Below are positions 1-53,310 of a DNA stretch of 53,310 nucleotides, one piece after another. Both the position numbers and the translations under genes were made by a program. This stretch comes from Flavobacteriia bacterium (GTDB lineage Bacteria > Bacteroidota > Bacteroidia > Flavobacteriales_D > Crocinitomicaceae). How positions within the stretch are numbered: the first letter of the stretch is position 1; the number at the start of each line of letters is the position of its first letter. The stretch is from the NCBI GenBank assembly GCA_009924735.1, contig RFQZ01000017.1, positions 1 to 53,310 of the forward strand, given 5' to 3'. The notes below the pieces were generated by a model. The model saw nothing but the letters and a program-made list of their open reading frames with translations, was not told the origin of the DNA and did not search any database.

Positions 1-1090
1 CGGCTTCGTAGCTAAAATGTGTAAGGGCATAAGTCCTCAATGCGCTGGCATCGAAAGTTTTTCCATCCAATATTGCCCGCATGGCTTCTGCCAATTGTGC
101 TTCATTTCCCCGTTCCACCAAGATGCCATTGCTTTCGTTCGCAAATTCTGGAATGCCATTAACCGCTGTCGTTATCACCGGAACGCCTGACATCCATGCT
201 TCTGGAATTACACATGGAAAATTCTCAAAATTGCTAAACAAAACCAAGGCCTTGCAGTTTCGCAGGAACGAGGCAACCTCTTCCGTACTTTTCGTTCCAT
301 GAAAAAACACCACGCGATTTAACATCCCCAGGGATTTTGCAAGTTTCCGTGCATCGGACACATCTCCATCACTGATGATGTGAAATTCAAAATCCGTTCG
401 CGTTTCCGCAAGAAGATTTACTGCGCGCAACATTCCCAACACATTCTTTGCAGGCTCGAAGGCCGTGGAGATGTGCACCAGGCGATTCAAGTGTGGTGAA
501 TTTTCACCTATTGTAAAAACTTCTTCATGAACGACATTGGGGAGTACCTGATAACTTGCCCCAGACAAAGCTTTAATTCGCTCCCCGAGGTTTGCACTGA
601 CCGGAAGAATCATTTTTGCCCGTCGAAATACAGGAATCATTCGCTTCACCATCCACTTTGGATAAGCATTTGGCCCCTGATGTAAACCGCTCGAATGTTC
701 CGTAATCACCATGGGAATGCCTTGAAAAAACTTTTTCACCCTCAAACCCAATGGAAAGACCACGTTTACATGAATGACATCCGGTTGACCGAATAAAGTA
801 CGATGGGTTTCAACCCCCAGCGCCATCGCTTTTCGCCATTGAAAAAACTGTACAATATTTTTGAAAACGCCTCTGTTTTTTGGATAAAACACCCGCAATT
901 CGACTATGCCATTTCGTTCTGTTCGATCCACGAACCTACTTCCTCCATCCGTTGCATGCAGAGAAAGGGTGGTAACCTTGTTAAACTTCCCCGCAGCTTC
1001 TGCATGTTTTTGAATAAAATTACCCAAAGTGGGGGTATTGGGACTCGGATACCACGAACAAAGAAAAAGGATGTTTAACGGGCGTTGCAT
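1..1090 (-). CDS. Glycosyltransferase family 4 (GT-B), 3'-truncated by window edge
   Basis: About 363 residues are visible; the C-terminus lies beyond position 1. The N-terminus reads LFLCSWYPSPNTPTLGNF, the usual opening of GT4 enzymes, followed by ITEHSSG, a central LVHISTAFEPAKN and a C-terminal nucleotide-sugar-binding stretch with FPCVIPEAWMSGVPVI (the E-x7-E region of GT4). These enzymes transfer a sugar from a nucleotide donor to a surface glycan or lipid in the cytoplasm; the acceptor cannot be told from sequence. The ATG at 1090 overlaps the stop of the upstream cysteine desulfurase by one base (TAATG), so the two are translationally coupled although the pathways are unrelated. Confidence 0.88.
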   Translation of the reverse strand, partial: MQRPLNILFLCSWYPSPNTPTLGNFIQKHAEAAGKFNKVTTLSLHATDGGSRFVDRTERNGIVELRVFYPKNRGVFKNIVQFFQWRKAMALGVETHRTLFGQPDVIHVNVVFPLGLRVKKFFQGIPMVITEHSSGLHQGPNAYPKWMVKRMIPVFRRAKMILPVSANLGERIKALSGASYQVLPNVVHEEVFTIGENSPHLNRLVHISTAFEPAKNVLGMLRAVNLLAETRTDFEFHIISDGDVSDARKLAKSLGMLNRVVFFHGTKSTEEVASFLRNCKALVLFSNFENFPCVIPEAWMSGVPVITTAVNGIPEFANESNGILVERGNEAQLAEAMRAILDGKTFDASALRTYALTHFSYEA

Positions 1091-2229
1091 TACACCAAGG
1101 TCTTGGAAAAAACTTCAAAAACCTGCTGTAAAGCAAAATCAATTTCTGATTGGGTGTTAAACCTAGAGAAAGAAAACCGCGCATTGGGTCTGCGCATGTC
1201 TGCACCAATGCCTTCCAACACATGAGAACCCTTCGCTGCGCCTGAAGAACACGCACTGCCTCCGCTAACCGCTACGCCTTTCAAATCTAAGGTAAACAAT
1301 AGCATGGATGCTTTATCTATGACAGGAAAGGAGACGTTAAGTACGGTATACAAAGAACCTTCTGGGGTAACATCGCCATGGAAATCAAGGGTGTCAAAGT
1401 GACTTTTCAATTTTTCCATCATATAGCTTTTGATTCCCTGCACATGGGCTTGATGGGCTGCTAAATCAGCGTAGGCTAAATCCATGGCCTTGGAAAGCCC
1501 CACGATTCCCGCAATATTCTCCGTTCCGCCACGAAATCCACGTTCCTGAGCACCGCCCAAAATCATTGGTGTCATTTTGATGCGCTTGTTCACATACAAG
1601 AAACCTATGCCTTTTGGCCCATGAAATTTATGTGCTGCGCAGGTAATGAAATCGATATCCAAGGCTTTCAAATCAAAGGCGTAATGTCCCATGGTTTGGA
1701 CGGTATCCGAATGAAAATAAGCCCCGTGCGTTCTACACAAGATAGCCACCTGTTCTATCGGAATCAGGGTAGCAATTTCATTGTTGGCGTGCATTAAGGA
1801 AACCAAGGTTGGTATTTCCTGTTTAAGGAGTTCCTCCAATTCATTCAAATCAATGTGACCTTGTCGATCGACAGAGAGGTAAACCAACTCCAAATCGTGT
1901 TTTTCGCGGAGCATTTCTACCGTATGACCTACGGCATGATGTTCAAGTACCGTTGAGATGATTCTTTTTACCCCCAATTCATTCACTGCAATGTGACAGG
2001 CTAAATTATCTGCTTCGGTTCCGCCAGAAGTAAAATAAATTTCGGAAGGTTGGCAATGCAAATGTTTCGCTACGTTTCTTCGCGCAGTCTCAATGAGCGC
2101 CTTGGTCTCGCGTCCAAAAGAATGACTTGAAGACGGATTTCCAAATTGATGGGTTAAAACCTCACACATGGTTTCAGCAACTTCCTTAGCGACAGGGGTG
2201 GTTGCTGCATTGTCCAAATATACCCGCAT
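1090..2229 (-). CDS. Cysteine desulfurase (NifS/IscS-like)
   Basis: 379 residues, full length for the class V aminotransferase fold. The N-terminus YLDNAATTPV is diagnostic. The PLP Schiff-base lysine is K201 in AAHKFHGPKG; the persulfide-forming cysteine is C327 in SGGSACSSG, the longer active-site loop typical of group I (NifS/IscS) enzymes rather than SufS. It releases sulfur from cysteine as an enzyme-bound persulfide for Fe-S cluster assembly or tRNA thiolation. No iscU, sufBCD or tRNA thiolase gene is adjacent, so the acceptor is not indicated. The start is the first ATG after a TATCTTCG element (2243-2250, minus strand) that resembles the Bacteroidota -7 box. Confidence 0.93.
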   Translation of the reverse strand: MRVYLDNAATTPVAKEVAETMCEVLTHQFGNPSSSHSFGRETKALIETARRNVAKHLHCQPSEIYFTSGGTEADNLACHIAVNELGVKRIISTVLEHHAVGHTVEMLREKHDLELVYLSVDRQGHIDLNELEELLKQEIPTLVSLMHANNEIATLIPIEQVAILCRTHGAYFHSDTVQTMGHYAFDLKALDIDFITCAAHKFHGPKGIGFLYVNKRIKMTPMILGGAQERGFRGGTENIAGIVGLSKAMDLAYADLAAHQAHVQGIKSYMMEKLKSHFDTLDFHGDVTPEGSLYTVLNVSFPVIDKASMLLFTLDLKGVAVSGGSACSSGAAKGSHVLEGIGADMRRPNARFSFSRFNTQSEIDFALQQVFEVFSKTLV

Positions 2230-2255
2230 ATTCTACTTTTCGCGAAGATACGAAT

Positions 2256-2263
2256 TACCTTTG
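2256..2263 (+). promoter_or_regulatory. Putative Bacteroidota -7 promoter element TACCTTTG
   Basis: Exact match to the TAnnTTTG -7 consensus of the Bacteroidota primary sigma factor, 23 bases before the ATG at 2287. It lies in the 57-bp divergent gap to the cysteine desulfurase. No convincing -33 TTG partner is visible. Confidence 0.45.
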
Positions 2264-2286
2264 CATAAAATTGATACTTTCGCAAT

Positions 2287-2949
2287 ATGATAAGGATTGG
2301 AACTTTCATTTGTTTACTCGCCCTGACAGGCGTTTTTTACGCCCAAAACAACGATAAACTTAACAGCAGTGGGATGCTTACGATTGGCATTCGTTCCACG
2401 CTTAGCGCTTTCAACGACCAACAAAATGAAATGCCAGGAAAAGGCATCGGCGGACATGCCCGTTTGAGGTTGTCAAAACAAATAAACACCGATTGGTTTT
2501 TCGATTACATCACCAGTGACATCCTGAACTATGCGCATCGTACCGATTACCATATTGGTTGGAGTGTCCTATACTATCCACTTTCAGAATTAAAGTGTTA
2601 CCGAATACAACAGACCAAATACAAACCCCTTTTCCGTCCTTACGTGGTCGCAGGGCATTGCTTCGATTACTCATTGATTCAAGACAAGGCTGACATTAAC
2701 CATTTTGCTGAGCGCTGGAGCTCCGCTGTACAAGCCGGACTAGGAACCCATTTCGAAATCACCCCGAGGTTCGACGTATCCTTAACAGCGCAGTACATGT
2801 TCCATTTGGGAAATCACATTCACATCGATTATGACTTTGACACACAGGTTTTGGAATTTCATGAAGAAAAAGGTGCGCTTCAATCTGGACATTTGTTAAT
2901 CAACCTAAGTTTGAACTACAAAATCGCGAAATTATGGGGAAGAAAATAA
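2287..2949 (+). CDS. Exported outer-membrane beta-barrel-like protein of unknown function
   Basis: 220 residues with a signal peptide (residues 1-20, hydrophobic LLALTGVFYAQ with a Q just after the probable cleavage site, common in Flavobacteriia). The mature part alternates hydrophobic and polar residues and holds aromatic-rich strands (HIGWSVLYYP, LFRPYVVAGH, AAQYMFHLGN-like), suggesting a small 8-10 strand barrel such as outer-membrane protein or acyloxyacyl hydrolase-like families. I do not recognise a specific family. It starts a three-gene plus-strand operon; its 3' end overlaps the next gene by 16 bases. Confidence 0.7.
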   Translation: MIRIGTFICLLALTGVFYAQNNDKLNSSGMLTIGIRSTLSAFNDQQNEMPGKGIGGHARLRLSKQINTDWFFDYITSDILNYAHRTDYHIGWSVLYYPLSELKCYRIQQTKYKPLFRPYVVAGHCFDYSLIQDKADINHFAERWSSAVQAGLGTHFEITPRFDVSLTAQYMFHLGNHIHIDYDFDTQVLEFHEEKGALQSGHLLINLSLNYKIAKLWGRK

Positions 2950-3533
2950 TTTTTGTTCTACTGTGGATTCCTTGTTTTGCCTTCGGTCAAGCAATAAATA
3001 CAGACGAGAGACCTCTGAATTTTGGCCCCTCTTTGTTAAAAGCTTCAGCAACCATTGCCCCCACCCGATTCTACAAAATTTATTCAAGTGCTGCCATGCT
3101 CAATGGTTATTTGGAATACGTCTTGGAAGACAGAATCAGCTTACGCGGTGAAGTTTTTCAGTTCATGCCCAACATTGCAAACCTTAAATTCCAAGCTGTA
3201 AACATCCCAAGAAATTATACGGGTATTCATGCAGGTTTCGGTTATCACATTGGAAAGCGAAACTGGAAACACTCCATTCACCTTGAGCCGGGCGTAAGCA
3301 TCACGGAAATCGCACAAGACAATTACAACATTTCCTATAAATGGTCCGCAAACCCTGCATTGCTTGTGAAGGTTGGTACCTGTTTATACGTTTCCCGTTT
3401 CTTTGATTTTTTTGCAGAAATAAACTGGAGTGACAGCTATGTCCGTAACAATCCTGCTACCTCTGTATCCATGGCCCAAGTCGGCATCAGTGCGGGATTG
3501 GGATTTCACCTACTGACCAAAACAAAAAAATAA
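2934..3533 (+). CDS. Exported outer-membrane beta-barrel-like protein
   Basis: 199 residues, signal peptide 1-19 (IIFVLLWIPCFAFGQ). The rest has amphipathic strands such as NYTGIHAGFGYHIG, HSIHLEPGVSI and a final GISAGLGFHLL, consistent with a small OmpA-like or DUF-type barrel. It overlaps the preceding gene by 16 bases in another frame, and the next gene starts 6 bases after its stop, so all three are probably one transcript. No catalytic motif is visible. The function is unknown. Confidence 0.7.
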   Translation: MGKKIIFVLLWIPCFAFGQAINTDERPLNFGPSLLKASATIAPTRFYKIYSSAAMLNGYLEYVLEDRISLRGEVFQFMPNIANLKFQAVNIPRNYTGIHAGFGYHIGKRNWKHSIHLEPGVSITEIAQDNYNISYKWSANPALLVKVGTCLYVSRFFDFFAEINWSDSYVRNNPATSVSMAQVGISAGLGFHLLTKTKK

Positions 3534-3539
3534 CTTCCC

Positions 3540-4745
3540 ATGCAAAACATTCGAAAAATCTCCCTGGTCTTTTTTCTGATTCCCATTGTTTTCTGTCATT
3601 GCAGCTCCGTGACCTCTGCACCGAAAAAACAAACTGCCAAGCCTCAGGTTCCTGCGACAGAAAAAGCACTTTTTTCCTTTGACCCATGCGACAGCCTAAA
3701 GTTTATCCAAACCGAAAATTTAAAGGCAAGTGGGGGCACCAAATCTGTGGTATTCAGTAAAAACATGGAATTCCTTTATGCAATGAACCTCGAAGGGATG
3801 TCTGTGATGGAATGTGTCCAAAAGTCGAGACAAATCAAACGCATTTTTAAATTCAAAGCCACCCCTGGGACGGGTTGGGATTATGATTCGAACAAACCCA
3901 TTTCATCTTATGAAGAAAAACCTGTGGAAGCTTTTTTATCACACCACGACAGTATTTTATGGGTTTCTCTTCACAATGCGGAAGGAATTGTACCCATTCA
4001 CTTGTATGATTACCAACATAAACCCATGGCGAAAAGCGACAAATGCGTCTATGTTCAAGATGCCGACGGGAAAAACATGGATACGATTTATGTTCCCATC
4101 ATAAAAACAGGAAAAACCCCAAAGGTTATCGCGTGTACCTCAGACGACCGTTTTCTTTTGGTGAGCAATTGGCATTCCTACAATGTGAGTGTTTTGGAAA
4201 TGAATGGCGGGAAATACCCCTATGCCCAATTAAAGACGAACATTGCTGTACCCAGCATACCCCGAGGAATGGTCATCGATGAGAAAACGAACAAAACCTA
4301 CGTTGCGATCATGGGCGGATCCACCATTTCGGTGATTGACAACAAAACATGGACCTTGTCTGGGGAGATTAAAGTAGCCTCAAATCCACGACATATTTTA
4401 CAGGACAATACCGCTCGACTTTTTGTTTCTTTCAATTCGTTGGCGAAGGTAGGATGCGTAAATCCTGCGAATGGTGAAACCTTGTTCACAACAAACACCG
4501 CAGCGCAACCTAGGACCATGGCATTATCCAAAGACAATGCGTATTTGTTTGTCACTTGTTACCAAGGAAACGAACTTCAAGTGTTTAAAATCATGGCTGA
4601 TCGTTTTGTACTCGTGAACAAAATCAGTTGTCCAGGAAAGCCTGTTGGCGTTGACATTTATGAAAACAACGATGCAATTGAAGCATGGGTGTGTTCCTAT
4701 GATACAGGAATTATTTCCGTGAATCGCTTCAAGAAAATGCGCTAG
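3540..4745 (+). CDS. Exported YVTN/NHL-type beta-propeller protein, possible lipoprotein
   Basis: 401 residues. A hydrophobic leader (1-18) ends at Cys19 and Cys21, so lipidation is possible, but the residues before the cysteines (IVFC, FCHC) are a poor lipobox. The mature part shows repeated blade signatures: SVVFSKNMEFLYAMNL, VIACTSDDRFLLVSN, GMVIDEKTNKTYVAIMGG, TMALSKDNAYLFVTC and VGVDIYENNDAIEAWVC, as in YVTN/SMP-30-like propellers. Such proteins act as periplasmic or surface scaffolds and sometimes as peptide- or sugar-binding modules. Last gene of the 2287-4745 operon and convergent with the sulfur module 15 bp away, with no visible terminator between. Confidence 0.75.
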   Translation: MQNIRKISLVFFLIPIVFCHCSSVTSAPKKQTAKPQVPATEKALFSFDPCDSLKFIQTENLKASGGTKSVVFSKNMEFLYAMNLEGMSVMECVQKSRQIKRIFKFKATPGTGWDYDSNKPISSYEEKPVEAFLSHHDSILWVSLHNAEGIVPIHLYDYQHKPMAKSDKCVYVQDADGKNMDTIYVPIIKTGKTPKVIACTSDDRFLLVSNWHSYNVSVLEMNGGKYPYAQLKTNIAVPSIPRGMVIDEKTNKTYVAIMGGSTISVIDNKTWTLSGEIKVASNPRHILQDNTARLFVSFNSLAKVGCVNPANGETLFTTNTAAQPRTMALSKDNAYLFVTCYQGNELQVFKIMADRFVLVNKISCPGKPVGVDIYENNDAIEAWVCSYDTGIISVNRFKKMR

Positions 4746-4760
4746 ACCTGTCTGTGGGAT

Positions 4761-6149
4761 TTACGCATTTTTACAAGACGCTTGTACCTGTGTAACACCT
4801 GTCTTGGCAATTGCATTGAATCCGCCTATTACATCCGTCACCTCTTGAAAACCCCTAGATTTCAGTATAGAAGCTGCAATCATGCTGCGGTAACCGCCTG
4901 CACAAAACAGGGTTAATTTCTTCCCTCTCGGAAAGGCATCCATTTGGTCATTGATAAAATCCAAAGGCACATTGGAAACTTCAGGCAAGTGCGCCGATGA
5001 ATATTCTCCGGGTTTTCGCACATCGATAGAAACAGCGTCCTTGTTGTTACCGTTGACAAATTCTTCTGCAGTGAATCGCTTTACAGTATCAAACTCACCT
5101 TTCCAAGTTTCAAATCCTCCCGCCAAATACCCAATCACTTGATCATATCCTACGCGTGCCAATCGTTGAACCGTTTCTTGTTCCTTTCCAGTTTCTGTGA
5201 CCAAAAGAATTTTTTGCGCAACATCGGGAATCAACGCGCCAACCCACGGTGCAAACTGTCCTTCCAAACCGATGAAAATACTTCCAGGTATAAAACCTTC
5301 GGAAAACGCCGATGCCGAACGTGTGTCAAGGATTAGGGCATCCGAAGCGAGGGTTGTGAATTCAAGGGCCGACAGTGGTTGAAGGCCTCTTTTCATCACC
5401 ACATCAATGGAATCGTATCCTTTTTTGTTCAGCGCGACATTTTGCGCAAAATAATTTGGTGGGGGAAGCAAACCATCGGTAACCTCCAAGATAAATGCTT
5501 CCCGCGTCATGTCTTGACGCAGCGCATAATTGTTTTGTTTTTGATTTCCCAGGGTATCATGGGTTTCCTTTGACATGTTCTTTCCGCAGGCACTGCCAGC
5601 GCCATGGGCAGGATAAATGACTAAATCATCCGACAAGGTCATGATTTTATTTCGCAAGGAATCATAGAGTAACCCTGCCAATTCATCTTGTGTCATTGAA
5701 GCCGCTTTCTGCGCCAAATCAGGTCTACCTACATCCCCAATAAACAACGTATCGCCGGAGAATAAGCATTGTTCTTTCCCATCCGCATCGATCAGGAGGT
5801 AACATGTCGATTCAAGGGTATGACCGGGGGTATGAAGCACGCGTATTTTTGCATTTCCGAAGGAAAGTTCTTCCCCATCCTTTGCGGCGTAAAAATCAAA
5901 ATCTGGATGCGCATTGGGACCAAACACGATGGCAGCGCCTGTTTCTTTTGCCAAATCAACATGTCCCGAAACGAAATCAGCATGGAAATGGGTTTCAAAA
6001 ATGTATTTGATTTTGACGTTATCGGCTTTAGCACGTTCCGTGTAAGGTTTTGTTTCTCGAAGTGGATCGATCACAATGGCTTCGTTTCCGGAAATAACAT
6101 AATAGGCACCTTGTGCCAAACATCCAGTGTAAATTTGTTCTATTTTCAT
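4761..6149 (-). CDS. MBL-fold metallo-hydrolase with two rhodanese domains (persulfide dioxygenase-like)
   Basis: 462 residues. The metallo-beta-lactamase domain (about 1-240) has the THFHADFVSGH motif (H54, H56, D58, H63), TPGHT and SGDTLFIGDVGRPDL, matching ETHE1/Blh-type persulfide dioxygenases, which oxidise glutathione persulfide to sulfite. Two rhodanese domains follow. The first (about 260-355) has LLVTETGKE where the active cysteine would be, so it looks catalytically dead; the second (about 365-455) has FCAGGYRSM with an intact cysteine. The gene lies 2 bases after the TauE/SafE permease stop, which fits oxidation of sulfane sulfur to sulfite and its export. Confidence 0.9.
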   Translation of the reverse strand: MKIEQIYTGCLAQGAYYVISGNEAIVIDPLRETKPYTERAKADNVKIKYIFETHFHADFVSGHVDLAKETGAAIVFGPNAHPDFDFYAAKDGEELSFGNAKIRVLHTPGHTLESTCYLLIDADGKEQCLFSGDTLFIGDVGRPDLAQKAASMTQDELAGLLYDSLRNKIMTLSDDLVIYPAHGAGSACGKNMSKETHDTLGNQKQNNYALRQDMTREAFILEVTDGLLPPPNYFAQNVALNKKGYDSIDVVMKRGLQPLSALEFTTLASDALILDTRSASAFSEGFIPGSIFIGLEGQFAPWVGALIPDVAQKILLVTETGKEQETVQRLARVGYDQVIGYLAGGFETWKGEFDTVKRFTAEEFVNGNNKDAVSIDVRKPGEYSSAHLPEVSNVPLDFINDQMDAFPRGKKLTLFCAGGYRSMIAASILKSRGFQEVTDVIGGFNAIAKTGVTQVQASCKNA

Positions 6150-6151
6150 AC

Positions 6152-6943
6152 TTATCCTTTTAAAATGGTGCTAAACAACACGTAAATACCAACCGCTAAC
6201 ACAAAAAAACCAAAAGTTCTTTTCAATGCTTCTCCCTTCATAAACCTTTGCAAATATACACCGATTAGCATTCCTATGCTCGCAGACAACCCCATAAACA
6301 AAAGCGAATTTGTTTCCAATTGCGGCATGTTTTTAAAGCCCAGAAGAAAAGCCAAGGTAGCATTGATAAAAATCAATACAAGCGAAGTTCCCACTGCTTT
6401 TTTCATTTCCAGGCCTCGATAAATCACTAAAAACGGAATGATTAAAAAACCTCCCCCCACGCTGATGGTCGCCGTAAGTGAACCCACCAAAACACCTTGT
6501 AAAACAAACAAAACATCGCTCTTATTCTCCACGTTAGGAACTCCCTCTTTTGGTTTTGCAATCATTTTTAAAGATGCCATCACCATCAGGATCACGAACA
6601 GAAACAAAGAGCCAATGTCTTTGGTGAAATGAAATCCCCACAACGTAAACCAATCCAAAGGAACCAAAGGAAGCAAGAGATATTTTGTTACCACAACCCC
6701 TATGACCGAGGGAATTCCAAAAAACAACAAGGATTTAAGGTCTACGCGACGATGATAAAACGACAGTAAACTTCCCCAAAAGGAGGAAATGGCAACCACG
6801 AACAAGGCTTGAAAAAAGGCCATTTCGGTTGACAACCCAAAAAATGTGAGCAAAATGGGTATCGTTAAGATGGATCCCCCACTCCCTATCAATCCTAAGG
6901 AAATCCCTACAAAAACCAAAAGTATAAATCCCGCTATAATCAC
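6152..6943 (-). CDS. TauE/SafE family sulfite/organosulfonate exporter-like permease
   Basis: About 263 residues from a GTG at 6943; a longer reading from TTG at 7006 is open but adds a polar, unconserved leader. I prefer 6943 because CAACTTTG, one mismatch from the TAnnTTTG -7 box, ends 4 bases before that GTG. The protein is mostly membrane segments with two SLGLIGSGGSILTIPIL / TATISVGGGFLIIPFL repeats, the glycine-rich halves of the TauE/SafE (DUF81) fold. It probably exports sulfite or a related anion across the inner membrane and is cotranscribed with the downstream persulfide dioxygenase-like gene (2-base gap). Confidence 0.87.
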   Translation of the reverse strand: MIIAGFILLVFVGISLGLIGSGGSILTIPILLTFFGLSTEMAFFQALFVVAISSFWGSLLSFYHRRVDLKSLLFFGIPSVIGVVVTKYLLLPLVPLDWFTLWGFHFTKDIGSLFLFVILMVMASLKMIAKPKEGVPNVENKSDVLFVLQGVLVGSLTATISVGGGFLIIPFLVIYRGLEMKKAVGTSLVLIFINATLAFLLGFKNMPQLETNSLLFMGLSASIGMLIGVYLQRFMKGEALKRTFGFFVLAVGIYVLFSTILKG

Positions 6944-7032
6944 GAGACAAAGTTGCGAATTAAAACCCGATTGAAAGTAACCCGTGTTACAAAGCAGAAT
7001 GAACAAAATGAAATCGAAAAGGTTATAGGATT

Positions 7033-7674
7033 ATGTCGAAGAAAATTACTTCCCGAAACGAATACGACGGCCTAGAGAAACGTTTTAAAACGACCTTTTT
7101 CAATAGCATTGCAGGAGTGAAGAACGCCTGTTTGGTCGCTACGAAATCCGCAGATGAAAAAACAAACCTGGCCATTTTCAACTCATTGGTACACATCGGA
7201 GCGAACCCACCCTTGCTTGGACTGGTTTTTCGTCCTGACAGCGTAGAACGCCACAGCTTAGAAAACATCCTGTCAACGGAATTCTTTACCATAAACTTGA
7301 TTGACCAAAGTTTCATTGCCCAAGCGCATCAAACCTCTGCAAGGTATACACGCGAAGAATCGGAATTTATTGAAACGGGACTGCAAGAGGGACATATCGA
7401 AGCCTTTCCTGTTCCTTTCGTATTGAATGCCCAGGTTTCTTTCGGAATGAAATTCAGGGAAAAATTAGAGGTGACCTCGAATGGGACGCAGATACTCATA
7501 GGAGAAGTCGAATGGATGAGGTATCCGGATGAAATCGTCGCACCTGATGGTTTTGCGGACCTTACGAAACTGGGCATTGTTGGCACCCTGGGACTGGACG
7601 CTTACCTTGATGTAAAATTAATTACGCGATTTTCTTACGCAAAACCCAAGCTTCCGCTTCAAAGAAAACCATAG
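7033..7674 (+). CDS. Flavin reductase-like FMN-binding split-barrel protein
   Basis: 213 residues. The segment NACLVATKSADEKTNLAIF, then HIGANPPLLGLVFRP and TEFFTINLID match the flavin reductase-like domain (FMN-binding split barrel): a small-residue/T start, an SxxxP-like loop binding FMN and a conserved central strand. Family members bind FMN and reduce it with NAD(P)H or act as oxidoreductases of unknown substrate. The C-terminal 40 residues (GLDAYLDVKLITRFSYAKP) are typical of the longer Bacteroidota version. Divergent from the TauE permease and convergent with accD (46-bp gap, no clear terminator). Confidence 0.85.
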   Translation: MSKKITSRNEYDGLEKRFKTTFFNSIAGVKNACLVATKSADEKTNLAIFNSLVHIGANPPLLGLVFRPDSVERHSLENILSTEFFTINLIDQSFIAQAHQTSARYTREESEFIETGLQEGHIEAFPVPFVLNAQVSFGMKFREKLEVTSNGTQILIGEVEWMRYPDEIVAPDGFADLTKLGIVGTLGLDAYLDVKLITRFSYAKPKLPLQRKP

Positions 7675-7720
7675 GAAAGTAAGCTTTAATGCTTATAACG
7701 ATTGCCAAAGCACTTCAAAA

Positions 7721-8566
7721 TCAATTCATAAACAATCGAATCGCTTGCGATAATTTGGTGCGAATCTGTGTACGGTCAATGATGAAATCCAAAAATCCAT
7801 GCTCGAGTAAAAACTCTGCTTTTTGAAATCCGTCGGGAAGGTCTCTTCCAATGGTTTCTTTCACGACCCTAGGTCCAGCAAAGGCAATGAGTGCCCCCGG
7901 CTCTGCGATGTTAATGTCACCGAGCATGGCAAACGAAGCCGTCACCCCTCCCGTAGTTGGATCCGTTAAATAAGAAATATAGGGCAACTTCGCTTCTGCC
8001 AACTGACCCAATTTCCCTGAAACCTTCGCCATTTGCATTAAGGAATATCCAGCCTCCATCATTCTCGCTCCGCCTGATTTGGAAATGATCATAAAAGGTG
8101 CCTTCAAACGTATCGCTTCGTCAATGGCCCGTGAAATCTTTTCTCCCATTACGCTTCCCATGGAACCGCCAATGAAACCAAAATCCATGGCAGCAATGAC
8201 CAAAGGATTGCCATCCAACTGTCCTTTCGCGGTGCGAATGGCGTCTTTTAAACCTGTGTTTTTTTGCGTGGCTTTTAGGCGGTCTACGTATTTTTTCGTG
8301 TCTTCAAATTGCAATGGATCTCCAGAAACCAAATCCTGATCAAGCATTTCGAATTTCTTATCATCAAAAATAATCTCAAAATAACTTAACGCATCGATTC
8401 TTTCGTGATGGGAACAACGTTCGCAAACGAAATTGTTTTTGGCTAAATCATTTACAATGTATAAAGTCTTACAATTTGAACACTGCGTCCAATAACCATC
8501 AGGCGTTTCCTTTTTGTCGTTCGTGGAAGTTGTAATTCCTTCCTTTTTTCTTTTAAACCAACTCAT
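7721..8566 (-). CDS. accD: Acetyl-CoA carboxylase carboxyltransferase subunit beta
   Basis: 281 residues. The N-terminal C4 zinc ribbon is intact (C29, C32, C48, C51), followed by the crotonase-fold carboxyltransferase domain with [39 protein letters not shown] and [15 protein letters not shown]. It pairs with AccA to carboxylate acetyl-CoA to malonyl-CoA, the first step of fatty-acid synthesis; accA is not in the window. The ATG is one base after the stop of fba (TAATATG), so both are one operon, linking a glycolytic/gluconeogenic enzyme to lipid synthesis. Confidence 0.97.
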
Positions 8567-8567
8567 A

Positions 8568-9638
8568 TTAAGCTAAGGTATTGATGTTGTTCAAGTCCGA
8601 AAAAGATTGCGTTAATCTTTTGATAAAAGTCTTTTCCCCTTCACGAAGCCACTTTCTTGGGTCATAGTACTTCTTGTTGGGTTTGTCATGCCCTTCTGGA
8701 TTTCCAATTTGGGATTTAAGGTATTCAATGTTCCCTGTAACGTAATCCCTCACCCCTTCGGTAAATGCATATTGAAGGTCTGTGTCGATGTTCATTTTGA
8801 TCACTCCGTAGGTGATTGCTTCTCGTATTTCCGTTAATGAAGACCCCGAACCGCCATGAAAAACAAAATCTACTGGATTCGGCTCCGTATTGTACTTTGC
8901 TTGAATAAAATCTTGCGAATTTTTAAGGATCTCAGGTTTCAAGATGACATTTCCCGGTTTGTATACTCCGTGTACATTTCCAAATGCAGCGGCAATCGTA
9001 AAGCGAGGAGAAATTTTCAACAATTCTTCGTAGGCATAAGCAACTTCTTCTGGTTGTGTATACAATTTCGAGCTGTCCACATTGGAATTGTCCACACCAT
9101 CCTCTTCCCCTCCGGTGATCCCTAATTCGATTTCCAAGGTCATTCCTATCTTCGACATCCGGGTTAAATAGGCTTTGCAGATTTCTATGTTTTCATGGAT
9201 GGGTTCCTCTGACAAATCCAACATGTGTGAGCTGTACAAGGGTCTGCCTGTTTCTTGAAAGAATTTTTCCCCCGCATCCAATAATCCATCAATCCACGGC
9301 AATAGGTTTTTCGCACAATGGTCCGTATGTAGAATCACAACTGCACCGTATGCTTTTGCGAGCTCATGAATGTGCTTTGCCCCAGAAATCCCTCCGAGAA
9401 TCGCTGCTTGCTCGTTTTCATTGGAGAGTCCTTTGCCTGCAAAAAAATGTGCTCCGCCATTGGAAAACTGAATAATCACAGGTGAATTTAATTTCGCTGC
9501 GGTTTCAATGACTGCGTTCACGGTAGAGGTACTCGTTACATTTACAGCAGGTAACGCAAAACCCTTTTCTTTCGCCAAAGCAAAAATGCTTTGAACCTCA
9601 TCGCCGGAGGCTACGCCTGGTTGGATCATATTTGACAT
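8568..9638 (-). CDS. fbaA: Class II fructose-bisphosphate aldolase
   Basis: 356 residues, the usual length of the long class II (FbaA, class IIA) enzymes. It shows [18 protein letters not shown], the zinc and catalytic site [10 protein letters not shown] (D106, H107), the [13 protein letters not shown] loop that carries further metal contacts, and the GGSGSS phosphate-binding loop. It cleaves fructose-1,6-bisphosphate to two triose phosphates with zinc. First gene of the fba-accD operon; a TAATTTTG element lies 22 bases before the ATG. Confidence 0.97.
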
Positions 9639-9660
9639 AAATTTTCGTATTGTAGGTGGT

Positions 9661-9668
9661 CAAAATTA
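9661..9668 (-). promoter_or_regulatory. Putative -7 promoter element TAATTTTG for fba-accD
   Basis: Exact TAnnTTTG match on the minus strand, 22 bases upstream of the fba ATG at 9638, giving a leader of roughly 15-20 nt. No clear -33 element. Confidence 0.45.
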
Positions 9669-9739
9669 AAAAAATACAACGAATTAAAAACATTAACAAT
9701 ATCAAAGGATGATTTGCGTTAGGTTCAAAAAATTAGCGT

Positions 9740-9889
9740 ATGACCAAAAAGTACAAAAACAACAAGAAGGGTTTTAAATTAAAAGGAAACAATCCTCCAG
9801 ACAATCTGATCAACTTTTTACTGAATTACAGCAATTCGTTGGAAACGGTAAAAACCAAAATCACCACCTCCGTAGTACACAAAAATTAA
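9740..9889 (+). CDS. Small basic protein, 49 residues, unknown function
   Basis: The ORF runs from ATG at 9740 to TAA at 9887-9889. The product begins MTKKYKNNKKGFKLKGNNPP, is lysine/asparagine-rich at the N-terminus and has a predicted amphipathic stretch (DNLINFLLNYSNSLETVKT). It is followed 2 bases later by an intrinsic terminator, which strongly suggests a real, independently ended transcription unit rather than a chance ORF. No signal peptide or membrane span. The charged tail plus helix could be a nucleic-acid- or ribosome-associated small protein, but that is only inference. Confidence 0.6.
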   Translation: MTKKYKNNKKGFKLKGNNPPDNLINFLLNYSNSLETVKTKITTSVVHKN

Positions 9890-9891
9890 TC

Positions 9892-9913
9892 AAAGGGCAT
9901 TTGCCCTTTTTTT
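9892..9913 (+). terminator. Rho-independent terminator after the 49-residue ORF
   Basis: Seven-bp stem AAAGGGC / GCCCTTT with a 4-base loop (ATTT) running into seven Ts at 9907-9913. It separates the small ORF from the GH20 gene. Confidence 0.75.
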
Positions 9914-9938
9914 GTGCCCAAAACTGTAATTTTAGTCC

Positions 9939-12179
9939 ATGAAACCACACGTTTTACTTTGGACTTTCCTCTTAAACCTCACCGTTTTCGGACAGAACAC
10001 CTCGAATTGCCCGATCCTTCCAACCCCCGTAACCTACATTTCCACAGGGGACAGCATCCAATTTAATGCGTTGGGATTTGACTCCAGCTCAACCCCTTCC
10101 TTTATTTCAACTGCCATTTTTGACGTTGCCAAGCTGTATCAAACAGAATTGGTCACTACCTACAAAGACAGCGGTTTTGTAACCTTTCATCCATTGTTGG
10201 GGGGCTATCCGAACGCGTATTCGATCAATGTTTCCAAAACCGGCATTCGGATTCAGTACACCAGCGAGGCCTCTTGTTTTTATGCCCTTCACTCATTGAT
10301 GCAATTGGTCACAAAAAAGGAGGATGAACCTTATTACGCTGTTCCAACATGTTTTGTAAAAGATTACCCAAAATACAATTGGCGCGGGATGCATTTAGAT
10401 GTTTCAAGGCATTTTTTCTCGGTCGATGAAGTCAAGAAATACCTCGACTTGATGTCGCTCTACAAGTTCAACGTTTTCCATTGGCATTTAACGGATGACC
10501 AAGGTTGGCGCATTGAAATCAAAAAATATCCAAAGCTTACAACCATTGGCGCCTGGCGAGACAGCACGGTAGAAAACCACTTTTCGACCTACCCGCGGAC
10601 GTACCACAAACAACTTTATGGTGGTTTTTACACCCAGGAAGAAATCAAAGAAATTGTCCAATATGCCCAAGCGCGCTACATCAACATCGTTCCAGAAATT
10701 GAAATGCCAGGACACGCCAGGGCCGCTTTGGCTGCCTACCCAGCACTCTCATGTACAGGAAAACAACAAGGCGTAGAAGGATTGTGGGGGGTTTTCGACG
10801 ATGTTTTTTGTGCCAAAGATTCAAGCATACTTTTCTTGCAGGATGTGCTTTCTGAAGTAGTCGACTTGTTTCCGGGACCCTTTGTACACATAGGTGGAGA
10901 CGAAGCCCCAAAAACCCGCTGGGAGAAATGCCCCAATTGTCAAAAGGTGATTGCAGACAACCACCTCAAAAACGAACATGAGCTTCAAAGTTATTTTATC
11001 AAAAGGATGGACAGTTTCCTTACTTCCAAAGGAAAAAAACTCATTGGGTGGGATGAAATTTTAGAAGGAGGACTTTCTCCAAATGCCGCAGTTATGTCTT
11101 GGAGAGGAATGGAAGGAGGCATTGAAGCCGCTAAACAAGGCCACTATGTAGTCATGTCACCTGGGTCTCATTGTTATTTTGACCATTACCAAAGTAAATC
11201 GTCCTCGGAACCCTTAGCCATTGGTGGTTACACCCCACTTCAAAAAGTGTATGAATTTTCTCCAATTTCCCCTGAAATGACTGCGACTCAGGCAGGTTAT
11301 GTGATGGGCGGTCAAGCGAATTTGTGGACGGAATACATTTCCAGTTTTGACCAGCTGACGTATATGGCTTACCCAAGGGCAATCGCACTCAGTCAAGCCC
11401 TTTGGTGTACACAAAAACCTCCTTATGCAGAATTCGAAAAAACACTGAGAAATTACCACATCATTGACCTCTTGATGAATCCCAATTTGGACGTTTACCC
11501 TTGTTTAGATTTCATGACGCCGCATCCTTTTTTCAAAAGATTTTCCAACGGCATCCAACTGAGGTTTAATTTTCCCGATACGAGCGAAGCTGTTGTTTTG
11601 GTATCAAACTTTGCTTCTGCTGACTCAAAATGGATGGCTCAGGGAGACAGCCTTCTCATTCCACGCCAAACGTCAAAAATAGATCCCATTCACATCACTT
11701 ACTTCTCTGTATGCTGCGCGGATTCTTTCGATATCGTTCCACACAAAGCGATGGGTTGTGAGGTGAATTTCATAACACCCCCCAGTAAACAATACAACCC
11801 GGGCTCCCTGGTTTTGGTGGATGGACAAAAAGCAGCACGTCCTTGGAGAGGATTTCAGTGGGTCGGATTTGACACCAGCCAAGTGGAATTTCAAATTACC
11901 TTACCCACCCGCCAAAAGCTAAAAAAGGTCACTTTGAATTTTCTTTATGAACCTAATTCTTGGATTTACCTTCCCCTAACCGCGACCATTTCAACAAAAT
12001 CGAACGACAGAATTAAAGTGAAATCGTACAAAATCTCTGGTGAAACAACGGACTGTAAATTCAAAACGCGTGCGAAATACATCACCATTCGAATCAAAGG
12101 AGAAGCAAGCATTCCCGTAAACCAACCCGGAGCAGGAAATACACCCTGGATTTTTATGGATGAAGTAACCGTAGAATAA
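9939..12179 (+). CDS. Secreted GH20 beta-N-acetylhexosaminidase
   Basis: 746 residues with a signal peptide (1-19, ending VFGQ). A GH20b-like N-terminal domain (about 22-140) precedes the TIM-barrel catalytic domain (about 145-490): WRGMHLDVSRHFF, FHWHLTDDQGWRIEIKKYP, PEIEMPGHARAALAAYP and the catalytic pair D321-E322 in HIGGDEAPKTRW. A tryptophan typical of the active site lies in VMSWRGMEGG. The C-terminal 200 residues form beta-rich domains of the fibronectin/CHB_HEX_C kind. It removes terminal GlcNAc/GalNAc from chitooligosaccharides or glycoproteins in the periplasm or at the surface. No type IX sorting domain is present. An imperfect -7 box (TAATTTTA) lies just before the start. Confidence 0.96.
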   Translation: MKPHVLLWTFLLNLTVFGQNTSNCPILPTPVTYISTGDSIQFNALGFDSSSTPSFISTAIFDVAKLYQTELVTTYKDSGFVTFHPLLGGYPNAYSINVSKTGIRIQYTSEASCFYALHSLMQLVTKKEDEPYYAVPTCFVKDYPKYNWRGMHLDVSRHFFSVDEVKKYLDLMSLYKFNVFHWHLTDDQGWRIEIKKYPKLTTIGAWRDSTVENHFSTYPRTYHKQLYGGFYTQEEIKEIVQYAQARYINIVPEIEMPGHARAALAAYPALSCTGKQQGVEGLWGVFDDVFCAKDSSILFLQDVLSEVVDLFPGPFVHIGGDEAPKTRWEKCPNCQKVIADNHLKNEHELQSYFIKRMDSFLTSKGKKLIGWDEILEGGLSPNAAVMSWRGMEGGIEAAKQGHYVVMSPGSHCYFDHYQSKSSSEPLAIGGYTPLQKVYEFSPISPEMTATQAGYVMGGQANLWTEYISSFDQLTYMAYPRAIALSQALWCTQKPPYAEFEKTLRNYHIIDLLMNPNLDVYPCLDFMTPHPFFKRFSNGIQLRFNFPDTSEAVVLVSNFASADSKWMAQGDSLLIPRQTSKIDPIHITYFSVCCADSFDIVPHKAMGCEVNFITPPSKQYNPGSLVLVDGQKAARPWRGFQWVGFDTSQVEFQITLPTRQKLKKVTLNFLYEPNSWIYLPLTATISTKSNDRIKVKSYKISGETTDCKFKTRAKYITIRIKGEASIPVNQPGAGNTPWIFMDEVTVE

Positions 12180-12228
12180 ACAGGGAAAAGGTTTTTTTTC
12201 TCCAAACCATTTAACGCTTCAGATGTTG

Positions 12229-12236
12229 TATTTTTG
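12229..12236 (+). promoter_or_regulatory. Putative -7 promoter element TATTTTTG for menB
   Basis: Exact TAnnTTTG match ending 15 bases before the ATG at 12252. It covers the in-frame TTG at 12234, which argues that TTG is not the start codon. Confidence 0.5.
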
Positions 12237-12251
12237 TCGAAAATTCATACC

Positions 12252-13067
12252 ATGCGAAATTGGGTTTCAATTAAATCCTACACGGATATAACATTTGATT
12301 TTTTTCAGGGGATTGCAAAAATCACCATTAACAGACCCCACGTTTACAATGCGTTCCGTCCGGAAACCAACATGGAGATGCTGGACGCCATGAACATTTG
12401 CAGGGAGCGTAATGACATCAACGTCGTTGTCTTAACAGGCGCTGGCGACAAAGCATTCTGCTCTGGAGGCGACCAAAATGTCAAAGGAATTGGCGGATAC
12501 ATCTCTGAAAATGGCGTACCAAGGTTAAATGTGTTAGACCTTCACAAAGCCATTCGCTCACTCCCTAAACCAGTCATTGCGATGGTAAATGGCTATGCCA
12601 TTGGTGGTGGACATGTGCTTCATGTTGTTTGCGACCTTACGATTGCCTCTGAAAATGCCATCTTTGGTCAAACCGGACCTAAGGTTGGGAGCTTTGACGG
12701 AGGATTTGGATCTTCCTTCCTCGCGAGACATGTAGGACAAAAGAAAGCCCGAGAAATTTGGTTTTTGTGCAATCAATATACAGCAGAAGAAGCTGAGAAA
12801 ATGGGCATGGTGAATAAAGTTGTGCCGCTTGCTGAACTTGAAAATACCACGGTGGAATGGTGCAACACCATCATGAAAAGAAGCCCCTTGGCCATTCGAA
12901 TGATTAAGCGTTCAATGAATGCCGAATTAGATGGTCAACATGGATTAATGGAGCTTGCTGGTGATGCTACCTTGCTTTATTATTTGACCAATGAAGCCCA
13001 AGAAGGAAAAAATGCCTTCCTCGAAAAAAGAGACCCTGATTTTCAACAATACCCAAAATTCCCTTAA
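12252..13067 (+). CDS. menB: 1,4-dihydroxy-2-naphthoyl-CoA synthase
   Basis: 271 residues from ATG 12252; the [20 protein letters not shown] opening matches the family start, and the longer TTG reading overlaps a promoter box. The crotonase fold is clear: [26 protein letters not shown] (oxyanion hole), [17 protein letters not shown] and [20 protein letters not shown], the latter specific to MenB. It closes the naphthoate ring from O-succinylbenzoyl-CoA in menaquinone synthesis. No other men gene is in the window. pepD follows with a one-base gap, so the two are probably cotranscribed. Confidence 0.96.
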
Positions 13068-13068
13068 G

Positions 13069-14517
13069 ATGTCTGTTCGAAACTTAGAACCCAAAGCGCT
13101 TTGGAACCATTTTGCTGATTTAAATGCCGTTCCACGTCCCTCCAAAAAAGAAACTGAAGTCCGTACGTTCATGTTGAATTTCGGACGTTCACTTGGACTT
13201 GAAACCCTTGAAGATGCCATTGGAAATGTGATCATTAAGAAACCCGGAACCACTGGAATGGAAAACCATCCTGCCGTAATCCTACAATCGCATTTGGACA
13301 TGGTGCATCAGAAAAATGAAACCACCGAATTCGACTTTTCTACCCAAGGGATAGAAATGTTGGTCGAAGGAGATTGGGTAAGGGCCAACGGAACCACCTT
13401 AGGCGCAGACAATGGGATTGGCGTCGCCGCAATCATGGCCGTTTTCTCTTCCAAAGACATCGCACACCCACCCTTGGAAGCCTTGTTTACGATTGACGAA
13501 GAAACAGGAATGACCGGAGCGAAAGAACTGGATGGCAAAATGTTAAATGGTACCATTTTATTGAACTTGGACACCGAAGATGACGATGAATTGTCCATAG
13601 GATGCGCCGGAGGAATCGATACAAACACAAGTTACACATACACGCAAGTTGCGAAAAATGAAAATTGGGTTCCAATAGAAATTAAGTTACGTGGTTTATT
13701 GGGAGGTCATTCCGGAATGGACATCGATAAAGGCCGAGGAAATGCCAATAAATGGATGGCGCGACTTCTTTGGGAAATACGCAATGGACAAGATTTTCAA
13801 TTGCTCTCGTTCGATGGTGGAAGCCTTCGAAATGCAATACCTCGGGAAGCAACTTGCGTCATTGCTACGCCAAACAAGGAATTAACGCTTCAAATCTTGT
13901 CGGACTTCAACGAAACCTTAACCCAGGAATACCACTCCATTGAACCTGACTTTAGCTTCACTTCACAAATCATAGACACCACCCTTTCTGCTGTAGAGAC
14001 AACAGACCGCAATCGAATGATCAATTTGCTTTGTGGCATTCAAAATGGTGTATACCGCATGAGTCCAGACATTCAAGGATTGGTTGAAGCATCCTCCAGT
14101 TTGGCACGGGTAATCATAAAAAACGGAAGTTTCACCACACAATCCCTCCAAAGGAGTTCAGTGGAATCTACCAAAAAAGAAATTTGTATGACCATGCGCA
14201 GCGCCTTTGAGAATGCCCATTGCGCGGTTGAACATACAGGTGATTATCCAGGATGGAAACCCAATGCGGAGTCAAAAATATTAAAGGTGATGGAAGCCCT
14301 ATACCACGATATTTTTAAACAAGCACCCAAAGTAAAAGCCTGCCACGCAGGACTCGAATGTGGGATTTTAGGAAAACACCTCCCCGGCGTTGATATGATT
14401 TCTTTCGGACCTAACATCCGTGCAGCGCACTCGCCAGACGAAAAAGTTCAGATTTCTTCGGTTCAAAAATTCTGGGAGTTTTACTTAAAAACACTTCAAA
14501 ACATCCCCTTAGCTTAA
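13069..14517 (+). CDS. pepD: Aminoacyl-histidine dipeptidase (cytosolic nonspecific dipeptidase, M20)
   Basis: 482 residues from ATG 13069, one base after the menB stop; an upstream in-frame ATG at 12991 lies inside menB and is unlikely. Metal-binding signatures of M20C are present: VILQSHLDMVHQ (first ligand H), GADNGIGVAAIMAV (bridging Asp), FTIDEETGMTGA (catalytic/ligand Glu), NLDTEDDDEL and C-terminal ACHAGLECGILG / FGPNIRAAHSPDE (last His). It hydrolyses Xaa-His and other dipeptides in the cytoplasm using two zinc ions. Confidence 0.95.
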   Translation: MSVRNLEPKALWNHFADLNAVPRPSKKETEVRTFMLNFGRSLGLETLEDAIGNVIIKKPGTTGMENHPAVILQSHLDMVHQKNETTEFDFSTQGIEMLVEGDWVRANGTTLGADNGIGVAAIMAVFSSKDIAHPPLEALFTIDEETGMTGAKELDGKMLNGTILLNLDTEDDDELSIGCAGGIDTNTSYTYTQVAKNENWVPIEIKLRGLLGGHSGMDIDKGRGNANKWMARLLWEIRNGQDFQLLSFDGGSLRNAIPREATCVIATPNKELTLQILSDFNETLTQEYHSIEPDFSFTSQIIDTTLSAVETTDRNRMINLLCGIQNGVYRMSPDIQGLVEASSSLARVIIKNGSFTTQSLQRSSVESTKKEICMTMRSAFENAHCAVEHTGDYPGWKPNAESKILKVMEALYHDIFKQAPKVKACHAGLECGILGKHLPGVDMISFGPNIRAAHSPDEKVQISSVQKFWEFYLKTLQNIPLA

Positions 14518-14523
14518 TTCTAT

Positions 14524-15738
14524 ATGCCACACCTTTTGAATACCGTCGACGAAGCCATTGAGGACTTAAAACAAGGTAAAATAATCATTGTTGTTGATGA
14601 TGAAGACCGGGAAAACGAAGGTGATTTTTTAACTTCAGCGCGAAATGCAACGCCTGACGTAATCAATTTTATGGCGACACACGGACGCGGACTTATTTGT
14701 GCGCCCCTAAGCGAAGAACGCTGTGATGAACTCGGATTGGAAATGATGGTACGAAACAATTCTGCCGCCTACGAAACCCCTTTTACCGTAAGCATAGACT
14801 TGATTGGTCATGGTTGCACCACCGGTATTTCTGCCAGCGATCGATCTAAAACCATATTGGCGCTGATTGACCCCAATACAAGACCTGAAGAACTTGGAAA
14901 ACCAGGGCATATTTTCCCCCTACGTGCAAGAAAAGGGGGCGTGCTTAGGCGTGCTGGACATACAGAAGCAGCGGTTGATTTGTCTCGCATGGCAGGACAT
15001 GAAGAGGCCGGTGTAATTGTCGAGATACTCAATGAGGATGGGACCATGGCACGCTTACCAGAATTGCTAGAAATCGCAAAAAAATTCTCCCTAAAAATCA
15101 TTTCAATCGAAGAACTTATCAAGTACCGAATTGCCAATGAAAAACATGTAGAAAAAATTGTTGATGTTAAAATGCCTACCGAATTTGGTGACTTTCAACT
15201 TCATGCATACAAAGATAAAAATACAGACCAAGACCATTTGGTACTCACAAAAGGCACTTGGGAAAAAGAAGAACCCATCCTTGTTCGTGTACATTCTTCT
15301 TGCCTAACAGGCGATGTTTTTGGATCTTGTCGCTGTGACTGTGGTCCGCAATTGCACAAGGCAATGGAAATGATTGACAAAGCGGGAAAAGGAATTATTG
15401 TCTATTTAAATCAAGAAGGAAGAGGCATCGGGCTGGGAAATAAACTCAAAGCCTACAAACTTCAAGAAAATGGATACGATACCATCGACGCAAACATAGA
15501 GCTGGGATTCAAACCTGACGAAAGAGACTATGGCATTGGAGCCCAACTCATCCGAGAGTTTGGAATCACAAAAATTCGACTGATGTCTAACAACCCCAAG
15601 AAAAGAACAGGGTTGACAGGCTATGGCTTAGAAATCGTAGAAAACATCCCCTTGGAAATCAAAAGCAATGTCCACAATGAATCGTACCTTAGAACCAAAC
15701 GAGACAAAATGGACCATGATTTAAATTTTGAAAAATAA
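14524..15738 (+). CDS. ribBA: Bifunctional 3,4-dihydroxy-2-butanone-4-phosphate synthase / GTP cyclohydrolase II
   Basis: 404 residues. The RibB half (about 1-205) has [24 protein letters not shown] and [18 protein letters not shown]. The RibA half (about 206-404) has the zinc-binding [18 protein letters not shown] and [16 protein letters not shown] plus [11 protein letters not shown]. It supplies both riboflavin precursors, from ribulose-5-phosphate and from GTP. The gene starts 6 bases after pepD, and its stop overlaps the next ATG by one base (TAATG). Confidence 0.97.
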
Positions 15739-16388
15739 TGCTAAGCGTTAAAGGGTTAACCAAAAATTACGGCGAATTACAAATATTAAAAGGCATTGAC
15801 TTAACCGTATCGGAAGGGGAAATTGTTTCCATCGTGGGTTCTTCTGGCGCTGGAAAAACTACCTTATTGCAGATTTTAGGGACCCTTGACAGACCCGACA
15901 AAGGAACCTTCAGTTTGAACGGCATTGCCCCGTTTTCATTAGACGCGAACGGATTGGCAAAATTTCGCAATGAAAACATAGGATTTGTATTTCAATTCCA
16001 CCAATTGCTCCCAGAATTTGATGCGTGTGAAAACATTATGATTCCCGCAATGATCAAAGGACTGAACAAAAAAGAAGCCCAACAAAAAGCCATGGAATTG
16101 CTTCAAACGGTTGGACTCGAATCCCGTGCGAAACACCGTCCCAACCAACTTTCAGGAGGAGAACAACAGAGAATAGCGGTATGCAGAGCCTTGGTGAATC
16201 GCCCAAAAGTCATTTTAGCTGACGAACCTTCGGGGAACCTGGATTCAAAAAATGCAGAATCGTTAACGGACCTGTTTTTCAAATTGCGGGAAGACTATCA
16301 GCAAACCTTTGTCATTGTTACCCATAATTTAGCATTGGCGGAAAAAGCCGACAGAATGTTACAAATGCAAGATGGAAGATTTCTCTGA
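15738..16388 (+). CDS. LolD-like ABC transporter ATP-binding protein
   Basis: 216 residues. Walker [13 protein letters not shown]-loop [11 protein letters not shown], signature LSGGEQQR, Walker [13 protein letters not shown] and H-loop VTHN are all intact. The sequence around the Q-loop ([20 protein letters not shown]) is typical of the LolD/MacB group, which powers lipoprotein release or mechanotransmission. No permease is adjacent, so its LolC/E-type partner must be elsewhere. Coupled to ribBA by a TAATG overlap and overlapping the next gene by 17 bases. Confidence 0.9.
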
Positions 16389-17136
16389 TCCGAACGCACT
16401 TGCTGATTTTCTGCAGTCCAAAGCGTCTCAATTTGAACATCCAGACTTCATTGAAAACGATCCAATTTCCATTCCCCATCAATACCAAAGGAAGGAAGAC
16501 ATCGAAATCATGGGATTGATGGTAGCTACCATCGCATGGGGCAATCGCATATCCATTCTCAAAAGCGGAAAAAAACTCCAAGAAATATTTGGGGAATCTC
16601 CTTACGATTTCGTCATGAATCACGATTTGAATAGAGAGATAAACTTTGTCCACAGAACCTTTCAAGGAAAAGATTTGGCATTTTTTATTCGCGGATTGCG
16701 ACACACCTACCAACAAGGCGGATTGGAGTTGGCCTTTAAAAACAGCGGTGAAAATGAAGGAATGGTAGACCGTATTGCAAATTTCAGAAAGAAGATGCTC
16801 ACAGTGGAACACCCGCAACGCTGCGAAAAACACATTTCAAACCCATTGAAAAATGCTTCCTGTAAACGCCTCAATATGTATCTCCGTTGGATGGTGAGGT
16901 CTGCAGCAAAAGGGGTGGATTTCGGTATCTGGAAAAGCATTTCTCCGGCCGAACTTTACATTCCATTGGATGTTCACACAGGGAATGTGGCGCGCAAACT
17001 TGGGATTTTAGAAAGGACACAAAACGACTGGAAGTCCAATGTTTTACTTATTGAATACTTCAAAACACTTGACCCATTGGACCCCGCTAAATTTGACTTC
17101 GCACTCTTTGGATTGGGTGCCATGGAAAAATTCTAA
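16372..17136 (+). CDS. TIGR02757 family protein
   Basis: 254 residues. The pattern [18 protein letters not shown] near the N-terminus, [18 protein letters not shown], then [29 protein letters not shown] and a final [12 protein letters not shown] match the TIGR02757 family, a Bacteroidota/spirochaete protein of unknown function with a helix-hairpin-helix base-excision-glycosylase flavour (the [13 protein letters not shown] segment resembles the HhH-GPD catalytic region). It overlaps the LolD-like gene by 17 bases and shares four bases (CTAA) with the convergent gene's stop. Confidence 0.8.
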
Positions 17137-17828
17137 AACACCAAGTTCTCTTCCAATAAGATCTTTTCTACTTCACGAGATACAGAGTCAATCATTTCCT
17201 TTCTGACCTTTCCTTTGTTATAATAGGTAAACAACTCCTCACAATATGAAAACTGGTATTTACCATTCTTCCAGGTATAAACCACATGATAGGCTTCGTC
17301 ATATTCATCCAATCGAAAGCGCATTACGATGTCGTCATAATCCGAATTTGGAACATCCCTCCGTCCAATGATGTACCCCTTAAATTTATTTACACTCACC
17401 CATTTTCCTCCCTCTTTCTCAAACACCAAGGTTCTCCGAATTGGAAATTTCGCACCCGGATCCGTGTAGGCAATGCCATTGACTAGGATCATACAACTTT
17501 CGGATAATTTCTTTTTATGGTTAAGTGGAAAGAACCTAAAATACTTGGGTGAACATGCACCCAGCTCATCGCCCACGCGTGTTGTATCGCAAATACCCAA
17601 TTCAGCCAAAATTTTATATTCTTGACCTTCTGTAAATTTATTGGTTCTGAAATTCGTTGAAATTTCTTCAGTTACAACTTTTTTAACGGGGTTATCCTTC
17701 TTTTTTACGGTTGACTTTCTGAACATCAGAATTGCCATAATCCCGAAACACAGTAAACCAAATACCATGAAAAGAAAGCTTTTTCTTTGGTAGAATTTTT
17801 TCTCGGGTGTATTTATATTATTCTCCAT
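17133..17828 (-). CDS. Single-pass membrane-anchored protein of unknown function
   Basis: 231 residues from ATG 17828; the two-codon-longer TTG reading at 17834 overlaps the upstream stop. A basic cytoplasmic N-terminus (residues 1-20) is followed by one membrane span (about SFLFMVFGLLCFGIMAILMF) and a roughly 185-residue extracytoplasmic domain with two pairs of cysteines (ICDTT, GACSPKYF, SESCMIL, SYCEEL). No family is recognised. Three bases after the HMG-CoA lyase stop, it is the last gene of the DUF6089-pyrD-HMGL operon. Confidence 0.65.
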   Translation of the reverse strand: MENNINTPEKKFYQRKSFLFMVFGLLCFGIMAILMFRKSTVKKKDNPVKKVVTEEISTNFRTNKFTEGQEYKILAELGICDTTRVGDELGACSPKYFRFFPLNHKKKLSESCMILVNGIAYTDPGAKFPIRRTLVFEKEGGKWVSVNKFKGYIIGRRDVPNSDYDDIVMRFRLDEYDEAYHVVYTWKNGKYQFSYCEELFTYYNKGKVRKEMIDSVSREVEKILLEENLVF

Positions 17829-17830
17829 GG

Positions 17831-18700
17831 TCAATGGTATTTGTTAAAGATTTGTGATGCCATTTCTGTAGCGGTATTGAAAGCGTCTAAATCAATTCCC
17901 GTTAAGAGTTCCTGTTCTTTTGCAACCTGCAGTACTTTCTCTGTAGCCATATTTCCTGTCAATGCATTTGTAGCCATAGGACACCCCCCAATTCCGAGGA
18001 TGGCTGAGTCAAAATTGCGACAACCTGCACGGTACGCTGCATCAAAAATATCGGTTGATTTTTCAGGCAAAACATGTAAATGTGCAGAAATTTCTACGTC
18101 TGGTAATGCATTGCTTAGGGCGCCAAACAAATCAAAAACCAAAGCGGGCTCGGCGCATCCTATGGTGTCTGAAAGTGCAAAATGCCTAATCCCCAAAGTC
18201 TCAAACAAGGATTTCGCATGATCTACCACCAATGAAGGAGACCAAGGTTCCCCATAAGGATTCCCAAAACCCATGGAGAGGTACAACATCATTTCGCGTT
18301 TTTCTTGATGAATCAGGTCTACCATCGTTCGCAATTTTTTCTTGGCTTCAGCAATGGTCGCATTGGTATTTCTTCGTTGAAATTCTTCAGAAATCGAAAA
18401 AGGAAAGCCCAAGAAAGCAATCTGGCTAAACGCCAAAGCGGTCTCCACCCCTCGCTCATTGGCAACTATTGCCAATAATTTAGTTTTCCCATCCAAATGA
18501 AGGTGAGGAAGTACTTCAGAAGTGTCTGCCAATTGTGGAATTGCCTTAGGGGAAACAAAACTACCGAAATCCAACTTATCGAATCCACAGGCAAGCAATG
18601 CGTTCAAGTAATCAACTTTTAATTCTGTTGGAATGAAATCATGAATGCCTTGCATAGCATCGCGCGGACATTCTGTTAGAAACACTTTGTTACTTAGCAT
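17831..18700 (-). CDS. Hydroxymethylglutaryl-CoA lyase
   Basis: 289 residues. The N-terminus [10 protein letters not shown] carries the substrate-binding R13; [26 protein letters not shown], the metal-binding SAHLHV (H207, H209) and the catalytic loop [10 protein letters not shown] (C240) followed by GNMATE are all HMG-CoA lyase signatures. It cleaves HMG-CoA to acetoacetate and acetyl-CoA, the final step of leucine breakdown. This fits with the branched-chain-type E1 enzyme (40064) and MutAB (25062) in the same window. The start overlaps the end of pyrD by 11 bases. Confidence 0.93.
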
Positions 18701-19727
18701 GATTGATCAATGCTTTTTTTATGTTTTTAATAAGGTTGGGGCCTTCATATACAAAACCGGTGTAAAGCTGAACCAACGATGCGCCTGCCTCTAGTTTCTC
18801 CATAGCGTCTTTCGCACTGTGGATCCCTCCTACGCCGATGATCGGAAGTTTTCCTTGGGTTTTTGAATGAATGTATCGAATCACTTCTGTAGATCTTTCT
18901 GAAACAGGTTTCCCCGACAAGCCACCCGCACCTATCTCCGCAACAACACTTGGATCCGTTTTCAGTCCACTCCTCGAAAGGGTGGTATTGGTGGCAATGA
19001 TTCCATCGAGTTTGGTTTCTATGGACATCGCTATGATATCATCTAACTGCGAATTGCTTAAATCAGGTGCGATCTTCAATAGAATGGGCTTCGGATTTTC
19101 ATAACCATGATTGACTGCTTGAAGCGCCAAAATCAATTTTGTAAGTGGCTCCTTTTCTTGAAGTTCTCTCAAGTTGGCAGTGTTTGGGGAAGAAACATTA
19201 ATGGCGAAATAATCAACATAAGGAAAAAGTTCCGCAAAACAATAGAGGTAGTCTTCGGTCGCACTTTCATTCGGGGTCCACTTATTTTTACCTATGTTCC
19301 CGCCGATAATCACCTTGAAATCCGTACGACTTTTTAGCCTTTCAACAGCATTCAAAGCGCCCTTATTGTTAAATCCCATGCGGTTGACAATGGCCTCGTC
19401 CTTTTTCAACCGAAACAAACGAGGTTTGTCATTCCCATCCTGGGGTTTTGGGGTAACGGTACCAATTTCAATGAAACCAAAACCCAGATTCCCCATCTCC
19501 TCAAAACAATAGGCATCTTTATCAAAACCCGCAGCCAACCCTATTGGATTTGAAAATTTCAACCCAAAAAGCTCGCGTTCCAACAGTGGATTTTCAATGG
19601 AATAATGACTTTTCACCCAACGATTTAACAAGGGGGTTTTAAAAACCAATTTGAGGGAGGATACAACTAAGTGGTGCGCTTTTTCAGCTGAAAATAGAAA
19701 GAGAATTTTTCTTAGTAAAGAATACAT
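18690..19727 (-). CDS. pyrD: Dihydroorotate dehydrogenase (quinone), class 2
   Basis: 345 residues. Class 2 features are visible: an N-terminal amphipathic extension (1-40, [18 protein letters not shown]), then [60 protein letters not shown] (catalytic Ser region), KIAPDLS and [15 protein letters not shown] with the FMN phosphate site. It oxidises dihydroorotate and passes electrons to menaquinone at the inner membrane, in pyrimidine synthesis. It starts 8 bases after the stop of the DUF6089 gene and overlaps HMG-CoA lyase by 11 bases. Confidence 0.97.
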
Positions 19728-19735
19728 TGAATTTT

Positions 19736-20698
19736 TTAACGTATTCTTACTCCTTTTGCACCGCCGACATTCTTAATGCGTTGACGACCATAATCCTTGT
19801 AAGTCAAGTTTTTGATAAAAACGATGTTCAAGTGATAATACGCGTCTGTTTGCTTTTTGTCGCCACGTTGGTAACCAGCCCCAAACCAATTAAAACCAGG
19901 TCCTACGGTCACTGATTGGTCAGAAGGATTGGATAAGTATTGGGCAATTGGACCATCCAAGGAGGCCGGGTCGGCATAAACGGTAGACACATCGTCAAGG
20001 TAATCCGTAAAAGCAATCACGTAACTCGCTTCAATCCCCATTCTCCAAGATGTACCTAAGCCAAAACGAAAACCAAATCCGAGTGGAACTGACAAGGCAA
20101 TCGGTAAATAAGGTTTTGCCTGTCCTTCCGTTTTAAGTGGGCGTAGGCTAACCCAATCCCCTTGATATTTTCCTTTAGGATTAAAGTAGGTTCCACCAAT
20201 GCCTCCAAAGACATAATATTGTTGATTTCGAACCTTTCCATGCTTTTCGCCAGGACGGCTAAAACTTGGGGAAAAGCGCTCAACAGAGAAAAGAATGTAT
20301 TCGATTCGCTGGTGCAATTCAAACATGTTGCTTTTGAAATTTAAATTTCTTGCTTTACGAATGGGTTCTTCAGAAAGTGCATCATCACCTTTAACATTTA
20401 CTAAATTCAAAGTAGTGGTGGTGGCAAATTTTGGGTGAAAACGATAACGGTAACCAACGCCAACTGTATAGCTTACGGAAGGCCAATCCCAGTCATAAAG
20501 ACTGTAATCATGACCGTAAGATCCCGCGCCTCCTAAGTCGCCTGTGAACTGGGTAGCACCCACTGTGAAAATCAACTCTTTCTTATTCAAAGACCAATTT
20601 TTTTGTGAGTTGAAGTTGATGTTTTGAGCTACCAAGGTGTAGACATTCACTGACATCAATGTAAACAAAAAGAAAAATTTTAATGCATTCTTTGACAT
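19736..20698 (-). CDS. DUF6089 family outer-membrane beta-barrel protein
   Basis: 320 residues with a signal peptide (1-24, ending LVAQ). The opening [19 protein letters not shown], the [20 protein letters not shown] segment, [26 protein letters not shown] and [15 protein letters not shown] are the conserved landmarks of the DUF6089 family of Flavobacteriia barrels. The function is unknown; it probably resides in the outer membrane. First gene of an operon with pyrD. The upstream 56 bases to the small membrane protein contain an imperfect -7 box (TACTTTAG). Confidence 0.85.
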
Positions 20699-20754
20699 GT
20701 TGCTAAAGTAACTAAAATTTTTCTATTCCCCCTTGGTTCTAGGGTTATTTTATA

Positions 20755-20934
20755 TCAATAGGCTAATAGAAATAAAAAAAGCCCTGCCAAACTTGAAAAA
20801 CCTATAGCCCCATAAAACCAGGGGCTATAAAGTAAATTCTTTTTCGGCAAGGCTGAAAGTATGTAATTAAAATCTTGTCTTTTTGCGATTTCCGCTTTGG
20901 AGGGTTGCGTACGATTTACTAGAATTTTTATCAT
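20755..20934 (-). CDS. 59-residue single-pass membrane protein behind a sigma factor (mini anti-sigma-like)
   Basis: ATG at 20934 and TGA at 20755-20757, starting 5 bases after the sigma-factor stop (TAAAAGCTATG). The N-terminal half (about 35 residues) is soluble and contains PSKAEIAKRQDFNYIL; the C-terminal half is one hydrophobic span (WFYGAIGFSSLAGLFLFLLAY) and then the stop. From memory, the EIAxxQDF motif followed by a WFxG-type membrane span resembles the N-terminus of much larger proteins encoded next to ECF-like sigma factors in Bacteroidota; here nothing follows the span. A cytoplasmic anti-sigma or sigma-tethering role is inferred. Its coding sequence contains a nested hairpin and T-tract. 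Confidence 0.62.
   Translation of the reverse strand: MIKILVNRTQPSKAEIAKRQDFNYILSALPKKNLLYSPWFYGAIGFSSLAGLFLFLLAY
20774..20854 (-). terminator. Nested hairpin with T-tract inside the small membrane-protein gene
   Basis: On the minus strand a 12-bp outer stem (20854-20843 with 20791-20780, two G-U pairs) encloses a 9-bp perfect inner stem (TATAGCCCC 20829-20821 complement to 20811-20803), and the outer stem is followed at once by seven Ts (20780-20774). This is a terminator-like arrangement lying about 17 bases before the stop codon of the 59-residue ORF. It may end or attenuate the sigma-factor transcript. Confidence 0.5.
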
Positions 20935-20939
20935 AGCTT

Positions 20940-21521
20940 TTATTTTAGAGGGTTGTGTTGGGCATATAATGCTTTTAATTTTATCAGGGCTCTGAAGGTT
21001 TTAACCTTCGCATTGTTTTCTGTAAGCTCCAAAATCTCGCCCATTTCACGAAAGGATCTTTTTTCAAAAAACCGCATTTCGATCAGCTGAAGTTGCTTGT
21101 CCTTTAGCAAAGGAAGAACTTTTAGAAGGATCTCACGCTTGTGCTCGTTTTCATCAATGCTAAACTCCTCCATGACCCTCCCGATTTGTACGGAATCGAT
21201 GCTAATGGTTCGTTTTGCTTTTTTGTCGCGAAAGGATTGGTATAACTCGCTTTTCGCAATCCTAAACAACCAAGAGGAGAAAGGTACCCCTCGATACTCA
21301 TATTTCGGTAAATTGATGATCGCTTTCACAAAAACACATGAAGTGATGTCATAAGCGGCTTCTTCCTCATCCACCCTTTTGAAAACATACCTAAAAATTG
21401 CATCGTGGTATTTTTTATACAACGGGGCAAAGTGAGCTGGGTTTTGCTTTGCACGTTCGATGAGGATCATATCATCTTCTGGCTTCGACGAAAATTGGAA
21501 ATTCGAGAGATTCGGAGTCAT
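20940..21521 (-). CDS. Sigma-70 family (ECF-like) RNA polymerase sigma factor
   Basis: 193 residues from ATG 21521; a TTG nine codons upstream is less likely. Region 2 is at about 20-95 (FAPLYKKYHDAIFRYVFKRV, AYDITSCVFVKAI, FSSWLFRIAKSEL) and region 4 at about 135-185 (LPLLKDKQLQLIEMRFFEKRSFREMGEIL, then NNAKVKTFRALIKLK). Domains 1 and 3 are absent, as in ECF sigma factors. It directs RNA polymerase to an unknown regulon. It is followed by a 59-residue membrane protein 5 bases downstream, the usual place for a cognate anti-sigma, and lies next to the divergently unrelated HHH-barrel operon. Confidence 0.9.
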   Translation of the reverse strand: MTPNLSNFQFSSKPEDDMILIERAKQNPAHFAPLYKKYHDAIFRYVFKRVDEEEAAYDITSCVFVKAIINLPKYEYRGVPFSSWLFRIAKSELYQSFRDKKAKRTISIDSVQIGRVMEEFSIDENEHKREILLKVLPLLKDKQLQLIEMRFFEKRSFREMGEILELTENNAKVKTFRALIKLKALYAQHNPLK

Positions 21522-21618
21522 AACAAATAGATTTAAGGGGTGAAACAATCAGGCTTGCAGTCCTGTTATTTTCCCAAACGCCTTTATGCTATTTAGGTAA
21601 CAAAAAACTTTTAAAAAA

Positions 21619-23709
21619 TTAAAAAGTAATTCTCAATTGTACGACTAAATCGGATTTTCTGCTGCCATTGATTTGTTCGGCTCCAGAACTGATTACGGAT
21701 CTATTGTTGTACAAAAATACGCCATACCTTACCCAGAGATCGCAGTGGCGGAGGAAGGAATACCTCACAAGAATGTATGCCCTACTCCCTTGGTAATAAT
21801 AGGCTGGAACAGCAAAAACGTACAAAGCATTGTTCTCGAAAGAATACAACCTTGTGTCATAACTGTCGGTATCAAAAAGTGCGTAGCGAAGTGCCAAATC
21901 GATGGGGGAACTTTTTGGCTTCCACAACAAATCTTGCGTGAAAATCATCCCTTTTTGGAAACCTTTGCTATCACTTTGAATGGTTACCATTTCATATCTA
22001 CTTTTAAAAGTAAAAGCTTCGTTGATTACATAAGACAAGTTGAAACGATAATTTCGCTGCAAGTTCGGTTCAATCGGCGTAACCGCTCCTACATAATTTG
22101 AGGCATTGTTTTCGCGTACTTGTTGACGGAATCGAAAGTAGATTTCAAATATTTTGTTTGGTTTGTAGATGGGTTGAATTAAAAATTCATGGCCTTGGCT
22201 CGGTGCATCCACTCCGTATTTTAACCACGGAAACTTAAACAAATCAACATAACCGTTCATACTCCAAGCCGTGTTGAATTTCATTTTAAACCCGGCGTAC
22301 AATCCCCGTTCATTTTGGGTATTACTGCCTTCTGAAAATCCTGCATTGTAAAACGAATAATAATCCCTTTGATAATCTCGATAGACCAATCCAAAGCTCA
22401 TTCTCGAATCCAATGAAATCAGGGCACCGTGCATCATCGCCCAACCCGAATTCATCGAACTTAAATTATCGTTATACGCTTTCGAAACTTCACCAAAAAT
22501 GGCCACATTCTTATAGTTGTAGGAATAATCCATGCCAAAATTCAAATGATGCTGTCCCCTAAAGTCAAACTGGTTATAGATTTTCACAGCTTTCAAATAC
22601 GGCTTATCATACCCTTGGTAAACGCCTGACAAACCTACCTTAAACAGTCCTTGGTGGTACGTTAAGTTTGCGCCAGCGATGTTTTCACGCAAACCATTCA
22701 TTTTGGAAATCTCACGGTTGGTTCGGTGAAGCCCTGACAAATCCAGTGTGGAAATGAATTCCAAATCATTGTAAAGAGAATCTGAAACAGAAGATGCATC
22801 CACTTTTTTGGAGGATGCAAACAGCAATGCACCAAAGCGTTTGTATGCCAAATCAACGGCAACCCCTCGCATGAAACGACTTTCGTCAACGGAGGTATAG
22901 GCTTTTAATGGAATGGCCGTTCTTTTTGCGGTAGCGATGTCGGAGGTTTTACCAAAAGCATAACTTGACCAAAAAGTCACCCCCTGTCCTATTTGTACTT
23001 GATAATCTCCCAAAGCCACACTGCGTATGTACTTTCCTCCTTTAAAAAAAACATGAGCCGAATAAAAATCAAACCCTTTTTTTTGGGCTCCTTTGAAAAA
23101 TTGTTCCCCTGCGTCTTTCTCAGCGGTAACCCCAACGCTAATGTTGGTTTTGTACGTGTACCTAAACCTCGAATAGTAGCGATCGCTATTTCCATAGTAA
23201 TAATTATTACTGGTTGCTTTCACTGAATCTGGTACATTGTCATACGCCTGTTTATGCTCCATCGTGGGTTGATACCTTAAAAAAGTCTCAAATTTTCCCT
23301 GCTCCAACGCTTCTTTGAAGGTGATGTGAATGTTGTCTAATTTATCATCAACCTTCACAAAGGGCCTTACGAGTTCTATGGTTTCTAGATCCCAATACGA
23401 CAAGGATTGGAGTTCATAAATGGTGATGTATTTTCCGAATAGCTTTCGGTGTAGCAAAAGGTCACTGATTTGTATGCTGGTTAAAAGTCCAATTTCTTCC
23501 AATTCATTTCCTTCGGTATAATTCAAGTTTATGGGATGCTCGTAGTAATAATTAAGTTGTTCGATGAACGTCGTCAAATCAATGTTCTCAGATTGATACA
23601 ATTCCGAAATAAACTCGATTCTTTGTTGAATAATTTCGGATTTATCTTGTGCAAACGATTGAAAAGTCCAACCCAAAAGAAAAATGATTACAATGGCAGC
23701 CCTTGTCAT
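21619..23709 (-). CDS. Helix-hairpin-helix domain protein with C-terminal outer-membrane beta-barrel
   Basis: 696 residues from ATG 23709, which overlaps the preceding stop (ATGA). A signal peptide (1-20, ending SFAQ) is followed by a ComEA-like HHH region (about 40-120: NYTEGNELEEIGLLTSIQ, KLFGKYITIYELQSL) and a long beta-strand-rich domain with alternating aromatic strands ending in DLVVQLRITF, a classic barrel-insertion signal with terminal Phe. HHH domains bind DNA backbone or act as protein-protein modules; their presence in an exported barrel suggests handling of DNA or a partner at the outer membrane. Third gene of a tightly coupled operon. Confidence 0.82.
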   Translation of the reverse strand: MTRAAIVIIFLLGWTFQSFAQDKSEIIQQRIEFISELYQSENIDLTTFIEQLNYYYEHPINLNYTEGNELEEIGLLTSIQISDLLLHRKLFGKYITIYELQSLSYWDLETIELVRPFVKVDDKLDNIHITFKEALEQGKFETFLRYQPTMEHKQAYDNVPDSVKATSNNYYYGNSDRYYSRFRYTYKTNISVGVTAEKDAGEQFFKGAQKKGFDFYSAHVFFKGGKYIRSVALGDYQVQIGQGVTFWSSYAFGKTSDIATAKRTAIPLKAYTSVDESRFMRGVAVDLAYKRFGALLFASSKKVDASSVSDSLYNDLEFISTLDLSGLHRTNREISKMNGLRENIAGANLTYHQGLFKVGLSGVYQGYDKPYLKAVKIYNQFDFRGQHHLNFGMDYSYNYKNVAIFGEVSKAYNDNLSSMNSGWAMMHGALISLDSRMSFGLVYRDYQRDYYSFYNAGFSEGSNTQNERGLYAGFKMKFNTAWSMNGYVDLFKFPWLKYGVDAPSQGHEFLIQPIYKPNKIFEIYFRFRQQVRENNASNYVGAVTPIEPNLQRNYRFNLSYVINEAFTFKSRYEMVTIQSDSKGFQKGMIFTQDLLWKPKSSPIDLALRYALFDTDSYDTRLYSFENNALYVFAVPAYYYQGSRAYILVRYSFLRHCDLWVRYGVFLYNNRSVISSGAEQINGSRKSDLVVQLRITF

Positions 23710-24527
23710 TTTTTCAATTGATAGGTAAAGGAAACATTGGGTGACCACCCTAACTTTTGGTTGTAGGCAGTACCGAAATCCAAGAGAAATTGATTCTTGA
23801 ATGCATAACCAAAGCCTACATTCATTTCGATTGGACTGGTCGCAAAACCTGTACGAATTGCAAATTTATCGGCGGGAAGGTATTCTATCCCCGCTTTTGC
23901 TCGAATGGGATAGTCAATGTTTTTCTCTGCTTCTCCTGCCACCAATAATTTTTTAGAAAAACGATACGAAGTGCCCAACCTCATGACCGTAGTCAAACGA
24001 TCTTCTTGATAGTCACTTAATTTTGTTCGGGTGAAATTGACGACTGCGAATCCAACATTCCAAACCGGTGTGATTTGCGCCAACAATCCCGCTTCTCCCG
24101 TCGCATTCCAAGAAACACCATACCCTTGAGGCAAACGCAATTGATGCATGTTCATTTGTACACCAAGACAAAACAGTTCGGAAAGTTTCAAACTGTACCC
24201 CATTCCCACTTTCATAGACCTAAATTGGGTATATCCAAAACTTTGCATCCCTGCGGAAATCACCCCTTTTTTTAAAGGCACGGCTATAGAAAATGATTGT
24301 GATTGCAGTTCTTTCAGTAAAAATCTGTTTTCATAGGCGATTCCAACTCCCCATTTTTCCATTTTTGCCAAGGCCGCTGGATTGTGGTGATAAGACCATA
24401 CATCGGTCAAGGTCACAGAGGCATCTGCCATTGAGCGCGAACGACTTCCAACCGGTTGCCATCCTTGTCCAAACACGAAAGAGGAAGAGACCAAACCTAC
24501 AATTGAAACCAACAACCTAATTTTCAT
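23706..24527 (-). CDS. PorV/PorQ-like outer-membrane protein (FadL-like barrel)
   Basis: 273 residues, signal peptide 1-20 (SSSFVFGQ). GSRSRSMADASVTLTDVWSYHHNPAALAKM is typical of PorV/PorQ and UPF0164-type barrels, which begin with an alanine-rich ARAxAMGGA-like motif and an NPA box. The remaining sequence is amphipathic strands ending NVSFTYQLKK. PorV-type proteins shuttle or hold type IX secretion cargo; other members form structural barrels. The start overlaps the lipoprotein stop and its own stop overlaps the HHH gene start (both ATGA), so the three proteins are probably made in fixed proportion. Confidence 0.8.
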   Translation of the reverse strand: MKIRLLVSIVGLVSSSFVFGQGWQPVGSRSRSMADASVTLTDVWSYHHNPAALAKMEKWGVGIAYENRFLLKELQSQSFSIAVPLKKGVISAGMQSFGYTQFRSMKVGMGYSLKLSELFCLGVQMNMHQLRLPQGYGVSWNATGEAGLLAQITPVWNVGFAVVNFTRTKLSDYQEDRLTTVMRLGTSYRFSKKLLVAGEAEKNIDYPIRAKAGIEYLPADKFAIRTGFATSPIEMNVGFGYAFKNQFLLDFGTAYNQKLGWSPNVSFTYQLKK

Positions 24528-24970
24528 CTTACCTTGTTTTTTAATCGATTACAATGAACCAACGACTTGAATCTCTTCTCATAAAAAAACCAATTCAGGC
24601 CGTTGTTAAAACTGCTTGCATAGATAGTTTTTTTATTTGAATGTGAAGACAATTGCAAAGAATCATAATCAAAATTTAACGCGATTGTCATGGTGTCTCC
24701 GTTGGAATCGATGGTCCCAATGCGATAATTGGTCAATTCACAATGGTCATGTTGGAAGTGGTTTTTAAACACGGAATCCCCAGAGGAAAGCAGTTGGTCA
24801 ACCACACAAGGATGGGTAAGTGAAGTCTCTAACAACCTGAGATGCTTGTTGTAGGCATTAACATATTGTACAATGTCTCGGTTTAATGACTTTTCTTGGT
24901 TCGCATTTAAGCCACACGCTCCCGTAAGAAGCAGTAAAATTACAATCCAAATAAAATGAAGTTTGGCCAT
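24524..24970 (-). CDS. Small lipoprotein, first gene of the HHH-barrel operon
   Basis: 148 residues from ATG 24970. A longer reading from 25012 exists, but a perfect TAAATTTG promoter box sits between the two starts and ends 8 bases before 24970. The signal sequence ends in a canonical lipobox, LTGAC (Cys19). The mature part is about 130 residues with a helical N-terminus and a beta-rich C-terminus (MTIALNFDYDSLQLSS) and three further cysteines. No family is recognised. The stop overlaps the PorV-like start (ATGA). Confidence 0.75.
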   Translation of the reverse strand: MAKLHFIWIVILLLLTGACGLNANQEKSLNRDIVQYVNAYNKHLRLLETSLTHPCVVDQLLSSGDSVFKNHFQHDHCELTNYRIGTIDSNGDTMTIALNFDYDSLQLSSHSNKKTIYASSFNNGLNWFFYEKRFKSLVHCNRLKNKVR

Positions 24971-24978
24971 AGTCGCGA

Positions 24979-24986
24979 CAAATTTA
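24979..24986 (-). promoter_or_regulatory. Putative -7 promoter element TAAATTTG for the lipoprotein/HHH-barrel operon
   Basis: Exact TAnnTTTG match, 8 bases before the ATG at 24970, predicting a leader of only a few bases. It lies 48 bp from the divergent mutA box. Confidence 0.5.
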
Positions 24987-25034
24987 CATTTTTTATTAGC
25001 GCAGTGCCCCATCCGATTTCAGCAATGAAATGGT

Positions 25035-25042
25035 TATATTTG
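25035..25042 (+). promoter_or_regulatory. Putative -7 promoter element TATATTTG for mutAB
   Basis: Exact TAnnTTTG match 19 bases before the mutA ATG at 25062, back to back with the box of the divergent lipoprotein operon. Confidence 0.5.
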
Positions 25043-25061
25043 AGCCTAAGATTATAAAAAA

Positions 25062-26255
25062 ATGATACGTGAAGTTTGGGAAAATAAGGTTCAAAAGGAG
25101 TTAAAAACGACCGAATCAAAAATTTTTACAGATCCCATTGAAGGCATTTCATGGGAATACAAAAACAACAACCCCACCGAACATTTTGTAGATTTTAAAC
25201 GCTTTGGTTCGACAAGAAACCCATGGAAATTGGCAAGTTACCATGTCGTTGAAAATGCAAAAAAGAGCAACCAAGAAATCCTAAACGACTTACATTTCGG
25301 TTCAGAGGTTCTCATGGTAACTTGGGAAAATGGCCAAACCGACTTAGACGTATTGTTTGAAGGCGTTGCTTTCCAATACATCCAAACCTTTGTTGAAGCT
25401 GACTCTGAAGAAGCGCAAAAGGCCTTAAAACAATGGATTGAAAAAAGGAACCCATCCAATTTCAAAATCTTAACCAACCCCAATGCACACACTACAGAAT
25501 CCATGTCCTCAACGTTAAAATTAGATGGTTTCGATGGTTATTCAGCTGGAGCAAATGGACAAACAGAAATAAGTTGGATGTTGCATCAATTTGAGGTTTT
25601 GCTTCGTCAAAATTCAACAGACTCTGTCCTCTTCGAAATTGGAATCGGAGAAAACACCTTCATGGAAATCGCTAAATTCAAATCCTTACAAGTCCTAATT
25701 GAATGTTTAAAGGTAAAATACGATAAACCTAATTTCAACACCCTTCTCTGTGCAAAAACAGGCTGGAGGAACAAATCACTGAAGGATGTCAATACAAATC
25801 AATTGCGTCATACCAACGAAGCATTGGTTGCCATCCTCTCCGGTGTGGATATGCTTTGCATTACCCCTTATGATTTTCAAAACATAACAGGTCCGTCCGA
25901 ATTCTCTCGACGTATGGCAATGAATGTCTCAAACCTATTAAAGGAAGAAGCACACCTTGATCTGTATGACCAAATAACCGAGGGGAGTTACATCATTGAT
26001 TACCTTACCCAACAAATGTGCGACCTTGTTTGGGATAAATTAGACCGCTTGGCATCGCTTGAAAAACCTGAAGCTCAAGTGGTCGAATGGATTCAAGAAA
26101 CCGTAACAAAACGAACACTTGGCCTTGACAACAACGATACAAAAATGATTGGCATCAATTGCTTCTTGAGTGATTCGAACGATGTTCCAGCGAGAAAGTC
26201 GCCCCATTCCAAACTAGGGATTCCATATTACTTCTACGAAAACATTGCCTTATGA
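25062..26255 (+). CDS. mutA: Methylmalonyl-CoA mutase small subunit
   Basis: 397 residues. It matches the TIM-barrel part of the non-catalytic mutase subunit ([63 protein letters not shown]). There is no B12-binding domain, so it is the short form rather than the 600-residue form found in actinobacteria. It forms a heterodimer with MutB, which performs the cobalamin-dependent interconversion of (R)-methylmalonyl-CoA and succinyl-CoA. The stop overlaps the mutB ATG (ATGA). A MeaB-type GTPase chaperone and the epimerase are not in the window. Confidence 0.92.
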
Positions 26256-28348
26256 ACAAAGCACATTGGAGTGATTTTGTAAAATCAGTCCCAAAAAGTG
26301 AATTTAAACAAAGTGAGATTGATGGGATTCAAATTCCTTATTATCCACCAACCCTGGCGATTGAAGATTTTTTTTCTGGGGTTGAACCCTTTCGCCGAGG
26401 ACCCTATGCCTCAATGTATACCTCAAAACCATGGACCATTCGACAATATGCAGGATTTTCTACCGCCAAGGAATCCAATGCTTTTTATAAAAGAAATTTA
26501 TTAAACGGACAAAAAGGACTTTCAGTCGCTTTTGATTTACCAACCCATCGGGGTTATGATTCGGACCATCCAAGGGTAAAAGGAGATGTTGGAAAAGCAG
26601 GTGTGGCCATTGATTCCATTGAGGATATGAAAATGTTGTTCGATGGAATTCCACTTCATGAAATGTCGGTTTCCATGACCATGAACGGTGCGGTTATCCC
26701 CATCTTGGCTTTCTACATTGCTACGGCTTTGGAACAGGGTGCAGATTTGACTTCCTTAACCGGCACGATTCAAAATGACATCCTTAAAGAATTCATGGTA
26801 CGCAATACCTACATCTACCCTCCTGCTCCGTCGATGCGCATCATTGCTGATATCTTCGGATATACATCGCGTTTTATGCCAAAATTTAACAGCATCTCCA
26901 TTTCGGGTTACCACATGCACGAAGCGGGCGCGAACGCAGCACAAGAACTTGCCTATACCCTATCCGATGGAAAGGCATATTTGCAAACTGGAATTGCTTC
27001 CGGATTAAGTGTTGATGATTTTGCGCCAAGGTTGAGTTTCTTTTGGGCGATTGGAATGAACTTCCCGATCGAAATTGCAAAGTTACGCGCCGCCAGAGAG
27101 CTTTGGTCGGAGATTGTTTCTAAATTCAACCCTCAAAATACGAAATCAAAAATTCTACGAGCCCATTGTCAAACGTCTGGGTGGTCGCTCACAGAACAAG
27201 ACCCATTCAACAACATTACCCGAACTTGTCTTGAGGCATTGGCTGCCGTTTTGGGAGGTACCCAATCCTTACACACCAATTCACTGGATGAAGCCATCGC
27301 CCTACCTACAGATTTTTCCGCAAGAATTGCCAGAAACACCCAGTTATTCATTCAACTCGAAACAGGAATTACACAGTTTATCGATCCATTTGGCGGCAGT
27401 AAGCACATTGAACACCTCACGCAGGAACTGATTCATGAATCGAAAAAATTGATGGCTGAAATAGAAGAAATGGGTGGGATGACACAAGCCATTTCAACCG
27501 GACTGCCCAAATTAAGGATCGAAGAAACCTCAGCGAAAAAACAAGCAAGAATAGATGCGGAAATGGAAGTCATTGTTGGCGTGAATCGGTTCGTAACAGA
27601 ACAAACTTCAGAAATGGATCTCCTTGAAGTTGATAATGACATGGTAAGGCTGGAACAGACTGAAAAGTTAGCGCGCATTAAAAACGAGCGAGATTCCCAA
27701 AAAGCAGAAAATCTATTAAACAAACTGGAAGCGGCAGCGAGCAATTCGGATAATTTACTCGAAATCGCCGTTGAATGCGCATTGGCCAGATGTACATTGG
27801 GTGAAATTTCTTTTGCCATGGAGAAGGTTTTTGGAAGGTATGAAGCCAACATTAAGACCATCTCAGGGGTTTATAAAACACACGCCATGCTAGATAAAGA
27901 TTTTAATGAAGCCAGAAAATTAAGTTCTGAGTTTGCAACATTGGAAGGACGTCAACCTAGAATTTTGATTGCAAAAATGGGACAAGACGGCCACGACCGA
28001 GGCGCCAAAATCATTGCAACCGCGTTTGCAGACATTGGTTTTGATGTAGATATGGGACCCTTGTTTCAAACCCCAGAAGAAGTTGTAAAACAAGCCATTG
28101 AAAATGATGTTCACATCGTTGGGGTATCTTCCCTAGCCGCCGGACATAAAACGTTAGTTCCAGAACTCATCCAACTTTTAAAACAACAGAATCGGGGTGA
28201 CATACTCGTTGTGGTGGGTGGAGTGATCCCTAAAAATGACTATGATTTCTTATACAAAACCGGTGTTTTTGGCATTTATGGTCCTGGCTCCAAACTGTCC
28301 GTTGCAGCCTGTGAAATATTGACACTGCTCATAAAAAGTCACAATTAA
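26252..28348 (+). CDS. mutB: Methylmalonyl-CoA mutase large (catalytic) subunit
   Basis: 698 residues. The catalytic barrel (about 20-540) has [55 protein letters not shown] and [16 protein letters not shown]. The C-terminal B12 domain (about 565-695) carries [16 protein letters not shown] with the cobalt-coordinating H581 of the DxHxxG motif, followed by [10 protein letters not shown] and SSLAAGH. It isomerises methylmalonyl-CoA to succinyl-CoA, linking propionate, odd-chain fatty-acid and branched-chain amino-acid breakdown to the TCA cycle, a match for the HMG-CoA lyase and E1 fusion also present here. Confidence 0.97.
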
Positions 28349-28398
28349 ATTGTAACTTCGGCATAAAATTTGAAAAAAGCGGGCAAAATTTATATAAA

Positions 28399-29538
28399 AT
28401 GAAGCATTCCTTAATCCTTTTCTGCTTAACAGTTACCAGTTTCTTCTTCGCGCAAAACGTAACTTTTACAGCGAGCAAACGCTTGGTCGTACCCGTATTA
28501 AACAATGAGGTAAAACCAGAAAACATCGTTGAACTCGTAAACACTTCTAAACTTACTTCGAAAGGAGCAAAAACATATACATGGACCGTAAACGGAAGCG
28601 TTGAACCAGGAAAAGGTTGGGACTTCGTCAAAGGAACCAATAAAAACGCTGAAAAAATTAAAATCACTTTCAATAAACTGGGTAATTATACCATTGGATT
28701 AAACATCGTTGAGAAAAATGGTGAAGAAGAAAATGAGTATTCTGCTGAAATGGAAGATTTGATCTCTGTTCGAAGCGTATTCCCTGAACTGGCTGCTTTA
28801 TATGCTCAAAAACCAAAACCCAACTATGTGAAATTGGTTGAAAAAGCCTCTGAGTATGTTGCAAAACCAAAGTTTGCAAATGACCCCACTCCAAATTTAT
28901 TTTTATCCAAAGGATTTTTAGGATTGGTAAAAACAGGCAATTCAGACCCTCGATTTGAGTCTGCTTTCGAGGATGCAGTTGCAAGTTTTGCTGCTGCAAA
29001 AGAATTAGACAAAAACGGCGTAATCTATGACGACGAACATCAAAAATACTTAAGCGAGTTAGAAACGTATTTGCTCACTGAAAACATTGAAGTTTTTGTA
29101 GACGAGGACAGTAAAAACGCTGATGCCATGGACCAACTTGCCGAAGCTGTTGATTTTTACAGTCAAGTGACTTTGGCACCCATCTCCAGTAAGTTTTTAG
29201 AAGCTTATTTGAAATTCAACATGAAGGACACAAAAGGTGCGAACTTAATTTTCACTACGGAAATCCCAAAATTGAAAAAGTATAAAAAACTAGACGAAGA
29301 AACTCCCTACGGAGAAAAATTTACCGATGAAAACGGAACAGAGTTCATTATGTCTACGGTTGATTTGAAAGTACTTAAAATGGGTGTGAAAAAAGTTGCC
29401 TTATTGATGAAGACAAGGGATGGTGGCAAACCATTTAAAGCATGTGAATTGCTAGAGGCCGTTGAACCATGGCTCATCGACGATAAAGATTTTGCAAGTT
29501 TCTATTCCACAGAGTTTAAAAGTTGTATGGAAAAGTGA
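28399..29538 (+). CDS. Secreted protein with PKD-like N-terminal domain, unknown function
   Basis: 379 residues with a signal peptide (1-19, SFFFAQ). Residues about 20-110 look like a PKD/Ig-type fold: VELVNTSKLTSKGAKTYTWT, then KIKITFNKLGNYTIGLNI. The rest is helical and acidic/lysine-rich (FESAFEDAVASFAAAKELDK, AMDQLAEAVDFYSQ), reminiscent of TPR-like repeats, with a final CELLEAVEPW and KSCMEK. No type IX sorting domain. It follows mutB by 50 bp with an imperfect -7 box (TAACTTCG), and ends at a strong terminator. Confidence 0.7.
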   Translation: MKHSLILFCLTVTSFFFAQNVTFTASKRLVVPVLNNEVKPENIVELVNTSKLTSKGAKTYTWTVNGSVEPGKGWDFVKGTNKNAEKIKITFNKLGNYTIGLNIVEKNGEEENEYSAEMEDLISVRSVFPELAALYAQKPKPNYVKLVEKASEYVAKPKFANDPTPNLFLSKGFLGLVKTGNSDPRFESAFEDAVASFAAAKELDKNGVIYDDEHQKYLSELETYLLTENIEVFVDEDSKNADAMDQLAEAVDFYSQVTLAPISSKFLEAYLKFNMKDTKGANLIFTTEIPKLKKYKKLDEETPYGEKFTDENGTEFIMSTVDLKVLKMGVKKVALLMKTRDGGKPFKACELLEAVEPWLIDDKDFASFYSTEFKSCMEK

Positions 29539-29562
29539 TTTCAACAATTACTTATGCATAAG

Positions 29563-29589
29563 AAAACCATCGATTACCGATGGTTTTTT
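29563..29589 (+). terminator. Rho-independent terminator after the secreted PKD-like protein
   Basis: Perfect 10-bp stem AAAACCATCG / CGATGGTTTT with a 5-base loop (ATTAC), followed by a T-run. It isolates the next gene, which has its own imperfect -7 box (TACTTTCG). Confidence 0.85.
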
Positions 29590-29611
29590 GCTTTTTACCT
29601 ACTTTCGTTTC

Positions 29612-29902
29612 ATGAAAATTCCTAGAATACTAAAAAACAAGTTTACCATCACAGGAATCATTTTCATGATTTACATGTTATTCTTAGACGACAGCGACAT
29701 TTTTACCATTGTAACCAACCTTAACAAGCGAAAGGCACTGGTTGCGCAGAACGTTGAAATGAAGCAAAAATTAACCGAAACCCGATCCATTTTGAAAGAC
29801 CTTTATAAAATTGATTATTTGGAATCTTACGCCAGAACGAATAAATTTTTCAAAAAACAAGACGAGGAAATATTTGTGATCATCCCAAAGAACATTCCTT
29901 AG
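29612..29902 (+). CDS. FtsB/DivIC-like septum formation initiator protein
   Basis: 96 residues from ATG 29612, after the terminator; the longer open frame back to 29462 lies in the preceding gene. A single membrane span near the N-terminus (FTITGIIFMIYMLFLD) is followed by a coiled coil (LNKRKALVAQNVEMKQKLTETRSILKDL) and the short conserved tail IDYLESYARTNKFFKK, the pattern of FtsB/DivIC family proteins. These sit in the division complex and help bring septal peptidoglycan synthases together. The last four bases (TTAG) are shared with the stop of the convergent SpoIID-domain gene. Confidence 0.87.
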   Translation: MKIPRILKNKFTITGIIFMIYMLFLDDSDIFTIVTNLNKRKALVAQNVEMKQKLTETRSILKDLYKIDYLESYARTNKFFKKQDEEIFVIIPKNIP

Positions 29903-31041
29903 TTTCGAATTTTCACTTGGTAACTGGGGAAGTAATACCCTAAAATCTGAAGATAAGAATATCCCAACTTTGACATTCGCATTGCGCCCTCTTGACACAA
30001 TCCTACACCGTGTCCGTATCCCCTTCCTTCCAAAACCACCTCATCTCCACTTTGATCAACGTTAAAGAATGACGATTTTAACCCAAAATGCTCTCGTATG
30101 TCACGCATAGGCATGCCATAACCCGGGTGTATTAGAAATGCGGTACGGCCATCGCTGGACCAATCATACAACCTGGTTTGACTTAAAGAATCATCAATTG
30201 GGTAATGATATTTACCCAATAGAAACTGCGTCCATTCGGACTTCGTGATTTTTTTTGTCCACTTTGCTTGTTGTGAATAAATACAAAAGGTATCCTTAAA
30301 GGATTCCAATCCCGGAATTTCTTCATTCCAAACCTGAATTGGATTGCAAGTTTGTCCACCGCAATTTGCGCTGAAAAATGTGGGAGCCAACAAAGTGTCG
30401 TTGAGGGTTAAAATGATGTTTTTTGTCAACGCAACTGCAGAATCAATTAGGTTACTTCCATTCCGTTTATGCAAATATGCTTGACAATGTACTTGATTAC
30501 AGAGGTTATACCCATCCTTTGCATGCTTATTCCATGCCTTTAAGGCAAAGGTTCGGCTGATGATCGATTGAACCTTGTAGTATTCAAGTTTTTGCGCCGT
30601 ACCAGACTCCGATTCCACAACACCTTCCAAATAGGTGTCGAGGTTAATGGCGTTCACGATTTTAAGGTAGTTACCGGCATTGGAAACCTCAAAGTCACCT
30701 TCAAAAGCCCTCGACTTAAGTACCGGTGAAATCCCTGTAAACTCAATGGATTTATTATATTCAGTGGCCACCAATTGAATCCTTTCGTAACCAGAGTAAC
30801 GCTGACCTTGAAAAATCACTTCCACTTTTTTTGAGGGCAAAGCAATCGCTTCAAAGAATCCAAAATGATCAATCGTTCCTATGTAGGTGGAATCGCCAAT
30901 AAGATGGTAAGAAGTGGTTGCATTCGCAAATTTGACACGTTTCAACTTATTGTTGGGAAACATCCCCACATGAATATCCTGTGAAAAAGAATGAAAAGCG
31001 AAACAAAAAAACCAGGTAATGACAAATAAGTAGCGGAACAT
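29899..31041 (-). CDS. SpoIID/LytB domain protein
   Basis: 380 residues with a signal peptide (1-20). The SpoIID/LytB domain is clear: LDTYLEGVVESESG, YYKVQSIISRTFALKAWNKH, CNQVHCQAYLH, TFFSANCGGQTCNPIQVW and the C-terminal GRGYGHGVGLCQEGAMRMS. In Bacillus, SpoIID is a lytic transglycosylase acting on denuded glycan strands; Bacteroidota homologues are presumed periplasmic cell-wall enzymes without any link to sporulation. It is the fourth gene of the surE-membrane protein-lpxB operon (8-base gap after lpxB), which agrees with an envelope function. Confidence 0.9.
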   Translation of the reverse strand: MFRYLFVITWFFCFAFHSFSQDIHVGMFPNNKLKRVKFANATTSYHLIGDSTYIGTIDHFGFFEAIALPSKKVEVIFQGQRYSGYERIQLVATEYNKSIEFTGISPVLKSRAFEGDFEVSNAGNYLKIVNAINLDTYLEGVVESESGTAQKLEYYKVQSIISRTFALKAWNKHAKDGYNLCNQVHCQAYLHKRNGSNLIDSAVALTKNIILTLNDTLLAPTFFSANCGGQTCNPIQVWNEEIPGLESFKDTFCIYSQQAKWTKKITKSEWTQFLLGKYHYPIDDSLSQTRLYDWSSDGRTAFLIHPGYGMPMRDIREHFGLKSSFFNVDQSGDEVVLEGRGYGHGVGLCQEGAMRMSKLGYSYLQILGYYFPSYQVKIRN

Positions 31042-31049
31042 AGGAACCT

Positions 31050-32165
31050 TTACTGATGGCCGGAATAAAAGGTTTCAATCATTTTGGAAGCAATCCGTTT
31101 ACTTGCCCCAGAATTTCCCAATGCAGAAATGAGCGCTTTGTAACCAGACGCTACTTTTTCACGTCCCATTTCACCCCGCTTCAAAGCATTCAGTTCAAAT
31201 GCCATCCGAGATTCATTGCATTCCTCTTGAATAAGTTCACATACCAATGCTTGATTCATAATTAAGTTCACCAGCGAAATGTATTTTACTTTGATTAATC
31301 TTTTTGCAATTTGGTAGGAAAAGTTACTGCTTTTGTAACAAACTACTTGTGGCACTTCAAACAATGCTGTCTCTAGGGTAGCGGTGCCGCTCGTAACCAA
31401 AGCCAACTCCGATATGTTTAAGATGTCGTAGGTTTTATGATAGATAAATGCTATGCTTTCGTCTTGAAATTTCTCAAAGAATTCGAGGTCAATTTGACTC
31501 GAACATGCCACGACAATCTGGTATTCAGGAAAATGCTGTGCAGCTGCAAGCATCACAGGCAGTTTTCGCTTTACTTCTTGCATTCTGCTTCCGGGCAAAA
31601 TGGCCAATACGGGTTTGTCAAATTGCAAAGGGGTGCGATTTTGAGACCTGAAGTTCACGATTTCATCCAACAGCGGGTGGCCTTCGTAATGCACCAACAT
31701 GCCGTGTTTGGCATAAAACTCAGATTCAAAAGGGAGTATACAAAACATGTGGTCTACACATTCCTTAATCTTTTTCACCCTTCCCTCCTTCCACGCCCAA
31801 ATCTGTGGTGAGATGTAATAAATAACTTTGATATGGTTCGCTTTTGCCCATTTGGCAATCCGTAAATTAAATCCAGGAAAATCAACCAATACGACCGCAT
31901 CGGCTCGAAATTCGGTTATTTGTTGCTTACACAACTTGATGTTTCTTAGGATGGTCCGAAGGTTCATGATTACTTCGAGAAATCCCATAAAGGAGAGTGT
32001 TTTGATGTCTTTCAAGATTGGGACGCCCAAGGCTTCTAACTTGTTTCCACCCCATGCACAGAATTCAAAATCGTTGTTTTGCGCGCGCCACTGAGTTACG
32101 AGGTTGGCGGCATGTAAATCCCCAGAAGCTTCTCCACAAATAATAAAAACCCTTTTCGGTTCCAT
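31050..32165 (-). CDS. lpxB: Lipid-A-disaccharide synthase
   Basis: 371 residues. Diagnostic motifs: FIICGEASGDLHAANLV, LSFMGFLEVI, VVLVDFPGFNLRIAKWAK, YYISPQIWAWKEGRVKKI, LPFESEFYAKHG, LAILPGSRMQEVKRKLP and TSGTATLETALFEVPQVVCYK. It condenses UDP-2,3-diacylglucosamine with lipid X to make the lipid A disaccharide at the inner membrane. The ATG overlaps the stop of the 98-residue membrane protein by one base (TAATG). Confidence 0.97.
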   Translation of the reverse strand: MEPKRVFIICGEASGDLHAANLVTQWRAQNNDFEFCAWGGNKLEALGVPILKDIKTLSFMGFLEVIMNLRTILRNIKLCKQQITEFRADAVVLVDFPGFNLRIAKWAKANHIKVIYYISPQIWAWKEGRVKKIKECVDHMFCILPFESEFYAKHGMLVHYEGHPLLDEIVNFRSQNRTPLQFDKPVLAILPGSRMQEVKRKLPVMLAAAQHFPEYQIVVACSSQIDLEFFEKFQDESIAFIYHKTYDILNISELALVTSGTATLETALFEVPQVVCYKSSNFSYQIAKRLIKVKYISLVNLIMNQALVCELIQEECNESRMAFELNALKRGEMGREKVASGYKALISALGNSGASKRIASKMIETFYSGHQ

Positions 32166-32461
32166 TAAAAAATATTCACGTAAATGGCATAAGGCACCAT
32201 CGATAAGGTTGCTAAAATAATACCCCTCGTTACTTCATATTGCTCACGGTTGAGGAAAAAATAAAACCAGAATAGGTTGGGAATGAAGGACAAAGAAAGG
32301 TATTTACTGGTGTACCTCGCATCTGTGATGAACTGTTCCCAGAAAAATTCAAAATCATATGAAAAAGACAACGCCATAATCCACAATACCAATGGCAAAC
32401 AAACTGCGGGGGTTAAAATACCGATTACGAAGCCTAAAAAATGTTCTTTCGTCAATGTCAT
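32165..32461 (-). CDS. Small membrane protein between surE and lpxB
   Basis: 98 residues from ATG 32461 (overlapping the surE stop as ATGA); the TTG reading at 32470 is less likely. Three hydrophobic spans are visible: GFVIGILTPAVCLPLVLWIM, YLSLSFIPNLFWFYFFL and GIILATLSMVPYAIYV. No enzyme motif. The overlaps on both sides (ATGA with surE, TAATG with lpxB) suggest a role tied to outer-membrane or lipid A assembly. I do not recognise a named family. Confidence 0.75.
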   Translation of the reverse strand: MTLTKEHFLGFVIGILTPAVCLPLVLWIMALSFSYDFEFFWEQFITDARYTSKYLSLSFIPNLFWFYFFLNREQYEVTRGIILATLSMVPYAIYVNIF

Positions 32462-33228
32462 AAATTCCAAGATTTAATTTGTTCCAAAGCATTGTAATTT
32501 GTAAGGTCAAAATGGGTAGGAACAATGCTAATGTATCCATCCTGTAACGCATGTAAGTCTGAATTGGGTACAGGGTTTACCTCATCAAACGCGCCCGTCA
32601 ACCAAAAATAAGGCCTTCCAAACTGATCTTCCCTGCGGTCAAAGCGATCCGCCCAAAAAGCATGTGCCTGAACGCAAACTTTTACCCCTTTGATGTTGTG
32701 TTTAAGCCCATCAGGGATGTTTACATTTAAGCAGGTATTCTTCGGAAGTCCCTCTTGGAGAACCTTTTCAATGATGTTTTTAATGAAAGGAAAACCATGT
32801 GAAAAATCTGCTTCAGGATCAAAATTCGAAAGAGAAAATCCAATGGATGGCAAACCTTCCATAGCCCCTTCTATCGCAGCCGACATCGTGCCAGAGTAAA
32901 GTACATTGGTCGAAGAATTCTCACCATGATTGATGCCTGATAAGACAACATCCGGTTTCCGTTTAAGGATTTCATAAATGGCAATTTTCACACAATCCAC
33001 TGGGGTACCTGAACAAGAATAGGCCTCAACGCCAGGGAAAATATCTATTTTGTTGATTCGGATTGGGTCACTCAAGGTAATGGCATGTCCCATCCCTGAT
33101 TGCGGTTTGTCTGGAGCCACGACGATTACCCTACCCAACTGTTTTGCTACCGAAACCAAAGCGTGAATGCCTTTGGCGTTTACACTGTCGTCGTTCGTTA
33201 CAAGTATTAATTTCTCTTCATTTGCCAT
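32458..33228 (-). CDS. surE: 5'/3'-nucleotidase SurE
   Basis: 256 residues from ATG 33228. The open frame extends to 33246, but a perfect TATTTTTG promoter box (33234-33241) lies there and would be inside the longer product. The N-terminal LVTNDDSVNAKGIHALV holds the metal-binding DD pair, followed by VVAPDKPQSGMGHAITL, CSGTPVDCVKIA, VLSGINHGENSSTNVLYSGT and SIGFSLS, all SurE landmarks. It dephosphorylates nucleoside 5'/3'-monophosphates and polyphosphate. It heads the surE-membrane protein-lpxB-SpoIID operon. Confidence 0.96.
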   Translation of the reverse strand: MANEEKLILVTNDDSVNAKGIHALVSVAKQLGRVIVVAPDKPQSGMGHAITLSDPIRINKIDIFPGVEAYSCSGTPVDCVKIAIYEILKRKPDVVLSGINHGENSSTNVLYSGTMSAAIEGAMEGLPSIGFSLSNFDPEADFSHGFPFIKNIIEKVLQEGLPKNTCLNVNIPDGLKHNIKGVKVCVQAHAFWADRFDRREDQFGRPYFWLTGAFDEVNPVPNSDLHALQDGYISIVPTHFDLTNYNALEQIKSWNL

Positions 33229-33233
33229 TGGAA

Positions 33234-33241
33234 CAAAAATA
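33234..33241 (-). promoter_or_regulatory. Putative -7 promoter element TATTTTTG for surE operon
   Basis: Exact TAnnTTTG match on the minus strand, separated from the surE ATG (33228) by only five bases (TTCCA). Transcription would start at or within a base or two of the ATG, predicting a leaderless mRNA. Confidence 0.55.
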
Positions 33242-33263
33242 ATCATATTTGGGTGTCCTTCAT

Positions 33264-33271
33264 TACTTTTG
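33264..33271 (+). promoter_or_regulatory. Putative -7 promoter element TACTTTTG for NlpC/P60 gene
   Basis: Exact TAnnTTTG match, 17 bases before the ATG at 33289 and 22 bp from the opposite-facing surE box. It lies within the 12-codon upstream extension from GTG 33253, arguing against that start. Confidence 0.55.
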
Positions 33272-33288
33272 TGGATAAAGAAATCGCA

Positions 33289-34056
33289 ATGAAATTGTTA
33301 CAGCCCCATCAAACTTTAGCTTTTTGTCACGCACCTGTGTGCGCCATGCGCAAGGAAACCACCGACCAATCAGAGATGATTTCACAACTTACCTTTGGGG
33401 AAACCGTCAGCGTCTTAGGCCAAGAATCGCATTGGATTCACGTTCAAAGTTTTACCGATGGCTATGTTGGATTTGTTGACCGAAGGCATTTAATCGGATT
33501 AACGCAAAAAGAAATTCAAAAGTGGCACGATGAACGCGTTGTTTCAACCGCTTTTCTCACGAAACTTTCAACGTCTTGGGGCATTGAAAACATACCTTCC
33601 GGTTCGTATATTACCGATTCACGGGAATTTGCAATTGGAAACCATTCATTCCAACAGTCGTCCATTTTTCCACATAAACAAGGATTGGAACTCGCTTATG
33701 AACTTGTGAATGTTCCTTATTTGTGGGGAGGAAAAACATCATTCGGCATGGATTGTTCGGGACTGACACAACTGTTTTATCATTCGCTTGGATATAAACT
33801 TCCACGCGATTCCGCAGACCAAATGGATGCCGGGACCAATATCTCATGGGAGGATCGAAGGGAAGGTGACCTGGTTTTTTTCCAAAATGCGTTGGGAAAA
33901 ATCATTCATGTGGGCATTTTTTTAAAGGATGATAAAATTCTTCATGCTTCCGGAAGGGTGAGAATCGACGCACTTGTTGAAAAAAACATTTGGAATGAGG
34001 AACTCAGCGAAATCACCCATACCTTCCATTCTGTTCAACGTTACCTTACTTTCTGA
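33289..34056 (+). CDS. NlpC/P60 (C40) family peptidase with SH3-like domain
   Basis: 255 residues from ATG 33289. An SH3b-like N-terminal region (about 15-70: ISQLTFGETVSVLGQ, WIHVQSFTDGYVGFV) precedes a linker and the papain-like domain with YLWGGKTSFGMDCSGLTQ (C156), REGDLVFF, IIHVGIFL (H207) and ILHASG (H219). These peptidases cleave gamma-D-Glu-diamino acid bonds in peptidoglycan stem peptides. There is no obvious signal peptide, so it may act on recycled muropeptides in the cytoplasm, as YkfC-type enzymes do. Divergent from surE; epimerase follows after 33 bp. Confidence 0.92.
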   Translation: MKLLQPHQTLAFCHAPVCAMRKETTDQSEMISQLTFGETVSVLGQESHWIHVQSFTDGYVGFVDRRHLIGLTQKEIQKWHDERVVSTAFLTKLSTSWGIENIPSGSYITDSREFAIGNHSFQQSSIFPHKQGLELAYELVNVPYLWGGKTSFGMDCSGLTQLFYHSLGYKLPRDSADQMDAGTNISWEDRREGDLVFFQNALGKIIHVGIFLKDDKILHASGRVRIDALVEKNIWNEELSEITHTFHSVQRYLTF

Positions 34057-34089
34057 GGAAAATTTAAGATATTTGTAAAAATTCATTTC

Positions 34090-35013
34090 ATGCGAGTATT
34101 GGTCACGGGAGGTGCAGGTTTCATTGGCAGTCATTTGGTTGAACGTTTGGTCAAGGATGGCTATGACGTGGTCGTTCTCGACAATTTACTGAATGGTAAT
34201 AAAATTCCAGCATTTCTTCAAAGCAACATAACCTTCATCGAAGGGGACGTCCGAAACCGGGATTTGGTAATGGAATGTGCTAAAGGCGTTTCGGTTGTGT
34301 ACCATTTTGCAGCCGTTTTAGGCGTTGATGTCGTTGCGGATCATCCTGTTGAAACCATGGACGTAGAAGTCATCGGTACAAGAAACGTAATTGAAGCGGT
34401 GCACACGCATCAAGTTAAGCAATTGTTTTATGCTTCCACGAGTGGTATTTACAGCCACAGCGCAATTGTTCAAACGGCATTGACCGAAGATGTCTTGGTA
34501 GACCCAAGAACCTCTTACGCCATGGCAAAAAGGTATAATGAAATTTTTCTGGCCAGTCATTTTGAAGAAAAGGGAGTAAATACCATCGCCTTAAGGTTTT
34601 TCAATGTGTATGGGGGAAATCAAGACAACCGAATGGTCATTCCAAGGTTTTTTGAACAAGCAATGTCCAACCAACCCATTACGGTTTTCGGAAATGGAAA
34701 CCAGACCCGGGATTTCACCTACATTGATGATGTAATTGAAGCCTGCATTCGTTTGATGAAAATTGATGGGTTTCACATTGTAAACATTGCCAACGAAACG
34801 GAGTGGACAGTGAATGAATTGGCTCAACAAATTGTGGCATTAACGGATTCAAAATCTGAAATAAAATACATCGATGCCCCTAAAAAAAGATACGATTATG
34901 AAGTAGAGCGTAGAATTGGTAATTCTGAAAAACTATTCAAACTCATAGACTTCAAACCACAGACTACGCTGAAATCAGGTCTTAATGAAATCAACAAAAT
35001 AATCCATGCATAA
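34090..35013 (+). CDS. NAD-dependent epimerase/dehydratase (extended SDR)
   Basis: 307 residues. Rossmann start [18 protein letters not shown]-loop [20 protein letters not shown] and the catalytic SYAMAKRYN (Y143, K147). The C-terminal [18 protein letters not shown] is typical of nucleotide-sugar epimerases such as UDP-glucose 4-epimerase and dTDP-glucose dehydratase. It probably interconverts NDP-sugars for surface polysaccharide; the exact substrate is not set by these motifs. It precedes glyA and overlaps its possible upstream start. Confidence 0.88.
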
Positions 35014-35014
35014 C

Positions 35015-36289
35015 ATGAAAAATGACCAAGTACTTTTTGATTTAATCAACGAAGAAAAACACCGTCAAACTTTTGGAATCGAATTGATTGCCTCTGAAAA
35101 CTACGTTAGCAATGAGGTTATGGAAGCAATGGGAAGTATTCTCACCAACAAATACGCTGAAGGATTGCCAGGAAAAAGATATTACGGAGGTTGCGAAGTC
35201 GTAGATAAAATTGAACAATTAGCCATTGACAGACTTTGCAAAGTATTTGGAGCTACGTGGGCAAATGTACAACCCCACTCTGGAGCCCAAGCGAATGCAG
35301 CTGTGTTTCTTGCGTGCCTAAAACCCGGTGATAAAATCCTTGGATTCAACCTTTCCCATGGTGGACATCTCACGCATGGTTCTCCTGTGAATTTCTCCGG
35401 GAAGTTATACCAACCTTTCTTCTATGGAGTGCTTGAGCACTCTGGTTTGATTGATTATGACGCAATGGAGGCAACCGCCTTGAAAGAAAAGCCGAAAATG
35501 ATCATTTGTGGTGCAAGTGCCTACACCCGTGATTGGGATTACCAAAGAATTAGAAACATAGCTGACCAAATTGGCGCATTGGTGTTGGCAGACATCTCCC
35601 ATCCTGCAGGATTAATCGCCACAAAATTGCTAAACGATCCCTTGGAACATTGCCACATCATTACAACGACTACACATAAAACCCTTCGGGGACCAAGGGG
35701 TGGGGTGATCATGTTGCGAAACAATTTCGAGAATCCTTTTGGCTTACGTTGGAACAATGGAAATTTAAAATCCATGACTGCATTGTTAGATGCCGCTGTA
35801 TTCCCAGGCATTCAAGGAGGACCTTTGGAACATGTCATCGCAGCGAAAGCCGTTGCATTTGGGGAGGCACTAAAACCTGAATTCACTACCTACATGAAAC
35901 AAGTGAAAGAAAATGCCCGTGTAATGGCCAATGAATTCATGAAACTTGGATACAACATTGTTTCTGGAGGCACGGATAACCATAGCATGTTGATTGATTT
36001 ACGGAACAAAGGAATCACGGGGAAAGATGCAGAAAATGCCTTGGTAAAAGCAGACATCACGGTTAATAAAAACATGGTCCCTTACGATACCGAATCTCCT
36101 TTTGTAACCTCAGGTATTCGAATTGGTACGCCTGCCATTACTTCAAGGGGGGTAAAAGAAAATGAAATCCTTACGATGGTTGCGCTGATTGACCGGGCGC
36201 TGATGGCAAAAAGCAAGGAGGAGGAAATTTCAGAAATCCGCACTACTGTAAATGCCCTGATGTCTGAAAAGCCTTTATTTACTTGGTAA
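35015..36289 (+). CDS. glyA: Serine hydroxymethyltransferase
   Basis: 424 residues from ATG 35015, one base after the epimerase stop; an ATG three codons upstream (35006) overlaps that gene. The motifs are complete: [55 protein letters not shown] and the PLP lysine in [11 protein letters not shown] (K222), and [12 protein letters not shown]. It converts serine to glycine while charging tetrahydrofolate. It ends 5 bp before a convergent gene. Confidence 0.97.
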
Positions 36290-36294
36290 GCGTC

Positions 36295-37554
36295 CTAAGA
36301 CTTTGAAGGCAAGGGCTTAAACCCATGTTTTACGATGGACACACTCTCTTTTCCAATTCCAATGATGGAAACAATGTTCAATGGGAATTCCAACAGTACG
36401 TGTGTGAAGCTCAAGAAAAACAATACGCTGAGTCCTAGGCTGTAATCGTATATGTAGAATCCACAAGCGGCCAACCATAAGACGATTACCAAAATAAAAC
36501 GCACTTTAGAAACCTTGTGCCATCGAATCACTTCTGTTTTACTGAACCAATTCAAATAGTGGTAGAGGTATGCAAACGCAATGAAACGCATCAACATTAT
36601 ACCTGTGGTCGAATTAAAAATCAGGTTCCAGAACACATTCTTTTTATACCCTGCAATTTTACTAACCTCGAGTTCCTTCATGTAATAAGGATTCTGGGTA
36701 TCACGAATTAAAAATGGTTTATTCATCATCGTTTTCACAGAATCTTTAAAAGCCTTTTTTTGAATGGGAGTAGCATTTGCATCTTTACTGAGCACGTCAT
36801 TGATGTACATTTTATTGGTGTAAATGGGCTGTTCACCTATGTTAAAATGGTCCATGATGCTTGCATTGGTATTGAAAAACCCATTTCCTTTAGCGTAGTA
36901 AGCATCCTCCCCATATTTTGTCAAATGTGTATTTTTCGTGTCGACGGGAAGGTAAAACACCAATAGGATGGGAAATACCACAAAACCAACCATTTGCCAA
37001 AGTCCTGATTTACTTCTTGCCTTAAGCGCCCCAAAGAGCATGAACAAACCTGTGAAAACATACACATGGATGAGGGTTGGAACCAAGGACGTAAGGGCAA
37101 AAACAGTGGTACTCGCTTGGTTTTCAGTTGCATTTTCAGGGCTTAACCAACCGTTGATGAAAACATAAATCAATAAGATCGAAACGATTTTTACAAAGAG
37201 GTTTTTCACCAAAGCAAAAAGAATCGAAGAAATCAATGCAAAAACCAGCAATTTGTCAAACAAGTTCATTTCAACAAACTTCGTATACATTTCAGATTCA
37301 TAACCAAAATCCGCAGAGAAGGCAGCGAAGGACAAGGCAATGCCAATGATCAGTAGCACCAAAAAGTCATACTTACCTTTGGCAAAATAATTTCGGTCGT
37401 GCAACCAACTTATTTCCGTAAGGTAATGTAAGGGTCCTAAAAAAGCATAGGCAAAAAGGAAGGTTTCAAAGGGCATCACAAAAGCGAGAATTGCTGTGAT
37501 GAACATTAAACCAAGGTTCAAATAACTTATCTTATCCTCTTTTAAAAGCTTCAT
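36295..37554 (-). CDS. Polytopic membrane protein with membrane-facing histidines, unknown family
   Basis: 419 residues, about nine to ten membrane spans. Conserved-looking histidines sit next to or within spans: H43 and H52 in GPLHYLTEISWLHDRNYF, H332 in AFAYLYHYLNWF, H346 in IRWHKVS and H385 in FTHVLLEFPLN. A soluble loop of about 100 residues (roughly 225-325) lies in the middle. I do not recognise the family; the histidine spacing hints at metal binding, as in membrane oxygenases or carotenoid-cleaving Brp/Blh-type proteins, but no published motif is matched. A TATTTTTG promoter box lies 14 bases before the ATG. Confidence 0.8.
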   Translation of the reverse strand: MKLLKEDKISYLNLGLMFITAILAFVMPFETFLFAYAFLGPLHYLTEISWLHDRNYFAKGKYDFLVLLIIGIALSFAAFSADFGYESEMYTKFVEMNLFDKLLVFALISSILFALVKNLFVKIVSILLIYVFINGWLSPENATENQASTTVFALTSLVPTLIHVYVFTGLFMLFGALKARSKSGLWQMVGFVVFPILLVFYLPVDTKNTHLTKYGEDAYYAKGNGFFNTNASIMDHFNIGEQPIYTNKMYINDVLSKDANATPIQKKAFKDSVKTMMNKPFLIRDTQNPYYMKELEVSKIAGYKKNVFWNLIFNSTTGIMLMRFIAFAYLYHYLNWFSKTEVIRWHKVSKVRFILVIVLWLAACGFYIYDYSLGLSVLFFLSFTHVLLEFPLNIVSIIGIGKESVSIVKHGFKPLPSKS

Positions 37555-37568
37555 ATCGTGAATTTCTT

Positions 37569-37576
37569 CAAAAATA
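37569..37576 (-). promoter_or_regulatory. Putative -7 promoter element TATTTTTG for the polytopic membrane protein
   Basis: Exact TAnnTTTG match, 14 bases before the ATG at 37554, in the 54-bp gap after the von Willebrand A gene. It suggests the two genes can be transcribed separately. Confidence 0.45.
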
Positions 37577-37608
37577 TGAAAATATCCAGTCGTTTAAGCA
37601 GAAAAACA

Positions 37609-38712
37609 TCATTCAAATCCATTCTTTAACGCGACTTTTTTTATGCTTTTTGAGATTGCAATTCCTAAATCATCCTCCTTTGAAGTATTGTTTTTCAGTT
37701 TTTCAGTTTCAATGTATTTTTCTCTTTCCACTGAAAGCTTGGTGATTTCAGCCTGGATATTGCTTCTTTCAAGATTTTTATCACTTACGTACTTCTGTAT
37801 TTCTTCTTTTGATTTGCCTTTTAGCTCTGCAGGTAATTCTTCGGGTTCCAATTTAAATATTCGGGTAGAATCCGCATTTACAGCATCTACCAAATCCCAA
37901 TCTGTATTCTTGTAATTCGCACTCGACTTTGCTTTTGTTCGTTCAATTAAAACCTCCTCATTGAGCGTGGAAGCGTTCTCGTCTTGGTTTTTTTGTTCCA
38001 ATTTCTTTGCAAAACCCTTTTCACCAAAGGAAACATAGGTCCCGTTTAATTTTGTATTGCACTCTTGGATTTGCTGGTCGTAAGGCGTTGAAATGTATTG
38101 AATGGCTTTGTCGCTGTTAATGTTAAAATAATCACCTCCCGAACAGGTTGCTCCGTCTTTCCAGAATGTGTTCACGCCTTCGGTATAATCTCCACAAAAA
38201 ATGGTGCTAACAATAACCCCCTTGTTTTTTGCCGCGGCACATGCTTCAGTATAGGAAATCGGTCCTTGGTTAAAGGGTTCATTTCCCGCGATAAAAATCA
38301 TTTTTAAATCTTTGTTGTCTTTTGACCATTGAAGATCCGCAAGTGACTTTTGTATTACCGCCCCACAAAATTCATCTCCCCCATTGGTTGACAATCCAAA
38401 CAACTTGGCTGAAACCAAATCTAAATCTTGTGTGAAGTCCATTTGCTTTCGAATCCAATAATCTTTGGCATTTAAAGATTGGTTTCCGTAATCATACATC
38501 GCAATTTCAAGCTGCGGCTGTATACCTTGGTAGGTCAATTTTGAAGTTTCGTTCACGATAGACCAAATCTTTGACTTGGCTTGATTAATCAATCCATCCA
38601 TGCTGTTGGAAGTATCGAAAAGGATGACCAGTTGAATTTTACGTTTTGGCGCGATTTGCGCATTTGATAAGAAGATTGAAAAAGTAAAAAAGGCGAAGAA
38701 AATTTTTTTCAT
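37609..38712 (-). CDS. Exported von Willebrand factor A domain protein
   Basis: 367 residues, signal peptide 1-18 (IFLSNAQ). The VWA domain (about 25-215) opens QLVILFDTSNSMDGLINQAK with an intact DxSxS metal site (D33, S35, S37), then ISTNGGDEFCG (MIDAS Thr/Asp region) and MIFIAGNEPFNQGP. The C-terminal 130 residues are charged and helical (ELPAELKGKSKEEIQKYVSDK, SVEREKYIETEKLKN). VWA proteins bind protein ligands through a divalent metal; the partner is unknown. It precedes the polytopic membrane protein on the same strand. Confidence 0.87.
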   Translation of the reverse strand: MKKIFFAFFTFSIFLSNAQIAPKRKIQLVILFDTSNSMDGLINQAKSKIWSIVNETSKLTYQGIQPQLEIAMYDYGNQSLNAKDYWIRKQMDFTQDLDLVSAKLFGLSTNGGDEFCGAVIQKSLADLQWSKDNKDLKMIFIAGNEPFNQGPISYTEACAAAKNKGVIVSTIFCGDYTEGVNTFWKDGATCSGGDYFNINSDKAIQYISTPYDQQIQECNTKLNGTYVSFGEKGFAKKLEQKNQDENASTLNEEVLIERTKAKSSANYKNTDWDLVDAVNADSTRIFKLEPEELPAELKGKSKEEIQKYVSDKNLERSNIQAEITKLSVEREKYIETEKLKNNTSKEDDLGIAISKSIKKVALKNGFE

Positions 38713-38748
38713 GGTAATTTTTTTCTTGCCTTACATGCCTTACCCTTT

Positions 38749-39165
38749 TTAGTTCATTTTTGAAGAGAAATAATGCAAAGCCATTTCATATCCTTTGAGT
38801 CCGAAACCGAAAATCGTACCTACACAGACAGGTGAAAGCAGCGATTCGTGGCGAAAACTTTCCCGAGCAGAAACATTGGAAATGTGTACTTCCACTACCG
38901 GAATCGAGAGTGCAGAAATGCAATCACGCAGCGCAACACTGGTATGGGTATAGCCACCCGCATTGAAAACAATGCCATCTGCATCGCTTTTTTGCAAAAA
39001 ATCTATCAATTCCCCTTCAATGTTTGATTGAAAATCTCTCAACACACAATCTGACGTGGATTTCAATTTTTGAAAGTAGACATTCCAAGTTTCAAAACCG
39101 TATATATTTGTCTCACGTTGTCCGAGCAAGTTTAGGTTTGGACCGTTAACTATGTCAATTTTCAT
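38749..39165 (-). CDS. aroQ: 3-dehydroquinate dehydratase, type II
   Basis: 138 residues, the usual size of the dodecameric type II enzyme. Landmarks: NGPNLNLLGQRE, catalytic Tyr in NIYG (Y22), FNAGGYTHTSVALRDCI (H74) and VEVHISNVSARESFRHES with the catalytic H94, then GTIFGFGLKGYEMAL. It dehydrates 3-dehydroquinate in the shikimate pathway. Its ATG lies 5 bp from the divergent xerD ATG, so any promoter must lie inside xerD. Confidence 0.96.
   Translation of the reverse strand: MKIDIVNGPNLNLLGQRETNIYGFETWNVYFQKLKSTSDCVLRDFQSNIEGELIDFLQKSDADGIVFNAGGYTHTSVALRDCISALSIPVVEVHISNVSARESFRHESLLSPVCVGTIFGFGLKGYEMALHYFSSKMN
39133..39140 (+). promoter_or_regulatory. Candidate -7 promoter element TAGGTTTG for xerD inside aroQ
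   Basis: Exact TAnnTTTG match 30 bases before the xerD ATG, inside the aroQ coding sequence over the conserved GPNLNLL codons. A TTTG at 39107-39110, itself the end of a second match (TATATTTG 39103-39110), lies 22 bases upstream and could serve as a -33. The codon constraint makes chance matching possible. Confidence 0.35.
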
Positions 39166-39170
39166 AACGC

Positions 39171-40067
39171 ATGGATTGGGACCGCTATATTAGGGAATTT
39201 GTTTCATACCTTAAAATTGAAAAAGGTTTGGCGGAAAACTCATGGATGGCATATGAACAAGACATTCAGAAGTTAAAATCGTATGCATTGGAACAAGAGA
39301 AATCTCCAATAGAAATCACCTATTCCGACTTAAAATCTTTCATTGCTTTGTTATTTGACCTGGGTTTAAGTGCCAGAAGCCAAGCCAGAATCATCTCTGG
39401 CATCAAACAATTTTATCACTTTTTGCGCATAGAAATCGCTTTAAAAGTTGATCCAAGCGAGTTGTTAGAGCAACCCAAAATAGGCAGAAAACTTCCTGAA
39501 GTCTTAACGGTTGCTGAAATTGATGCCCTCATCGCCTCCATTGACGTATCCAAACCCGAAGGACATCGCAACCGCGCAATCATCGAAACTTTGTACAGTT
39601 GTGGTTTACGGGTAAGTGAATTGGTTGAACTACGCATTTCGGAACTGTTTTTTGAAGAAGGATTCATTCGGGTGATTGGAAAGGGAAATAAACAACGGTT
39701 GGTACCTGTCAGTAAAAGCGTTGAAACGGCTGTTTCGTGGTACATGGAGCATCAACGTAAAAAGTTGGACATCAAAAAAGGGGAGGAAAACATTGTGTTT
39801 TTAAACCGAAGAGGAAGCCGGCTCACCCGAGAAATGATATTCACCATTATCAAACAAGCAGCTATTTCCACAGGTTTGAAGCGAAAAATATCTCCACACA
39901 CCTTCAGACATTCCTTTGCTACGCATCTTTTGGAGGGAGGCGCAAATTTAAGGGCAATACAGGAAATGTTGGGACATGCGTCTATAACGACAACAGAAAT
40001 ATACACTCACCTCGACCAAAGATTTCTTCGTGAGGCCATTTTGACCCATCACCCCCGAAATTATTAA
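39171..40067 (+). CDS. xerD: Site-specific tyrosine recombinase XerD
   Basis: 298 residues, XerC/D length. SAM-like N-terminal core-binding domain (1-90: FVSYLKIEKGLAENSWMAYEQD) and catalytic domain with R147 (SCGLRVSEL), K171 (GKGNKQRLVPV), H243-R246 (SPHTFRHSFATHLLEGG), H269 (MLGHASI) and nucleophile Y278 (TEIYTHLD). It resolves chromosome dimers at dif. XerD rather than XerC is likelier from SPHTFRHSFATHLLEGGANL, but I cannot exclude XerC. No dif-like site is evident here. Its TAA shares four bases (TTAA) with the convergent E1 gene stop. Confidence 0.92.
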   Translation: MDWDRYIREFVSYLKIEKGLAENSWMAYEQDIQKLKSYALEQEKSPIEITYSDLKSFIALLFDLGLSARSQARIISGIKQFYHFLRIEIALKVDPSELLEQPKIGRKLPEVLTVAEIDALIASIDVSKPEGHRNRAIIETLYSCGLRVSELVELRISELFFEEGFIRVIGKGNKQRLVPVSKSVETAVSWYMEHQRKKLDIKKGEENIVFLNRRGSRLTREMIFTIIKQAAISTGLKRKISPHTFRHSFATHLLEGGANLRAIQEMLGHASITTTEIYTHLDQRFLREAILTHHPRNY

Positions 40068-42085
40068 TAGGAGAATAGTTTACCAAGGGTTTCTTTAAAC
40101 CTCGTTTGAGGTAAAAACTGTTCCTCCAATTGGGCTGCAAAGGGAACAGGCGTGTCCAGTGAACCTACGCGCATGACGGGCGCATCCAAACTTTCAAAAC
40201 AATGTTCATTGATAAGCGAGGCAATTTCACCCCCTAAACCACCGAACAGGCAATCTTCATGAAGTATGAGTGCTTTACCGGTTTTCCGAACGGAAGTGTA
40301 AATTGTTTCGGTGTCCAAAGGCAACAAGGTACATAAATCGATGATTTCTAAATCCATTCCCGATGTTTCCTTCTCATCCAAGGCCCAATGAACGCCTAAG
40401 CCGTAAGTCACAATGGTTAACGCATTTCCAATTGAAGCCACTTTCGCCTTTCCAATTTCCATATTGAAATACCCTTCTGGCACCATGGATTTTACGCTTC
40501 GGTACATTCCCTTATGCTCAAAAAACAAAACTGGATTTGGATCATCTATGGCTGCAATCAACAATGCTTTTGCGTCGCTTGGATTGGAAGGGTAAACGAC
40601 TTTCAAGCCTGGCGTGTGTGTAAACCATGCTTCATTGCTTTGGGAATGGAAAGGTCCGGCTGCTGTACCTGCCCCTGTTGGCATTCTAACAACAACGTCC
40701 GCATTTTGTCCCCATCGCCAGTGAATCTTTGCGAGGTTGTTAACTATTTGATTGAAACCACAGGTAACGAAATCGGCAAATTGCATCTCCATAACAGCCT
40801 TCATCCCTGAAATGGAAAGTCCCAAAGCAGCACCAACAATGGCCGACTCACAGAGGGGTGTATTTCGCACCCTGTCTTTTCCAAAACGATCCACAAAACC
40901 TTCGGTAACCTTAAAAGCACCTCCATATTCCGCGATGTCCTGTCCCATTAAAACCAGGTTAGGATGTTTTTCCATTCCAAGAATCAAAGCCTCTTGGATG
41001 GCGTCTATGAATCTTAATTCTTTGGTTGGACCCGCAGGATGGCAAGGAATAAACTCAGAGGGTGCAAAAAGGTCAGAAACTTCCGCTTGTACATTGGGTA
41101 CGATGTCGGGCTCAGCATTTGCTTCGTCAAATGAAACCTTAATCTGTTCCTTAAATTCTGCTTTAATGGCATCCATTTGTTCGATCGAAAGGACATTTTC
41201 CGCTGCTAAAAACTGAGCGAAGTTTTCCACGGGATCCTTCTCCTCCCAAATTTCCTGCAGCCCATCCGGGTAGTATTTTGTTCCTGAAGCTTCTTCATGT
41301 CCTCGCATGCGAAAAGACATCAACTCAACAAGGTAAGGCCTAGGATTTTCGCGAATTTCAATAGCAATTTTACGAATAACACGTATTACTTCAAGAATAT
41401 TATTCCCATCCACTTGAACGGCTTCCATTCCATATCCGATGCCTTTGTCAACAAATTGTTTGCACCTAAACTGTTCAGCTGACGGAGTAGAGAGGCCCCA
41501 TGCATTGTTTTCTACGCAAAAAATAACAGGAAGGTCCCAAACGGCAGCGACATTCAGTGCTTCATGGAAATCTCCTTCTGACGCACCTCCATCACCGGAA
41601 AAAACCAAGGTAGCTTTTTGTGACGCTTTGAGTTTTTGCGCCAAAGCGATGCCATCCGCGATGCCTAATTGAGGACCCAGGTGGGAGATCATACCTACCA
41701 AATGATGTTCGATAGATCCAAAGTGAAAAGAGCGGTCTCTTCCTTTCGTAAACCCATTCATTTTGCCTTGGAATTGGGAGAACAAACGATTCAGGGGAAT
41801 TTGACGGGTGGTAAAAACACCGAGATTTCTATGCATTGGAAGGATAAACTCATCCTTTTCCAAGGCATAGGCACAGCCGACAGAAATCCCTTCTTGTCCC
41901 CAACCAGAAAACCATTTTGTGATTTTCCCTTGACGCAACAATATGAGCATTTTTTCTTCAATCAATCTAGGCAGAAGGATTGCTTTGTAGATTTCCAACA
42001 ATTCAGCATCAGAAAAGCCTGTCTTATCAAATGCTATGGTATATTTTTTATCGCGAACCAAAGGATATAAATTAAATAAATACAA
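40064..42085 (-). CDS. 2-oxoacid dehydrogenase E1 alpha/beta fusion (branched-chain type)
   Basis: 673 residues: an E1 alpha domain (about 20-330) fused to an E1 beta domain (about 350-673). Alpha: PRLIEEKMLILLRQGKI, the thiamine-diphosphate motif FSGDGGASEGDFHEAL ... CVENN, and FRMRGHEEASG; beta: QDIAEYGGAFKVTEGF, TPLCESAIVGAALGL, PTGAGTAAGPFHSQSNEAWF. Such fusions are standard in Bacteroidota for branched-chain or broad 2-oxoacid decarboxylation. There is no ATG or GTG near the expected N-terminus; TTG at 42085 (directly after a terminator) or TTG at 42061 are the candidates, and family alignment would suggest initiation near an ATA codon at 42037. Confidence 0.93.
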   Translation of the reverse strand: MYLFNLYPLVRDKKYTIAFDKTGFSDAELLEIYKAILLPRLIEEKMLILLRQGKITKWFSGWGQEGISVGCAYALEKDEFILPMHRNLGVFTTRQIPLNRLFSQFQGKMNGFTKGRDRSFHFGSIEHHLVGMISHLGPQLGIADGIALAQKLKASQKATLVFSGDGGASEGDFHEALNVAAVWDLPVIFCVENNAWGLSTPSAEQFRCKQFVDKGIGYGMEAVQVDGNNILEVIRVIRKIAIEIRENPRPYLVELMSFRMRGHEEASGTKYYPDGLQEIWEEKDPVENFAQFLAAENVLSIEQMDAIKAEFKEQIKVSFDEANAEPDIVPNVQAEVSDLFAPSEFIPCHPAGPTKELRFIDAIQEALILGMEKHPNLVLMGQDIAEYGGAFKVTEGFVDRFGKDRVRNTPLCESAIVGAALGLSISGMKAVMEMQFADFVTCGFNQIVNNLAKIHWRWGQNADVVVRMPTGAGTAAGPFHSQSNEAWFTHTPGLKVVYPSNPSDAKALLIAAIDDPNPVLFFEHKGMYRSVKSMVPEGYFNMEIGKAKVASIGNALTIVTYGLGVHWALDEKETSGMDLEIIDLCTLLPLDTETIYTSVRKTGKALILHEDCLFGGLGGEIASLINEHCFESLDAPVMRVGSLDTPVPFAAQLEEQFLPQTRFKETLGKLFSY

Positions 42086-42086
42086 T

Positions 42087-42110
42087 AAAAAAAACCCACC
42101 GAAGTGGGTT
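42087..42110 (-). terminator. Strong intrinsic terminator after gdhA
   Basis: Minus strand: 7-bp stem AACCCAC / GTGGGTT closed by a TTCG tetraloop and followed by eight Ts. It separates gdhA from the downstream E1 gene. Confidence 0.9.
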
Positions 42111-42124
42111 CAAAAATCATGTGC

Positions 42125-43735
<1,611 letters not shown>

Positions 43736-46700
43736 ATGCAAAGATTTTTACTTGTCTTTTTTACTACACTCATCCTTTCAAGCCTCCACTCACAAAACAA
43801 CGCAGGTTGTCCAAATGCCAACTTTAGTATGGCAAATTTCAACAATTGGACAGGTTATTATGGTAGCTACGGTAGTCCGGCCGCTTCCATGGGAATTGTA
43901 GGCGGGAGGCACACAATCATAAGCGCCCCAGGCGTCGATCCATTCTCGTGTGGTGGATTACAAATGATACCTCCAGGAAGCACAGCCTCAGCACGTTTGG
44001 GTAATTCCAACACCGGTTCAGAGGCCGAACAGTTGAAATATACCATGACGGTAACACCTCAAAACGCTTTGTTCATATACAAATATGCGTGTGTTTTGGA
44101 AGACCCTGGACATGAAGCAGCGGCTCAGCCTGTTTTTCAAATGCGTTTATTGGATGCAAACGGAAACCAAATTGGGGGCAATTGTGGAGTGTATACAGTT
44201 TATGCGGGTCAAGCCGGACAAAATTTCCAGAACTGCGGATCCGTAAAATGGCTTCCATGGACGATTGTGGGTGTTAACCTGACTGCATATATGGGTACAA
44301 ACGTGACGGTGGAGTTTACGACTAAGGATTGTAATTATGGTGGGCACTTTGGATATGCATATGTTGTCGCCGATTGCATGCCTTTGGTCTTGGACTTAGA
44401 CTACTGCTTCGGTTCACCCAACATAAACATCGCAGGACCCTCTGGTTTCCAAAGCTACAGCTGGTCGAACGGTGCCAACACACAAGCAATTTCAGTTCCT
44501 GCTGCTACAGCATTACCAACCTACACTGTAACCATGCAATCGTTTTCAAACCAGGGAAACTGTACTGTGTCCTTAACGGCATCCGCAATACCAACAACCG
44601 TTCAAAACAATTTTACCGTTACGCAAGCTTGCCCATGGGCTTTAACACAATTCAACAGCACACCCACCATATTACCTACAAGTATAAATGGTGTTGCGTT
44701 AGCCAACGGCGGAGCAGCTTCTTGGTTTTGGAATTTTGGGGATGGAAGTACCCTTAACGGAAACAATCCTGCTGTTCACCAAAACCCAACACATATTTAT
44801 CAAAACCCTGGTACCTATACCGTAACACACGTCGTTTACACACAGGCAGGATGTTTAGATACTGCAATACAAACCATTCAGGTCCTTCCTCCACCTGTGA
44901 TAAATTTTACTTTTAACAATGCTTGTGTAGGTGCGACTGTAAACACCGTTAACCAAACACAAGACCCAAATTTGGCAGCAGTTACGTATCAATGGATTTG
45001 GGGAGACAATACCCCAAACAGCACAACAACCAATGCTACACACACGTATCAAAACGCAGGAACTTATCAACTTGGACTTGCGGCTACGAATGTAGGAGGG
45101 TGTGCCGATACCTTATACCAAGCGGTAACGATTTATCCATTACCTCCTGTGAATGCTGGAAACGATGTATCGATTTGTCCAGGAACCACTATCCAACTTA
45201 CGGCTACAGGTGCTACAACCTATACTTGGGAAACAGGTACGGCTAACGGTGGAAATTACACTCCTTTGATCAATGAGACATTGACAGTAACAGGTATTGG
45301 AAACAACAATTGTGTCAACCAAGATTCAATGACCATCACACTTTATCCAAATGCAGTTGTCAATGCGGGACCTGATGTTAGTTTATGTTTAGGAAGTTCA
45401 ACTACCCTAACCGCAACTGGTTCAAATACCTATCAATGGAACAATGGAATCATTAATGGGCAAACATTTACGCCTCCATTAGGGGTTACAACGAACATCG
45501 TAACAGGAACTTCTGTAGATGGATGTACCAATACAGACACAATGATTCTGACCATTTGGTCAAACCCATCATTGAATGCTGGTCCTAATCAAATAGTTTG
45601 CGAAGGCGACTCTACCGTATTAACTGCGACAGGTGCCGTAACTTATCAGTGGACAGGAGGTGTTACCAATAATGTTTACTTTGTTCCTCAAACATCAGGA
45701 TTGTGGATCGTTTCAGGAATTGACTCAAATGGTTGTAATGGAATTGATACCTTAACCATTACCATTCCTCAGCCCACGGTCTTCGCAGGAAACGACACAA
45801 GCATCTGTCCTGGATTTAGCATTCCTTTAAATGCAACTTTGTCAAATACATATCAATGGATAACAAATACGGTAAACGGAAACCAATTTACACCACAAAA
45901 CAGTCAAGCGATTTCAGTTATTGGTTTTGATGTGAACCTATGTCCCGCCTATGACACATTGCTCGTAACGGTATTTCCAACACCCATCGTAAATGCTGGA
46001 CCAGACATTCAAGTCTGTTCGGGGACCTCGGTAACAATTACAGGAAGCGGGGTAAATACGTATGTTTGGAACAACGGATTGATTAATGGTCAAACATTTA
46101 CACCACCGGTTGGCATTGTTAATTACACAGTTACCGGTACTGATGTTAATGGTTGTATTGATACAGACATCATGCAACTAACGGTATGGGCGAATCCAAT
46201 TGTGAATGCAGGAGCCAGTCAAAACATTTGCGAGGGAGCACCCACTTCTGTTTCTGGTTCTGGTGCGAACACATATGTTTGGAACAACAATGTTCAAAAC
46301 GGTGTTTCTTTTGTTCCTACGGTTAACAATACGTATAATGTGATCGGTACAGATCTGAATGGTTGTATAGGGGCAGACAGTTTAATCATCAACATAGAAC
46401 CAGCCTCAATTCCATCCTTTAGCGCACCTATACTTGAAGGATGTAATCCGTTTACTGTTAATTTAACGAATACATCCATTGGTACGCCTTATACAAACGC
46501 GCAATGGGATATGGGGAATGGTTCGGTTTTCAATTCAATGACACCTGTAATCTACACCTATCAACAAGCAGGTTGCTATGATGTTGAATTGACCCTAACT
46601 ACCGCACTGGGTTGTGTTTGGGACACCATGGTGCCGAATTATTTCTGCGATCATCCACTTCCAATCGCAGACTTCCTTCCAAACCCAGCTTTGCTGACAG

Positions 46701-47200
46701 ATTTAGATAACATGAGTACCATGCTTAACAACAGTTCTGGTGCGTCATTCTATGTTTGGGATTTTGGAGATGGCGTAGGAACATCCACAGAGTTTGAACC
46801 AAGTTATTTTTTCCCAAATGATCAAACCGCTAATTTTTTAGTGAGCCTTATTGCCATTACAAATTATGGATGTTTGGACACAGCAATGATGGTTGTCACA
46901 CTAAACGAAACCCAACTCCTATTTGTTCCGAACACCTTTACTCCAGATGGAAATGAATACAATCAAAACTGGTTTCCCGTAATTACCGCTGCATTCGATC
47001 CATACGATTATCAATGCTACATTTATAACCGTTGGGGTGAGTTGATCTGGGAGAATCACAATCACCTTACAGGGTGGGACGGAAAACGTTTGAATGGAAT
47101 GGATATCGAAGAAGGTATATATACTTGGAAGATTATTCTTAAATCTCCGTACAAAGACGAAAGAAAAGTATTCACAGGACATGTAACTTTATTAAGATAA
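43736..47200 (+). CDS. Giant secreted protein: six Ig-like repeats, PKD domains, type B T9SS C-terminal domain
   Basis: 1154 residues, signal peptide 1-19. After an N-terminal jelly-roll-like domain (about 20-215, NLTAYMGTNVTVEFTTKDCN) come PKD-type domains (about 320-470 with WNFGDGSTLNG and WGDNTPN), six Ig-like repeats of about 70 residues (471-889, each starting NAGxxxxxCxG), two more PKD-like domains (about 900-1055, VWDFGDG) and a type B sorting domain (1061-1154: VPNTFTPDGNEYN, YIYNRWGELIWE, GWDGKRLNG, GIYTWKI). The sorting domain directs type IX secretion and surface attachment; an adhesive role is inferred. The tail is diagnostic of the gliding-motility-associated C-terminal family. 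Confidence 0.92.
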   Translation: MQRFLLVFFTTLILSSLHSQNNAGCPNANFSMANFNNWTGYYGSYGSPAASMGIVGGRHTIISAPGVDPFSCGGLQMIPPGSTASARLGNSNTGSEAEQLKYTMTVTPQNALFIYKYACVLEDPGHEAAAQPVFQMRLLDANGNQIGGNCGVYTVYAGQAGQNFQNCGSVKWLPWTIVGVNLTAYMGTNVTVEFTTKDCNYGGHFGYAYVVADCMPLVLDLDYCFGSPNINIAGPSGFQSYSWSNGANTQAISVPAATALPTYTVTMQSFSNQGNCTVSLTASAIPTTVQNNFTVTQACPWALTQFNSTPTILPTSINGVALANGGAASWFWNFGDGSTLNGNNPAVHQNPTHIYQNPGTYTVTHVVYTQAGCLDTAIQTIQVLPPPVINFTFNNACVGATVNTVNQTQDPNLAAVTYQWIWGDNTPNSTTTNATHTYQNAGTYQLGLAATNVGGCADTLYQAVTIYPLPPVNAGNDVSICPGTTIQLTATGATTYTWETGTANGGNYTPLINETLTVTGIGNNNCVNQDSMTITLYPNAVVNAGPDVSLCLGSSTTLTATGSNTYQWNNGIINGQTFTPPLGVTTNIVTGTSVDGCTNTDTMILTIWSNPSLNAGPNQIVCEGDSTVLTATGAVTYQWTGGVTNNVYFVPQTSGLWIVSGIDSNGCNGIDTLTITIPQPTVFAGNDTSICPGFSIPLNATLSNTYQWITNTVNGNQFTPQNSQAISVIGFDVNLCPAYDTLLVTVFPTPIVNAGPDIQVCSGTSVTITGSGVNTYVWNNGLINGQTFTPPVGIVNYTVTGTDVNGCIDTDIMQLTVWANPIVNAGASQNICEGAPTSVSGSGANTYVWNNNVQNGVSFVPTVNNTYNVIGTDLNGCIGADSLIINIEPASIPSFSAPILEGCNPFTVNLTNTSIGTPYTNAQWDMGNGSVFNSMTPVIYTYQQAGCYDVELTLTTALGCVWDTMVPNYFCDHPLPIADFLPNPALLTDLDNMSTMLNNSSGASFYVWDFGDGVGTSTEFEPSYFFPNDQTANFLVSLIAITNYGCLDTAMMVVTLNETQLLFVPNTFTPDGNEYNQNWFPVITAAFDPYDYQCYIYNRWGELIWENHNHLTGWDGKRLNGMDIEEGIYTWKIILKSPYKDERKVFTGHVTLLR
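45356..46405 (+). repeat. Duplicated block of Ig-like repeats (period about 630 bp)
   Basis: Within the six 70-residue repeats, R1/R4 share AGNDxSICPG, R2/R5 share WNNGxINGQTFTPP and end in WxNP, and R3/R6 share the CEG motif. R2 starts at 45356 and R5 at 45986, exactly 630 bp apart, so a three-repeat block appears to have been duplicated. Confidence 0.6.
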
Positions 47201-47225
47201 TGTTCCTGTTCTGTAGAGAATTTGT

Positions 47226-47233
47226 TAAATTTG
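47226..47233 (+). promoter_or_regulatory. Putative -7 promoter element TAAATTTG for the SprB-repeat gene
   Basis: Exact TAnnTTTG match in the 98-bp gap, 65 bases before ATG 47299. A second imperfect box (TAATTTAG) lies nearer the start, so the real site is uncertain. Confidence 0.35.
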
Positions 47234-47298
47234 GCCTGCACCCAAAGCAACGCGTAAGTGATTTACAACGTATTGGGTCGTAACCTTAATTTAGCCAT

Positions 47299-50004
47299 AT
47301 GAAGTTTCAGAATACCATTATAATAAGTTTGTTTCTTTTTTTGATTGGAACTCAATCCTATACACAAGGTCAAATTGTTTTATGCTTGGGTCAAGATGCG
47401 AATGTTTGTCCAGGACAAACCGTAACCATAAACAATTGTAATGCGGGAAATCTAAACGTTGCGGGGATCTACTTAAACGCTCCTTCAAGTGTAAATTTAT
47501 CAGATGACAGCTGGTCAGGTGCCGTAAACATTGGATTTCCATTTAATTTTTATGGTCAAAATTACAATCAATGTGTCATTGGTTCTAACGGATTGATTTC
47601 ATTTAACCTGGCAAATGCCAACGGTTATTGTCCATGGTCTTTGGGTGGCGTACCTCCCCTTCCCACTGCTTCTTTCCCGTCTGCACGAAATTCAATCATG
47701 CTAACGTATCAAGACATCAACCCTTCGTTGGGTGGTCAAATTCAATATCAAACGATTGGTACGGCTCCAAACAGAAGGTTTGTAGTCCTTTACAAAAACA
47801 TTATGATGTTTAGCTGTACACAACAGTGTAATTACATGGCCATTGTTCTTTACGAAACTACCAATGTTTTTGAACTTCACATTGGTAACAAACCGATTTG
47901 CGCAGGCTGGAACAGTGGGTTAGCGATCCAAGGGTCGGAAAACAATCCGATGACAGTTGCGCACATTACGCCAGGAAGAAACAATACCGTTTGGGGTGCA
48001 AATCAGGATGCAAGAAGATTTACACCAACGGCTCCGAACAATACAAACAATTATGCAATGGCCCAAATTCCATATTTATTGGTATCAAGTGCAGGAACCA
48101 ATTTTTTGTGGGCAAACACGCTTGGACAGACTTTCCCTTACAACAATGGTGTATTGGTAGTTAACAATGTACCCTCTCCTGGTCCAACAGGATATTTCTT
48201 GTCCGGATCAGCCTGCAATACAAGCATTGGCTCTATAACCAACGATACCACATGGTTGACGATTGGTGGGGCTGCTGTCAATGTCTCGGTGACCAATGAC
48301 ATTTGTTCACAAGGTGTAGGTTCCGTTACCGCGACCCCAGCTGCGGGAAATCCACCTTTTACCTATTCTTGGACTCCTAACATTGGAAATACACAAACCG
48401 TAAACAACCTTGTTGCAGGAACCTATACCGTTAATGTTGTGGATGCAAGCGGATGTCCTGCTACAGGAACCGGCATTGTGGGTGACAACCCTGCCTCTTA
48501 TACCAGTTCATCCACCTTAATATCGTGCCCAGGCGGGAACAATGGAACAGCCACAGCAAACATGATTCCAGCCGCTGTTGGAACAACCTACCTTTGGAGC
48601 AATGGTCAAACCACCCAAACCGCAACAGGACTGGTAGCAGGAACGTACATTTGCACCCTAGCCTCTCCTTCTGGTTGTACTGACACTGTTATGGTGAATG
48701 TTACAGAAATACCTGGAATGGTTCTGAATCTAACCAATGTCATCGATGCCAGCTGTAACAGCATTTCAAACGGAAGCGCTACCGTAAATGTGACCCAAGG
48801 TACGGCTCCGTATTTCTATCAATGGACGGGTTCTATTTCTACAAGCAATACCGCAAATGATTTAGGTGCAGGTCCTCATACCGTAACCGTTACAGACGTT
48901 AATGGCTGTGTACAAACCATCAGTTTCAATATAAACGAGCCTCCTCCATTGAGCATCGTAAGCATGACACCAGACACTATGATTTGTCCAGAATCTTCCA
49001 TTACCTTGACAGCGCTTGGCACAGGAGGATCCTCTGCCTATATCTACAGCTGGTTGGATAATTTTGGAAATGCTTATGGTCCCGGAAGTTCGGTACTTGT
49101 AGATCCAGCAACTTCCCCTACGCAATATTGCCTTACGTTGTCTGAACAATGTGGGTCTCCGAGCACCCAACATTGTATGACCATTACATTCCCTGAACCC
49201 ATTCTTCCAAGTTGCGCTCCTGACGTACCCATTTTATGTATGCCGGGGAGTTTTACATTCTCCAACACATCCGGAAATGCCAATGAAATAGCCAGTACGG
49301 TTTACACATTTTCCAATGGTGACAATTATACCGTTGCGGGCACACAAAATTTCTCAAACACCTTTCCTTATCCCGGATTCTACAGTGTAAACATGACGGC
49401 TACCTCAATTTATGGGTGCGTATACACTGGCAGTGTTCAAGACATCGTTGAAGTAACTCCATTGCCAACTGCAGACTTCGTTTTATCGAGAAATCCAGTT
49501 ACCTGGTTTGAAACCTCAGTACAAGCCAATGACAATTCACAAGGGAACATCGTAAATTGGAACTGGACAAGCCAAGGTGCCGAAAGCATTACCAGTAATG
49601 GCATGAATGCTATGTTTACTTTTCCGCAAGGGGTTGTTGGGACTTACATGTTAAACTTAACTGTTACCACTGCACAAGGTTGCTCCGATTCAGTTTCATT
49701 GCCATTGCAAGTGATTCCGGACATCGTATTTTATGTACCGAATACCTTTACACCTGACAATGACGAACACAACCAAACGTGGAAATTTTATGTGGAGGGG
49801 ATTGACCAAATGGGATTTCATTTAACCGTTTACAATCGCTGGGGAGAAACCATTTGGGAAACTTATGATTCTACATCAGAATGGGACGGGAAATATGGTG
49901 ATAAATCAGTTGAACCAGGAATTTACACATGGACCGTTTGGTATAAAGACCGTGACAGCGATGGTAAAAAGACTAAATCTGGATACGTTCAAATCTTAAG
50001 ATAA
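47299..50004 (+). CDS. Giant secreted protein: SprB-like repeats with type B T9SS C-terminal domain
   Basis: 901 residues, signal peptide 1-22 (ending SYTQG). An N-terminal nidogen-like domain (about 65-250: GFPFNFYGQNYNQCVIGSNG, MLTYQDINPSLGGQ) is followed by SprB-type repeats (about 330-555: WTPNIGNTQTVNNLVAGTYT, LWSNGQTTQTATGLVAGTY, VTVTDVNGCVQT), two further PKD/Ig-type domains (about 555-810) and the type B sorting domain (about 812-901: VPNTFTPDNDEHNQT, TVYNRWGETIWE, EWDGKYGD, PGIYTWTVWYKD). SprB repeats occur in gliding adhesins of Flavobacterium. It is followed after 2 bases by a DUF4197 lipoprotein gene, so they are probably cotranscribed. Confidence 0.92.
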   Translation: MKFQNTIIISLFLFLIGTQSYTQGQIVLCLGQDANVCPGQTVTINNCNAGNLNVAGIYLNAPSSVNLSDDSWSGAVNIGFPFNFYGQNYNQCVIGSNGLISFNLANANGYCPWSLGGVPPLPTASFPSARNSIMLTYQDINPSLGGQIQYQTIGTAPNRRFVVLYKNIMMFSCTQQCNYMAIVLYETTNVFELHIGNKPICAGWNSGLAIQGSENNPMTVAHITPGRNNTVWGANQDARRFTPTAPNNTNNYAMAQIPYLLVSSAGTNFLWANTLGQTFPYNNGVLVVNNVPSPGPTGYFLSGSACNTSIGSITNDTTWLTIGGAAVNVSVTNDICSQGVGSVTATPAAGNPPFTYSWTPNIGNTQTVNNLVAGTYTVNVVDASGCPATGTGIVGDNPASYTSSSTLISCPGGNNGTATANMIPAAVGTTYLWSNGQTTQTATGLVAGTYICTLASPSGCTDTVMVNVTEIPGMVLNLTNVIDASCNSISNGSATVNVTQGTAPYFYQWTGSISTSNTANDLGAGPHTVTVTDVNGCVQTISFNINEPPPLSIVSMTPDTMICPESSITLTALGTGGSSAYIYSWLDNFGNAYGPGSSVLVDPATSPTQYCLTLSEQCGSPSTQHCMTITFPEPILPSCAPDVPILCMPGSFTFSNTSGNANEIASTVYTFSNGDNYTVAGTQNFSNTFPYPGFYSVNMTATSIYGCVYTGSVQDIVEVTPLPTADFVLSRNPVTWFETSVQANDNSQGNIVNWNWTSQGAESITSNGMNAMFTFPQGVVGTYMLNLTVTTAQGCSDSVSLPLQVIPDIVFYVPNTFTPDNDEHNQTWKFYVEGIDQMGFHLTVYNRWGETIWETYDSTSEWDGKYGDKSVEPGIYTWTVWYKDRDSDGKKTKSGYVQILR

Positions 50005-50006
50005 TT

Positions 50007-50732
50007 ATGAAAAACCTTTACTTTCTCATTCTAATTTCTGTTGCCCTAAGTGCTTGTGATGTTATCGATTTATCTAACCTTCCAACCTCAGCGCCAACAA
50101 CGGTAACGAAACCTCAATTGACGAATGACGAAGTTATTCAAGGATTAAAAGAAGCTTTGAATGTTGGCATAAAAAACGCCATTGATTCTTCTTCAATTGT
50201 AGATGGATTTTTGAAGAACAAAGACATCAGACTTCCCTTCCCTCCTGACGCCATTAAAGTGAAGGATAAAGCGATTGCTTTGGGTATGCAGAACCAAGTA
50301 GATAAATTTGAGACCACCTTAAATAAAGCCGCAGAGGAAGCTGTAAAAGAAGCTTTGCCAATTTTTAAAGAGGCCATTTTGGGTATGTCCATACAAGATG
50401 GATTTTCAATTTTGAAAGGAGGAGATGGCGCTGCTACAAAATTTTTGAAGGATAACACCACTGCCAATCTGAAAACAGCTTTTTTACCTAAGGTTAAAGC
50501 CGCAACTTCAAAGGTGCAACTTACAAATTATTGGAACCCAATTATTACCAAATACAATACAGTAACTGCTTTGTCCGGCGGTGAAAAAATCAATCCAGAC
50601 TTGGATGCTTATGTAACAGAATTGGCTATTCAAGGTCTTTTCAAGATGGTTGAAAAGGAAGAGAATAAAATTCGGAAGGATCCTGTTGCTCGGGTGACCG
50701 ATCTGTTAAGCAAAGTATTCGGCAGTCTATAG
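50007..50732 (+). CDS. DUF4197 family lipoprotein
   Basis: 241 residues; the leader MKNLYFLILISVALSACDV ends in a canonical lipobox (LSAC, Cys17). The body is helical and shows DUF4197 landmarks: LTNDEVIQGLKEALNVGIKNA near the N-terminus, IRLPFPPDAIKVKD, LNKAAEEAVKEALPIFKEAI and a C-terminal ELAIQGLFKMVEKEE with the IRKDPVARVTDLL tail. The function is unknown; it probably sits on the periplasmic face of a membrane. It starts 2 bases after the SprB-repeat gene. Confidence 0.88.
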   Translation: MKNLYFLILISVALSACDVIDLSNLPTSAPTTVTKPQLTNDEVIQGLKEALNVGIKNAIDSSSIVDGFLKNKDIRLPFPPDAIKVKDKAIALGMQNQVDKFETTLNKAAEEAVKEALPIFKEAILGMSIQDGFSILKGGDGAATKFLKDNTTANLKTAFLPKVKAATSKVQLTNYWNPIITKYNTVTALSGGEKINPDLDAYVTELAIQGLFKMVEKEENKIRKDPVARVTDLLSKVFGSL

Positions 50733-50743
50733 TCCCCTTCTAC

Positions 50744-51760
50744 TTGAAACATTTTCCCCCTACAGAATTGGCTTTAAATGCTTGTCAGCAAGTATATCAT
50801 TTAGGGTTATCGCCTGAGAATATTGCCGATACCATTTTATTGGTCGGTGACCAAGACAGGGTTTCTTTGATTTCCGATTTTTTTGATGAGATCACTCATA
50901 AAAGCAATCACAGAGAATTTGTTTGCCATACTGGTATCTATCATGGCAAAAGAATCAGTGCATTGTCAACGGGAATTGGTACAGACAACATAGACATTAC
51001 GGTTAATGAACTCGATGCCTTGGTCAACATTGATTTACAGAATCGTACTGAAATCGCTGAAAAAAAGAAACTTAAACTGATACGCATAGGGACTTGCGGA
51101 ATCTTGCAACCACAAATACCCATTCACAGCTACATCGTTTCTTCACATGCCTTTGGTTTAGACAACGTTGCTCATTTCTACGACATTGATTTTTTAGACC
51201 ACGAGGTCTTTATGAACGATAAGCTGAAAACATTTTTAAATCTTCCAGAACGCATCAGTCCATACTTTGTATCTGCAGACCCTTCATTGACCTACCTACT
51301 TACGAGCGACCGTGCTTTTCCGGGCATTACGATTACCAGTTCTGGTTTCTACGGTCCGCAAGGAAGACAATTGCGACTCAATACAAAAATCGCCGACATC
51401 CAAATGAAATCACAGTATTTCGAGGAAAATTCGCTAAGGCTTATGAACTTTGAAATGGAAAGTTCTGCGTTATTCGCGTTAGGAAGAGCCTTAGGTCATC
51501 AGTGCGCAACCATTTGCTTGGGTGTGGCTAATCGTCCTACAGAAACATTTTCAGATGGTTACAAGGAGCATATGCAGGGTTTGATAGCATATGTATTGGG
51601 AATAGGCCTCAACGACGTTGGGAATTTCCTTTCTACAGGGTCCGCACCAAGATGCCCAAAAATCAATGAGAACATATTTCCCTTTCAATTTGGACAATTT
51701 TATTTTTTTTCCTTTGTGGGACACCAAGCTAATTTCGGGTGCTTTTCCTTTAGGCGGTGA
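50744..51760 (+). CDS. Nucleoside phosphorylase (uridine phosphorylase-like) with an aberrant C-terminus
   Basis: 338 residues starting at TTG 50744 (N-terminus TELALNACQQVYHLGLSPEN matches the family, and no ATG is suitable). Conserved phosphorylase motifs: ILLVGDQDRV, STGIGTDNIDITVNELDAL, KLIRIGTCG, SGFYGPQGR and MNFEMESSALFALGRALGH. It should release ribose-1-phosphate from nucleosides. Homology ends near residue 285 (GLIAYVL, position about 51598); the last 53 residues are the reverse complement of a TlpA-like gene and look like non-functional tail. Normal enzymes end within a few residues of this point. Confidence 0.88.
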   Translation: MKHFPPTELALNACQQVYHLGLSPENIADTILLVGDQDRVSLISDFFDEITHKSNHREFVCHTGIYHGKRISALSTGIGTDNIDITVNELDALVNIDLQNRTEIAEKKKLKLIRIGTCGILQPQIPIHSYIVSSHAFGLDNVAHFYDIDFLDHEVFMNDKLKTFLNLPERISPYFVSADPSLTYLLTSDRAFPGITITSSGFYGPQGRQLRLNTKIADIQMKSQYFEENSLRLMNFEMESSALFALGRALGHQCATICLGVANRPTETFSDGYKEHMQGLIAYVLGIGLNDVGNFLSTGSAPRCPKINENIFPFQFGQFYFFSFVGHQANFGCFSFRR

Positions 51761-51850
51761 CGATACTTCTTTTTGGTTGAAGCAAAATGCAGCACAAAGA
51801 ATGACGGCAAGCATCATAAAAGGAAGGAAAATTGTTTTGTTTTTCATCAT
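51551..51850 (-). pseudogene. Truncated TlpA-like thioredoxin-fold protein
   Basis: 99 residues starting at ATG 51850, overlapping the murA stop (ATGATGA). A lipoprotein-like leader (1-23, AVILCAAFC) and TlpA motifs are clear: KGKAPEISLVSHKGKKI, then VLIDFWASWCGPCRKEIPNV with an intact CGPC redox site. Homology stops at AYSQY (position about 51593), only 16 residues past the CxxC, and the frame then runs 13 residues into antisense of the nucleoside phosphorylase gene. The second half of the thioredoxin fold, including the cis-proline strand, is missing, so a folded product is unlikely. Confidence 0.75.
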
Positions 51851-53154
51851 CCAATTCTTCTGATGTCGGCACCAATGTTATTGAGACGTATTTCAATGTC
51901 TTGGTATCCGCGGTCAATTTGTTCAATGTTATGGATTACGCTTTTTCCTCTGGCGGACAAGGCAGCAATTAGGAGTGAAACCCCCGCACGAATGTCAGGT
52001 GAGGTCATGGAAATTCCGCGCAATTGAAACTCTCGATTCAAACCAATTACGGTCGCACGGTGTGGATCGCAAAGGATGATTTGTGCGCCCATGTCAATTA
52101 ATTTATCGACAAAAAACAACCTTGACTCGAACATTTTTTGGTGAATCAACACAGAACCTTTGGCTTGGGTTGCAATGACAAGGATGATGGACAATAAATC
52201 TGGGGTAAATCCTGGCCATGGTGCATCGTAAACGGTAAGGATGGAGCCATCAATAAACGTATCAATTTCGTAATTTTCTTGTGCAGGAATGTAGATGTCA
52301 TCCCCTCGTCTTTCGAGCTTAACACCCAGACGTTTAAACACATTCGGGATGATTCCCAAGTTGTCCCAACTCACGTCTTTAATGGTGATTTCAGATTGTG
52401 TCATGGCAGCCAATCCAATAAAACTTCCAATTTCGATCATATCGGGAAGAATTCTATGAAAGCAACCTTTAAGTTCAGACACACCTTCAATGTGAAGTAA
52501 GTTGGAACCAATGCCTTCTATTTTTGCGCCCATCGAATTCAACATCTTACATAACTGCTGAATGTAGGGTTCACAAGCCGCATTGTAGAAAGTTGTTTTA
52601 CCTTTCGCCATAACAGCAGCCATGAGTATGTTCGCTGTACCCGTTACAGAAGCCTCGTCCAAATGGATGTAGGTTCCTTTCAAGTGTTTTGCTTCGATGG
52701 AATAAAAATGTTCTCCCGCGTCGTAGTTAAATTTTGCGCCAAGCAGGGTGAAACCTTCAAAATGGGTATCTAGCCTTCTTCGACCAATTTTATCTCCCCC
52801 TGGTTTTGGGATAAAACCTTTCCCAAAGCGTGCGAGCAGAGGGCCAACAATCATAATAGAACCGCGAAGCGAGGAGGCTCTTTTCTTAAAATCCTCCGTT
52901 TCTAGGTAACTTAAATCAATTTCTTTGGCTTGAAAAATATAGGTTCCTTTCTCGACTTTCTCCACCTTCACACCCATGGTTTGGAGCAAACCAATGAGTT
53001 TATTAACATCGACAATATCGGGTACGTTGGAAATTGTGACTTTTTCGGAAGTTAACAAAGGAGCACAAAGAACTTGAAGTGCTTCATTTTTTGCGCCTTG
53101 AGGATAAAGGTCCCCTTTTAGTGGTTTTCCACCATAAATTTCAAAAGATGCCAT
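51847..53154 (-). CDS. murA: UDP-N-acetylglucosamine 1-carboxyvinyltransferase, Cys-to-Asp variant
   Basis: 435 residues. MurA motifs: GAKNEALQVLCAPLL with the catalytic K22, LRGSIMIVGPLLARFGKG, KPGGDKIGRRRLDTHF, ASVTGTANILMAA and DRGYQDIEIRLNNIGA. The residue equivalent to E. coli Cys115 (in the PGGC loop) is Asp121 here. It transfers enolpyruvate to UDP-GlcNAc, the first step of peptidoglycan synthesis; Asp at this position is active but cannot be alkylated by fosfomycin. The ATG overlaps the preceding stop by one base (TAATG), and the TlpA fragment follows directly. Confidence 0.97.
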   Translation of the reverse strand: MASFEIYGGKPLKGDLYPQGAKNEALQVLCAPLLTSEKVTISNVPDIVDVNKLIGLLQTMGVKVEKVEKGTYIFQAKEIDLSYLETEDFKKRASSLRGSIMIVGPLLARFGKGFIPKPGGDKIGRRRLDTHFEGFTLLGAKFNYDAGEHFYSIEAKHLKGTYIHLDEASVTGTANILMAAVMAKGKTTFYNAACEPYIQQLCKMLNSMGAKIEGIGSNLLHIEGVSELKGCFHRILPDMIEIGSFIGLAAMTQSEITIKDVSWDNLGIIPNVFKRLGVKLERRGDDIYIPAQENYEIDTFIDGSILTVYDAPWPGFTPDLLSIILVIATQAKGSVLIHQKMFESRLFFVDKLIDMGAQIILCDPHRATVIGLNREFQLRGISMTSPDIRAGVSLLIAALSARGKSVIHNIEQIDRGYQDIEIRLNNIGADIRRIG

Positions 53155-53310
53155 TACTTTTTAAATTTTTTCTTTTGTTTTTGTTTAAAATTCTTGTTGT
53201 ATTTTTTGTTGTTATTGTTATTACCTATACCCATTGACCTTAACAGGGTATTGGTGTTGACCAATTCATCCGGATTATCCAATACCAAATCGCCATGAGA
53301 AAGCTCTCTT
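53154..53310 (-). CDS. C-terminal end of a DUF4290-like protein, partial
   Basis: Fifty-one codons before TAA (53154-53156) are visible; the start lies beyond the window. The tail is NPDELVNTNTLLRSMGIG followed by an asparagine/lysine-rich run. In Flavobacteriia a DUF4290 protein ending in such a basic tail is often found immediately upstream of murA, and the TAATG overlap with murA matches that arrangement. The identification is from context and tail composition only. Confidence 0.45.
   Translation of the reverse strand, partial: RELSHGDLVLDNPDELVNTNTLLRSMGIGNNNNNKKYNKNFKQKQKKKFKK

Follow-up and report, generated by a model that had tools for sequence, protein, structure and literature searches.

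A probable recent 287-bp deletion joining convergent nucleoside phosphorylase and TlpA-like thioredoxin genes in a Crocinitomicaceae contig

Close to one end of a 53,310-bp contig from a Crocinitomicaceae genome (this whole contig is hereafter called the window), two open reading frames overlap tail to tail: a nucleoside phosphorylase of 338 codons on the plus strand (50744-51760) and a TlpA-like thioredoxin of 99 codons on the minus strand (51551-51850). Phosphorylase homology stops at residue 285 (GLIAYVL), after which 53 codons are read antisense to TlpA, and homology of the thioredoxin to its relatives stops at about residue 86, after which 13 codons are read antisense to the phosphorylase; both codon counts had been given in an earlier note on this DNA and hold on a check of the open reading frames. 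The question raised by the locus is whether these frames were left by a deletion, produced by an assembly error, or established as functional genes. The reading we favor, with a probability of about 0.75, is that the sequenced strain recently lost 287 bp by deletion. The features are collected in Table 1.

Table 1. Coordinates of the phosphorylase/TlpA locus in the window
Feature	Position	Strand	Basis
Nucleoside phosphorylase (PNP_UDP_1 superfamily), homologous part: residues 1-285 and first base of codon 286	50744..51599	+	Pfam PF01048; identity to L069
New tail of the phosphorylase, 53 codons and stop, antisense to TlpA	51599..51760	+	Absent from P0001, L069, and 29/29 same-genus loci
Putative deletion junction, break 51599/51600; 287 bases (L069 1347-1633) missing	51593..51600	.	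Alignment to L069
TlpA/ResA-like thioredoxin, codons 1-83 and two bases of codon 84; N-terminal segment and WASWCGPC kept, rest lost	51600..51850	-	Pfam AhpC-TSA
New end of the truncated TlpA, antisense to the phosphorylase, with stop codon	51551..51599	-	ORF list and alignment to L069

The intact counterpart and the missing bases

An intact counterpart of the locus was obtained by a phosphorylase scan of genome_contigs, which holds one genome per species and from which records very near the window's may be absent. Of the 59 stretches matched, one encoded a relative (L069, record CAMCWF010000002.1), in which a 288-aa phosphorylase (491-1357, plus strand) converges on a 176-aa TlpA/ResA-like thioredoxin (1354-1884, minus strand), with a 4-base overlap of the stop codons. 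The DNA of L069 is ∼97% identical to the window at the locus (97.5% over 1719 bases right of the junction and 96.7% over 1265 bases left of it), and on this sequence comparison its genome (G060) is probably of the same species as the window's. The title of the L069 record (MAG, Chryseobacterium gleum) seems at odds with the names of related proteins (e.g., Fluviicola, Crocinitomicaceae); positions 1-81 of L069, at the contig end, had no match to the window and translate into an arginine- and proline-rich sequence, perhaps a chimeric contig end.

Across the window as a whole, ten colinear or near-colinear blocks were shared with G060, at 97% (two), 96% (three), 95% (two), 93, 87, and 86% identity. 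Block lengths agree between the two genomes to one base or better, and the sequences flanking the 287-bp gap account for two of the ten. Five stretches of the window, lying between blocks, had no match in G060 (2716-3458, 7584-8297, 12290-12773, 16560-16806, and 43542-46171), which may reflect G060 contig ends or real differences; the last lies mostly inside an open reading frame of 1154 aa (43736-47200) that looks like a repetitive surface protein.

Exactly 287 bases of the L069 locus are missing from the window: the three final phosphorylase codons except for one base, their stop codon, and the part of TlpA after about codon 84. The earlier note had both homologies meeting at a single junction, a position that proved right almost to the base; DNA alignment refined the last homologous base to the break given in Table 1 and placed the end of genuine TlpA sequence within codon 84; in the short protein, residue Q85 is encoded by the phosphorylase side, and the bases encoding Y86 are shared by the two sides. 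The pentamer GTATT (51593-51597) is present at both endpoints of the L069 locus, two bases from the join; the next two bases differ between the endpoints (GG versus TT), and the GG of the window is that of the left endpoint only. At the join itself there is no uninterrupted homology with the L069 alleles, the shared run being 5 bp in register, and in L069 a run of at least 5 occurs in 0.9% of the 7-bp registers spaced 287 apart, the GTATT run lying two bases off the join. The three direct-repeat families found in L069 1300-1700 have spacings of 198, 169, and 16, and repeat-mediated collapse was rejected because none of the three is spaced 287. Chance resemblance is ruled out by the 287 missing bases together with the identity of the two flanks. 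Immediately internal to the right endpoint is an imperfect inverted repeat (L069 1585-1626) with a 4-nt loop and 19-nt arms of 74% complementarity, which may be due to chance.

Distribution among relatives, the lost piece, and the age of the lesion

The search covered 60 related genomes, 36 of the same genus, and, at a limit of 30 loci, 29 same-genus loci were compared besides the window's own; seven same-genus genomes fall outside the counts (no match in G001 and G016, a partial match in G034, and a match but no retrieved locus in G010, G011, G013, and G019). TlpA adjoined the phosphorylase, on the opposite strand and convergent, in the fetched flank of 22 of the 29 loci. In 21 of those 22 it was full length (about 173-180 aa), the two stop codons being separated by -11 to 29 bases, and in the remaining one, L056, it is interrupted by an internal stop; the other seven loci had no TlpA in the fetched flank. 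Whether relatives share the short TlpA and the extended phosphorylase, a comparison that the earlier note had proposed, was examined directly: the fused form was present in none of the 29 same-genus loci, nor in L069, and the phosphorylases of the 29 end at 287-290 aa.

Protein searches gave a similar picture. The top match among 8000 scored phosphorylase candidates was P0001, a 288-aa protein standing for 47 members; it covers 84% of the query at 99% identity and ends normally, in YVLDRI; the window's own phosphorylase may be among its members. The 338-aa form was not among the best 120 of the 8000 candidates, entries that are clusters at 90% identity and could hide a fused form. With the L069 thioredoxin as query, P0241 was recovered (176 aa, 96% identical, 23 members); with the window's 99-aa TlpA as query, an identical protein was not among the best 120 of 1215 matches. 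No second sequence with the junction was found among the 120 + 120 entries listed (90% identity clusters), which an assembly error would also predict.

The source genome, 99.45% complete, totals 2.5 Mb over 74 contigs, and the window is one of these, C9, in full. The idea that the missing half of TlpA might lie elsewhere in the genome was not borne out: it was found on no contig of the assembly, either with L069 1300-1700 as a DNA query or with the missing 90 residues as a protein query. The DNA search gave 19 matches at E values up to 10, including both flanks; the strongest of the others were a 79-bp stretch on contig C19 (78%), the paralogue of the right flank, and 21 bp on C37 identical to L069 1617-1637, a T-rich stretch, the latter match being taken as chance. 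The protein query recovered three paralogues (43 and 41% on C19 and 28% on C13).

Over codons 1-83, TlpA differs from L069 at seven sites (eight when one junction base is included), all silent and none a replacement, for which the chance without constraint is 1.4e-5. The phosphorylase carries 24 silent and three replacement differences, and the neighboring gene (51847-53154), which we take to be MurA, 28 silent and two replacement differences, a similar constraint. The silent-only differences indicate that TlpA remained intact through most of the period since divergence of the two genomes, and that the lesion is either recent or not in the organism; the absence of decay is equally compatible with an assembly error and with a young lesion.

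Deletion, assembly error, or established arrangement

The earlier note had named two possible origins: fusion of convergent genes by a deletion, or a chimeric join made during assembly. A chimera of unrelated sequences is ruled out, since L069 is collinear with both flanks, and the deletion is supported by the same locus, in which both genes are intact with 287 extra bases between collinear flanks. The intact P0001 and P0241, the lack of the fused form in all 29 same-genus loci, the absence of the missing piece elsewhere in the source genome, the silent-only divergence of TlpA codons 1-83, and the absence of N bases from the window also argue for deletion. A local assembly error, in which contig ends were joined across a 287-bp gap by the assembler or scaffolder while the organism's genes remain intact, is less likely, although well short of negligible: the junction is 1.7 kb from a contig end in an assembly split over 74 contigs, the remaining TlpA is constrained and undecayed, and the short TlpA has no entry of its own among the best 120 of 1215 matches. 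Against such an error, the window is without N, the endpoints share 5 bp in register only, none of the three direct-repeat families found around the missing segment in L069 is spaced 287, and the missing piece is on no other contig; moreover, de Bruijn assemblers are not known to join on 5-7 bp. An established, selected arrangement, in which the longer phosphorylase and the shorter TlpA would be functional products of this lineage, is very improbable; both frames are open and translatable, but they are shared by none of the 29 same-genus loci, nor by L069, the near-identical proteins P0001 and P0241 end normally, and each tail is an antisense reading of the opposite gene.

The favored deletion would have removed the 3′ ends of both genes where they met in a 4-base overlap of stop codons: all but one base of the three final phosphorylase codons, the phosphorylase stop, and TlpA beginning at the end of codon 84. 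The phosphorylase frame would then continue for 53 codons antisense to TlpA, and that of TlpA for 13 codons antisense to the phosphorylase. Its cause was likely illegitimate recombination by short homology, or replication slippage, with GTATT at both ends. Small variable segments within bacterial species are attributed to illegitimate recombination in a published study (Genome Biol 2010 11:R45, PMC2884548), which also reports that repeats of 5 bp or more flank 10 to 18% of them, frequently together with a deletion, and proposes replication slippage between the repeats. The loss seen here resembles the segments described in that study in being small, strain-specific, and within coding sequence, whereas it represents one event in one assembly of another species, with a 5-bp match two bases off the join. 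The junction is best regarded as recent gene damage of an ordinary kind, an assembly error being the possible alternative. For annotation, the 338-aa phosphorylase and 99-aa thioredoxin are to be read as products of one deletion (or assembly error) rather than as new protein forms, and the locus supplies a precisely mapped, probably young deletion.

The two predicted proteins

The tailed phosphorylase matched Pfam PF01048 (E 6e-25; 88.5 bits versus a cut-off of 25.1) over residues 31-260, the same span as in the intact L069 protein, to which it is 98.9% identical over 285 aa; it differs in that the last three residues are replaced by the 53-residue antisense tail. For the uridine phosphorylase equivalog TIGR01718, it scored 96.3 bits, below the cut-off of 280.3, as did the intact L069 form (98.5). 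With only three C-terminal residues lost, the phosphorylase probably still works.

The short TlpA retains the N-terminal segment and the CxxC active site (WASWCGPC) of TlpA/ResA-like thiol-disulfide oxidoreductases, scoring 46.3 bits against AhpC-TSA (cut-off 26) and 41.4 against Redoxin (26.6), but is without the fold beyond the CGPC helix. The loss of the fold after CGPC, proposed in the earlier note, is apparent in the AhpC-TSA match, which spans residues 36-86 (profile 4-55 of 124) in the window and 36-156 (4-123) in the 176-aa L069 protein. ResA NF002854, the best NCBIfam match, was below its cut-off of 170 bits (60.4, versus 88.7 for the intact L069 form). By analogy with the known thioredoxin fold, the truncated protein is expected to be inactive, because the CGPC is kept but the later strands and cis-proline that complete the fold after the CxxC helix are gone.

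The best match of the 99-aa TlpA was the near-identical P0121 (119 aa, from a MAG), which matches the L069 protein through residue 87 and then follows another frame of the L069 gene, a separate frameshift, as judged from its protein sequence, and not the deletion of the window. Additionally, one same-genus locus, L056 (genome G029; also L024), has a phosphorylase-adjacent TlpA with an internal TGA after ∼47 codons. Taken with the 287-bp deletion, these two cases might suggest that TlpA has been lost repeatedly in the lineage because it is dispensable, a reading that we consider doubtful. The P0121 frameshift lies three to four codons past the window's deletion endpoint and may have arisen as an independent lesion or through sequencing error.
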